Shown here one piece after another: positions 1 to 64,000 of a DNA stretch of 64,000 nt. Source of the DNA: Arabidopsis thaliana (Eukaryota > Streptophyta > Magnoliopsida > Brassicales > Brassicaceae); assembly GCF_000001735.4 (NCBI RefSeq), contig NC_003074.8, positions 21,893,261 to 21,957,260 on the forward strand, in the 5' to 3' direction. The position numbers and the translations under genes were made by a program. The first letter of the stretch is position 1, and every line of letters starts with the position of its first letter. The notes under the pieces were generated by a model. The model did no database searches. It had not been told where the DNA came from and saw only the letters and a program-made list of their open reading frames with translations.

Positions 1-513
1 TAAATTTTTGTTTCCGTATGAATATACTCTTTCACATGGATCTAGACAATCATAAAACATACGTTCACACATATATTGCTTAAAGTGGTAAACAAATCAA
101 TGTGAATGAATTATTATGTTGCAACATTGTTTAGAATTCTTAGTGTCAACCAGTTGACTTGCTAAGTAACATGATTAACCAGATGGATAGCAATCATATA
201 CATTATACAATGCCGTCGACTTAAAATATTTTAAGGCTCTCTCGCTCGTTAAAAAAGACAGAGAGAAAGAGAATTGTTGTTGTACTTTTAGTTTCTCACT
301 AAAAAAAAAGTATGGCCGAATCATGGCTACATGATTTGAAACTGACCGAGAAAAATGAGTGCTATTGTGCCAAATATAATTATTTTGGCAAATCTTGCGT
401 TTATTTTCATTCAAATTTGGAAACTCTTTAAATTTCGTGTTAATTGAATATCGAGGGGAATCGTATATCAAATTCACATGTCTAAGACTATTCACACTTA
501 AATGCACTTGGTC

Positions 514-542
514 CACGTGTCCTGCTTCTACGCATACACGTG
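514..542 (+). promoter_or_regulatory. pair of G-boxes (CACGTG)
   Basis: CACGTG occurs at 514-519 and again at 537-542, the second as ACACGTGGC, a classic ABRE/G-box core for bZIP and bHLH factors. They lie about 400 nt upstream of the PRN1 start codon. PRN1 is known in the literature as a G-protein partner in ABA and blue-light responses, so a G-box pair is plausible there. That it regulates PRN1 is inference. Confidence 0.5.
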
Positions 543-810
543 GCAGAGGATCTCTTATGGTGTGAACGCGATTATTCCTATGTGTCTCTAAGATTAAACA
601 AGTAATGGAAATTTTGAGCATTCGTAATCCTTTTTCCCTAACGTATTCGTAATCTAATCGGCTATGAATCAATCCATATTCACCAGAATCCATAATATAA
701 TCAATTATTCAGCAATAATTACGGTTGGTCCACACAAATATAGACCCACTCACCTTCACCTACAACTTCCAGTTGCAGTCAATACTCTGCATCTCCCTCT
801 TTCTCTCTCG

Positions 811-819
811 CTATATATA
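811..819 (+). promoter_or_regulatory. TATA box of PRN1
   Basis: CTATATATA lies 126-134 nt before the PRN1 ATG. This would give a leader of roughly 100 nt that contains the CAT repeat. It follows a pyrimidine-rich CTCTTTCTCTC stretch, as many Arabidopsis core promoters do. Confidence 0.5.
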
Positions 820-889
820 GTTTACACACACGCCACTACCCAAATACAAAGCACTGACTTCTTCCATTAACAAGCTTTTCTTCGTTTAT

Positions 890-946
890 CATCACCATCA
901 CCATCATCATCATCATCATCATCGTCATCATCATCATCATCATCAT
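890..946 (+). repeat. CAT trinucleotide repeat in the PRN1 leader
   Basis: A (CAT)n microsatellite with a few CAC and CGT interruptions fills the end of the 5' leader. Its last CAT overlaps the start codon (CATG). The repeat contains no ATG of its own, so it creates no upstream start in the sense direction. Its reverse complement would read as poly-Met, which explains a spurious reverse-strand open frame here. Confidence 0.85.
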
Positions 947-2241
947 GACGTATGAGAACAATAGTGTACCAAGAATTGTAATCAAGAAAGTTCTAGCAAA
1001 GCTTGAGAAGGAAGGTGAAGGAGCTGTCGTTAGAAATGGCATCACAAAGTGAGTTCTCTTCTTCTTCTTTCTCAAAAGCAAAATCCAATGCCTTCACCTT
1101 CAAGTTTCATATATTTTTTTTTCTTTTTGGGTTGATTCAGGATTGACCAGAAGTTATTGGACCCGTTCGTGTTGCTAGTTGAATTTTCCTGTAAGTTTCT
1201 TCCTTCCCCCGAATCTGTCAATTAAAAGTGTGGTTCTTTTATTATGTTAGCATGTCATAATCATTTGCTCTGTTTGTTGATCAGTTTCACTCTCAGCTGG
1301 ATTCCCAGATCATCCTCACAGAGGTCAATTTCACATATACCTTCTTACACACGAAGTTGCTCTGTTCTGAAATGTCTATAATGTAATTGATCAACTGTGT
1401 GCAGGTTTTGAAAGTGTTACATACATGCTACAGGGAGGTATCATTCACAAAGATCCTAAAGGTCATAAAGGTACAATTCAAGCCGGAGATGTTCAGGTGA
1501 AAACAAAAACAGAACACAAACAAAGAACACTCGAATACTCTCTGAGTTTTCTTGTTTCACTCAATTTTGACTTTGATTGACAGTGGATGACAGCAGGAAG
1601 AGGAATCATTCATTCCGAATTTCCGGAAGAAGAAGTAAACAATGGTTTACAGCTTTGGATCAATCTCCCTTCCACTGAAAAAATGTATAAGATCAATCTT
1701 TAGTATCATCTCTTCTCAGAAAGAGTTCCAGTCTTGAATCTCTCTGTTCCTTGATTTTGACAGGACTGAACCAAAATATAAGGAACTATCGAGTTTAGAC
1801 ATTCCTCGAGCAGAAGAAAACGGAGTTGAGGTCAAAGTCATAGCCGGAGATTCAATGGGAATCAAATCTCCAGTCTACACAAGAACACCAACAATGTTCC
1901 TTGACTTTACCCTCAAGCCAGGATCTCAAACCCACCAAACCGTTCCAGAATCATGGACCGCTTTCGCTTACATTATAGAAGGCGATGAAGGTGTTTTCGG
2001 TTCCTTGAACTCTTCCGCAATATCGGCCCACCATGTTGTTGTGTTTGGGCCAGGGGATTTAGTTAGCGTGTGGAACAAGTCAACTTCGAGGTCATTGAGG
2101 TTTTTGTTGATTGCAGGGGAACCTATCGGCGAGCCTGTGGTTCAGTGTGGTCCCTTTGTGATGAATTCACAGGCGGAGATCGATATGGCTTTTGATGACT
2201 ATCAGAATGCTAAGAACGGGTTTGAAATGGCCAAGTGTTAG
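945..2241 (+). CDS. PRN1: pirin PRN1, cupin-fold protein
   Basis: Six exons: 945-1048, 1141-1190, 1285-1323, 1405-1496, 1584-1684 and 1764-2241. They total 864 nt, or 287 residues, all with GT-AG introns. Pirins are two-domain cupin proteins that bind one iron. The expected ligands are visible: His-x-His in DHPHRGFE, encoded across 1301-1413, and His and Glu in GRGIIHSE from exon 5. The start gives [11 protein letters not shown], and the last residues are FEMAKC. Arabidopsis PRN1 is reported as a GPA1-interacting nuclear and cytosolic protein with a role in seed germination and early light responses. The downstream neighbour is a convergent F-box gene. PRN3, further along, is the closest full-length paralogue here and carries one additional intron. 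Confidence 0.93.
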
Positions 2242-2791
2242 AGGTTACAGTGAAAAGAGTTTGTAAACAAAAACCATTCTGATTATTTTGGATTTTGTTG
2301 TCTTTATTCCACATTCAAGATGAGATCAATGTTAGGGGCTATAATATCAACCATCTCTTTCATAAAGTCGATTAGACTCGAGATCGTATTACAGCTTTGA
2401 CTACAAATGGATCAGGAAAGCTTGAGACAAATGAAAACATGTTCACAATTTCAACTTCTATGTCACTAATCCACCATATGGGCATTAAAACAGAGTGACA
2501 CAACCATACTAAAACATGTTAAATACTCACAAGCTTGCTTAATATAACTCCTTATCACCAAGAAACTGTAATCACATCATAATTCTTTAAGGAGATAATG
2601 ACTCATAAACCTTTTTCAATACAACAGAAGAACGAAAGCAAACAAAAGATAAGTAACATTCACCATCAAAAGGACAAATAGATATGCACCAAAGTAAGAA
2701 TAAAAGGCTGAAACAAGAGAAACTTGGTTTTCAGTTTTAGACCTAAGAAGCCTGAAATATAAAGATTCTTCTAAAAAATAAGAGCAATCCA
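2242..2791. other. 3' UTRs and spacer between convergent genes
   Basis: About 550 nt between the PRN1 stop and the stop of the convergent F-box gene. It should hold both 3' UTRs. No open frame, RNA gene or repeat was recognised. Confidence 0.6.
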
Positions 2792-4527
2792 TTAAATCGA
2801 TGAGGAAGAGGGTAAAGTAACTGACAAGGTGAGGTTATCGGAGATTACTTGGACCTTGCACTTTGCTGAAGCTACTCCAGGAATTTCCTGAAGTTGCTTG
2901 GATACTTTAACAAGGTTATCGTCAACTGATGTATCGTAGTATATATTGAGCTGTTCAAGATGCGGCATTAACTCCAAGAAGTGCTTGGTTTGCTCTAATT
3001 CTGTCTTGTCATTAATTTCCCCAAACTTCAATATCTCTAGAACCTTCACCGGACTTGATGATAGGCAAGTATGAATATTCTCCGGAGGTTTGCACGGGCA
3101 CATGTCTCCACATCTATCCGTAGCTTTGTGGAGGAGTCCCTGAAACAACAAATGAAACGTTATGTATAGTTGTTTCTCACGACTGAAAAATGTGTCACAT
3201 GATGTCTTAAAAGGGTTTGATTTGTACTTGGAAGACGAGGGTTTTTAGATTTGGACAATTCTTGAGCAGATTCGGCAATGAATCCCATCCAACTTTTGTG
3301 TTACTTTCAATGGTTAAACGAGTCAGGTTGTTGAATATCGGTATTGCTTTGCAGCGGAATGTAAGTACCTGAAACAAAACCAAATCAATTATTGGAACAT
3401 CATCACTCATTTGCAATCATTGACACAAACCCTTAAGCAATAAGCCACCTAACAGAACCATTGTTTGTCGTCTTCTTTAATTTTCTAAGTAGCTAAAAAT
3501 ACTAAAAGAGTGTGAGAAGAGATGGGATTAATATACAGACCTCAACAGTGCTCGCATATAAGTAAAGAACCTGAACATTGCGTATTCCCATAAGTAGATC
3601 AGTTGCATCACCGACCATAGCATATTCTATAAGTGGGAAGGGGAAGCCAAAAGGGACTTGTATTGGATTTTCTGACTCTTCATATCCCACTCGAAGACCG
3701 AGCCTAGCTTCAACAAGCGAATCGAAATTCACTTTTTCATACTTTAATGCAACAGTATCGGTATATTCAAAGTAGACAAGAGCCGGATTATCAAATGTGA
3801 CACTCGGTGGTGGGTTGTTCCAACCCTCCTCGGTAAAAAACGTTAGTCTCTTGAGGGTTGGGATAGACGCAGAGCAAGACTCCCAAAAATTCCACACCAC
3901 ATCAATCATAACTAATTCCTCAAGCACATGACAACCAGAAAGAAGCTTAGCCAAACAAATTATCTGGTAATCTAACTCAACCGAATCAAGATAGAGAGTC
4001 TTGAGCTTTGGAAGGGAAACATCTCCCACGTCAATGACGAGACTTCCAAAGGCGAGACCATTTCTAGCCTCTATTCTCAGCCTAACCAGTGACTTGCTCA
4101 CAAATACTTTTGAAGGAAACAGATAAGTCGTATCTGATGCAATGCTTAAATCAAGTTCCGATACACTAAGCTCCAACGTATTCAATATCCAACGCGTGAC
4201 ACCAACACCGTCAACACCATTTCCACACTTTAAAGAGAATTTGTTTACATGGGAATTTCCCCTCAAAGCCAGTACTCTATCCACGAAATCCATAAAACTC
4301 GTATGAATCTCAGTCTCTTCTTGGTTACCCATATCAGGTTGCATACGTACCGGATCATCAAAATCAAGATTGGGTACGAAAGCAAAGAAATACCGCCATT
4401 TTCTCGAGAGAAGCGATGTTATAGCAGCTTCTTTAGTTGAAAGGAACGACAATATGTGGTAAATAAGAGCTTCTGGTAGACTGTTGATTATATCTTTGGG
4501 ACCAATATTCAACTTTTTCGAATTCAT
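2792..4527 (-). CDS. F-box/LRR/FBD protein (AT3G59230-like)
   Basis: Three coding exons on the reverse strand: 4527-3541, 3368-3228 and 3139-2792. All join in phase 0 and give 491 residues. The F-box is at about residues 12-55 (INSLPEALIYHILSFLSTKE..LSRKWR), followed by degenerate leucine-rich repeats to about residue 375. The C-terminal FBD domain includes SSPVKVLEILKFGE and ends near VQVISDN. Such proteins are substrate adaptors of SCF ubiquitin ligases through SKP1/ASK; the substrate is unknown. The ATG at 4527 (MNSKKL) was chosen because the upstream in-frame codons lie just behind a 5'-UTR intron (4557-4770) that is shared with the next paralogue. The 141-nt middle exon is identical in length in all copies in this array. 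Confidence 0.88.
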
Positions 4528-4556
4528 AGTGACAGATCTCAACAGTTACTTACAAC

Positions 4557-4770
4557 CTAAAAATTCACATGATGATCGTGTAAGTGATTTGATCCAATGA
4601 TATAAGAAGCTTAAAGTGATCACAACTAAAGGATCAAAAAAATTATTAAAAAAAAATCTAAGAATCAAACAGAAATACACAAAAGCAAATTCCTGTAGAC
4701 AAAAAAACAAAAAAAAAACTTTCGACATCAGAGGAGCATAAGATCGAAAGAAGAAATAGAAGAAACTCAC
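4557..4770 (-). other. 5'-UTR intron of the F-box gene
   Basis: On the reverse strand a donor CCCAA|GTGAG lies at 4771/4770 and an acceptor TTTTTAG|GTT at 4557/4556, 29 nt before the ATG. The next F-box gene has the same arrangement at 7147-7330, so the intron predates the duplication. Confidence 0.65.
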
Positions 4771-4834
4771 TTGGGAGCATAAAAATCAGACGAATATTGA
4801 GAACTCGATTGCGAGAGGGAAGTGAAAGAGAACA

Positions 4835-4915
4835 TTAGGGTTTTGGCTTGTGCCCTAGAGTGAGATGCAAATGTGGCGGGACGAGTGATTTATAAGTGAT
4901 CGAACATTAGGGTTT
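4835..4915 (-). promoter_or_regulatory. telo-box and GGCGGG promoter elements
   Basis: TTAGGGTTT occurs at 4835-4843 and 4907-4915 (AAACCCTAA on the gene strand), with GTGGCGGG at 4873-4880 between them. The same telo-box plus GGCGGG arrangement recurs upstream of other F-box copies, near 12,540-12,580, 12,745-12,781 and 14,998-15,034. Telo-boxes are known elements of genes expressed in dividing cells; the role here is inferred. Confidence 0.45.
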
Positions 4916-5102
4916 CGTTTTATAAAACCTCTTTAGTTAATTTCGGTTTTATACAAGAACCCAAAATTTACCAAAAAAAATATCTAAATCGATCGAATTT
5001 ATACAGAAAAGAGTTCGATTTCCTCCTTAATTTTTATATTTAGTACTTGCACGCAAATATATAGCATATCTTAACAAGTTGCTCACCGTGGAGCAAATTA
5101 AC

Positions 5103-5420
5103 AACTTGGAAGGCCTTGAGAGAACATGAAGTGTATACAACACAAAGAAAAGCGAAAATTGCATATTGAGAAGCAGAAAGAGGAAGACACATATTACATA
5201 ACAGAGACCAAAGTAAATAATTTTGAACCAAGAACTAAAACAAAAGCTATGTTATTGAAAAACTTGGAACCCTTGAGAAAACATCAAGTATATGCAACAC
5301 AAAAAGGTAAAAAAATGCATATTGAAAAGCCGAAGGAGTAAGACAAAGTGAAGAAGAGAGGCCAAACTAAATGCTTTAATTTCATGCTAAAAACTAGAAC
5401 AAAAGCTTTGCTAATCTTCT
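5103..5420. repeat. two-copy tandem duplication, about 158 bp per unit
   Basis: Unit 1 (about 5103-5260) and unit 2 (about 5261-5420) align along their length. AACTTGGA, CCTTGAGA, AACATNAAGT, GCATATTGA and AAAACAAAAGCT appear in the same order at a spacing of about 158 nt. The duplication sits directly downstream of the next F-box gene's stop codon, in its probable 3' UTR. It is diverged, so not very recent. Confidence 0.75.
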
Positions 5421-5421
5421 C

Positions 5422-7119
5422 TTAGATAAAATGAGGCTGATCTCCCATGTAGGGGATCACCATCCCATGTAGGGGATCACCAAAGAAAGGATAAGTTGGT
5501 GCTGGTGTGATGAAGTTATCACAGATGATACCACCATAGAAAGGATAAGTTGGTGCGTTATCACAGATTAGTTGGACACTACACTTGGATGAAGATACTC
5601 TAGGAACTAGCCAGTCAAGTTGACTTTTCACACCTTCACTAATTCGTGTATTGTAGTGCAATATCATTTGTTCAAGATTCGGCATTGTCTCCAGGAAATA
5701 CTTGACTAACTCCAGCTGCTTTTCCTCGTCACCAAAGTAAGAAGCAACTTCGCCAAACTTGAGTATCTTCAGAACCTTCACCGGACTTGATGATAGGCAA
5801 CTACGAATGTCCTTTGAAGACTTGCATAGACACCCGTCAGTGTCCTGACATTTACTTGTAGATCTGTGATGGAGTCCCTAAATCATAGATGAAACAACTT
5901 TAAACTCTAAATTTATTTGAAAATTTGTGTTAGCATGTGCACTAGTAAAAGGATATGTTTTGGTACTTTGAAGACAAGGGTTTCTAGATTTGGACAGTTC
6001 TTGAGTAGAGCCGGCAATGATTCCCATCCTACATCTTTGTCAGTCTCAACAGTTAAGTGGATCAGCTTTTTGAATACCGGTATTGGTGCACAACAGAAAG
6101 TAAGCACCTGAAAACATAAACCAAACACTAATTCAAATTATTCGGTTGTTTGTCTTGTTTTTAATTTCTAAGTAGCGAAAACAAACCTCAAGAGCGTTAG
6201 AAAACAATTGAAGGATCCGAACATTGCTTATCCCCATAAAAAGATTGGTTGCATTTACGACCAAATCTCCATAGCTTGCATGTGCACGCTGATGATGTCT
6301 CATTCGAAGACCGATACTAGCTTCAACAAGTGAGTCGAAATTCACTACTTCATACTTGTCCGCAACGAGATCAAAGTATTCAAAGTAGACAAGATTTGGC
6401 GTGTCAAATGAAATACTACCCGGACTTCTATCCCAGTCTGAACAATGTACCGTTAGTCTCTTGAGGGTTTTGGAAGACATAGAGCGGTTCCAATAACCAT
6501 CCCACCATAGATCACTCATAGTTAAATCCTCAAGGACTTGACATCCAGAAATGAGCTTGAGAAGGCAAGTATCACCGTCTCGAAACCAAATACTACTAAG
6601 ATCGAGAGTCTTAAGCTTTGGAAGAAAAACATCTTCCAAATCAATGATGGTACAATTTTCAGTTCGTATTCTCAGCTTAACAAGTGACTTGCTCACAAAG
6701 ACACTTGAAGGCATAGAACGATTTGAAACAAAATTACCGCCTAAATCAAGATCCGATACTCCACGTTCTATCACATTTGATATCCATCTAAAGATGCATT
6801 CTCGATCAATACCATTTCGACAGTTGAGTGAGAACCTAACTAGAGTGGAATTACCCTGCAAACCCAATACTCTATCCACGAAATCCATGAACTTTCTATG
6901 AACCTCATTCATGTAAACCAATGGACTTTGCATCCATACCGAATCATCGAAATCAAGAATTGGTGCAAAAGCAAAGAGATAACGCCATTTTTCGGAGAGA
7001 AGTGATGTTAAAGCAGCTTCTTTTGTGGGAACGAAGGACAGTAAGTGGCAAATAAGAGCTTCTGGTAGATCGCTGATTATATCTTTGCAACATATATCAT
7101 CCATCTTTGTTGAATTCAT
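5422..7119 (-). CDS. F-box/LRR/FBD protein (AT3G59240-like)
   Basis: Reverse-strand exons 7119-6187, 6107-5967 and 5877-5422 join in phase 0 and give 509 residues. The F-box is near residues 13-56 ([26 protein letters not shown]). LRR-like segments follow, then an FBD domain (SSPVKVLKILKFGE to about VQLICDN). It is a predicted SCF adaptor like its neighbours. After the FBD the frame runs on for about 40 extra residues built from two near-copies of CDNxxxxAPTYPFxG. These come from a short duplication in the DNA at about 5440-5575, which the sister genes lack. The ATG at 7119 (MNSTKM) lies behind a 5'-UTR intron at 7147-7330. Confidence 0.86.
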
Positions 7120-8040
7120 AGTGACAGATCTCAAACAGTTACGAACCTGATAAAATAACATGATATCGAGTAAACTATTAGATTAAAGAGTTTCAGATGC
7201 TTGACTAGTACAAAATTACGTACAAATCAAACAGAAACAAAACCAACAAAAGTAAAAATTTCTAGACAAACATTAAATTTGGACAATAAGGAATCACAAA
7301 ATAATCATCAGAAAAAAGCGGGAAGCTCACTTGGGAATTAGAACAGAGGGCATCAAAATTAAAAAGATTGATTGCGAGAGGGGCAGTGGAATAGTAAATT
7401 AGGGTTTCTGCAATCCTGGTCCAAAAATTCAGTTTTGTTTTTCGAACTTATAGTGTGCAATGATGAGGACGAATCAGAGAAGTTTTCGAGGGTTTTCACA
7501 TGTGATTATCATGTCACTTGCTCGGTGTATCCTAAGTTGTTACTGTTTATCCTCTCTTTAAAAAAATATTTATAGAAAAAACAAACTTTTTTTGGATTTT
7601 TTGTATAATAGATTTTGTTTTCTTAACATTGACAAAAAAAACATTGAAAAAAGATTTTGTTTTCTCGTTTACGAATATCAATCATCACCCCAAATCGATT
7701 ACTTAATTACCAATTATATTAATTTTGATGGACGTTAACCAATTAAATTAAATTAGATTAGATTAGATTTACGTATCAAAAGAAATAAAAAAAAAATATT
7801 TGAACCAGGTTTGATTGTTGTTTTGAGTAAGATTTTGGTTTTAGTTTTTTTCAAAAATCTATTCATGGTTTTGTAAAAGTTAGTTTCCCTAAAAAATAGA
7901 GAATTTAGTTTTTGAGAGATTTAACCCATGTTAAAGAAGAACCAAAACCCCTCGTATACTGGTTTCTTTTCAACGTGTGTTCTTACTTTCATTTTCAGAG
8001 TTCTATTTCTGATTTTTCAAAAAATATCTGTATCTTTTTG
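7120..8040. other. F-box promoter and AT-rich spacer
   Basis: The region holds the 5'-UTR intron (7147-7330) and the promoter of the preceding F-box gene, with AATTAGGGTTT near 7397-7407. An AT-rich stretch with many T- and A-runs follows to 8040. No gene or RNA was recognised in it. Confidence 0.55.
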
Positions 8041-8222
8041 TTAGCGTGTGGAATAAGTCAACCTCAAAGCCATTGAGGTTTCTGTTGATTGCAGGGGAAC
8101 CGATCGGTAAACGAACTTGTGGATCAGTATGGTCCGTTTGTGATGAATCCGCAGGTGGAGATTGATATGACTATTGAGGACATTCACAATGTTAAGGACG
8201 GGTTTGCAAATGGCCAAGTGTT
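8041..8222 (+). pseudogene. pirin 3'-end fragment
   Basis: The DNA from TTAGCGTGTGGAATAAGTC onwards matches the last exon of PRN1 and PRN3. It encodes [19 protein letters not shown], then after a frame change YGPFVMNPQVEIDMTIED and VKDGF. Around 8107-8118 the sequence is about 4 nt longer than in PRN1 (GGTAAACGAACTTGTGG against GGCGAGCCTGTGG), which breaks the frame. The terminal EMAKC is also disrupted. Everything upstream of this point, the whole N-terminal cupin domain, is absent. It is followed 240 nt later by a convergent F-box gene, as PRN1 is. It is clearly a dead remnant, not a gene. Confidence 0.88.
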
Positions 8223-8465
8223 GTTCTTTTATTTCTGGATAATAATAACAATTGCTCTGTTTCAGTCAATTATTATTATTATTTTTTGGTAAAACTGTTT
8301 CAGTAAATTAGTTCGACTTATTTTATTTTTGCAGTGGCTTGTATAACAAACAACCAAGCAAAAGATAATTAATCGAGCATCCCCAATAAAGATGAAAAAT
8401 CATCAAACAACACAAGTCACAAAAACTAAGAACAAAGGGGTAATTGAAGAGGAGAATCTTGTGGT

Positions 8466-10024
8466 TTAGCTAAGGACATCAGGGATTACTTGGATCTCGC
8501 AATTTGGTGAAGCTTCTCTAGCAAAGTTCTTAAGTTGGCTTGACACTTCTTCAATCAGATCACCACCAATTGGTGTATTGTAGTATACTGTCAGTTGTTC
8601 AAGATGCGGCATTGTCTCTAGGAAGATCTTGATCATCTCTATCTGATTGACTATACCATATTCACCAAATCTCAATATCTTTAAAACCTTCACTGGACTT
8701 GATGATAAGCAACTGGGAACCTCCCCTGAATATTTGCATAGGCAACCGTCAACATCCCCGCATTTTATTGTATACATGTGCAGGAGTCCCTGAATCATAT
8801 ATGAAACAACATCAAAATCTAGTTTGTTTTCAAAATATCGTGTTAAGAAATGCGAGGATATGTGTTGGTACTTCGAAGACAAGGGTTTCTAGAATTGGAC
8901 AGTTCTTGAGTAGAGCTGGCAATGATTCCCATCCTACGCTTTGGTTAGTCTTAATAGTTAACTGAATCAGGTTGTTGAATACCGGTATTGATTCACAGCA
9001 GAAAGTAAGAACCTGAAACAAAAACCAAAACAAGTACCATATCATCATCCATATCCAATCACTATCTAAAAAATAATCATTAATCAATTACGTACACTAA
9101 CATACCGCAAGACTGTTGGCAGATAAGCAAAGGATCTGAACATTGCATATTCCCATTAGAAAGTCTGTTGCATTGCCGACCAAAGCATCATAGCTTGCAT
9201 TTGCATCCTGATCACTTGTCATTGCAAGACCAATAGTGGCATCAACAAGCGAACTGAAATTCACTTTTGGATACTTTGCCGCAACATAATCGGAGTATTT
9301 CAAGTAGACAAGATTTGGTGTATCAAACAAAACACTATGCGGATTTTTATCATACGACTCTGTACACCATAGCGTTAGTCTCTTGAGGGTTTTGGAAGAC
9401 ACAGAGCGGTTCCAAACATTGGAGTAGACATTATTCAGAACTAATTCCTCAAGGACATGACAACCAGAAGTAAGTTTTTCGAAGCAATCTTCACCTTTTC
9501 CCAACATAATTGTATGAAGATAGAGAGACTTTAGCTTTGGGAGAAAAACATCGTCCACATCAATGCCACGAACATTTCCAGATTCTATTCTCAGCCTAAC
9601 CAGTGACTTGCTCACAAAGACCTTTGAAGGCAGACGAACCCCATTCACATTAACTTGCAAGTCAAGATCCAATACCCCACGCTCTAACACATTGAGTATC
9701 CAAGATGTGACATAGTCTGGAATAACACCATGTCCACACTTTAGAGAGAACTAGTTTATAGTAGATTTCCCTAGCAAATCCAGTACTCTACCTACAAAAT
9801 CCATAAAACTACTAAAAGTCACAGTGCTTTTCTCTGGTACTAACTGGTGGACGTAGACATACCGAGTCATCGAAAACAAGGTTTGGTCTGAAAGCAAAGA
9901 GATAGCGCCATCTCTTTGAGAGAACTGAGGTCAAAGCAGAATCTTCTATGGGAAGGAATGACAATATGTGGCAAATCAGAGCTTCTGGTAGATTGCTGAT
10001 TTTATCTTTTGGACCAATATCCAT
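8466..10024 (-). pseudogene. disrupted F-box/LRR/FBD gene (AT3G59250-like)
   Basis: The paralogous layout is present on the reverse strand: first exon from 10024 ([17 protein letters not shown]-box) down to 9107, then 9012-8872 and 8789-8466 with an FBD domain. Two lesions break exon 1. The frame that starts at 10024 runs into a stop near 9812 after [10 protein letters not shown], whereas homology to MDFVDR continues in another frame. That second frame carries an in-frame TAG at 9753-9751, where the paralogues have Lys in NKFSLKC. Downstream of 9750 the frame is open to the natural stop at 8466. A gene model could bypass both lesions with an unusual intron. The telo-box/GGCGGG promoter of the sister genes is not visible upstream of 10024. 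Confidence 0.75.
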
Positions 10025-10532
10025 CTTTTTGATAAATGAGAGTACTATATTGTGGCAAGACTACTTCCAAACGACGTCGTACAAAATGCTATTCAAACAA
10101 TATACTAGTCCATAATTTCCTTTTTGATAAATTGGCAACATTCAAAAATTAGATTTATGATAATTTGGTAACATGCGCTACAAACAACCGATTATGGAAA
10201 CTAGAATCGTATAAACTAATTCAATTTCCTAAAATTGGATATATTTCCGTTTTGGTGACCAAAAAAAAAAAAAAAGAAGATATATTTCCGTTTTTGTTTG
10301 TGGTTTTTGCTTGTCATAATTAAGACCGACCATACCTCGACCCTTTGCATTAATATAAAGGGCTTGATAATAAATCTGTATGCATGCCAATATCACATTA
10401 TCTCCATTAAAAGCAGCACTAAACGTTCTCTCTCTTTTTTTTGTTATTAGTTTTGAACTGCAGCGAACAGAGACCGAAGATATATATATATATACAATAA
10501 ACAGAGTTTTATCAAAATCAGAGATCATAGAT
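10025..10532. other. spacer between F-box pseudogene and PRN3
   Basis: Divergent upstream region. The PRN3 side carries a TATA-like TAATATAAAG at about 10351-10360 and an AT dinucleotide stretch near 10482-10495. The only other structure seen is the A-run flanked by short direct repeats at 10238-10294. Confidence 0.5.
10238..10294. repeat. 16-bp direct repeats flanking an A-run
   Basis: GATATATTTCCGTTTT occurs at 10238-10253 and 10279-10294. Between them are only GGTGACC, about 15 A residues and GAA. A poly-A tract bounded by a target-site-duplication-sized repeat resembles the footprint of an extremely 5'-truncated retroposon. A slippage duplication would look similar. Confidence 0.55.
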
Positions 10533-11928
10533 ATGTTATCGAGAAAGGTCATTAAAAAGATATATGCAGATTTTGAGAATGAAGGTTATGGTACTGTCGT
10601 TAGGCAAGGCATCACCAAGTAAGTTTTCTTCTTTTTTTCTTTCTCAATTTTCTCAGGAAAAATCCAATGACTTCACCTTCAAGTTTCATATAATTTTTCT
10701 TGTGGGGTTACTTCAGGAGTGACCATGAGTTATTGGACCCGTTCGTCTCGCTAGTTGAATTTTCCGGTAAAATATTTCCGGAATGTGTAAATTAAATATT
10801 TTGATTTTGATAATTACTTGGGATAATCTAAGCAGCAAATTATTGTTTTTTCAGTTTCACCTCCTGGTGGATTCAAAGATCATCCTCACAGAGGTCGTAT
10901 CACCTATTCATTCTTTCTTCATGTCCACAATGATTTCTCTGTTTTGTAATGCTTCTGATGTAGTTAAATCAACTGTGTACAGGTTTTGAAAGTGTTACAT
11001 ACATGTTCCAGGTGAGAAACAAGTCTTCATCCATGATTCGAGTCAATAATCAGCTTTTGGTTTTTGCTTACTCGGGTTGATTTAACTTGTATAGGGAGGC
11101 ATCATTCACCAAGACTGTAATGGTAATAAAGGTACAATCCATGAAGGAGATGTTCAGGTAAAACCCAAAAAGACATTTTAGAGCTAAAGACAATTGAATC
11201 CTCTTAAGCTTTCTTGTTTCATTCTTTTGATTCTGGTTCTATTGCAGTGGATGACAGCAGGAAGAGGAATCATTCATTCGGAAATGCCTGAAGAACAAGT
11301 CAACAAGGGGTTACAGCTTTGGATCAACCTCCCTTCTAGTGCCAAAATGTATAAGAAGATTCTTCACAAAGATTCATCTTTCTTAATTCACAGATTTTTT
11401 AAATGTTTATATAATACGTTTTCTTTGATTTTCGACAGGATCGAGCCTAAAAATATAGAAATCTCGAGTTCAGAGATACCTAGCGCAGATGACTATGGAG
11501 TAGAGGTCAAAGTCATTGCTGGAGAGTCAATGGGAGTCAAATCTCCTTTCTACACAAAAACACCAATCATGTTCCTAGACTTTACGCTCGATCCAAAAGC
11601 TCAAACCCACCAGGCCGTTCCAGAGTCATGGACCGCCTTTGCCTACATTGTAGAAGGCGATGAAGGCGTTTTTAGCTCCTCGGACTCTTCCACAGTACAA
11701 GCACATAATGTTGTGGTGTTTGGGACAGGGGATGAAGTTAGCGTGTGGAACACGTCAAACTCTAGGCCGTTGAGGTTCTTGTTGATTGCAGGGGAACCGA
11801 TAGGCGAGCCTGTGGTTCAGCATGGGCCATTTGTGATGAACTCACAGGATGAGATTGAAATGACAATTGGGGACTATCGTAATGGCATGAATGGCTTCGA
11901 AATGGCCAAGCATTGGAGGTCAGAGTGA
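10533..11928 (+). CDS. PRN3: pirin PRN3-like protein (AT3G59260)
   Basis: Seven exons: 10533-10618, 10717-10766, 10855-10893, 10983-11011, 11095-11157, 11248-11348 and 11439-11928. The total is 858 nt, or 285 residues. Iron-ligand motifs are intact: DHPHRGFE and GRGIIHSE. The ATG at 10533 (MLSRKVIKKI) was chosen by alignment to PRN1; upstream in-frame Met codons lie before the likely transcription start. The intron at 11012-11094 interrupts the coding sequence between Gln and Gly of the motif YMFQGG, and PRN1 has no intron at that site. Its C-terminus, MAKHWRSE, is longer than that of PRN1. The role is unproven; the fold implies an iron-dependent cupin with nuclear or cytosolic function. A convergent F-box relic follows. 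Confidence 0.9.
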
Positions 11929-12099
11929 AGAGTTTGAAGCAATAACCAGAGAGACAGTTATATTTAGGGTTTCTTATTTATTTCACATGGTTTTTTAATC
12001 TTACATTCTATATCATATCATTGTCACGTAATAAAAAAAAATGCTACGTTTTAGAAAATTGATTAACTATAGTTCAAGCTTATCACTTTCAGATTTAAA

Positions 12100-12475
12100 G
12101 GGTAAATATTTTTCACAAAAGAAAAATCACACTCATGGCTTAAAGATAGTAAAAAGAGGCATGAGTGAATCCTAAACAACTTGAGGAACCAGAAAAGTTC
12201 TTTCGAAATACAATAAAATCCATTACGTCGATGACTTGGAAACATGGTTAATTAAGTAGAGGACAAGCTGAGGTTATCAGAGATTACTTGAATCTTGCAC
12301 TTGGTTTTAAACCTTCTCTAGAAACCATCTGAGACCGGCTAAATACAGAGAAGATGAGCTTGAGTTAGAAATTCAACAAAAAGGCTTTAAAAAAAAGAAG
12401 ACACTAGATGAGAAGAAGATAGTAGAGAAACTTACTTGTGGGATAAAAGCAGATTGTATCTCCAAACCATACAAC
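12100..12475 (-). pseudogene. F-box gene relic with its centre deleted
   Basis: Plus-strand 12100-12350 aligns with 13210-13430, the 3' UTR and last codons of the next F-box gene. Shared blocks include ACACTCATGGC, AAAAAGAGGCAT, ACTTGAG, CAGAGATTACTTGAAT and CCTTCTCTAG. Plus-strand 12380-12475 then resembles the 5' end of such a gene, including a 5'-UTR splice donor (CTTACTTGTGGG, compare CTTACTTGGGG at 14885). Everything between, meaning the F-box, LRRs and most of the FBD, is missing, so the 3' end abuts the 5' leader. The remaining FBD codons are frame-shifted. It cannot encode a protein. Confidence 0.75.
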
Positions 12476-12477
12476 TT

Positions 12478-12885
12478 TTTAATATCAAGGAACAACCGGA
12501 GTCAGAGATTTATAGCAAAAGGAAATGAAAGTTGAAAATTAGGGTTTCTGCCAATTCTAGCCCTAAAAATTTGGCGGGTTCGTTGAGTGTTCCATAAGCT
12601 GGATTTTCTTTTCAAGTTTTGTCAAGTTCTCCGAGTTTGTTGATGATGATATTCTCTGTGATAAAGAAGGATTTGTTTCGTTTAATATCAAGGAACAACC
12701 TGAGTCAGAGATTTATAGCATAAGGGAAATGAAAGTTGAAAATTAGGCTTGTGGCAATTGTAACCCTAATAATTTGGCGGGTTCGTTGAGTTCCAAAAGC
12801 CGGATTTTTCTTTTCAAGTGTGGTCAAGTTCTCAGATTTTGTTGATGATGATATTCTCTGTGATAAAGGATGAGTTGTTTCAAGA
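12478..12885. repeat. tandem duplication of an F-box promoter, about 203 bp per unit
   Basis: Unit 1 starts at 12478 (TTTAATATCAAGGAACAACC) and unit 2 at 12681 with the same 20 bases. Both then run through GAGTCAGAGATTTATAGCA, GAAAGTTGAAAATTAGG, AATTTGGCGGGTTCGTTGAG, GTCAAGTTCTC and GATATTCTCTGTGATAAAG. Homology extends to about 12885. Each unit carries TTTGGCGGG (12570-12578 and 12773-12781). The unit matches the promoter of the downstream F-box gene at about 14920-15130. These are therefore two orphan promoter copies with no intact gene attached. Confidence 0.85.
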
Positions 12886-13332
12886 GTCGAATCAAGTTGT
12901 GGCAGTTTCGTCTGCGTGAAGCTAACTTTGACAACGATAGATGTGACTGACATCATTATAAATGGAAAGCTTTTTTTGATATGTTAAGAATCCAAAAACA
13001 TTATTAATGAACAAGCTTGATACCAAAAGATGTATTCCGATTGAAGCTTCTCTTTTTCGTCGTAGGAAACCAAAAAGACAAATCAAAGCTTATACAGAAA
13101 CAGAAGAACTGAAAATACTAAACGTTACGTTAACATTGTTGAGCTAACCGACACAAGCATAAATATAAAACATAAAGCCTCAGATACTATTACAAACTTA
13201 AGAGGCAGCCGAGACACACTCATGGCCTTGACATGGAAAAAAGAGGCATAAGTGAACCCTAAAGAACTTGAGAAACCTGAAATGTTCTTCCAACATACGA
13301 AGTCCATTTCGCCGATGAAAAGGGAACATGCT
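12886..13332. other. spacer with 3' UTR of the next F-box gene
   Basis: About 450 nt. The right half, from about 13210, is homologous to 12100-12260 and is the likely 3' UTR of the next gene. Nothing was recognised in the left half. Confidence 0.5.
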
Positions 13333-14612
13333 TTAAATAGAGGACAAGACAAGATTGTCAGAGATTACTTGAATTCTGCACTCGGTTAAACCTTCTCTAG
13401 GAACCATCTGAAATTGGCTTAATACTTCCTCCACATCTTCGTCAATTGATGTTTCGTAGTGAATTATGAGTTGTTCAAGATTAGGCATTGTCTCAAGGAA
13501 GTACTCGACTTGATCCATCATTTTGTCCATGTCCTCATCTTCATCGATATCTCCAAACTTCATTATCTTTAAGACCTTCACAGGACTTAATGATAGACAA
13601 GTGGGAATGTTCTCCTCCTCCCAAGGTTTGCACAGGCACTCGTCACTGCTTTGACATTTCATATCATATCTGTGGAGAAGTCCCTGAAACATAAAGGAAA
13701 CACATTTCAATATCGGCTTCTCTCTGTTTGAATAATGTATCAGCAAAGAATATAGTTAGTACTTCAAAGACAAGGGTTTCTAGGTTTGGACTGTTCTTGA
13801 GTAGAGCCGTCAATGATTCCCATCCCACAAGACGATCAGTCTTAACGGTTAGCTGAATCAGGTTGTTGAAAACCGGCAGTGGCTCACAGCAGAAACAGAG
13901 TACCTGAAACAGAGTATCACCTTTTAAATCCGAAGGAAAAAAAGAAGAAGATGAGTACGAAGTTGGAGACTACTGACCTCAAGAGTGTTGTAAGATAAGT
14001 AAAGGGACCTAACATTACAAATTCCAATGAAAAAAACAGTTGCATTACCAACCAACCCCTCATGCTGGATTGGATCATCCGCTGAAAATTTGGCCTTATG
14101 GATCTGATCATGTGTCATTTGAAGATCAAGACGAGCTTCAACAAGCGAATCAAAATTCGCTTTAAGATACCTGTCAGCAATGACATCAGAATATTCCAAG
14201 TACAAGAGATTAGGAGTACAAACGACACACTCTTGTGATTCTCAAAGAACATTTGATTAAAACGAAACGTTAGTCTCTTGAGGCTTGTGCTAGATACAGA
14301 ACAAGACTCCCAAAATTCCTGAACCATAGTATTGCACCCATCAATCGCTGTAGACATAGGCCAATCCCAACATGAAGAGATGTCTAGTGCAAGTTCTGAT
14401 ACACGACGTTTCAACACATTGGTTATCCAACCAATGACAGGAGCAGGTCCAACGTCATCTTTACACTTGATGGAGAATCTGTTCAAAGGAACATTCTTAC
14501 ACAAAGCCAATTTACCATCCACACGCTTTATGAAACGTTGGAGCATCTTAACCCTTTCTTGTTTTGTCACTCCATAATGCATACGCTTAGAGTCATCAAA
14601 ATCGAGATTCAT
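13333..14612 (-). pseudogene. truncated, frame-shifted F-box/LRR/FBD gene (AT3G59270-like)
   Basis: Homology to the array's F-box proteins begins only at NLDFDDSKRM, using the ATG at 14612. The F-box itself is gone. Exon 1 (about 14612-13978) has also lost some 70 residues of LRR, joining a SELALDISS-like segment directly to a QEFWESCS-like one. It carries a 1-nt deletion near 14219: the sequence reads TTTGTACTCC where paralogues read TTTGAYACNCC. The later exons are intact, 13903-13763 (141 nt as in the sisters) and 13683-13333 with a complete FBD (SSP-type block LSPVKVLKIMKFGD). A short FBD-like protein could still be produced from the 3' exons. I consider it a decaying copy. Confidence 0.72.
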
Positions 14613-16005
14613 CTTTTTCAAATGCAAATCACCACTTATAGCCTGAACAGAGCAAATGAGCTTAAGTAAGAAAATACAACAAAGGGATTCCAAAAATACA
14701 ACATTACCAATTTCAAAGCCGGTTTCAAGGTCTAAGCCTTTCACACAATCTTTAAGTTTCCATTTAGATTCTTAACAGAAAGAGAAATATTGATAACTAA
14801 GAATCAAAACATCAACACACATAGGCAAATGTTCTTCTTTTCGAAAGTTTTTAAACTAGAGACACTACTTGAGAAGAGGAGAAGCTTACTTGGGGTGTGA
14901 AGCAGAGATCATTATACAACTGTTGAGTTTTCAATGTACTTTCAAAGAAACCGGATTCAGAGGTTTTATAGCCAAAGTGAAGTGAAAGTTGTAGATTAGG
15001 GTTTTGGTAACTGTAGCCCTTGTAATTTGGCGGGAGGGGTTAGTTCCAATGTTGGATTTTCTTTTTGTGTGTTGTCAAGTCCTGAGATTTTGGAGATCTC
15101 TGTGATAACCAAGGAGGAATTTTTCACAAGAGTCTAATCAAGTAATATCAGTTTCATATCGTCTGTCTTCTCTATCCAATTTTTTGAATTTTAACCTTTT
15201 AATATAATTTGAGACGAAATTGCGTCTGTATGACGTCAACCAAATTACCATATTGTTCATGCTAAAGACAGACAACTTCTCATCTAAACTCTTTGATTAT
15301 TTTCATGCCTTATCTCGAATTCATACAACTAAAGCAGTCTTTGATATCTGTTGGAATAAAGAAAAGTTGTATGAGGAGATTAAGAAGTGAACCAAATCAG
15401 GATCGTCACATTTCACTCAACGTCTATAAAACTCTCTCAAGACGAACCACTTCGCTTCTACTTCAACAGGCCTACTCATCTCCTTTCATGTTTTCATCGT
15501 AGCTTCTTCAATTCGGATTGCCAAAATTGGGTCGTTATTTATCTGTGATTGTGCATAGAATTTTATTTTGTATAGATCCACCCTTACGAAATGAGACTCG
15601 GGCTACCCAAAACATGATCAAGTCACACTTAGAGATCTAGATTTTACCTATTACACAAAAACCACTCAAATAACGAAGTTTTTTATTATACATTATACAT
15701 TACAGAGTGTAGATGATCAGTTTGGAATCTGAATCAAAAACAGGAAGGATAGCTTTAAAAGAGTCTTCTCTCAGGAGAGAAGGATAAAACATACACAAAC
15801 AGAACAATCCTTTCTAGTTTTCAGAGGTTCTTTGACACTGATCAACTGATCAGAGCAAACCTGTCTTAGTTATTACTAATTTAATGTGTGAAGAAAACTA
15901 TGGCCGTTTTGTAAGTTCCACATCATCTCAAAGAAACCATGAACTCGTCTTGATTTTACATTAAGAGCAAGAATTTTGAGTCTGGAAAACAAAAAGAGTA
16001 AGGTC
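14613..16005. other. decayed F-box 5' region, promoter and spacer
   Basis: The left part holds the 5' leader of the F-box copy, with a donor at 14889/14890, and its promoter, with a telo-box near 14998 and TTTGGCGGG at 15026-15034. From about 15150 to 15680 no feature is recognised. From about 15690 to 16005 is the probable 3' UTR of PAM16. Confidence 0.5.
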
Positions 16006-17259
16006 TTAACTAGGTGTACCGTTGCCTTGGCTTCTGTACACAACTTCTAGACATTCTTTGGCTCGATGAACTTTAGATTGAAGGTAAAAGCTCCCTGCTT
16101 TCGCATTATTCTCAAACAGTTTGTCATATTTCTGCATTCATATATAAAGCCAGTCCTTTTAGTTATTCGATTCAGAGTTCCAAAAGTAAATCATTCATTC
16201 GTCATTGGTAAAAGAGAAATGTTGACCTGTAATATCTCTTCCCAAGAGGTCTTCTCGGTTACACCAAGAATCTGCCTAGCCTCTTGCTCAGTGATGGCTT
16301 TCCCTGCTTGACGTACTCCATTTTGCATTGCTTCCTGCGCAACACCAGATTTAGACGCATCTGCAAAAGAATTTTCTCCTAGGTAAGACAGGTCTCCTTC
16401 GTAACAAATACCTGACCACCCTTTGTCTTAGGTATCGAGTAAAAGAGAGCAGCAATATGATTCAGAAACATATCAACCGTTCTAACAGTTGTAAACACAC
16501 ACAAACAGGAGCTGCCAGAATCAACAATTACCAAGAAATGTAATTGCCTTATCATTGGATTCATAAAGCAATCACTTGATGTGAAAAGGGTGAATATAAA
16601 ACAAAAAGTGTTGGAAACTTACTAGCAAGTGCTTGACGATAGGCTTGAAAGACAGCACGACCAATGATCCCAGAACCCATCACAATCAAATTTGCAAGTA
16701 GTCTCCCAGCCTGTAAAAAGAAAAGAAATGAGAATGTTATAGAATAAATGCAACATGACAAGTAGAGATGAAGAAGGGATTTGTAAACAAAGAAACATGT
16801 CCAAATTCAAGCCAGCTCAAAATCATCGATCTATCGCCAATACATTAAAACTTCAACATTGAGACATCTTTGCCTAGAAAGAACAAATGAGAACCGAAAA
16901 AATTTGTTTGTTTTTTTCAATTGGAAAATGTTCTATTCACTGCGAATACGAATATGGATGAATTTCAATCAATCAATCAATCATACAACGAGAAAATTTT
17001 CGTTAGTAATAAACACCAAAATTTTCCGAAATTATCTCAAAATGAAACAACCAGTTGAATAATCCGTACCCAATTCATAAAACCCATCTGCCTCTCTAAT
17101 TTATACAATTGAACAACATAAATCTAATAGATGATCTCAAATCATGCTAACATCAATTGATTTACCAAATGATAAAAGAGTCATCACTCAAGAGATTAAA
17201 GCGGCAAGAAACAATTAAAAATTTGGAAAAAACGAAGAGAGGAGGAGGAAACCCACCAT
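16006..17259 (-). CDS. TXR1: PAM16/TXR1, subunit of the mitochondrial import motor
   Basis: Reverse-strand coding exons 17259-17257, 16710-16623, 16360-16227 and 16131-16006 total 351 nt, or 116 residues, the usual length for plant PAM16. The first coding exon is only the ATG, and a 546-nt intron begins immediately after it. The protein starts MAGRLLANLIVMGSGIIGRA, a short hydrophobic N-terminus that inserts in the inner mitochondrial membrane. A degenerate J-like domain follows (ITEQEARQILGV, TSWEEILQKYDKLF) without the HPD motif. PAM16 pairs with the J-protein PAM18 and restrains the mtHsp70 import motor. The Arabidopsis gene is known from thaxtomin resistance (TXR1) and as MUSE5, a negative regulator of immunity. 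Confidence 0.95.
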
Positions 17260-17528
17260 GGCAGCCGATTAATTGATGGTTTAAATCTCGATAAGATGCT
17301 AATCTCTTGATTCGTTTTCGAGGTTGGTAGAGAAATAAAAAGGACTTGAAGGAAGAAGGGAATAGAAGAAGAATCTAGGGTTCTCTCACTTGTGTTGTTT
17401 TGTTGTGTTCGTGTAATAAAAGTTTGGGAGAAACACGGAACACCGATGACCAAACACGAAACAGGGGATTGATGCCCAAGGTCGTTTTCTTTAATAATAC
17501 CCAATAGAAACTCAACACGTATTATTTA

Positions 17529-17559
17529 TGGGCTTGGGCTGCTAAATAAATCAGGCCCA
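17529..17559 (-). promoter_or_regulatory. site II elements of the PAM16 promoter
   Basis: TGGGCT occurs twice back to back at 17529-17540, and AGGCCCA follows at 17553-17559, about 270-300 nt upstream of the PAM16 ATG. Site II (TGGGCY) clusters are the known TCP-bound hallmark of plant nuclear genes for mitochondrial and ribosomal proteins, which fits the product. Confidence 0.6.
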
Positions 17560-18581
17560 TCTTCTACTCCGAGGATCAATATTGACCGTTGAAAAATTAA
17601 AGAGTTCACATTCAATAGTCTGAGTTTATTTATGAAAATTGGTATATTTAGTGTTTCCTTACTTGTACTTTTTTTTTTCAATTTAAGCTTTTCTATTCTT
17701 TGAAGAAATGTGTAATCATAAACATAAAGGTTTGGTTATATTCTTGTGTTTAGAATTGTGTAATATAGTTGATCCAATTATATAAAGCTTTTACTTTAAT
17801 AAGAAGTATGAGTTTAAAACTAAAAAAATATAAAAACTTTTTACTATTTCTTCACACTAAATTACTCTAGAAAATTTTTGAACCTCTTTGAAAAATCACT
17901 TTAGATCTCCAGATTTTCTTTTAAAAATCCACCAAAATTTTTTTTTTTTTTTTTTTTCGTTTATATCAAGCCAACCATCTAATAAATCTCCCAAAACCTT
18001 ATTTTTACCAAATATAACGGAAAGTCAGATTTAACAACAAACAATCTTAATTAGTAATGTAGATAGTAGATACAATTGATTAGAAAAGTGCATGTATAAT
18101 TTTGTTTTAAAAACTTATAGTTCAATGAACAAATATAATGGTATATTCACTTCAATCCAAGTAATTAATTCACTAAACCAACTGTGATGTAAATAAAGTG
18201 GGGAAAAGGGATGAAGGAGAGATTAAAATCCCTGAATTTACTGCGTGTTAAATGCGCTGTCTTTATTACTATTTTCTTAATTAATCGTTTCCTTCCCAAA
18301 TTTTGGCTGCTTTGAATCGTCTCTAGCTCCGAGAACCCAGGTTATACACACAAACTAAACTATACGAAAACAAAAACAAAGAACAAGTGTGAAGCCAAAC
18401 GCAGAATTTTGGGAAACCATCGCACAAGCTTCCATAGATTTCTCTCTTGTTCCTTCCCGTTTCTTCCTCTCCCCCATATTTCTCTCCAGCTCCGCCTCAC
18501 TGTTCCGCGATCCAATTTCCTTTTCCAGCAGGTTTGATTGATTTTGTTCTTCCTTTGTGAGATCGGATTCATGTTTGTGGC

Positions 18582-18612
<31 letters not shown>

Positions 18613-19535
18613 TCCTTTTAGATCTTTGTTTCCATTTTGATAATTTCAGCTGACTTTGGCATTATATCTTCTGCTTTGGATTGTTTGTTTGATCAATTGC
18701 AAATCGTTTCGATAGACGAAATCTCGAATCACGCAATCAATTTTAAACATGTTAAGAAGCTGCATTTTGAAGGCTGTTCTTGAATCCAAAATGTGTTTGG
18801 CACCCAGAATTTGTTTTGACTTTATTGATGATTTGTCGGTGGTTGTTCATTTGGGAGATTTTGTTGCGCTATGGATCTTTTATATTGCATAGATAATGTT
18901 TTTTAGGTTTAATCTGAAAAAAAAAATGTATCAAGGTCTCGCTGATTTATGTGTGAGTCGAGGATTTGATCCTTTGCAAGATTTTTGTCTTACGCTAGTG
19001 CCATGTATGTTTATGTGAAGGTTACTTCATTTGGTTCATGTTGTATCAAATTTTCTTTATGGGAGGTTTTGTTGCTATGGATCTTTCTATAGCCTATATA
19101 ATGTTTATTAGGTTGAATCTGAACATAAAATGGATCACAGTCACGTCATTATGCTGATTTATTTGTGATTGCTGCTTGATTCGATGATTTTTAAACTTTT
19201 ACATGATTTTTACGGTGGTGGATGTCTGTTTATATTATGGTTGATCAATTTGGTTCATACTGTATTAAACTTCATTTACTTACTAGTTTTACATTGGAAT
19301 GTGAGATTTGACTGTGATTTATTGTGGGTTCTTCTTCTTCATTTTTTTTTAATTCTATTCAGTTTCAAACTACAAGATTTTGTTTTGATATGGCTCTTTA
19401 TTTTCAATTTTTTTTGTGATTGCTGGTTTGTTTGAATTATTTGAAACAATTGACACTGAAAGCTCTTTGCATTCTGAACAGGCTATAAGTGTAGTTAGCA
19501 CTTCTTCTATAAAAAGCAGTGTCTCACATTTGGAT
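17560..19535. other. divergent spacer, EPS3 promoter and 5'-UTR intron
   Basis: 17580-18240 is AT-rich spacer with a T-run at 17941-17958 and no gene recognised. The EPS3 leader probably begins near 18300-18360. A large 5'-UTR intron then appears to run from a donor near 18531 (CCAGCAG|GTTTG) to an acceptor at about 19482 (GAACAG|GCTATAAG). The intron contains a TA repeat at 18582-18604. Confidence 0.5.
18582..18604. repeat. TA dinucleotide repeat
   Basis: About eleven TA units followed by a T-run, inside the presumed 5'-UTR intron of EPS3. Likely length-polymorphic; no function is implied. Confidence 0.8.
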
Positions 19536-22500
19536 ATGAAGAAAGCATTTGGTCAAACTGTCAGAGACCTGTAAGGATTGGACTACATATAATTAAATGA
19601 ATTATCTTTCCAATCCATGTGTGGATTATCTATTTTTATTGACGAATCCGAACATTATCTTTTCATCCATTTGTTGCAGCAAGAGAGGGGTCAACAAGAA
19701 AGTGCTTAAAGTACCTGGAATAGAACAGAAGGTAAAGAATGCTGTTTGCTTCTCTCTATTTTTGTTTCTATTGAAACTTTTCTGATGTCTTGATTAAGAT
19801 GCTGTTTTTAGTTCGCCATGATTCATTCAATCAATTTTCTAATGAAGTTTTGTGAAGGTTGAATTATAGATAAGCTTCTATTTGGTTGACACACTCCTTT
19901 TATTTGATGGAATTATAGGAGATTTTCGATATATTCTTTCACTTTGTTTGCCTCTCATTTTTGCACTTCTGTTTCTTGTTCAGGTTCTAGATGCTACCAG
20001 CAATGAGTCCTGGGGTCCGCATGGATCACTTCTTGCGGACATTGCACATGCTTCGAGAAATTAGTAATTACAAATACCTTTATCATGTTCTCCTTTTTCA
20101 TAATATGATCTTATGAATGAATTTTTTGTTTTTCTCATGCAGCCATGAATACCAGATTACTATGGGAGTGTTATGGAAACGTCTTAGTGACTCTGGAAAA
20201 AATTGGCGGCATGTCTATAAGGTAAAAAAAATGAAGGACTAGCTTGTTTTCGATATGCTTATAGTGTTGTGGTAGTAAATATAACTAATTCCTACTGGAT
20301 TATCTCTTCTCGACTCTCCAGGCATTGACAGTCTTGGAGTACATGGTAGGCCATGGATCAGAACGTGTCATAGAAGAGGTTAAAGAACATGCATATCAAA
20401 TTACGGTAATGACCACATAGTAGTAATTTATATTGGATGTCTCCAAAACAAGATTATTTGTTGGTATCTCAGCTATTGATTTTCCTACTGATGGAGTTTT
20501 ATCTCTTTTCCATGTATTAGACATTATCTGGTTTTCAGTATATTGATTCCAGCGGTAAAGATCAAGGTAGCAATGTCAGGAAGAAGGCGCAGAGCCTTGT
20601 GGCTTTGGTTAATGACAAAGAAAGAATAACGGAGGTCAGAGAGAAGGCTGCTGCTAACAGAGATAAGTATGTCTGCTTCTTGTTTCCCCAATGGGTTATC
20701 TCATGCACATTTGTTTGATTAAAACTGCTGCCTAGCCAGGATTTATAATTGCTATCTATTCTACCAAGTCAAGTCATGAATAGGCAATTTTCATCATTAC
20801 GAGCATCTGTATTTTAAGTAAGCTTTTCCTCCATGAGAGCACATATTTCCCATAACCTGACATTTTTTTTGTACAACAGGTATCATAACTCAATGCATAG
20901 GCCGTCAGGAGGATATGGGGACAAATATGATTACGAAGGCCGCTATGGAGACAGAGATGAAGGGCGAAGTAGTTATGGGAAAGAGAGAGAATATGGTTAC
21001 AGGGATGATGATAGAAATAGTCGTGATGGCGATCGTTATTCTAGAGACTCTGAAGACCGATATGGAAGAGATGGTAACACGGATGACGAATACCGTGGAA
21101 GGAGCAGAAGTGTTGATAATTACAATGGATCAAGAGGTAGGAGCTCGGACAGGGAACGGCCTATTGAGGATGATGGCCAATCCTCATCGCGGTATGTTGA
21201 TTAAATTTATAATCTCCCTCTTTAAATTGGACCGACAAATCAAAGATATTTTAAGGTGACAAATCAACAATATTCGGATGTGTAATAGCTTAGATGTCCT
21301 CGATGTAAAAAAAGACTCGTCTTGCGTCCTGAGCATCATACCAAAAATTTGATGAAACATTTCTCTTTGTTCTGTAGGGATAGTGGTGCGCCAGCTGATG
21401 ATCATTCTCAAGATGGGAGGTAATTTCCAGAGACGTGTACTGATTTTGGAAGGGTCCCTTTTTTATTATTTGTATTAAGTATTATGGAAAAAATGTCAAT
21501 ACTTATCTCTTACTTTTGAGATTTGATAGAGGGGGGCTAGAGAGAAAGTTCTCTGAACAAAATATTGGTGCTGCTCCACCTAGTTATGAAGAAGCTGTGA
21601 GTGAATCACGGAGCCCTGTATACAGTGAAAGGTGACAATTCTCTTCACTGCAAATTGAGAAGTACTTTTTTCTTAGCAGTTTTGAATTCAAATGATGAAT
21701 CATTTAAAATTTCTTCATTGAAGGGATGGTGGAGAGACCCCACAAGTTGCTCCTCCAGGAGCTGCTGCTTCTCCTCTTGCTGAAAACATCAGCGTGGACA
21801 ACAAAGCTGCTGATTTTGTTAATGAATCATCTCCTCAGCAAGTTGAGGCTTTTGATGAATTTGATCCACGAGGTTCAGTTTCAGGTACAGAGCTTCCCAT
21901 GCTTGCAATTGTCTAGTTACGACTCCTAAGCAGCATAAGAATTTGCTTTCCTTGATAATTCAGTAAATGTTAAAAACACCTTATTTTAAGGTATAGGATT
22001 GTGTTCTGATCTGAGTGTTGCCATTGTATATCATGTCTTTTTCAGCAGCATGTGCACCTACAGCTGGTGCTTCGGTTCCTGCACCTATCCCACCAACAGT
22101 GGTTTCTACGCCTGCCCCGCCTGCCTCAATTAATGCAGAAATGGATTTGCTTGGCTCTCTTTCAGATGTATTTTCACCAAATCCCTTGGCTATTGTAACA
22201 TCTGATTCCACTTCTGTTGAAACCAATGGACAAGCAAACACTGGTTTAGCTCCATCGTTTTCTACTTCTCAGTCATCTACTCAGGTATTCTCATTTACCA
22301 ATTATGTTTAAAGTTTTTTTAATGGGTATGTTACTGGGTTCATCTGAAAACTCAACCGGATGGTTTATTTATCTTTTGCCCTTTGTGCAGCCTTTTGATG
22401 ATCCATTTGGTGACTCTCCTTTCAAAGCCATCACTTCTGCTGACACTGAGACAAGCCAACATCAGAGTTTTGGAGTTCCTTTTCAGCCAACACCACCAAC

Positions 22501-24214
22501 TTCAAATCCTAACAATGAACATAACTTTGGTTTTGGGGAAGCATTTTCAGCTGTTACCGATTCTGAACCTGGCGTTCAAAATATGCAAGCTCCACCGAAC
22601 TTATCCGTCTTTCCTCAAGAGCAGTTTGATACATCGCAGAGCGAAATCGATATTCTTGCCGGCATTCTCCCACCATCTGGACCGCCAGTTTCTCTGTCTC
22701 CACAACCAGATTCCACTATGCCAACATCCCAATTTCATCCCAATGGTAACTCCTATGAAAGCTATCATCATCAAGCCGCGCCTACAGATCTAAACATGCA
22801 AGGACAAACACCGTTTGGTCAAGCTTCACAACAATTTAACATGGTTTCACATTCACAAAATCATCATGAAGGTATGCAATTCAACAATGGGGGCTTCACG
22901 CAACAGCCAGGCTATGCAGGTCCAGCAACCTCTCAACCTCCACAATATACTCCTGGTGTATCTTCACACCCACCAAGTGAGAGTTTTCCTCACCAACCAG
23001 GTTCTGCCACCTCAGCAAGCTCGCAAACTCCTTACGCTACTACACCCAATGTATCAGCTGGGCAGTTTGATGGTGGGAGTTTCATGACACAGCAACCTTA
23101 TGGTGTGACACAACAAGTTCATGTTGTCCCTTCCCATATACCACAGCGAACTCAATCTGGACCTGTTGCAGCGTTTGGGAATAATAACAATATCGTTGGA
23201 GATATGCACCAACCTGGTTCTACCCCCTCATCAAGCTCGCAAACTCCTTACCCTACTACGCCCAATGCACCAAGTGGTCAGTTTGATGGTGGAAATTTTA
23301 TGACACAACAACCTTATGGTGTGATACCGCAAGTTCATGGCGTCCCTTCCCATATACCACAGCGAACTCAATCTGGACCTGTTGCAGCGCACGGGAATAG
23401 TAACAATGTTGTTGGGGATATGTTTTCACCAGCTGGACTAAGTTCCTTGGAGACATCAGCATCGCAACCATCTCTCACACCTTTAACAGGAGCAATTGAA
23501 ATTGTTCCCCAAAATCAGAAGAAGTTTGAGCCAAAATCAACAATTTGGGCTGATACATTAAGTAGAGGGCTAGTTAACTTCAACATTTCTGGACGTAAGC
23601 GAGATCTTTTTATATACAGTCTCTCAAGTCATAAAGCTCTAACAAAGTTTCTAACGTTTGTTTCTTACTGTGCAGCGAAAACAAATCCATTGGCGGATAT
23701 AGGAGTTGACTTCGAGGCAATCAACAGGAAAGAGAAACGGCTAGAGAAACCAACTATCACACAACAACAAGTAACATCAACTATCAACATGGGGAAAGCC
23801 ATGGGATCTGGTACTGGCTTAGGTCGCGCTGGTGCAGGTGCTATGAGACCTCCAACAAATTCAATGGTAGGCTCAAGCATGCCCACGGGCATGAATGTTG
23901 GTGGCTATGGAGGCATGAACCAACACCAACCCATAGGCATGAACCAAAACCATCCCATGGGCATGAACCAAAACCTTTCCATGGGAATGAACCAGAACTA
24001 TCCCATGGGAATGAACCAAAACTATCCAATGGGAATGGGCATGAACATGAACATGGGCGGGTATGGACAAGGGTATCCGATGCAACCACAACAAGGAATG
24101 GGCATGGCTCCTCCTGGTGCACCACAAGGCATGACCGGTGCCTATAATCCAATGATGGGTCAAGGCGGTTACAACCCTCAGCAGCAGCAACCATATGGTG
24201 GAGGTTACCGGTAA
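19536..24214 (+). CDS. EPS3: epsin-like ENTH protein EPS3 (AT3G59290)
   Basis: Thirteen exons: 19536-19570, 19680-19731, 19984-20063, 20143-20221, 20322-20405, 20521-20666, 20880-21191, 21378-21419, 21530-21631, 21724-21884, 22046-22284, 22391-23594 and 23676-24214. The total is 3075 nt, or 1024 residues. The ENTH domain occupies about residues 20-155 ([59 protein letters not shown]). It binds phosphoinositides and bends membranes in clathrin-coated vesicle formation at the Golgi, endosome or plasma membrane. An Arg/Asp/Tyr/Gly-rich linker follows, with DPF-type adaptor motifs ([10 protein letters not shown]) and a long Gln/Pro/Ser-rich disordered tail. The tail holds a duplicated 72-residue unit and Met-Asn-Gln octad repeats. 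Confidence 0.93.
22991..23422 (+). repeat. in-frame duplication of a 216-bp (72-aa) unit in EPS3
   Basis: Unit 1 (22991-23206) and unit 2 (23207-23422) each encode 72 residues that begin HQPGS, pass through [14 protein letters not shown] and [16 protein letters not shown], and end VVGDM or IVGDM. The nucleotide match is very high over the second half. The duplication is exactly in frame and lies in the disordered adaptor-binding tail. Confidence 0.92.
23912..24035 (+). repeat. 24-bp tandem repeats encoding MNQNxPMG octads
   Basis: Five consecutive octads of the form MNQ(H/N)(Q/H/L/Y)(P/S)(I/M)G near the C-terminus of EPS3, built from a 24-nt unit resembling GGCATGAACCAAAACYATCC. The remaining tail is also Met/Gly-rich. 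Coding minisatellite; copy number may vary among accessions. Confidence 0.88.
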
Positions 24215-25406
24215 GATTCGAGCCAATCACGGTTACCCATTTTACTTATCATGGTAAAAAGAGAAAACATCAAAGAACAGAACACAATCAGTTTGACCTG
24301 GATTTGTAAATTTTATGGTCGGTTCAGGTAAGTTGGGGTTTGGTCAGTCATATTATTGGATTAATACCTCAGCTTCATCAGTTATTTTGCTTTTTCTTTA
24401 CAAAAATAATTCTCGACCAAATTGAGTTTTGTTAGGAATTTTGTAACGGGTAAAGAGAGAGACAGAGAGGCACAACCTTCACTCGGGGTTTGCTATATAC
24501 ATATGTATTTTGATATTATACGTCTTTTTGTAATACATTGTCCACTTCACGTAACAAATAACAATAAAAGAATTATGTCAATGTATATAGGTTTTGGTAA
24601 CGTGAAGTATATAAATCACGGAAAAGTCAAAAGAAAACTGCAAAATATCTGAAAAGAAACGAATAAACGGTGGAATGATGACTTTATTTTTTTGGTAACA
24701 AAAACTAAATTGTAAAAAACATACCACGTAATGCACGTATTACCGATTGAAGTGAATAGTCCTCGGAAGAATTTTCATTCCGTATACCAATGTCTGAAAA
24801 AGAAGAAAAACTAAACAAGTACTAAACTGATGCAACTCACACAAGTCATAATTGTGTGAATTTTCACTTAGGTTCACTAAACCAGAGTTTATACCAAACA
24901 AAACCGTACTAAACTGATGTAACTCACACAAGTCACAATTGGTCGTCAATGAGTCAAGAGTTTTTTCATGAGCATTAAATAAAAGAATCAAAAGAATATC
25001 CATATATCCATCATTTTAATTCATTACAATTCATTTTTTTTCAGATAGAAAAAAGGATAACGAAAATTTCACAAAAGCATAACGAAAAATACCAACCACA
25101 CCAACCTTTCCCATGATCTAAAAAGAAAGAAAAAAAAAAATCAGTATTGCCATGACGACAAAAAAAGGAACAAAAACAAAAAAATAAAAACAATAAAGAA
25201 AGCTGAAAGTTTCTGAAGTCTCTCTGCAACATTTAATAGATGCGACAGTAAACATAAGAACACCAAACAAAAACGTGATCAGCGACGGCAACGAAGACGG
25301 CGAAGAATACGGCGGACACGAGGATTCCCAACGATCAGATTCTTTGACATTCCACGGCGGCTTAGATATCAGCTTCTCCGATCCGCTCTCTCTGTTTGTG
25401 TAAATC
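24215..25406. other. EPS3 3' UTR and spacer
   Basis: 24215 to about 24600 is the presumed EPS3 3' UTR, with AATAAAAG near 24563. 24660-25040 contains the short direct duplication at 24819-24941. 25050-25240 is A-rich. From about 25240 the leader of the next gene begins. No further gene is recognised. Confidence 0.5.
24819..24941. repeat. direct repeat of about 36 bp at 87-bp spacing
   Basis: GTACTAAACTGATGCAACTC (24819-24838) continues as ACACAAGTCATAATTG. It recurs at 24906-24941 with two substitutions (GATGTAACTC, GTCACAATTG). It is a small tandem duplication in intergenic DNA. Confidence 0.75.
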
Positions 25407-28400
25407 ATGGTGATCGCGGCTGCTTCCTCTTTTTCCCTCGGTACTTCGCCATTCTTCGAGATCTCTCTTCATTTTGTTTCATATGTATTGTTCATTGACT
25501 AATCTGAAGTTAGTGCATGGCTGACAGAGACGAATTAAAATTAACTTCTTTTTTTCATTAATGGCGAAAGCATTTGGGAGATTCTTTTTGGTTGACTTGT
25601 TTTGATATTTAATCGAATTGGTTTGTTTAGCTCGATCGAAATTTGTTTTTTGGTTCGTGGGTTATCTCTGTCGTCGAATTGTTTTCTTCAATCTTTATGC
25701 TTTTTGGCGTTTAGCCTGAAATTAGTTTCATTTTTCTCTGCTTTGAATCTAAACGAGACCTCAGACAATTATTTCTGTGTCAAGTTTTGTTTTTTTTTTA
25801 ATTATTTTTTGTTTTTTTAGGAATTAAATGCTAATGTCATTGTTAGAGATCTTTAAATCTGATATTAGTAATTCTAAAGGTCTCTCCTTTTGCTTCTTCT
25901 TCCCTGAAAATTTCAATTTTTGTTTTTTTTTTGTTTTTCTGTTAAAATTTGGGAGCAGTGAACAATCTTGGTATGTATTTATCAGGTCCATCTCATTGCC
26001 ATCAATCTTACACGGATGAGTTCTCTTCCTCCATACCTTACAAAAGAACCAGCAATGCAAGAAATCGTGTGTTTGATGGATGTGGCTCTGCTAATCTCTC
26101 TGTTTTAAGGTATTTGTCAATAATGAAGAAACGTGTGTCCATTGTTTTGATTTTGGAGTGAATTTGATTGAAGTGTAAATCTTATCATCTTTGTGATTGT
26201 CATGTAATGTGTTTTCCTCTATTCAGTTCCAGATGCAAGATTCCTTTTTTTGGATCAGCATTTCATGTATCATCCGGTGGACATGATCTCGGCCTCACGA
26301 AAGTTTCGGTTGCTGCTGATTATTCTGATTCGGTTCCTGATTCATCTTTCTATGGATATCATCCTCTAGAAGATTTGAAGCCGTCCAAAAGAGTCCAGGA
26401 GACAAAGCTCTCTGCTTCTGAAGTTGCAAGGACTACCGTCGAGGTTTATAGCCGGGAAACAACACAAACCATGACTTCATATGGACTAGAACAGTGTGGA
26501 GTTTTGCTATTTTTGAGTATGCGTGAACACGGTATTCATTTTTTACTTGTAGGCGAACAGCAGTGCTGTGCTGGTGTTTCCTGGAGCTATTCACTGTGAA
26601 CCACACGATCATAATTCATGGTCCGAATTTAAGTATGTCATTGATGATTATGGAGGTTAGTCTTATATTATCGCTCAATATATTTTATATCTATCAATTA
26701 CTTTCTTTCTCACCAGCTTCTTTTTTTTTTTTTCCAATTTAGATATCTTTTTTGAAATTCCTGATGATGAGAACATCTTAGAAGATCCTGGAGCTAGTAA
26801 TCCAGTGGTAAGCGTGTCATTTTGATCAAGTGGAATGTCATGTATATGTCCATAGTTGATAACATTTCTTAGCTTGGTATAAGCACCATGTCCAACACCT
26901 ATTAATCGAAGTTTCATCTTATACTTGTAGAAAGCCTTTTTTGGAATGGATGTCCCGCGATACGAAAACACACGGCACCATGAGGAATATAACATTTCAG
27001 ACATTGGTAATCTTGACCAAATTATTTTTGATGACCATTATTTCGAGGTAGGTTGGAGCTGTTGTTGTAGTCTCTTAGTTTTCTTGCAAAGCATGCCAAG
27101 TCTCTTGTCTTATTAATGCTCTGATTACTTTGAAATATGAGTAGATTATGGATTCTGAAGCTAGAGATATTCCGATAGATTGGGGAATGCCTGACACCTC
27201 CAACGGTGTTCATCCTATTTACTTTGCCAAACACCTGTCGAAGGTTATATCCTATGCAATAGCATGATGAGAAATCTAATAAAAATGACATGCTTTAAAC
27301 AATGTTCTCACTTGTTTCTGTCTATAAACTTGGAATTTTGCAACGGTTACCGAACCCTCTAGTCTCTTTAGTACTGCGTACAAGCATTATATTTGATACA
27401 TACTGGTCTTGCATTGCATTGACTATGTAGTTGATTTGGGATCTCTTGTCATGCAGGCCATCAGCATGGACTATGACAGGAAAATGGACTATCCATCTAA
27501 TGGTGTATCCATACTTGGATGCCTTAGGCCCGCTTTCCTTGACGAGGAATCTTATATAAGAAGATTATTTCTTTCGGAAGATAGAGATGACTATAGCTGG
27601 GAGGTTCAAGGTCCTTTCATATTTTCTAGTCCTCAAAATGCTGTTTTTGATTTTGTACCACCTCTTTTACATAGAACTTAGAGGAATCTCTGTACTATAC
27701 ACGTACACATTTCTGTTTGACATCCTGGATTCACCTCCCTTTGGATATTTATCTTCAGGTGATGATAATCCAATCACTAGTTCCAGACGTGACGAGAATG
27801 ATATGAGTTCAAGTCTATATAGATTAGAGATTGTGGGAATAGAGCTTCTCTCCCTCTATGGAGCAGAGGTATGTTTTTGCCACCTGTCAGGTCATTTGGA
27901 TGTTGAAAAAATTGCTTGAAACGATGGCTAACATATGTTGAGCTGTTTTGCGAACATTGACTTTCATACAAACTCTCTGTGTGTCATTTTTGTCTCCCAC
28001 AGTCTCACCGTGAGTTGATCTAGATTCTTTGACTATTTTCAGTCTTCTATAAGTTTGCAAGATTTTCAAGATGCTGAACCAGACATCCTAGTGCACTCTA
28101 CTTCTGCAATCATCGAGCGCTTCAACAACAGGGGGATTAACTCCAGCATTGCACTTAAAGCTCTCTGCAAAAAGAAGGGTCTTCATGCAGAGGTATTGTA
28201 TCCATGTCTCTGAATATAATCTGGAAGTACAGTTCTGGTTTACATACCTACCACATTTTGTAACCCAGTTTTGCTACTTTGTGGTAATCTCATGCAGGAA
28301 GCTAACCTGATCAGTGTTGATAGTCTTGGTATGGATGTGAGAGTTTTCGCAGGTGCACAAGTCCAAACTCACCGTTTCCCTTTCAAAACCAGGGTGAGAG

Positions 28401-28617
28401 AAATCTCAAACTAAAACATCAAACAAATATACACCTTTTTCAACAAGAAAACAAAATCATAAGGACTCTGATATGATAATGCTTCTCTCATCATTGTTTA
28501 TGACAGGCTACAACAGAAATGGCAGCAGAGAAGAAGATCCACCAGCTACTGTTCCCTCGTTCACGCAGAAGGAAGTTGAAGTGTCATGACGAGAGTTTGA
28601 AGGATGCATTTCGTTAA
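25407..28617 (+). CDS. DUF2470-type protein, probably plastidic (AT3G59300)
   Basis: Twelve exons: 25407-25440, 25959-26109, 26227-26443, 26553-26655, 26743-26807, 26931-27047, 27145-27243, 27457-27610, 27759-27868, 28043-28192, 28298-28393 and 28507-28617. The total is 1407 nt, or 468 residues. The first 60 residues are Ser-rich and poor in acids (MVIAAASSFSLVNNLG), suggesting a plastid transit peptide. The C-terminal block NLISVDSLGMDVRVFAG, then QVQTHRFPFKTRATTEMAAE, resembles the DUF2470 domain of the split-barrel haem-oxygenase/GluTR-binding-protein superfamily. That assignment is by eye. I see no 35-residue PPR repeats, although I recall this locus carrying a pentatricopeptide-repeat name in databases. 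Function unknown; a tetrapyrrole-related role is only a guess. Confidence 0.8.
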
Positions 28618-29055
28618 AAAAACCGTTGCTGATCAAAGTCACTAAACTAGAAAATGAGGAAACAGAGAAGAAGCTGTTTTGCCACTGGATCTGTCTAGTA
28701 CTTATACGAGTTCTTTGGCCTGGCGATTGTGTACATAACGATGAGCTTTAAAGTGACTGTTCTAGAACTGTGTGGAGATTCAGCCTCTTACGTTTTAGTA
28801 GTAAGTAAACTAAATTAAACCCAAGAATAAAGAGAAGTTGATACAATTGAAGTAACTTCTATAATAGTCCAATGTTGTTCTTACAATGTAAATCTTCGTT
28901 TATCTTTACAATCAAGATCAAATAAAGCCCTTTTTCTCACTCTTTACAGTCACCAACGGTGTCCTTACTTTTCTCCACTCAAAAGATCCTTTATTTTTGC
29001 TGGATGCAATAATATAATATCACACAGTCGATGGAATTGACAAAAACCTATGTGG
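28618..29055. other. 3' UTRs between convergent genes
   Basis: About 440 nt between two convergent stop codons. It should hold both 3' UTRs. No other feature was seen. Confidence 0.5.
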
Positions 29056-31053
29056 TTAGGTTCCCGGCTCATCATCCTCACCTAACAACTTCCTCTGCAT
29101 AGCCGCCTCGTCGCCCACTTCTTCAAATCTGTGTTCCTCTTGATCTTTCTCCTTCCTGAGAAGCATCCAACATGGGAAAAATGGAGAAGAATAATAAGTT
29201 CATTGATGGATTGTTTATTGTACTTGAAAAATGATTAGAAAAGACTGTACATGGAGTATATGATCAGTCCAGTAGCTGTAGTAGCAAATGCCAAGAAGTA
29301 GAGCCAATCAACCTGGTATTAACATCATTAGCTGATTTCTACAGATAGAAAATGTAAGGGTTTCCTGATGTTTGATATTCAAAGTGAGCAGACCTTCTCG
29401 TGGTAACCAAAAGTGCGGATCAAAACAGCCCACATATCTGATGTGAGCAACGAGAGGTTGAACATTGTTGCACCATTGGTCTGAGAGAAGATCATATTTC
29501 AAAAGATGTTACAGTTTCGTAGACATTGGCATGAAAAACAAAAGAGGGAAAAGGGTTTTGATCATATGACTTCTGTATTATCTCATACCTTGAGTAAGAC
29601 CGGGACTAATGGGTAGAAGAGAAACATTGTGAGTGTGAATCTAAGGAACGGAAAAACCTGAAACCGCGAAAAATGTAATAAATAGACAAGAATGTGTCGT
29701 CTTTGGTTTGCAGATGTTAAAATGGAAATGGCCATAGCAAGAAAACCTACAGCTCCAGTTGACCAGTGAATAGCTTTAAGCTCATCACGTTCAAGTATAC
29801 TTCTATGGACAAGTGAAGTCAAGGCCTTAGCTGAAAAATATGGTTTTTCTGGAGAATGTGCATATAACTCTAAGAAACATAAGAAGTCATAGCTTTTTGC
29901 ATAAAGGATACACCTGAATGGCACTAATAATGGCTCCAAAAAACCCCAAGAAGGTCATCAGCTCAACTGTATCTGCATTCTTCACAAGGAACTCCTATAA
30001 CAAAGGAACAATAGATTTTACATTTTCGCGCGATATAACAACATATTCTTGTTGTGGCACTTGCTTACCTCGCTGGTATTACTAACAGCATATAAGGTTG
30101 CTCCAGCTAAAACAAGAAAATCTCCTTTAACAGGATTACTTCCTCCTGAAAAACCACCAAAATTCAATGAAGCCATGATTAAAAACATAGTCATGAATCA
30201 GTAAGAGCTTTCAAAAACCATTACCAGCTCGATCCCCTGCATGGACGTCTGAGAAGACTACCATAAAAACACCAACAATACAGATAAAAACACCACTGAT
30301 CTTCATCAATCTGTATTTTGTCTTAAGGTAAAACCAAGTCAAGACCAAAACGCAAGGGATCGCCCAGCAATCCAGTAGCATGACACTTGTCAATGAAGTG
30401 TATTGGTAAGCCTTCACCACTGTAAAATAATCAAAGCAATGGAGTCATTGATTTCATAATCTCGTAATAAATAAAACTCATCCCAAAGCAGGATAATAAC
30501 AAAGTACTTATCATCAGTGTTCAAGCCACAAAAACTTGACAAAAGAAGATCTTTATCAGCAAACAACACAAGACTCACCGAGAAAATTGGCCTCCACATC
30601 AACAAAAGCAAGGAGGAAATAGTAATACCATTTCGCCTGCATTGAAGATCAATGTTAACAATACTTTCTATGTAAAGATAGATAGACACTCCTGTGAGAG
30701 GTAACAGAGAGTGAAGAAAAAATCAATAGTAACCTTAATGTCGGATCTTCGATACAGCATGATACTTCCATAGACGATTGCCAGTAACACATAATTCAGA
30801 AAGCATTGTGATGTTGGAACATTAATTCCTAAAAAAGTTTTAAAATTTACAAGAATTTATCAACCAATTGATAAAGAGATCATGAAGCCGCTGGGGTAAT
30901 GGTAATAAACCAGAAAAGAAGAAACTTGAAACCTTTTCTGGCGAGCTCAGAAGATGTAAAGCCATTAGAAGTAGCAAGAAGTGAGAGGAGCTGTCCCAAA
31001 CCAAGACCAATCAGTGTCTTCTTCGTCCTAATCTCCTTTAAATCGAAACCCAT
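29056..31053 (-). CDS. SLC35F1/DUF914 solute carrier, array copy 1 (AT3G59310-like)
   Basis: Eleven coding exons on the reverse strand, from the ATG at 31053 (MGFDLKEIRTKKTLIGLGLG; exon 1 is 31053-30933) to the stop at 29058-29056. The product is about 330-340 residues with the drug/metabolite-transporter fold of about ten membrane helices. Family blocks seen include TLIGLGLGQLLSLL, NYVLLAIVYGSIMLYRR, FLLAFVDVEANFLVVKAY, SVMLLDCWAIPCVLVL, SDVHAGDRAGGSNPVKGDFLV and TFGYHEKVDWLYFLAF. The acidic cytosolic tail begins KEKDQEEHRFEE. Substrate unknown. It is the first of four tandem copies, all on the same strand. Intron 29803-29911 is U12-type. Confidence 0.88.
29803..29911 (-). other. U12-type intron in SLC35F copy 1
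   Basis: On the gene strand the donor is CAGGT|GTATCCTTTA, an exact U12 5' splice-site octamer at 29911-29904. CCTTGAC, a U12 branch-site-like heptamer, lies at 29824-29818, 15 nt before the CATAG acceptor. Splicing gives Gln-Val-Ser-Ile in frame. Confidence 0.8.
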
Positions 31054-31444
31054 CACTGAGTCAGTTAGTGAGAGGAAAGAGTGTAGGAAGCTGTAGTCTT
31101 TAAATCCTCAGCTGTACACAGAGAGAGAGAAGAGAGAAGAGAGTGTGACGCCTTTGGGAACCGTTTGACTTTTCAACTCTGAGTTTTAGTTCTTGGGATT
31201 GAGATAGTCAATTAGTATTATATTTTATTGAGGTACAGTTATTTACTTCACTAACACCATTTGAAACTAATCTTTGTATCAAATACATTTTTCCTTCTTT
31301 ACAGTTACCAAAGTTTGGGAGAGAAATGTACAAACTTGTGGACTCCTCCAACCCAAAAGTGTGAAAAATAATAATCATATATCCCACAAGTCACAGTCAA
31401 TGTTATAGACAAGTAAAAACCAGAGGCTTTGATTTGATTAGGTT

Positions 31445-33580
31445 TCAGGTGGAAGCATCTATAAGGTTGCTGTGGAGCGAGTCACCATCCTCCTCATCGA
31501 ACAGCTTCCTCCTCTCACTTACCACTTCTCCACTTCTTTGTTCCTCCTCATCTTTCTCCTTCCTGAAAATATCAACAATGGGTCAAGAACACTGATCTTC
31601 ATGTGAGTGCAGAACAGATACTCTACTTGAAGAAAGATTAGAAAAGACTGTACATTGAGTATATGATCAGTCCAGTAGCTGTAGTAGCAAATGCCAAGAA
31701 GTAGAGCCAATCAACCTGACATTAACATACATAACCATTGGATCTCATGAGCTGATTTCTACAGACAGAAATTACAAGATTTTCCTAAATGTTTGATTTA
31801 CATAATCTGCAGACCTTTTCGTGGTAACCAAAAGTGCGGATCAAAATAGCCCACATGTCTGATGTGAGCAACGAGAGGTTGAACATTGTTGAACCATTAT
31901 TCTGAGAGGTCACATTACAAAAGATGTTACAGTTTCAGAGACATTAACATGGAAAAGAGAGTATTGATCGTATGGTATCAGTTTTGTCACATACCTTGAT
32001 TAAGATTGTGATTAATGTGTAAAACAGAAATAACCCGAGTGCGCCTCCAATGTAAAGTAAAATCTGGAACCACAAATTAATTTTCCAAAGAAGTCATTCT
32101 ATTTGCAGAGATTGAAAGGGAGTGTAGCAGCATGCTTACCGCCTCAGTTGACCACTGAATAGCTCTGACTGCACCACGTTCAAATATGCTTCTATGAACA
32201 AGTCAGGGAAAATGTTCATAGAAGTTTAAGATAAATAAAAAAATAATTGCCTTGTTGTTTGAAGGATACATCTGAATGGCAGCAATAATTGCGCCGAAAA
32301 GGCCCAAAAAAGCCATGAGCTCAGTCACGTCTGCATTCTTCACTAGGAACTCCTATAACAGAGAAACAGGGAGACTACAATTACAGTCACACTAACTTTC
32401 ATAAAGTATCGACTTTCGCGATATAATAACAATCTTCTTTCCAGTATGTGGTTACATACTTGCTTACCTCAGTGACATTACTGACAGCATACAAGGTAGC
32501 TCCAGCTATAACAAGAAAATCTCCTTTGACAGGATTACTTCCACCTAAAAGCCACCATAATATTCTTAAATCAAGTTTCTTGGCCAATATGTGAGTGTTT
32601 ACTTGCAGACTTAAGATGAGTGAAACCATGGTAAGAATAAATAAGAGAAAGAGAAGTAATGAATCAATTTACACCATTACCAGCTCGATCCCCTGCATGG
32701 ACGTCTGAGAAAACTACCATGACGACACCAACAATACAGATAACAACACCACTGATCTTCATCAATCTGTATCTTGTTTTCAGGAAAACCCAAGTCAAGA
32801 CCAAAACGCAAGGGATCGCCCAGCAATCCAGTAGCATGATACTAGTCATCGATGTGTTCTGAAATGCCTTGACAACTATGGAAGCAATGGAGATGACTCA
32901 AAAACTCATGATACTCAACAAAAAACATGAAAACCCAGGATCAGTGCTCAGGCCAAAGAGTGGGACAAAAGAAGAGTTCTTTCTCACCGAGAAAGTTCGC
33001 CTCCACATCAACAACAGCAAGGAGAAAATAGTGATACCACTTCACCTACAACAATTTTTGCATTGAAGATGTTAACAACACTTGCTACTTGGAAGTTCGA
33101 ACATTAGACTTTTGTTTTGACACTTCATGATGAAACCTTAACATACACACACTCATTACATTTTATGTTTCCCTATAAATATACAAAACTCACAAGCCAA
33201 TAAGACAGAGTGAATCAAATGTTTTCAAAAAGAGAAGTTTTTCTTTTTTTTTGTTGAAATCAAGAAAAGAAGTTCAATACTAACTTTAATTGCGGATCTT
33301 CGATACAGCATGATACCTCCATAGACGATTGCAAGTGACACATAACCCAGAAACGTCTGAGATGTTGGAGCACTAATCCCTTTTAAAAAACAATTCAAAT
33401 TTTTGTAAGTCAATGAATGTATAAAAATGGGTTGGATTTTTAAAAAAGGGGGAAACCTTTTCTGGCGATCTCAGAGGCAATAGAGGCAATTAAAGTAGAG
33501 AGAAGCGAGATGATCTGTCCTAATCCAAGTCCAATGAGAGTCTTCTTCGTCTTCATCTCATTGAAATTGAAACAGACCAT
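31445..33580 (-). CDS. SLC35F1/DUF914 solute carrier, array copy 2 (AT3G59320-like)
   Basis: From the ATG at 33580 (MVCFNFNEMKTKKTLIGLGLG) to the stop at 31447-31445 on the reverse strand, with the same exon plan as copy 1. Membrane-segment blocks are intact: YVSLAIVYGGIMLYRRS, SIMLLDCWAIPCVLVL, KISGVVICIVGVVMVVFSDV and SNPVKGDFLVIAGATLYAVS. The tail is acidic and starts KEKDEEEQRSGE, ending in ASTT-like residues before TGA. No lesion was found. It is a predicted multi-pass transporter of unknown substrate. Its start codon lies only 144 nt from the stop of the truncated copy 3, so its promoter must be short or overlap that remnant. Confidence 0.87.
32192..32269 (-). other. U12-type intron in SLC35F copy 2
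   Basis: The donor is CAGAT|GTATCCTTC at 32269-32262. The branch-like CCCTGAC lies at 32208-32202, 11 nt or less from the CATAG acceptor. Intron length is 78 nt. Splicing gives Gln-Ile-Ser-Ile in frame, at the same site as in the sister genes. Confidence 0.78.
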
Positions 33581-33723
33581 TACTGCTTTCTTACTTCAAT
33601 CAAACAATAAACCAAAGAAACAAAACTCTAGCTGCAGATTCAGAGAGGAAAGTCATGGGGAATCCTTTTCTTTATTTATAATATTCTACAAACAATCATT
33701 GACTTTTTTAATGCTTTATTGAA

Positions 33724-35072
33724 TTAAGATCTGGCCACAATAGAACTTCTTACATTGTAGGGAGGCTCAAATAAAAAGCCTACGAATATGCTTCTATGGA
33801 CAAGTCAAGGAGTATCCTCATAGATTGCACATATAAGTTTTAAGAAACATTAAAGTCTTAGCCTTGTTGTTTGAAGGATACATCTGAATGGCACCAATAA
33901 TTGCGCCGAAAAGGCCCAAAAGAGACATGAGTTGAACTCTGTCTGCATTCTTCACAAGGAACTCCTATCACAAAGGAACATAACGACTAGAATTACAAGT
34001 ACACTTAAAGTCTTTTTAGTATGTGATCAGAGACTTGCTTACCTGACTGACATTACTGACAGCATACAAGGTTGCTCCAGCTATAACAAGAAAATCTCCT
34101 TTGATGGGATTACTTCCACCTGAAAGCTACCATAAATATGCTTAACTCGAGTTTCTTGGGCAAATATGTGAGTGTTTACTTGCAGGCGAATCCATGGTAG
34201 GAAAAGAAGAGAAAGAGAAACTAATGAATCAGTTAACACCATTACCAGCTCGATCCCCTGCATGGACGTCTGAGAAAACTACCATGACAACACCAACATT
34301 ACAGATAACCACACCACTGATCTTCATCAATCTGTATTTTGTCTTTAGGAAAACCCAAGTAAAAACCAAAACACAAGGGATGGCCCAGCAGTCCAGTAGC
34401 ATGACACTCGTCATTGATGTGTTCTGATAAGCCTTTACCACTAGAAAAGCACAAGAATAGAATCTGATCAAAATCTCATCATAAATAGTCAAATAACAGA
34501 TTACTTTCTCTGCAGCCTCAGCTGGACAAAGCTTGAGAAACATTAAGGGCAACACACAGATGAGTTAAAGAAGAATTCTTTCAGTCAGGACACTCACCGA
34601 GAAAGTTCGCCTCAACATCAACAAACGCAAGGAGGAGATAGTGATACCACTTGGCTTACAAATGTTTTGCATTCGTTAGAAAATTACTAATGAAACCTTC
34701 AATGCTCATTCTCATACTACACAAAAACTCCAATGATCATTTCAATGTTTTCAAGGAAAGAAATTCAATACTGACTTTAATTGCCGATCTTCGATAGAGC
34801 ATGATACCTCCATAGACGATTGCCAGTAACACATAACCCAGAAACGACTGTGATGTTGGAGCATTAATCCCTATAAAGATTTCAAATTTTGTAAGTTCAT
34901 GAGAATGTTTAAAAATGGGATGGTTTGAAAAAAAAAAAAAGCTAAAATCTTTTCTAGCGATCTCAGACGATGTAAAGCTAAGAGAAGTCGAGAGAAGCGA
35001 GAGGATCTGTCCCAATCCAAATCCAATTAGAGTCTTCTTCGTCTTAATCCTATTGAAATTGAAATACACCAT
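33724..35072 (-). CDS. SLC35F1/DUF914 copy 3, 3'-truncated with lost splice donor (AT3G59330-like)
   Basis: It starts at the ATG at 35072 (MVYFNFNRIKTKKTLIGFGLG) and follows the family exon plan up to and including the U12 intron. After Ser-Ile-Phe it diverges into about 18 unrelated residues (VGFLFEPPYNVRSS) and stops at 33726-33724. The last three or four membrane helices and the acidic tail present in copies 1, 2 and 4 are missing. The first intron, 34948-34871, has AT in place of the GT donor. It is 78 nt long with no stop, so if unspliced it would add 26 in-frame residues between the first two helices. The remaining blocks are intact. It may still be transcribed; a working transporter is doubtful. 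Confidence 0.8.
33794..33881 (-). other. U12-type intron in SLC35F copy 3
   Basis: The donor is CAGAT|GTATCCTTC at 33881-33874. The branch-like CCTTGAC lies at 33810-33804, followed by the CATAG acceptor at 33794. It is retained although the gene ends 70 nt later. Confidence 0.78.
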
Positions 35073-35710
35073 TCTTGTTTTCTTTCTTCAATCAAACAAA
35101 CAAACCCTAGCTGGAGAGGAAGCTCGGGTGAGACAATTATGGTGAATGCATAACAATACAATGGAGAAGAATCAGAGAGTACAGTGAAAGCTAGTCTTTT
35201 TAATTCAACAAATCAGTACAGTTACTACAGTATGTCGCCGCTCCAAATTGTTGACTCTTTTTTTCTTTTGGGTTAAAGTGTGAAATTAAAATAATTCGAA
35301 GCAGCAAACGTAGTTAGCAAGAACTTGGGGATAGAATTATAAATTTTAAAAACAGAGGAGATTGATTTGTTGCATGTTGCCTCTGTTACAAGGAACAACA
35401 CTACCGCCCTCTTCCTTTCCCATCTAACAAAAAAAGGTTGTGGCAAGAAGGATATCAATGGAGATGGAGATTTTCGAGAGAACCATAGGGTTTTGATTGT
35501 TTTGGTACACAAATTACTCTGATACTGTGGAAAAAGCTGAAACATCCAGGCATATTCATACATCATACTATTACTCAAAACAATCAGACAGACAAAGCCA
35601 TTAGTCAAACATTTTCTTGTCTTTAGGCAAAAAAAATTCCCTTTGTTTTTCCCGGAAAAAATAATCTATAATATCTCATATCCCTTTGGTTAGGGTTCCG
35701 GTGGAAGCAA
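35073..35710. other. spacer between SLC35F copies 3 and 4
   Basis: Promoter of copy 3 and 3' UTR of copy 4, about 640 nt. No other gene or repeat recognised. Confidence 0.5.
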
Positions 35711-37770
35711 CTATAACGATGTGTCTGGAAGTGATTGACCTTCCTCCTCATCCAACAGTTTCTTCCTCTGCTCCTCTCTTTCTTCTTCCTCATCTTTCTC
35801 CTTCCTGATAACATATGGAAAAAACGCAACATGGATTGTGTTACTACTTTAAGCCATGATTGTAGAACAGATATTGGAGTAAGGGAAAGAGTGTACATTG
35901 AGTATATGATTAGTCCAATAGCTGTTGTAGCAAATGCCAAGTAGTAGAGCCAATCAACCTGACATTAAGTTACATACATGATTAATTACTTTATATCATC
36001 CGTATAGGTTTATAGAGACTGAGATGTAAAGAGTGCACATAATGTTAGATTTATAACCTTCTCGTGGTATGCGAAAATGCGGATCAAAACCGCCCACATG
36101 TCTGATGTCAGCAATGAGAGGGTGAACATTGTTGAACCATTAGTCTGAGAAGATTATATCACAAAAGATGTTAACATGTTGCAAAGGCAATTGCATGAAA
36201 ACAGAGTAAAAGGTGGGTTTAGATCATATCACCCTCAGTAAAATCGGTAGTAGTGAATAGAAGAGGAACATCGTGATTGCGAATCTAAGGAAAGGGAAAA
36301 CCTGAAACCGCGACAATGTAGAAACTTTAAACTGTGGACTCATAAAAGAAAAGTCTTTGGTTTCTATAGATTGCAAGGGAAAGGGATATTTACTGCATCA
36401 GCTGACCAGTGAATAGCTTTGAGCTCACCTTGTTCGAATATGGCTCTATAGACAGGTTAAGGAACGTCAACGAGAATGTGCATATAAGTCTAAGAAACAT
36501 AAGAAGTCATAGCTTAGCTTTGTTGTCAAAAGGATACACCTGAATGGCACTAATAATGGCTCCAAAAAGTCCCATGAAGGTCATCAACTCAACTGTGTCT
36601 GCATTCTTCACAAGAAACTCCTATAACAAATGAACAATAAATTTTACATTTTTGCGGGATATAACAATTTCTTGTTGTAGCACTTGCTTACCTCGGTGGT
36701 ATTACTGACAGCATATAAAGTTGCTCCAGCTAGAACAAGAAAATCTCCTTTAACAGGATTACTTCCACCTAAAAAAACGCAACCATTATCATAAGCGTAG
36801 ATTGAGTTTTACTTGCGTGACAAGTAACGAATGATTAGTTTCTACCATTTACCTGCTCGACTTCCTGCGTGAACGTCAGAGAAGAGTACCATGACAACAC
36901 CAGCAATACAGATAAATACACCACTGATCTTCATTAATCTGTATTTTGTTTTCAGGAACATCCAAGTTAAGACCAACACACAAGGGATCGCCCAGCAATC
37001 AAGTAGCATGATACTCGTAATCGATGTGTACTGATTCGCCTTCACCACTGTTAAACCAAAGCAATAATGAAGTTTTATTCAAAATCTCACTACAACAGCA
37101 ACCAAAATGTAATGGAAGTATATACAGTTTCTAAGAAAACTTGTCTCCAAAATAACTTCAGATCAGTGCTCAAGCCAAAGAAGACTGTGTCAATAAGAAA
37201 ACTGACCAAGAAAATTGCCTTCCACGTCAACTAAAGCAAGGAGGAAATAGTGATACCACTTCCCCTACAAGAGTATTTGCATTGAAGATTTTAGTAGCAC
37301 ATACTAGTTACGTTATAAGCACTCAATAGTGCATGTAATCTTGAAAAAAACTCTCATTACACCAAAAAGAGAAATTAGCAGTAAGTAACACAAAGTGAAA
37401 CCAAATTCAATACTGACCTTAATTGTTGGTCTCCGATAGAGCATGATACCTCCATAGACGACTGCCAGTAATGTATAACTGAGGAACGTTTGTGACGTTG
37501 GAGCATTTATTCCTATAAGATTTCAAAATTTTAAACCATGAATGTATAAACCATAAAGATCATAAATCTATATGATCGATCGAATCTTAAAGCTAGCATA
37601 AACGAGATGCATGCATTAAAAAAAATAGAAACAGTAAAACCTTTTCTGGCGAGCTCAGAGGATGTGAAGGCATTAGAAGTACATAGAAGTGAGAGGATCT
37701 GTCCCAAGCCAAGTCCAATTAAAGTCTTCTTTGTTTTGTTCATCTCATTGAAATCGAAACCCATTGCCAT
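35711..37770 (-). CDS. SLC35F1/DUF914 solute carrier, array copy 4 (AT3G59340-like)
   Basis: From the ATG at 37770 (MAMGFDFNEMNKTKKTLIGLG) to the TAG at 35713-35711 on the reverse strand. A second in-frame ATG two codons later matches the start of copy 1. Family blocks are intact: SIMLLDCWAIPCVLVL, KISGVFICIAGVVMVLFSD and SNPVKGDFLVLAGATLYAVS. The acidic tail (KEKDEEEEREEQRKKLLDEEEG) follows the last helix. It is a predicted ten-helix transporter of the drug/metabolite superfamily; substrate and membrane are unknown. It differs from the others in a less conserved loop, where HAGSRAGKW replaces HAGDRAGNG. Confidence 0.87.
36446..36537 (-). other. U12-type intron in SLC35F copy 4
   Basis: The donor is CAGGT|GTATCCTTTT at 36537-36530. 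TTCCTTAAC, the exact U12 branch-site consensus, lies at 36464-36456, 10 nt before the TATAG acceptor. This is the clearest of the four. Confidence 0.88.
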
Positions 37771-38200
37771 TATTGCAGAAGAAGCTGAGATCTTCGGTGA
37801 ATCTATAAATTACAGACATTCAAATACAATAAGAGATTCGCAGACGGCAGATCAGAAAGGATTTGTTGTTGCTGTCACTACCTACCGTTGACATTTTTTA
37901 AGCTTTTCTTTTTCTCCTTCTCTTTTCCCTCCATTCAACTAAGCTTAGTTTTAATTAAGGTAAAGTTTGTACTTTTTGTATTTGATTTCAAACATTTGTC
38001 TAATATGAAAATGTTACCAAATATAATTAGTTTGAATTATAACCGTGTTATATAGACTGATCCAATAAATTAAGAAACATAAATTAGTTTAAACAAAAAA
38101 AACATAATGCTTAAATAAAATATTTACCAAAAGGAAAAAAAGAAGGGGAATGAAAAGGAGGAGTCAGCAAGTACATCAAAAGCCAAAAATGACAAGAAGA

Positions 38201-38362
38201 AAAGATATCACAGTACCAGCAGATACCTTAGCGAAGCAACCTATCCAAGGAAACACTACGTTCTGTTATTATTCATTTTGTCCCATCTGTAATTGCCTTT
38301 GATTGGATATGATTTCTATCAATGAAAGTAGACGTTAAAAAAAAAAAAAGATATCACAGTAC
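38201..38362 (+). mobile_element. short poly-A-tailed retroposon with target-site duplication
   Basis: AAAGATATCACAGTAC occurs at 38201-38216 and exactly again at 38347-38362. Between them is a 130-bp insert that ends in an A-run (38337-38349), the signature of L1-mediated retroposition. The insert begins CAGCAGATACC and contains TAGCGAAGCAACC, which loosely fits a Pol III box A. No clear box B was found. It could be a SINE, a 5'-truncated LINE or a retroposed mRNA tail. Confidence 0.8.
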
Positions 38363-38596
38363 GTGGAAACACGTGACACATATTTTAAAGGGAAAATATA
38401 AACGTGAAATGCGTGGAAACTGGCAAGTAGACTATTAATATTTATGGGCCTATAGTGGTTATATCAGGCTTTATTGGGCTCTCTATACGAATTAAAAGCC
38501 TCAAACAAATAATAGAACTTGAATTGTAGGCTTTTGTACCCACCAAACTGGCCGCCGGTGACCCCCTCTCACGCCGTATCTCTTTTTCTTTTTCTT

Positions 38597-38597
<1 letters not shown>

Positions 38598-38630
<33 letters not shown>
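38598..38630. repeat. poly-T tract of 33 bases
   Basis: Uninterrupted T-run followed by GTGTGCGCG. It may be the poly-A tail of an old reverse-oriented retroposon, but no flanking duplication is visible. Length should be treated with caution, since such tracts are error-prone in sequencing. Confidence 0.85.
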
Positions 38631-38631
<1 letters not shown>

Positions 38632-39669
38632 TGTGCGCGTATTTGTTTCACCATCAAAAAATTAATTTTGTTTTAAGTGTTTTATTTTCCTTCGTTTTGT
38701 TTAAAGTGTTTAAAATCGTTAGTTCAATGTTGAAAAATATACAATAATAGAAACAATTGTGACTTTTGTAATTTGAATGAACAAAACATATAACAATAAG
38801 TCCTATAATATAAACATTTTAATTTACATTTTCAACTTTTTCTCATTTTAAATTTTTATTCAGTTGAAGGCTTGAAGCGTTGGACTACTTTAGAGAAACT
38901 TTACAAGAACGTTCTTAACATCTTTTTTTCTTTCCTTTTTGAATATCAAAATCAGTTAAAAACACTTTTGATCTCACAGAAACTGATACAAAGCCGACGG
39001 AACCGACCAGATTAGGTCAAAAACGTAAAAGACGCGCAAAAAGAAAAGAAAATAACTCATAATAGAATGTTTTAGTCAGAAGAAAAAAGTACAATATGAC
39101 CAACGTAAACAAAAAAGATGTTGACGACATAAAGAAAAGAGCTACAGAGACAAAGGCATTAAAATATCTTTTGTCGAAATCTGAAGATATTTCCTTAAGC
39201 GCGTTTGCTTCTCTGTCTCCTCCATTCCATTCTATATCATCTCTGTCTTTGCTCTAAGCTTTCCTGTCAAAACAAAAATTCAATTCCCCACGTCTGTCTT
39301 ATCCACAATAAAACCGACCTTAGCTTAGCTTAGACTCATTACTCATTTCACAAAAACAGAGAGAGAAATAGAGAGACATACTTTACAGGTAATAATTATC
39401 TTGTTTAATTGTATTATATATCTCTAACTAAATTTGGGATAAAAATTGTCTATTCTTGATCATTCCTCTCTGTATCTCTCTGCTTTTGACACCTTCTCTT
39501 AGCTGTTTTTTCATCTTTTATCTCTGTTTTTAAAATCTTTTGGCTCTTTCGAAGGGTTTCGAGTCCTTTTGAGTTCTTTGGGCTTCCTCCCAAATTTCTC
39601 CACGAGCTCGACCCCTTTCGTATCTTCCTTCTCATTTTTTTGCCAAATTTATTCGATCCGTCTTTCACT

Positions 39670-41623
39670 ATGTATCCGATGGATTCTGATTACCATCGCC
39701 GTGGTCTGGTGGTAAGAAGAATTAGAAGATCTCCTCAAAGCTTTGGTTTTTTTTCGAATCTATCTCTAATTTTCCAAATTGGGTTTGTGTAAAGGTCTTA
39801 ACTTTAGGGTGAATCTCGAATCATTGCTTAGCTTAATGAGCTCCAGATTGTTATGTTATTTTGGGAATCTTAATGTGATTAGGATTCGTTAGATTGTTTC
39901 TGTTGATTTGAGGACCCTTACTTTGGCTCTGTGTTAATAATATATTTGACCCTGTTATTGATGGATGACATGAATAAAGAGGTTTCTGCTCAAATCTTTG
40001 TGAGAGTAATTAGTTTGATAATGACGCTGATGATGATGACATTGCAGGCAAACGATCGTTCACCAGCTCAGTTTGTTAGGCTGGATAAACCGAGAGCCGT
40101 AGACGATCTCTATATAGGCAAGAGAGAAAAGATGCGTAGGTGGTTGTGCTGTGCTTGCCACGTTGAAGAACCTTACCATTCTTCTGAAAATGAACACCTC
40201 AGAAGCCCTAAGCACCACAATGATTTTGGTACTCCTCTTTGTGATTTCCTGCCCTTGAGCTGATCATTTCTTGCGCTAGTAACAGATCTTGTTGTATGCA
40301 AATTCATTTTGTTTCGGTTTTTGTTTTGTTGTATTGAAGGGCATCACACTAGAAAACCACAGGCGGCTGTGAAGCCTGATGCTTTGAAGGAGCCTCCATC
40401 TATTGATGTGCCTGCATTGTCATTGGATGAGTTGAAAGAAAAGACCGATAACTTTGGATCAAAGTCATTGATTGGTGAAGGATCTTACGGCAGAGCCTAT
40501 TATGCAACCTTGAAAGATGGAAAGGCTGTCGCGGTGAAGAAGCTTGACAATGCAGCGGAACCTGAATCAAATGTTGAGTTCTTGACTCAGGTCTCTAGGG
40601 TTTCCAAGCTGAAGCACGATAATTTTGTTGAGCTCTTCGGTTATTGTGTTGAAGGGAATTTCCGCATTCTTGCGTATGAGTTTGCTACTATGGGATCTTT
40701 ACATGACATCTTACACGGGAGGAAAGGAGTCCAAGGAGCACAACCAGGTCCTACGCTTGACTGGATCCAACGGGTCAGAATAGCAGTTGATGCAGCTAGA
40801 GGACTTGAGTATTTGCATGAGAAAGTTCAACCTGCAGTAATACACAGAGATATTCGATCTAGCAATGTGCTTCTCTTTGAAGATTTTAAAGCCAAGATCG
40901 CTGATTTTAATCTATCGAACCAATCTCCTGATATGGCTGCTCGTCTTCATTCTACCAGAGTTTTGGGAACCTTCGGTTACCACGCACCAGAGTAATGAAT
41001 GCTTCTGAAATAATAGTTGATCACACAGTATTCTTGAGGAAGGAAAGATTGTAACTGTACATTTTCGCTGTTGCAGGTATGCGATGACTGGTCAACTGAC
41101 ACAGAAGAGTGATGTTTATAGTTTTGGTGTGGTGCTTTTGGAGCTCTTGACTGGTAGGAAACCCGTCGATCATACGATGCCTCGTGGTCAACAAAGTCTT
41201 GTTACTTGGGTTAGTACTAAAACCATGTTGCTTTAATTTTCTGAGGATAATCTTACTTTCGAATTTACTGATTGTTCTTGGCATTTGCCGTCTTAACTTC
41301 AGGCTACTCCAAGGCTAAGTGAAGACAAAGTGAAGCAATGTGTTGATCCAAAACTAAAGGGAGAATATCCTCCTAAAGCTGTTGCAAAGGTATAAGCTTC
41401 ATCTTTTTGACAGTTTAATCTATAACCCCTGCGAAACCACTTTCAAAACGCTAACCATAAAATACTGTTTCGCCTTGTTCTTGCGCTTCAGCTCGCTGCA
41501 GTAGCAGCATTGTGTGTGCAATATGAATCAGAGTTTAGGCCAAACATGAGCATTGTGGTAAAAGCTCTTCAACCATTGTTGAGGTCATCAACAGCAGCAG
41601 CTGTACCAGTCCAGGAAGCCTGA
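39670..41623 (+). CDS. PTI1-like receptor-like cytoplasmic kinase (AT3G59350)
   Basis: Six coding exons: 39670-39711, 40048-40228, 40340-40991, 41077-41209, 41303-41389 and 41492-41623. They give 1227 nt, or 408 residues, with start [12 protein letters not shown]. An inner ATG ([13 protein letters not shown]) may be used by another isoform; its Cys cluster is a likely S-acylation site for plasma-membrane anchoring. The kinase domain spans about residues 115-395: glycine loop [11 protein letters not shown], catalytic [12 protein letters not shown] loop, APEYAMTG and [16 protein letters not shown]. The magnesium-binding DFG reads DFN, as in PTI1-like kinases, which are nonetheless active family members. 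PTI1-like proteins act downstream of OXI1/AGC kinases in oxidative-stress and immune signalling; the partner of this copy is inferred. Confidence 0.92.
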
Positions 41624-42565
41624 TTCTTCTGTGCAATAGCAACAATGGAAGATTGGGTTCGGTTTCAGTTGTTGCCATACCGTATAAATGTGTTCTTAAA
41701 GAGAGTCTTTTTGTCGAGGCTTTTCTTCAGTTGGGATGTATATGTTTTATTAAGGTGATGAGTAGTGATTTGGTGTGTCTTTTCAAATGCTTTGTGGAGT
41801 CTGTTTTTCCTTATAAAAATTTATTCTAAATCTGGTTTGTATTTTGGGGGTCTTCTTTGCTCTTTCTTCATTAACAGAATACTAATTATAAGCTTTTCAT
41901 ATACAAACCTTGAAAGGAATTTTCATCAGTTACTAATTCGATTTCAGAGAAATGAATCATTCAAAACACTTGATTAGAGAAATGCTTCTTGAACCGGGTC
42001 GGTTTAACGAAATCCACTGGCTGGAAAAATTATGCTTTTATATATATAAGAAGAATCCAACTGTGAGAGTAATTGTATAAACAAGAGCAAAAAAGTGTGA
42101 CCTGATATTTTGCAAAAACCAAAGAATACAAATATTATATATCCAAAATACATATATCACTTACCAATTTTGTTCTCACTCTATCTTAAAACAATACAGC
42201 TTCAGACTTGAGAGGTTCTTCAACGAACTTTAAAACCGACTCTTGAGAGAAGTAAGAGTTGGTGTCATGAAGTTTGCTTCACTGTTTCCTCTGCTAGTAT
42301 ACGAATGGAAAACCCCCAATTTCTAGAATATTCTTGGCCAAAATAATTCTTCCGAACAAAAATCCTGCAGCAACAAAAGCGAAAGCTGATGATTCTCCAT
42401 TCATTCAGGTACTACTGAAGTAATTCATCTTTTCTGAAACCTAGGTTTGCTTCTAGAGCTTGCTTTGGTAAGAATCTATCTAAAACCTAAATGATCATCT
42501 TTGGGAGCTTTTTAAAGGTAATATCATGAAGTTTGGAGAGAACCTGTTTACATTTAAGAAACTTT
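41624..42565. other. 3' UTRs between convergent genes
   Basis: About 940 nt between the kinase stop and the UTR6 stop. It contains both 3' UTRs. No other gene was recognised. The spacer is AT-rich near 42030-42160. Confidence 0.5.
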
Positions 42566-45500
42566 TCATCTGGGAAGCAGTGGAGTCCTGTCGTCTGATT
42601 CACCGCGGTGACTAGCCTGAACAGACGGAGACAAAAAGACAGTAAACATTACTGTCGACTTAAGTTGGTACAAATACAAGAACTGAATTTATTCTTCACC
42701 TCTTCATTTGCTCCTGCGGCCATGTTGATGAATGATTCATTAGCCCTGAAGGAAATAACAGAGAAGGAAAAGAAGTTAAATGGTGTAACCACTGCACTTG
42801 TATCTGTTACACACAACTTGTCACTTGTCAAAATTATCTAAAGAAGAACCGATAAACACGGTAAAGAAGTATGTACAGTGACACTAACCTGTGAGTATCC
42901 TTTGTGTTGCCTAGTTCTAGGTTCCCATTCTGTTGTTGCTCGTCTCTCGCTTTGGCAAGTGGTGAAAAGAACTATGTATAAATGAGACGAAACTAATTAG
43001 ACAGAAAAGATTCTGTTAAGTTAGATTGAGTCACCAATTAAACGGTTCATCTGTGTTTACCTGGTGCATCGAAATGAAAACGATAGAAATTCCGAGAAGG
43101 AAGTTCATGGTTATAACATGTCCAAAGAGCGCAGCAGATGCTATGCCAGTAAATATTGTGGCAACTGTCGATGAATATTTCTTCAAGATTGTATCTGAAA
43201 GCATCAAAGATGAAGACAAGTAAATATCCATGATATCAATCTTGCTATAAGAATAATACCATTGATTATATATAACAAACAATCTCCAGATATGTTAAGA
43301 AAGTAAGTATCTAGACTCAAGCCAACTAGTTTCACAGATTAAATGAATCTAACAAAGCTTAGTCGGTATTACCTGCATATTTGAAGAAAAAGGACGATAA
43401 AATCCCTTGTGCTGCGTTGTTCAGTATCAAAAACATGGTAGCCCTAGAATGTCCTTGTAGGATGTCAAAGCTGCCAGGACCTGTCAATATCATGACAAAA
43501 TTTCTCAGCAATGCATACTGAAGACCTTGAAGGTTTTTCAAAAGCTATTATGGTGCTTAACTGCTTAAAACATATTATTTTCTTCCATGCCATTTTTTAA
43601 ATAAAATGCATGCACATACCTTTATATATAACAGTTCCTAGTATTCCAAGAAAGTTGAATATTGCACCATAACCATAGAGGAATAAATTCTGCAACGAAA
43701 AAAAAATGTTCAATGAGATGCCATAAACAAAACCAAGGTCAAAAGAAGAAGACCATGATTCTAGAATTTGACGTGAACATTAGTGATAACTGAGCTAAGT
43801 AAACCAGAGAACAGAACAAAGAGATCAACAATCCCAAGGTTCTTTGATTCTAAAGAACAACTGGTTTACTAACAAAATGAAAGAGTGGCTAATATCATTC
43901 CATTAACAACACAGCATATCATTTCCCTGATGTAAACCGAGAAAAATGCATCATAACCATCTAACCTGAAGATATATGCTTGTGTCATACTGACTCTTTA
44001 GAGCATACTCGTTGAAGACAGATGCCATTGACGGGACAGTGACCTGCATATAAATTTGCAATTTAGCCTCTAGCATGAATTACAACCTTTTCATAATGCA
44101 TCAACGGGGAAGCACAAGAAGTCAGATTATCTGAATGGAACAACCAAAATATCTTCAAAATGAGCAAATATACTTACAAAGATAACGGTGCAGACGTATG
44201 CACCCGTAGCAAGAGGAATTCCAATGGCTGTAGCACCTTCAGGAAGAGAACGTAATTGGTTTACACTAATCCCTATCAGCAACAGAGCAAGTGCCTCCCA
44301 CTATAACAAAATTAGGATAACATGAATAAGCAATATAAATATAAAATCCTACAAAATCCAACCAAGAATTTATATTGAGTAATCAAAAAATTTTAGGCCG
44401 ATAAGATGTAACTACGAAAGGAAGGTTACACAAAAACTTCCACAACAATATTGTCTGTTATTGATAACCGGTCATACATATAACTAATAAGAACAACTGA
44501 AACTGACCTGTATGATAGAAAACCGCCGCTTCATTACCATCTTTAATAGAACAGCGATGACCAGAACCTTTAGGTTGCTAAGCATCTTTACAGTAGCAGG
44601 ATTGAAATATAGCTGCACAGCAGAAACTTCATTATCATATGACATGAAAATACATAGAGAATGCAAGGTAGAATCAAATAGTACAAGCCGAGATGAATCA
44701 AATAGTAATTGCACATCATAATTACATCAATCCACAATTTAATTATGATGTAAACAGCTGACGACTCAAATATCTATCACCCAAAGCAAACATGACAGGT
44801 AACGCATTGACCACCGGATCTTAAGGGATAAGAAGATATGGTGGAAAAGAGAGGTGTACAAACTTATCCTTCTAAATGGTAATTCCATTATCTGGTTATG
44901 GTTCACTAAAGTAATGTCTGACGTGGAAAGAAAAAAATATAGCATCAACAAAACTGGAACAGATAGAACACCACATGACATGCTCTTGCCATAGAGCCAC
45001 AACTTCTGACAATATACCTCACTACATTCCACAGCTTAATTACACTTAAGGATACCAAAATGAAAAATAACAAGTGGCTATACCTGCATTGTGAACTTCA
45101 GATAGTTATTAATTGCATACAACAGGGCTGGAACAGCAAGAAGCACATTATTTCGGGCTGCCTGTAAAAAATCATGTCAGTGAATTCTGCAGTCTAAGTG
45201 GTCAAGCCATTGAACTTTCAAGCTCAGCAGAAAAAAATAGTTCTAAGAAAACTCACAATTATTTATATGTACTGGTCAGTAAATTCCACATTTCAAACAA
45301 CTGTGCATTGACATACCAACATGTAACTCTTCGAATCATCAATTTACTTAAGTCTAGAAAACCTTATGAACAGTAGGAAAATAAGAAGGCGCAACGAAGA
45401 TGAGACATGTTTGCAAGACATGACTAGCCATCAGGCAATGAAAGTTCAAGAAGCTAGCTTCAGTTTATTAAAACATCGGAATTATTCTCTACCATGACGA

Positions 45501-46382
45501 TTCAATTGATTAAACGAAGGCATTATTCTCTTTCCTTTAATTTTTTCCCCCCATTTTTTGTCATACCACTAATCTAGTAGCAGCTTGGCAATACACTACT
45601 CTCACTCTAATTGACAAAGAAGAGATACCTGGACAAATGTGGAAACGGATAGAAGAGGCTTCTCTCCAACTTTTTGGTGCCTGGCCTACAATTTGAACAC
45701 AAACACGTAAGTATTGATAGAGCATCCACGGTTCTTACAGAAAAGCAAGAGACTCAAGAAATAGGTAATAATTCAAAAATCAAGAAATTGTCTTTACGCA
45801 CAGAACATAATGGGATCCTTTCACATTCACTTTACTGGTTTATCAACATCATGAACTTCTCATACTTGTCACCTTCTTATGAAGTTAGAAACATCTAGTA
45901 ACTAGTCCTAGATACTAGAGTACAACTTAAATGTCACACTAAATGAATCGAGATTGTAAGTCAGTTCAGAAACATACCTGGATTAAAAGCATCACAATCG
46001 CAAAAATAACTTTTGCGATTTCTGTCAAGAAGTTGACGCTAATAGGACTGAAGTTGAATTTCCCATCCACCTTCGACATATACACCAAGACAGGCTGAAA
46101 AAGAGGAAAAGTATGTAACTTTTAAGTGATTTACACAAACAAATGATGAGCTGAGAGGAAAAAGAAGAACGCTGATAATAAATATGGAAAATTTGTCAAA
46201 CGGAGATGATTTACCTGGAGACCAACAAGCATGCAATCACCTACAACCAAAAGGACATTGAGGACACGTTGTTTTGAGGATACCCTAATCTTGTGGTCGT
46301 CATAAGCCCTAGAAATAGTTTTGCTACCAGGAGAGACCAATTTTGAATGACATGCAGGGCACTCAGCTATACCGTTCTTCAT
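42566..46382 (-). CDS. UTR6: nucleotide-sugar transporter UTR6 (AT3G59360)
   Basis: About thirteen exons on the reverse strand from the ATG at 46382 ([20 protein letters not shown]; exon 1 is 46382-46215) to the TGA at 42568-42566. The product is about 405 residues. After a CxxC-containing N-terminus come about ten membrane helices with nucleotide-sugar-transporter blocks: [87 protein letters not shown] (in two exons) and [18 protein letters not shown]. The C-terminus is short and polar, ending RTPLLPR. This is the CMP-sialic-acid/UDP-galactose transporter family, which exchanges nucleotide sugars for nucleotide monophosphates in the Golgi or ER. UDP-galactose is the assigned substrate by name; I cannot verify it from sequence. 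Confidence 0.9.
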
Positions 46383-48152
46383 TTGTTGTCTTTCTCAATC
46401 TGACAATTTCTATACTGATCCAACAAGCCTGATAAACAACAACAACAACTCATGAGTCGCGTTCCAACTAAGAATCGCAACAAGATATCAACTTTATGTG
46501 GAATTTTAGCAGAGAAGGCAAATCACCAAATCTGAACTCACAATCAGATCTCAGTAGCTAAATAAAATCACAATCTAATAGAAACAATGAGCGAAAAAGA
46601 AAAGATAGATCTCAAAAACCCAAACATGGATCTAAAGCCGCCATTAGAAGACTTGTCGGTTCATTCCAAAATTCTATCAAAATCGTGATCGATCAAACTA
46701 ACCTAAACAATCAGCTTAACAGAACATTCCCTCCAGCCACACGGATCCAGAACTCGAGCTCCAGAGTGAATAATCAATCACTAATAAATCTTCGCTCTGA
46801 ATTGCAGAATTGAAGAAGATCTAGAAACTCTCCAGAGACTCAGCTTCGGTACCAGAAAAGATGCCAAGGAATATGCAGAGAGGAGGAGATTGAATCAGTG
46901 GGTCGTCGTTCGTTGTTGCTCGCAAGTGCGCTCTAATTATCTAACACGACCTCTCCTTCTCTCTTTTTTGCTTTGATTTCACAACAACGTTTTCTTTATT
47001 AATTGCGGAATTTTTAAGAGATTTGCTCTAATCAGCCTGCCTAACAATAGTTTTTTAGGGGAAAAATACATAAACAAGTTTATTAAATAATGTGCCTAAT
47101 TATTTATCCTCACATCACATGTTTTTGTAACGTGTTGGTGATACTAATACAGTAATACTCAGTAGCGGGGTAGGGTGTTAGTAGGGGGTCACTTGACCCC
47201 ATGTATTTTAGAAAATTTTGTTTATTAGGCTTAATTATTTGGTATTTGTTGATAATTTTGTTTTAAATGTTAATGTAGACCCATTAACTTATTTTCAAAT
47301 CCTGTTTTGTACATTTTTATTAATTTGTTTTTTCTATTTATGCATATTGCCTAACTCTTTCCATCTTTTTTATATATTAATTTTAATTATTTAGTTCCTT
47401 CTTGATCCTACATTAGATTATTTCCTACTATATAAAGATTTGGCAACTACTTTTGATAAAAAAAAAATCAATTATGATTTAGATAAACAAAACAATTAAC
47501 TAATGTGCACAATCTACATATACATTTGAGTAAATAAATATATTGAGGAATGAAATAACATATGTCGTACCTTTTTCACTACTATTATAGAAAAAAATAA
47601 ATAAATAAAAAATGATAAAGACATATAAAGAATCATGTATTTAACACACAAGTGAAGTGTTTCTAACACTACAAAAACAAAAACAAAGTGTAATTTATAT
47701 AATTTGTGAGGATTACACAACCATGACATTATTTAGGTTCTAATTTATTTGTTAAAAAATTGATAATAATATTTAAACAAACATTATCGGTAAAATTATA
47801 CTCTAAATAAATTATTTAATATTAATATTTATATGCATATTAACATTGACCCGCTCATATTTTAATTTTATTTTCCAAAATTCAACTTTTGATTATTTTC
47901 GATTTTACTGTTTTGGATTTAAAAACAGTATTGATTGTTTAGATTTTTCTTTTAAGTATTGATTGTTTAGATTTTTGTTAACTGAGATCAGATTTTTGCT
48001 CACATTACTTTCACCTCAGACGCTTGATATCGTTGCAAAATCTTAGAAACGTTTTCTGGATGACGCTCTTGAGCTAGTCAGCTAGCAAGCGAATTTGATT
48101 TACTTCTAATAAGTTTCATGTAACTGCTTCAGCGTATAAGGAAAGAAAGGTG
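46383..48152. other. UTR6 leader and promoter, then AT-rich gene-poor DNA
   Basis: 46383-46930 holds the UTR6 5' leader, probably spliced, and promoter. 47040-48000 is strongly AT-rich and lacks any open frame of note. It has a 16-bp interrupted palindrome at 47185-47200. The composition suggests old transposon debris, but no terminal repeats, coding domain or target-site duplication were found. Confidence 0.5.
47185..47200. repeat. perfect 7-bp inverted repeat (GGGGTCA-CT-TGACCCC)
   Basis: A GC-rich palindrome within very AT-rich surroundings, preceded by GGGGTAGGGTGTTAGTAG. It stands out locally and may mark an end of a degenerate element. No partner was found. Confidence 0.5.
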
Positions 48153-48416
48153 ATGTCCGATGAGGCAGCTGACTACTTTGCAAGTATGTGGCCGCCTCTT
48201 CTTGAAAACGTAAGGTCTTCTTATAATCTTATTCAGTTTTCTAAGGCATTTTGTAAGTTTGGATACACTGAATGGACTAACTGATCTTTCTTCTTTAACC
48301 CACTTTGTGAAACATTTGGTTTATTTCGAAAGTCTCAAAAAGAGGAGATTGAAGCATTGCAGGATGGAACTCTCACCCCACAAAAGACTAGGCGGTTTTG
48401 TATCTTCTTCTTTTAG
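48153..48416 (+). pseudogene. possible exon pair or gene relic
   Basis: An ATG at 48153 opens MSDEAADYFASMWPPLLEN, which ends exactly at a good donor (AAAAC|GTAAGG, 48209/48210). A second open block after TTTCGAAAG at 48333 reads SQKEEIEALQDGTLTPQKTRR and stops at 48414-48416. Joined, they make a 46-residue frame of coding-like composition amid AT-rich DNA. I recognise no family. It may be a small gene or the fragment of a captured one. Confidence 0.3.
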
Positions 48417-48550
48417 TACTAGATATTAACTTGTTTTTGTAGCTCTATCTATATCTATCTCAAAATGATATTCCCCATACATAGATAAATTATGACTTGT
48501 TTAATTTGTTTGTTTTGATGAAATTTGTGTATAATTTGGCGGTACTGTTT

Positions 48551-48709
48551 CGTGTTGAAGAGCCCAAGCTTGTTTAAATTGTTTCTTGTTGGGTTCTGTC
48601 TAGCTTCTGTTGATTTACGACTACAATACTATGTTCATGTAATCACACAAAAAACGATATGAGACCAAAAAAACATAAACAGTTCAAACAAGATGGGCTC
48701 TTCAACACG
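48551..48709. repeat. imperfect inverted repeat with about 100-nt loop
   Basis: CGTGTTGAAGAGCCC at 48551-48565 recurs inverted at 48695-48709. The pairing continues with mismatches for another 15 nt (CTTGTTTAAATT against TCTTGTTTGAACT). AAAACGATATGAGA also occurs directly repeated, at about 48652 and 48746. The structure lies just downstream of the acidic-protein gene's stop, and a transcript could fold into a long hairpin. Confidence 0.65.
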
Positions 48710-48799
48710 AAAGAAAGGTGAAATGTTGATAAAATAAAATAAACAGAAAACGATATGAGATCGAAAAAGGTCGGTCATATAGAGCTTCTTCCTTCCTCT

Positions 48800-49272
48800 T
48801 TACTCCTTGGCCTTCTCGACGGCGACTTCCTCAGCAGCCGCAACTTCAGTCTGTTTCTCCTCCAACGCCTCAGTCTTCTTCTCCTCCGGAGTTTCAGTCA
48901 CTTCTTCAGCTTTCTTCTCCTCCTCCACAACTGTTGGAGTTTCAGTGATCACTGCTGCCTTCTCTTCTTCATCCTCATTTGTCTTCTCTGCATCTTCCAC
49001 AAACACTTCTTCCGGGTGTTGATTCACCTCCGTCTCAACGATCTCTACTGCTACTGAAGTCACGTGTTCAACCTGTAAGCGAAAACACACTTATTAAACG
49101 AAAAAATGCATGCCGTTTAAACGGCGAATAGTCCATATCACTTGATAGACATAGATTTCTAGATACATGATATATATATATATATATATTAACAACGAAT
49201 ATGAACCATAGATACAGGTTTATAGTTTGACAAAATAAAAATAAAGAGAATATATACCTCAACGGTGGCCAT
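48800..49272 (-). CDS. small acidic Glu/Lys-rich protein (AT3G59370-like)
   Basis: Two coding exons on the reverse strand, 49272-49258 (MATVE) and 49072-48800, encode 95 residues. The protein is almost entirely low complexity, rich in Glu, Lys, Val, Thr and Ala, with repeated ETP-EEKK-type segments. It has no signal peptide or membrane helix. I recall database descriptions relating it to vacuolar calcium-binding proteins such as the radish RVCaB. Such an acidic, probably disordered chain could bind calcium, but no EF-hand is present. A TATA box (TATAAATA on the gene strand) lies at 49344-49337. The locus is isolated between gene-poor regions. Confidence 0.85.
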
Positions 49273-49336
49273 TTCGAAGGAAAATATAGTGTATGTGATG
49301 CTTTGGTGTATGAAGAGATTTGATCAAGATGAGAGG

Positions 49337-49344
49337 TATTTATA
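49337..49344 (-). promoter_or_regulatory. TATA box
   Basis: TATAAATA on the reverse strand, 65-72 nt upstream of the ATG at 49272. This implies a leader of about 35-40 nt. Confidence 0.6.
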
Positions 49345-49828
49345 GTAGAAGCAAACCGTTTACAATAATGTTTTTTCAAACTAAATATCTATTAAGATAA
49401 AATTATTAGTTTTTTGAAAGAACCATGATGATGATTATTGCACATGAACGAACCTTTTTTTTGCTTATATATAAAAGCAATTGTACTATTTTACACCTCA
49501 TGCCCACATAGTATGGGGTGACTGGAGAGGGCTTTAGAGGGTAGCTGTTACTTTATATAAGCTGTAAAGTCTTATACTGTGATTTTTATTTTTTAAAAAA
49601 TAAAGCTATGACTTAAAAAAAAATATAGTTTTACGAATTTTTACTTTAAAATAAGTTGTAAAGTTATATACATACTGTAAATTTTATTTTAGGAATTTTT
49701 TCATATTTTTAAAAAGTACAAAATAAAATATTGTTTTTGTTATTCCTCAGCTCTTGTGAAAAATCATTACTTAATCTTCATTAATCGATTGTTTAGGTCT
49801 TATTAATCATGTGTTGAGTTGGGACCAT

Positions 49829-49910
49829 GATTAAGCAATAAGAGTCATTTACCTCCTGTCAAGTATGCATATGCATATACTTTTGGTTGTTGAATATTGT
49901 TGGTTGCAAG
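49829..49910 (+). repeat. segment shared with a GCN2 intron (59147-59222)
   Basis: ATTAAGCAATAAGAGTCAT, then ACCTCC, TCAAGTATGCAT, TACTTTTGGTTG, TGAAT and TTGTTGG are in the same order and spacing as at 59147-59222, apart from a short ATGCAT insertion. The two copies are about 9.3 kb apart in the same orientation. Confidence 0.75.
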
Positions 49911-50199
49911 CAGTACAATCGGGAGAGAAAGGATCGAAAGATCGACAAAGGTGTTGCTAAAGCTGAGGGTGCTGATTAATCAAGGATTAATCAATACGAT
50001 ATCTGAAGCTAAAACTAGAACACCAAAATGTTGATTCATGATCTTAACTCCTAAACATTTCCTTGGTTAATGAAAGAGTTCGTTCATCTTTCAAACCATT
50101 GACAATAATAGCAGCTGTCACCTCTTCTTCACCATTACGGGCTTCTTCTTGATGTAATGGTGAATAGTAAGGCCTCTATGCTGTTATACAATGCTTTAA

Positions 50200-50660
50200 G
50201 TACAAGGATTTAAAAAATATTTACAAGCCTTTTTTTAAGAGTTTTAAAAGGATTTACAATGATTTTAAAGGATTTTAAAACTTTTATAATTCCTTTTAAA
50301 GTCATTTGAAAACTTTTGTAAATGCTTTCAAAACTCTCAAAAAATTTTTTTTTTTTTTTTTAAACTCTTAAAATTATCCTTGTTGTATATATTATTTAAA
50401 GCCTTTTAAACCCTTAAAATATATTTTACAATGGTTTTAAATGATTTATAAGGATTCTAAAATATTGAAAAAATGTTTTAAAAAGGATTTTAAAGTATTT
50501 ACATGTATATTTAAAAACTTTATAAGGATTTTAATAAGTTTTAAAATGGTTTACAAGAGTTTTTAACAATTTTACAAAGCTTTAAAAAACTTTACTAGGA
50601 TTTTCTAAGAATTTTTAAAGGATTTACAATGGTTTTTTAAGGGTTCTAAACAAAATTAGA
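50200..50660. repeat. degenerate T/A-rich repeat block
   Basis: Over 400 nt consist of variants of TTTTAAAGGATTTACAA and TTTAAAACCTTT-like words, e.g. AAGGATTTACAATG at 50250-50263 and 50618-50631, and TTTTAAAGGATTT several times in direct and inverted orientation. Unit lengths vary, so it is not a clean satellite. It is suited to forming many short stem-loops. Confidence 0.65.
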
Positions 50661-50679
50661 AAGACTTTAAATGCAATTT

Positions 50680-50691
50680 TTTGGCGGGAAA
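50680..50691 (+). promoter_or_regulatory. E2F-type site in the FTA promoter
   Basis: TTTGGCGGGAAA, an exact match to the E2F/DP consensus, lies 258-269 nt upstream of the FTA ATG at 50949. This suggests cell-cycle-linked transcription of farnesyltransferase, which fits the enlarged-meristem phenotypes known for farnesylation mutants. Confidence 0.6.
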
Positions 50692-50906
50692 AAACAGAGA
50701 AAATAAAATTTTGGCACTTAAAATTTAGGTGGGTAAGTTTTGGTTTCTAACTACATGTTCTCATTAGATTTGATGATGATTAATTTAGTCATTTTGGTTA
50801 AGAAAGTGGTTATTTTTAAAAATGGGCCAAAAAAGGATATCATAGTAGAATTGTGGTTTGGGCTTAAAAGCCCATTACCCCTCCCCTAATTAGTTTTCAA
50901 CTTTTC

Positions 50907-52521
50907 ATGGAGTCTTCGGTTTTCGACTTTGGATCGGAGTCGGGGAACATGAATTTCGACGAGACCGTGCCACTGAGCCAACGATTGGAGTGGTCAGACG
51001 TGGTCCCATTGACTCAGGACGATGGTCCGAATCCAGTGGTGCCAATTGCCTACAAGGAAGAGTTCCGCGAGACTATGGATTACTTCCGTGCGATTTACTT
51101 TTCCGACGAGCGATCTCCTCGCGCACTACGACTCACGGAAGAAACCCTCCTCTTAAACTCCGGCAACTACACAGTAATCAATCTTATAATTCATATAATC
51201 AACAACTATCTGAACTCTTATGGTTTTGAAATTTGATGGATTTTAGTCTTTTATTGGTCCTTGTTGCTTCAATTTTTAGTCTTACCGATATTTTTGTTTA
51301 CCTTTGAAGGTGTGGCATTTCAGGCGCCTAGTACTCGAGGCCCTTAATCACGACTTGTTTGAAGAACTCGAGTTCATCGAACGCATTGCTGAGGATAACT
51401 CTAAGAACTACCAACTGTGGTAAAGTTCATACCTTTTCACACCTTGTTTGATCTATGTGCTTTTGATCATGAAAGTCTATGAGTGAGTTATACTTTTGAA
51501 AATTGTCTGATGAATAATTTTGAATCAATAAATGTATATTCTACTTCTCCATAGATGAAAGTTTGTTCTTGTACACATTGTTAAGTTCATAGTGTCTCAT
51601 ATCTGCTGATTATACAACGTTAAAACCCTTGGTTGTTTGTTTTGAGTTTGATGGTCCATGCTTCTGCTCTATGTTTTCCTTTTCTCTAGGCATCATCGGC
51701 GATGGGTTGCAGAGAAACTGGGTCCTGATGTTGCAGGGAGAGAACTTGAATTTACCCGTAGAGTACTTTCACTTGATGCCAAACATTATCATGCTTGGTC
51801 ACATAGGCAGGTTTGCGATCTCAAACCTTGTTAAAGCATTCACTTGGGGTATCATTGCATATCTTTTTGTTTGATAATATGGAAACAATCTGCAGTGGAC
51901 ACTACGGGCATTAGGAGGATGGGAAGATGAGCTCGATTACTGTCACGAGCTCCTTGAAGCTGACGTCTTTAACAATTCCGCCTGGAATCAGGTAACTTGA
52001 TCGTTGATACACATACGAAATTCTGTATCTCTAATCTATCAATTGCCGATTCTGTCACCTATTTGTATAATCTCATTCCCTTAATCTGACAGAGGTATTA
52101 TGTCATCACCCAATCTCCTTTGTTGGGAGGCCTAGAAGCCATGAGAGAATCTGAAGTAAGCTACACAATCAAAGCCATTTTAACCAATCCTGCAAACGAG
52201 AGCTCATGGCGATACCTAAAAGCTCTTTACAAAGACGACAAAGAATCCTGGATTAGTGATCCAAGTGTTTCCTCAGTCTGTTTGAATGTTCTATCCCGCA
52301 CAGATTGCTTCCATGGATTCGCTCTGAGCACCCTTTTGGATCTTCTATGTGATGGACTGAGACCAACCAACGAGCATAAAGACTCAGTGAGAGCTCTAGC
52401 TAATGAAGAACCAGAGACTAACTTGGCCAATTTGGTGTGTACTATTCTTGGTCGTGTAGATCCTGTAAGAGCTAACTATTGGGCATGGAGGAAGAGCAAG
52501 ATTACAGTGGCAGCAATTTGA
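50907..52521 (+). CDS. FTA: protein farnesyltransferase/GGTase-I alpha subunit FTA (AT3G59380)
   Basis: Five exons: 50907/50949-51173, 51310-51419, 51690-51810, 51896-51991 and 52093-52521. From the ATG at 50949 ([20 protein letters not shown]) they give 981 nt, or 326 residues, the known length. An upstream in-frame ATG at 50907 would add [18 protein letters not shown] helical-pair repeats are clear: [48 protein letters not shown] and NNSAWNQRYYV. FTA pairs with the ERA1 beta subunit for farnesylation or with GGB for geranylgeranylation of CaaX proteins in the cytosol. Loss gives the pluripetala (plp) phenotype with altered ABA response and large meristems. Confidence 0.95.
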
Positions 52522-52899
52522 ATATGTGACGCCCCAAAATCACACTTGAAAAAGACTTGATTATTAGTTTTTACGTATGTACTGCTTATTTATGAATCAC
52601 ATGTTCATGTTAACATGTATCAAAACAATCTTGATTTCTCAGTTTCCTTCGCCTTGTGATATTCAGAGAAGCTTTCTCAAGAATGATTTTGCATCACACA
52701 CTTTGACTAAACGCATTGCTCTCTCGATAACCGGAAGATCAAAACCGAAACCGGGTTTTGGTTTGGCTCGCGGATTTCCCCAATTCAATTTTAACGACAA
52801 AACTATACTAATTCATAAGATTAAAAAAAAAGTTTCTGAAGTGGTCGAAGTCGGAAGCGTGATTTGGTCGAAAGATTGGTTCTTTCTCCGACAAGAATT
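52522..52899. other. FTA 3' UTR and promoter of the next gene
   Basis: Under 400 nt between two genes in the same orientation. An open frame at 52577-52969 overlaps the next start in a different frame and looks spurious. Confidence 0.5.
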
Positions 52900-54906
52900 A
52901 TGTCCAAATCTGGGTTTAGTCTGCTGTTCCTCGTTCTTCTACTTATCATGGGTTTCTTATTTCCGTTGAGAGTTTCTGCAATTAGGTGATTAATTTTGGG
53001 TAACAACCATTGCTTCTATGAATTGTCCCGCTTAGTTTCATTTCCTTGAGATTTTCGAATGAATTTGCAGGAAGGATATCGGATTTTTGGAAGAGCGGAG
53101 TTGCAGAACAACTGTCCAAGGAAGATACTTGATCTCCGATGATGAAGGTTAGCGATTTCCACTCTTGGAAAGATTCACCTTTTTGAACATTTTGAATCTC
53201 TTTCGACTTAGATTTGGTGATCCATGAATGGTTTGTTGTTGCAACTTGCAGGCAATGTGTGTGATGCTTTGTCATTGGAATCTCGAACTCGTTGTTGTCC
53301 ATGGAAAGGAGAAAGATTCTCTTGTCAGTGAGTCAATTTTTAAGACGATCATAGCCTTTGATCACGGACTTATAGGTTTCATTAAAACTGATGTGTTCTT
53401 AATCAGACTTCTTTGTTTTGTGGTTTCGCTTGAAGTGGATGCAACATACTTTCACAATGCTGCAACTCTTATGAATTTTGCGTTTCTTGCTGCTTGAATC
53501 CGTCTCAGGTATTCAATGGAATCTTTGATTTTTTTTCCAGATTTTTCTCTGTTCTCGCTTCATCTTTTTTTTTTTGCTTATGAGCACTTATCTTCTGCAG
53601 ACGCTTCTTGAGAAGGTGGTTAAGGTCAAAGTTGCAAAGCCGGCTACATCAGGTAACTTGTCGTTTTACAGCAGCTTCGATTCTTAAACCACCGCATAAA
53701 AGTGTTTGCATTTGCAAGATGGCCAATTTTTCCTCTTTGGCAGGGACTTACAAGAGTGTATTTGATTTTTGTGCCGGGAGATGCCGGCATAACTCTGAGA
53801 GTGTGGTAAGCGATATACTGTTATTGTTTCACCTAAAAAGGCTTTGATTGTTCTTTTCCTGGCATGTTTCTTGAGGTTATGTCATGAATTGGATCAATGT
53901 AGTGTGGAAGTTAAGGTTTTATCTGAAAATGATGGAATGCTCTTGAAAGTCTAATGAAACTGGATAATCAATACGGATAGCTCTAAACAGTGAGATGTAT
54001 ATTTTGTTTCCTTAACGTCCAGGTTCACGAAAATGCTTACCACAGCGAGTTTCACCATTGTTTTTCTCTGACATCAAATGCTTCAGGTTAACCTCAATAG
54101 CTTACTTTTTTTCTTTTGCATATCGTTTAAATGTCGAAATACCCTATCACATGCATCAAATAATTGAAAACAGGTGCTAATCTTACACAAGTTGAAACAA
54201 GACTTCTTGGTATTGACGTTATTGTCGGAAGGTAACACCCTTCACTGCTCTAGAGGTTTGAATTGTATATGCTCTTGTGGAGACCATACTCTTAGACTCT
54301 TCTCTATTGGATTGGTTTCACAGTCAAGGAGATTCATGCGATGCAGTTTGCAAATCACGTGGACAATTGTGTGTGATGAATAAACTCTCACTTCTAAACC
54401 AGTGTGACGTGTAAGTCTCTTCTTAAGCAACTATTTTACCAGAGTCAATCTTTTAAGCCAACTATCAAGTCATGTTTCAGAGATTTCTATATAGAATAGA
54501 TTAAAAACTGGCAATTTTGTTGGTGTTCACATAGTTCTTTCTCTTCTTCTTTGTTTGCTTAGTATGAAAAGATACATGAACTGCAAAGGGTCGTGTTTAG
54601 CAAGTGCCGGGGCTGACCAACCTGCTGAAGTTGTCGAAGATGCGCCGAGAGATTTGGTATTTCATCTTTTTTTTTTTCTCTTTTATGCGCCCTTTAAGTT
54701 CCTGAATCCTCAGTGAAATAATTTATTTACATTGCTTCTCCTGACTCAATTTTTGAATCTTGTTCATAAACTGAGTGATTCCATATGTGTGTGTTTATTT
54801 TCTTGGTCTGCAGTATCCAGGCGCGTGTTTGTATACCCGGACACAATCATTGCTTTCCTGTGACGGTTCACACCAACACACCCGACGACTCTGCCCATGT
54901 GCCTAG
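52900..54906 (+). CDS. cysteine-rich secretory-pathway protein, plant homologue of SPRING/C12orf49 (AT3G59390)
   Basis: Eleven short exons: 52900-52985, 53071-53147, 53252-53327, 53436-53508, 53601-53652, 53744-53805, 54023-54086, 54174-54231, 54324-54410, 54563-54656 and 54814-54906. The total is 822 nt, or 273 residues, with all junctions GT-AG and in phase. Residues 7-25 (SLLFLVLLLIMGFLFPLRV) form one hydrophobic signal-anchor. The rest has many cysteines: NVCD, TRCCPW, then CNILSQCCNSYEFCVSCCLNP, FDFCAGRCRHNS, GDSCDAVCKSRGQLC, YMNCKGSC, YPGACLY and CPCA. The CNxxSQCCNSYExCVSCC block is the signature I know from C12orf49/SPRING (UPF0454), a Golgi protein that licenses site-1 protease in animals. 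The plant function is inference. Confidence 0.82.
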
Positions 54907-55620
54907 AAGCTAGTCAGTATTAAGACTTATGCCATACTTTTTTCCTCCTTATTGTAGCAGTTTTAGAATGCTCTGATCATGTAATTTTCTCATGGTGAAA
55001 GAACACATTGTTGACATATACATGCACGGTTCAATATATTATAGTTTAACTACTAAAACGTTTATTCATTGAATACCACAGAATGAGAGAAAAAGCATCT
55101 GTCCACATCGTGTAACGTGTATGGCCTACACTGAGAATTAACTACAAGGCTACAGAGGCAGCAACGTATTCATTAGATCTTTGTCACACATTGCTCATTA
55201 TATGAGGTGCAGCTTTCTTGAACAGAGCCAAAATCCCAACTTTGTATTTATCCTTAATCTCTCTTTCACCAAATCACCTAAGAGGACAGCAACAACAACA
55301 CAAGAGAAGGCCTTAAGAACCAGCTGGTGGAGTTCGAATTGTTGTTTCAGATTTGATCTGTCCAAGAGTAACTACATTAGTTTCATGTTCTTAAGATCTG
55401 CAGAACTTATGAATTTCACATTGATCAACCAAGAAAGAGTCATGTTTTTTTTTATTCATTAACTAATGATCTGGCTTTGTTCATACATCCATAATCACAA
55501 TGGAACTGACATTGAAGAGAAATCCGATTTAATTAATGATATGATTACAGAGATTTGTTTATACTTTCACAATATCAGAAAATCAATATTAAAAAAAAAA
55601 AAAAAAGAAGGAGAAAGACA
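54907..55620. other. 3' UTRs between convergent genes
   Basis: About 710 nt between two stop codons. No gene recognised. The + frame at 55181-55462 lacks homology and is probably chance. Confidence 0.5.
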
Positions 55621-56418
55621 TCAGAAGCTGTAATTTGTTTTAAACACTCTTTTGTCTGCTCCTACTCCTGCCTGTTCCTTAGCCACCGCAACACCTCTGT
55701 TAAGCTCGTCTTCTGTTTCTCCACTGTTATCATCAGCTGTCGCAAACGCAGGATGGCTTAAAACGCATTTCAGAAGCTGCGTTCCTCTCAAGGCGTTTGT
55801 GAGCGGTAAGTGTCCTAAAGGCGTTTCATCGTTAAGCTCCCACTTGAATTCGTCAGGAAACGCTCTGTAATTGTATTGAACAACCTCTGTGTCAAGAAGC
55901 TTCATCCACTCAACTTTAACGAAGAATCTTGTGAAATCTTTCTTCACTTTTAACCAGATTTTGCGTTGCACGCTGTATCCGAATCTACCATCACTGTGTT
56001 TAATCCATAGATTGTCGATAGCTTGAAGATCTTCGGGGGAGATTGTTTTCACCTCGGAGAAGAAAACGTAGCCACGTTTCACGGCGGCTTCTCCGGATAT
56101 CTGAATGAGTAATCTCCGTGTCTCCTCGTCGGCTTGTCTGAAGTTTTGATTGACGAGATGGTTCTCCAGAACGTCGAATATGGTCGCGGTTTCGGCAGTT
56201 GTGGCGGAGGCGTTTGTGGTTGAAACGGCAGATACGGCGGTGGTGGAGGAGGAGGTGGAAGAAGCAGAGCAGATTAGTGAGAATGTTGCGGCGGAAGTGG
56301 GTTGTTTGAGGGAAAGAGAAGTTGGTCCGAAGTGAGATTGGCAATGGAGATTGTTGCGGTGGTGTGTGTAAGAAGGAGAGGAGTGGTGGTGGTGGTGGAG
56401 AGAGTTTGTGGTCGCCAT
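55621..56418 (-). CDS. GUN4: GUN4, porphyrin-binding activator of Mg-chelatase (AT3G59400)
   Basis: Intronless reverse-strand frame of 265 residues. Residues 1 to about 70 are a Ser/Thr/His-rich chloroplast transit peptide (MATTNSLHHHHHSSPSY). The GUN4 domain follows: VLENHLVNQNFRQADEETRR, AIDNLWIKHSDGRFGYSVQRKIW and FKWELNDETPLGHLPLTNAL. A plant-specific C-terminal extension ends KRVFKTNYSF, whose penultimate serine is reported as a phosphorylation site. GUN4 binds protoporphyrin IX and Mg-protoporphyrin, stimulates the ChlH subunit of Mg-chelatase in chlorophyll synthesis, and acts in plastid-to-nucleus signalling. It is divergent from GCN2 with about 0.9 kb between start codons. Confidence 0.96.
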   Translation of the reverse strand: MATTNSLHHHHHSSPSYTHHRNNLHCQSHFGPTSLSLKQPTSAATFSLICSASSTSSSTTAVSAVSTTNASATTAETATIFDVLENHLVNQNFRQADEETRRLLIQISGEAAVKRGYVFFSEVKTISPEDLQAIDNLWIKHSDGRFGYSVQRKIWLKVKKDFTRFFVKVEWMKLLDTEVVQYNYRAFPDEFKWELNDETPLGHLPLTNALRGTQLLKCVLSHPAFATADDNSGETEDELNRGVAVAKEQAGVGADKRVFKTNYSF

Positions 56419-57314
56419 TGATGGAGAGGAAGAGAGAGAAGAGTCACGTCAGGGGAAGATAGAGAGTGAAGTTGGAGAGGTTAAAGAAGAAGAGAAAGAT
56501 AAGGTGTGTGGAAAATCAGGAACTACTAAGCGGGGTCGATTCTGATTGGTCACTTATGGCTCAGGTTTGATTTTCTCTTTTTCTCTATACTTTCATTTTG
56601 CATTTTAATTTGGAAAAAATAAGATTTTTAGGGATTCATTTCTTTTTTTTCACACTAATTTCTAAGAATATTAATGTACATACTATATTGTTTTTGATAT
56701 CAAATTTCATGTCTACGTCATTTCTCTCGTTATCGTTATTGTTTGAAAGTAGATATTAAGGTTTTTAAAAACATATTTTTGTTGTTTTAAAAGAAATCAA
56801 TATCGGTCAAAACACTGTTATAAAGCTATTTTTCGACGTCACATTTTTGTAACATCACAGATTGACCTATCTATAATGGGCCTTTAAACTCATTGGCGTA
56901 TAAATAGGCCCATTATCATTTGATACAAATACGACGGCGTTTTGAATGTTTGTGCTGGACAGGATCAACATAGAACTCTGATGGCGCCATCTTTGAAGAA
57001 GAGCCGTCGATGATTTTTTCGTCATTGAGACTTATATAAAACAATCACTGAGAGCGATTTTTCAAAATTCTTTACGCCGGGATCAAGTAGAGAAAAGTAA
57101 TCGAAGGTTTTGTTAGTGCTGGCAGTCACCGTCGCCATTTTTTGAAATTCTTAGATCGAAACTGTTTGGCGGGAGTTGTGAGAAACGGTGGCGATTGACG
57201 AAGAACTTGTTATAAGGAGTTGGGTTTTGGTAGATTGTGGTGATTCTTCGATCGGAGGATAAGGTGTTTGATTGAAAGAGCAGATTGATTAAGGCGTGTT
57301 TTGGGGCTGAGGAA
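56419..57314. promoter_or_regulatory. bidirectional promoter of GUN4 and GCN2
   Basis: Divergent intergenic region of 896 nt. On the GUN4 side an ACGT element (CACGTCA) lies near 56445 and a CCAAT/ATTGGT near 56546. On the GCN2 side TATAAATA lies at 56900-56907, flanked by GGGCC and GGCCCATT elements. TTTGGCGGG lies at 57165-57173 in the GCN2 leader. Confidence 0.5.
56981..57039 (+). promoter_or_regulatory. two overlapping uORFs in the GCN2 leader
   Basis: uORF1 at 56981-57013 encodes MAPSLKKSRR. Its stop overlaps the start of uORF2 (ATGA), which spans 57010-57039 and encodes MIFSSLRLI. If transcription starts about 30 nt after TATAAATA at 56900, both lie in the 5' leader, about 300 nt before the GCN2 start. 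The transcription start is inferred. Confidence 0.5.

Positions 57315-64000
<6,686 letters not shown>

Follow-up and report, generated by a model that had tools for sequence, protein, structure and literature searches.

SPRING was found as a factor required for the cleavage of SREBP by site-1 protease (S1P), and plants have S1P but are not known to have SREBP. The locus at positions 52900..54906 raises the question of whether a plant gene encodes a SPRING, and what such a protein would do to S1P. It lies on the plus strand of the window, the whole stretch of 64,000 nucleotides that was analyzed (contig C3, 21,893,261-21,957,260), and the genome searched comprises 119.66 Mb in 7 contigs. The gene is presumably AT3G59390; a literature search under that name found no paper, and a search for plant SPRING found none either, within a coverage that leaves most subscription journals outside. 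In a word search, the main text of the SPRING papers PMC11231238, PMC12419022, PMC7048761 and PMC8019017 contained no word beginning with "plant".

An earlier note on this DNA had assembled eleven exons into a Cys-rich protein of 273 residues, and this model was confirmed. The joined coding exons (exon 1, 52900-52985; exon 2, 53071-53147; exon 3, 53252-53327; exon 4, 53436-53508; exon 5, 53601-53652; exon 6, 53744-53805; exon 7, 54023-54086; exon 8, 54174-54231; exon 9, 54324-54410; exon 10, 54563-54656; exon 11, 54814-54906) add up to 822 bases in a single open frame that encodes 273 residues and a stop, with GT-AG borders in 10/10 introns (85-217 bases) and 24 cysteines in the product. Two N-glycan sequons are present, at residues 161 and 166. 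The 18-residue motif CNILSQCCNSYEFCVSCC, quoted in the note and carried by exon 4, gave a single match in a search of the genome, at this gene. The protein had also been described as signal-anchored, a claim that stands as far as the N-terminal hydrophobic stretch is concerned (residues 1-29, encoded by exon 1), because mean hydropathy exceeded 1.6 only in the 19-residue segments starting at residues 1-11. V-S-A at residues 25-27 fits the usual -3/-1 rule for signal peptide cleavage, and the segment may be either an uncleaved anchor or a cleaved signal peptide.

The profile search against the C12orf49/SPRING family that had been proposed as a check gave a match to PF10218 (SPRING1) with E=1.7e-37 and a score of 128.8 bits, which exceeds the cut-off of 22, and it covered profile positions 3-131 of 131. 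The human SPRING chain of structure 8UW8 (8uw8_B) also matched the plant protein (E=1.8e-17), with 45 of 117 aligned residues identical. Because the Pfam score is much higher than the pairwise score to human SPRING, plant members are probably already within the family model. Based on both matches and on the alignment of the cysteines, the CREST/SPRING1 domain was placed at residues 37-156 (53093..54064, plus strand), encoded by exons 2-7. Judged by its sequence, the plant protein is a member of the SPRING/C12orf49 family, and the UPF0454/C12orf49 assignment of the earlier note was right.

The plant protein shares with human SPRING the N-terminal hydrophobic segment, 14 of the 15 CREST cysteines and the S1P-contact residues R174 and V180, which correspond to plant R136 and V142. 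Human R174 lies at the centre of the interface. In contrast, the human contact residue R95 is replaced by Ala (A60), so that two of the three mutated SPRING contacts are preserved, and C115 is replaced by Ser78, within the stretch of residues 55-104 (window positions 53252-53508). According to passages of PMC11231238, the 15 cysteines of human SPRING form seven predicted disulfides and leave at least one cysteine unpaired; since C115 is the sole CREST cysteine missing in the plant protein, the plant sequence predicts that C115 is likely the unpaired cysteine of human SPRING. The two proteins differ also in the stem, which is long in human SPRING and contains an S1P cleavage site at R45, whose role is called mysterious in a passage of PMC11231238, whereas only about 12 residues separate residue 27 from C40 in the plant protein. 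No S1P motif (R-x-[LIV]-z or R-x-x-[LK]) was matched between the plant hydrophobic segment and C40. We regard the R45 stem site as a human-type trait and did not count it as defining the SPRING family. A special conservation of the S1P-facing parts of CREST was considered and rejected: 38 of 90 residues were identical in the modelled S1P-facing parts and 6 of 24 in the insert unresolved in the structure, a difference that is not significant (Fisher p=0.16) and shrinks further when the cysteines are left out (25/76 versus 6/24, p=0.61).

The protein is more than a plain SPRING. The earlier note overlooked a second domain of ten cysteines at residues 176-272 (54209..54900, plus strand), encoded by exons 8-11 and resembling the C-terminal domain of the glycosyltransferase GnT-V/MGAT5 (GT18; 5ZIB, 6YJQ). 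Human SPRING has no such domain of about 97 residues: it is 205 residues long according to a passage of PMC7048761, and because the plant-human alignment ends at human residue 195, there is no room in it for an MGAT5-type tail. PF15024 (Glyco_transf_18) matched the whole plant protein below its cut-off of 28 bits (24.5 bits, E=1.3e-5) and the 116-residue C-terminal piece alone above it (32.7 bits, E=4.1e-8, profile positions 470-557 of 557), the matched residues being 177-272. In a PDB search, MGAT5 chains matched the whole protein with E=0.0037-0.005. With the tail piece, five MGAT5 sequences were the only PDB matches at E<1 (E=0.001-0.0013; next 1.1), and none of nine cysteine-fixed shuffles of the tail gave a Pfam match up to E=10. 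A DUF1623 match of the tail piece (E=0.36, Pfam) was set aside as meaningless. The fusion of SPRING with this tail is known here from the gene model of a single species.

Residues 176-272 share 27 of 89 aligned residues with MGAT5, including C-P-C, and plant cysteines match all eight MGAT5 cysteines of the aligned stretch in an alignment that was optimised. The two other tail cysteines, C210 and C223, have no such partner, and the plant protein ends one residue past C-P-C. According to passages of PMC6107550, the C-terminal domain of GnT-V (G628-L741) contains five disulfides and is separate from the two Rossmann domains; the ten cysteines of the plant tail would suffice for five. With the whole protein, the PF15024 match is limited to profile positions 469-557 of 557, and the catalytic GT-B part of GT18 is not matched. 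The tail is, on this alignment, homologous to the GnT-V/MGAT5 C-terminal domain without the catalytic part. A PF15024 search of the plant genome itself gave no match up to E=1; because the controls gave no match either, and the tail of plant SPRING was also unmatched exon by exon, this result does not show that other GT18 genes are absent.

With the whole protein as query, 13 exon-level matches were found among the best candidates in the genome, 11 of them in the SPRING-like gene and the remaining 2 together at a second place, and the search yielded one complete SPRING-like gene. The sequence at this second place (C3 13.4849-13.4854 Mb; L015:2424-2896, minus strand) duplicates the 3' part of the gene (window positions 54421-54908, intron included), is 84% identical to it over 490 alignment columns and contains a stop codon; it is a truncated pseudogene fragment far from its parent. 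In viral contigs, six pattern stretches were inspected for related loci and none was confirmed, and a degenerate DNA pattern for CC..YE.CV.CC had no match there. The single match of this pattern in genome contigs, from Rhodobacteraceae, was rejected as chance, because stops interrupt its frame, even within the motif itself; it runs antisense within a 235-residue ORF that by eye looks transposase-like.

The earlier note had stated that plants have S1P, and an S1P with its pro-domain was located in the same genome. PF23090, an S1P-specific family, pointed to one S1P place, on contig C5 (6639800-6649700), with two adjoining exon matches. Eight exons yielded a plant S1P of 990 residues, the last membrane-anchor exons being left out, which matched human S1P with E=2.5e-288 and contains the MBTP1_N, Peptidase_S8, MBTPS1_3rd and MBTPS1_4th domains in the human order, pro-domain included. 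The catalytic triad of human S1P (D218, H249, S414) and N338 are preserved, as are Q282, S307, I308, P317, W556 and Y561 and the N515 glycan site with its sequon (N-T-T), while N328 is replaced by Ser; thus, four of the five interface and glycan residues checked (P317, W556, N515, Y561) are unchanged. Identity to human S1P amounts to 200/292 residues in the protease part, 59/138 in the P-like part and 37/135 in residues 52-186, levels at which single preserved residues are modest evidence only. At the B site, R134 is preserved and the plant enzyme has R-V-L-L in place of the human R-S-L-K; R-V-L-L fits the S1P motif, so that self-cleavage at this site may be conserved. At the alternative B' site, Phe takes the place of human R130. 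Passages of PMC11231238 report that in human cells an N328 Ala mutant of S1P does not pull SPRING down and that the N515 glycan appears, in the cryo-EM map, to contact SPRING by its end. Among the contact residues mutated in that study, 2 of 6 differ in the plant proteins (SPRING R95 and S1P N328).

According to the same paper, human SPRING dislodges the A-domain, which is inhibitory, and stabilizes N338 and the GIFT part of S1P. As to the plant enzyme, passages of PMC6713707 describe the S1P lineage (named SBT7 there) throughout Archaeplastida and its cleavage of bZIP28 and bZIP17, and passages of PMC7162652 place its action on CLEL6 in the cis-Golgi. The reading that we favor, at a probability of roughly three in four, is that plant SPRING displaces the A pro-domain of S1P (SBT6.1) and thereby licenses the protease, and that it carries an added tail. 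The N-terminal hydrophobic segment would direct plant SPRING into the secretory pathway. Once in the Golgi, the CREST domain, whose cysteines suffice for seven disulfides, would bind mature S1P along a ridge to which the protease, P-like and GIFT parts contribute. The inhibitory A pro-domain, already cleaved, would be pushed off, and the freed S1P would cut bZIP17, bZIP28, CLEL and other precursors. The MGAT5-type tail would probably serve in folding, in retention or in additional docking. We infer the Golgi site, the binding of S1P, the displacement of the pro-domain, the need of the plant for SPRING and the role of its tail. The proposal of the earlier note that SPRING licenses plant S1P is made plausible by the presence of an S1P with pro-domain and by the preservation of most checked contacts. 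Against it stand the changes at SPRING R95 and at S1P N328 and R130, the S1P-facing identity that does not differ significantly from that of the insert, and a stem in which no S1P motif was matched.

The protein might instead be a true SPRING by descent that serves another luminal partner, or that only aids the folding or export of S1P, in which case plant S1P would mature without it. The two altered contact residues of the six, the identity of S1P-facing residues that does not rise significantly above that of the unresolved insert, and the extra domain speak for this alternative; moreover, passages of PMC7162652 state that tomato SBT3 requires acid pH for the cleavage of its pro-domain and for its activation, and a pH trigger might by extension operate on plant S1P. 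Nevertheless, plant S1P retains the human domain order, including the very pro-domain that SPRING displaces, and P317, W556, N515 and Y561 of S1P and R174 of SPRING are preserved, so we hold this alternative to be unlikely, although by no means negligible. A different doubt concerns the tail, which might be foreign, two adjoining genes having been fused in the model, or might resemble MGAT5 by a coincidence of cysteine-rich sequences. The whole-protein scores leave room for such an artefact, both the PF15024 score under the cut-off and the MGAT5 chain values. Yet the tail alone exceeds that cut-off, finds MGAT5 sequences as its sole PDB matches at E<1 and loses every Pfam match on cysteine-fixed shuffling, and the open frame runs across an 87-base GT-AG intron between exons 7 and 8, which makes an artefact very improbable.

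If the homology of the tail to a Golgi glycosyltransferase is given full weight, the protein could be mainly a factor linked to glycans, such as a chaperone or a retention subunit that serves Golgi glycosylation, and be SPRING-like in fold only. The confinement of the PF15024 match to the last positions of the profile argues against this idea, as does the location, in passages of PMC6107550, of the catalytic and acceptor residues of GnT-V (E297, D378, F380, W401 and K554) outside G628-L741; with a SPRING match far stronger than the PF15024 match, we find it scarcely credible. A more elaborate form of the S1P-licensing reading, which we consider a distinctly long shot, would make the protein a two-domain S1P activator in which CREST displaces the pro-domain and the tail docks on S1P or on the N-glycan equivalent to that at N515, so that activation would be tied to arrival in the Golgi and to the state of the glycan. 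In such a complex, a cut by S1P at the linker motif R173-L-L-G, which fits the loose S1P rule, could release the tail and end the association; because the loose motif had 3 matches after residue 27 against a mean of 1.9 in 2000 shuffles, with at least 3 in 31% of them, matches of this kind are expected by chance and this cleavage site is speculation only.

Returning to the favored reading, in which plant SPRING licenses S1P, one genome encodes both SPRING and an S1P complete with pro-domain. This suggests that a helper was releasing the S1P pro-domain before the sterol pathway arose, and hence that the licensing of S1P by SPRING may predate SREBP/sterol (cholesterol) control. Plant SPRING would then be a candidate answer to how S1P is activated for the processing of peptide hormones and in ER and salt stress. 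The tail fused to SPRING suggests, in turn, that an MGAT5-type C-terminal domain can exist apart from a transferase.

As regards the surroundings of the gene, an ORF upstream of it, ending at position 52521, showed a weak match to PPTA (protein prenyltransferase alpha repeat; E=0.0012) that lies below the cut-off, and the downstream neighbour, on the minus strand, is a GUN4-like gene (E=1.4e-50). Elsewhere in the window, plus-strand ORFs at 1855-2241 and 11194-11928 look cupin-like by eye, and a cluster of several minus-strand ORFs with F-box-like sequence, again by eye, occupies positions 3502-14744.
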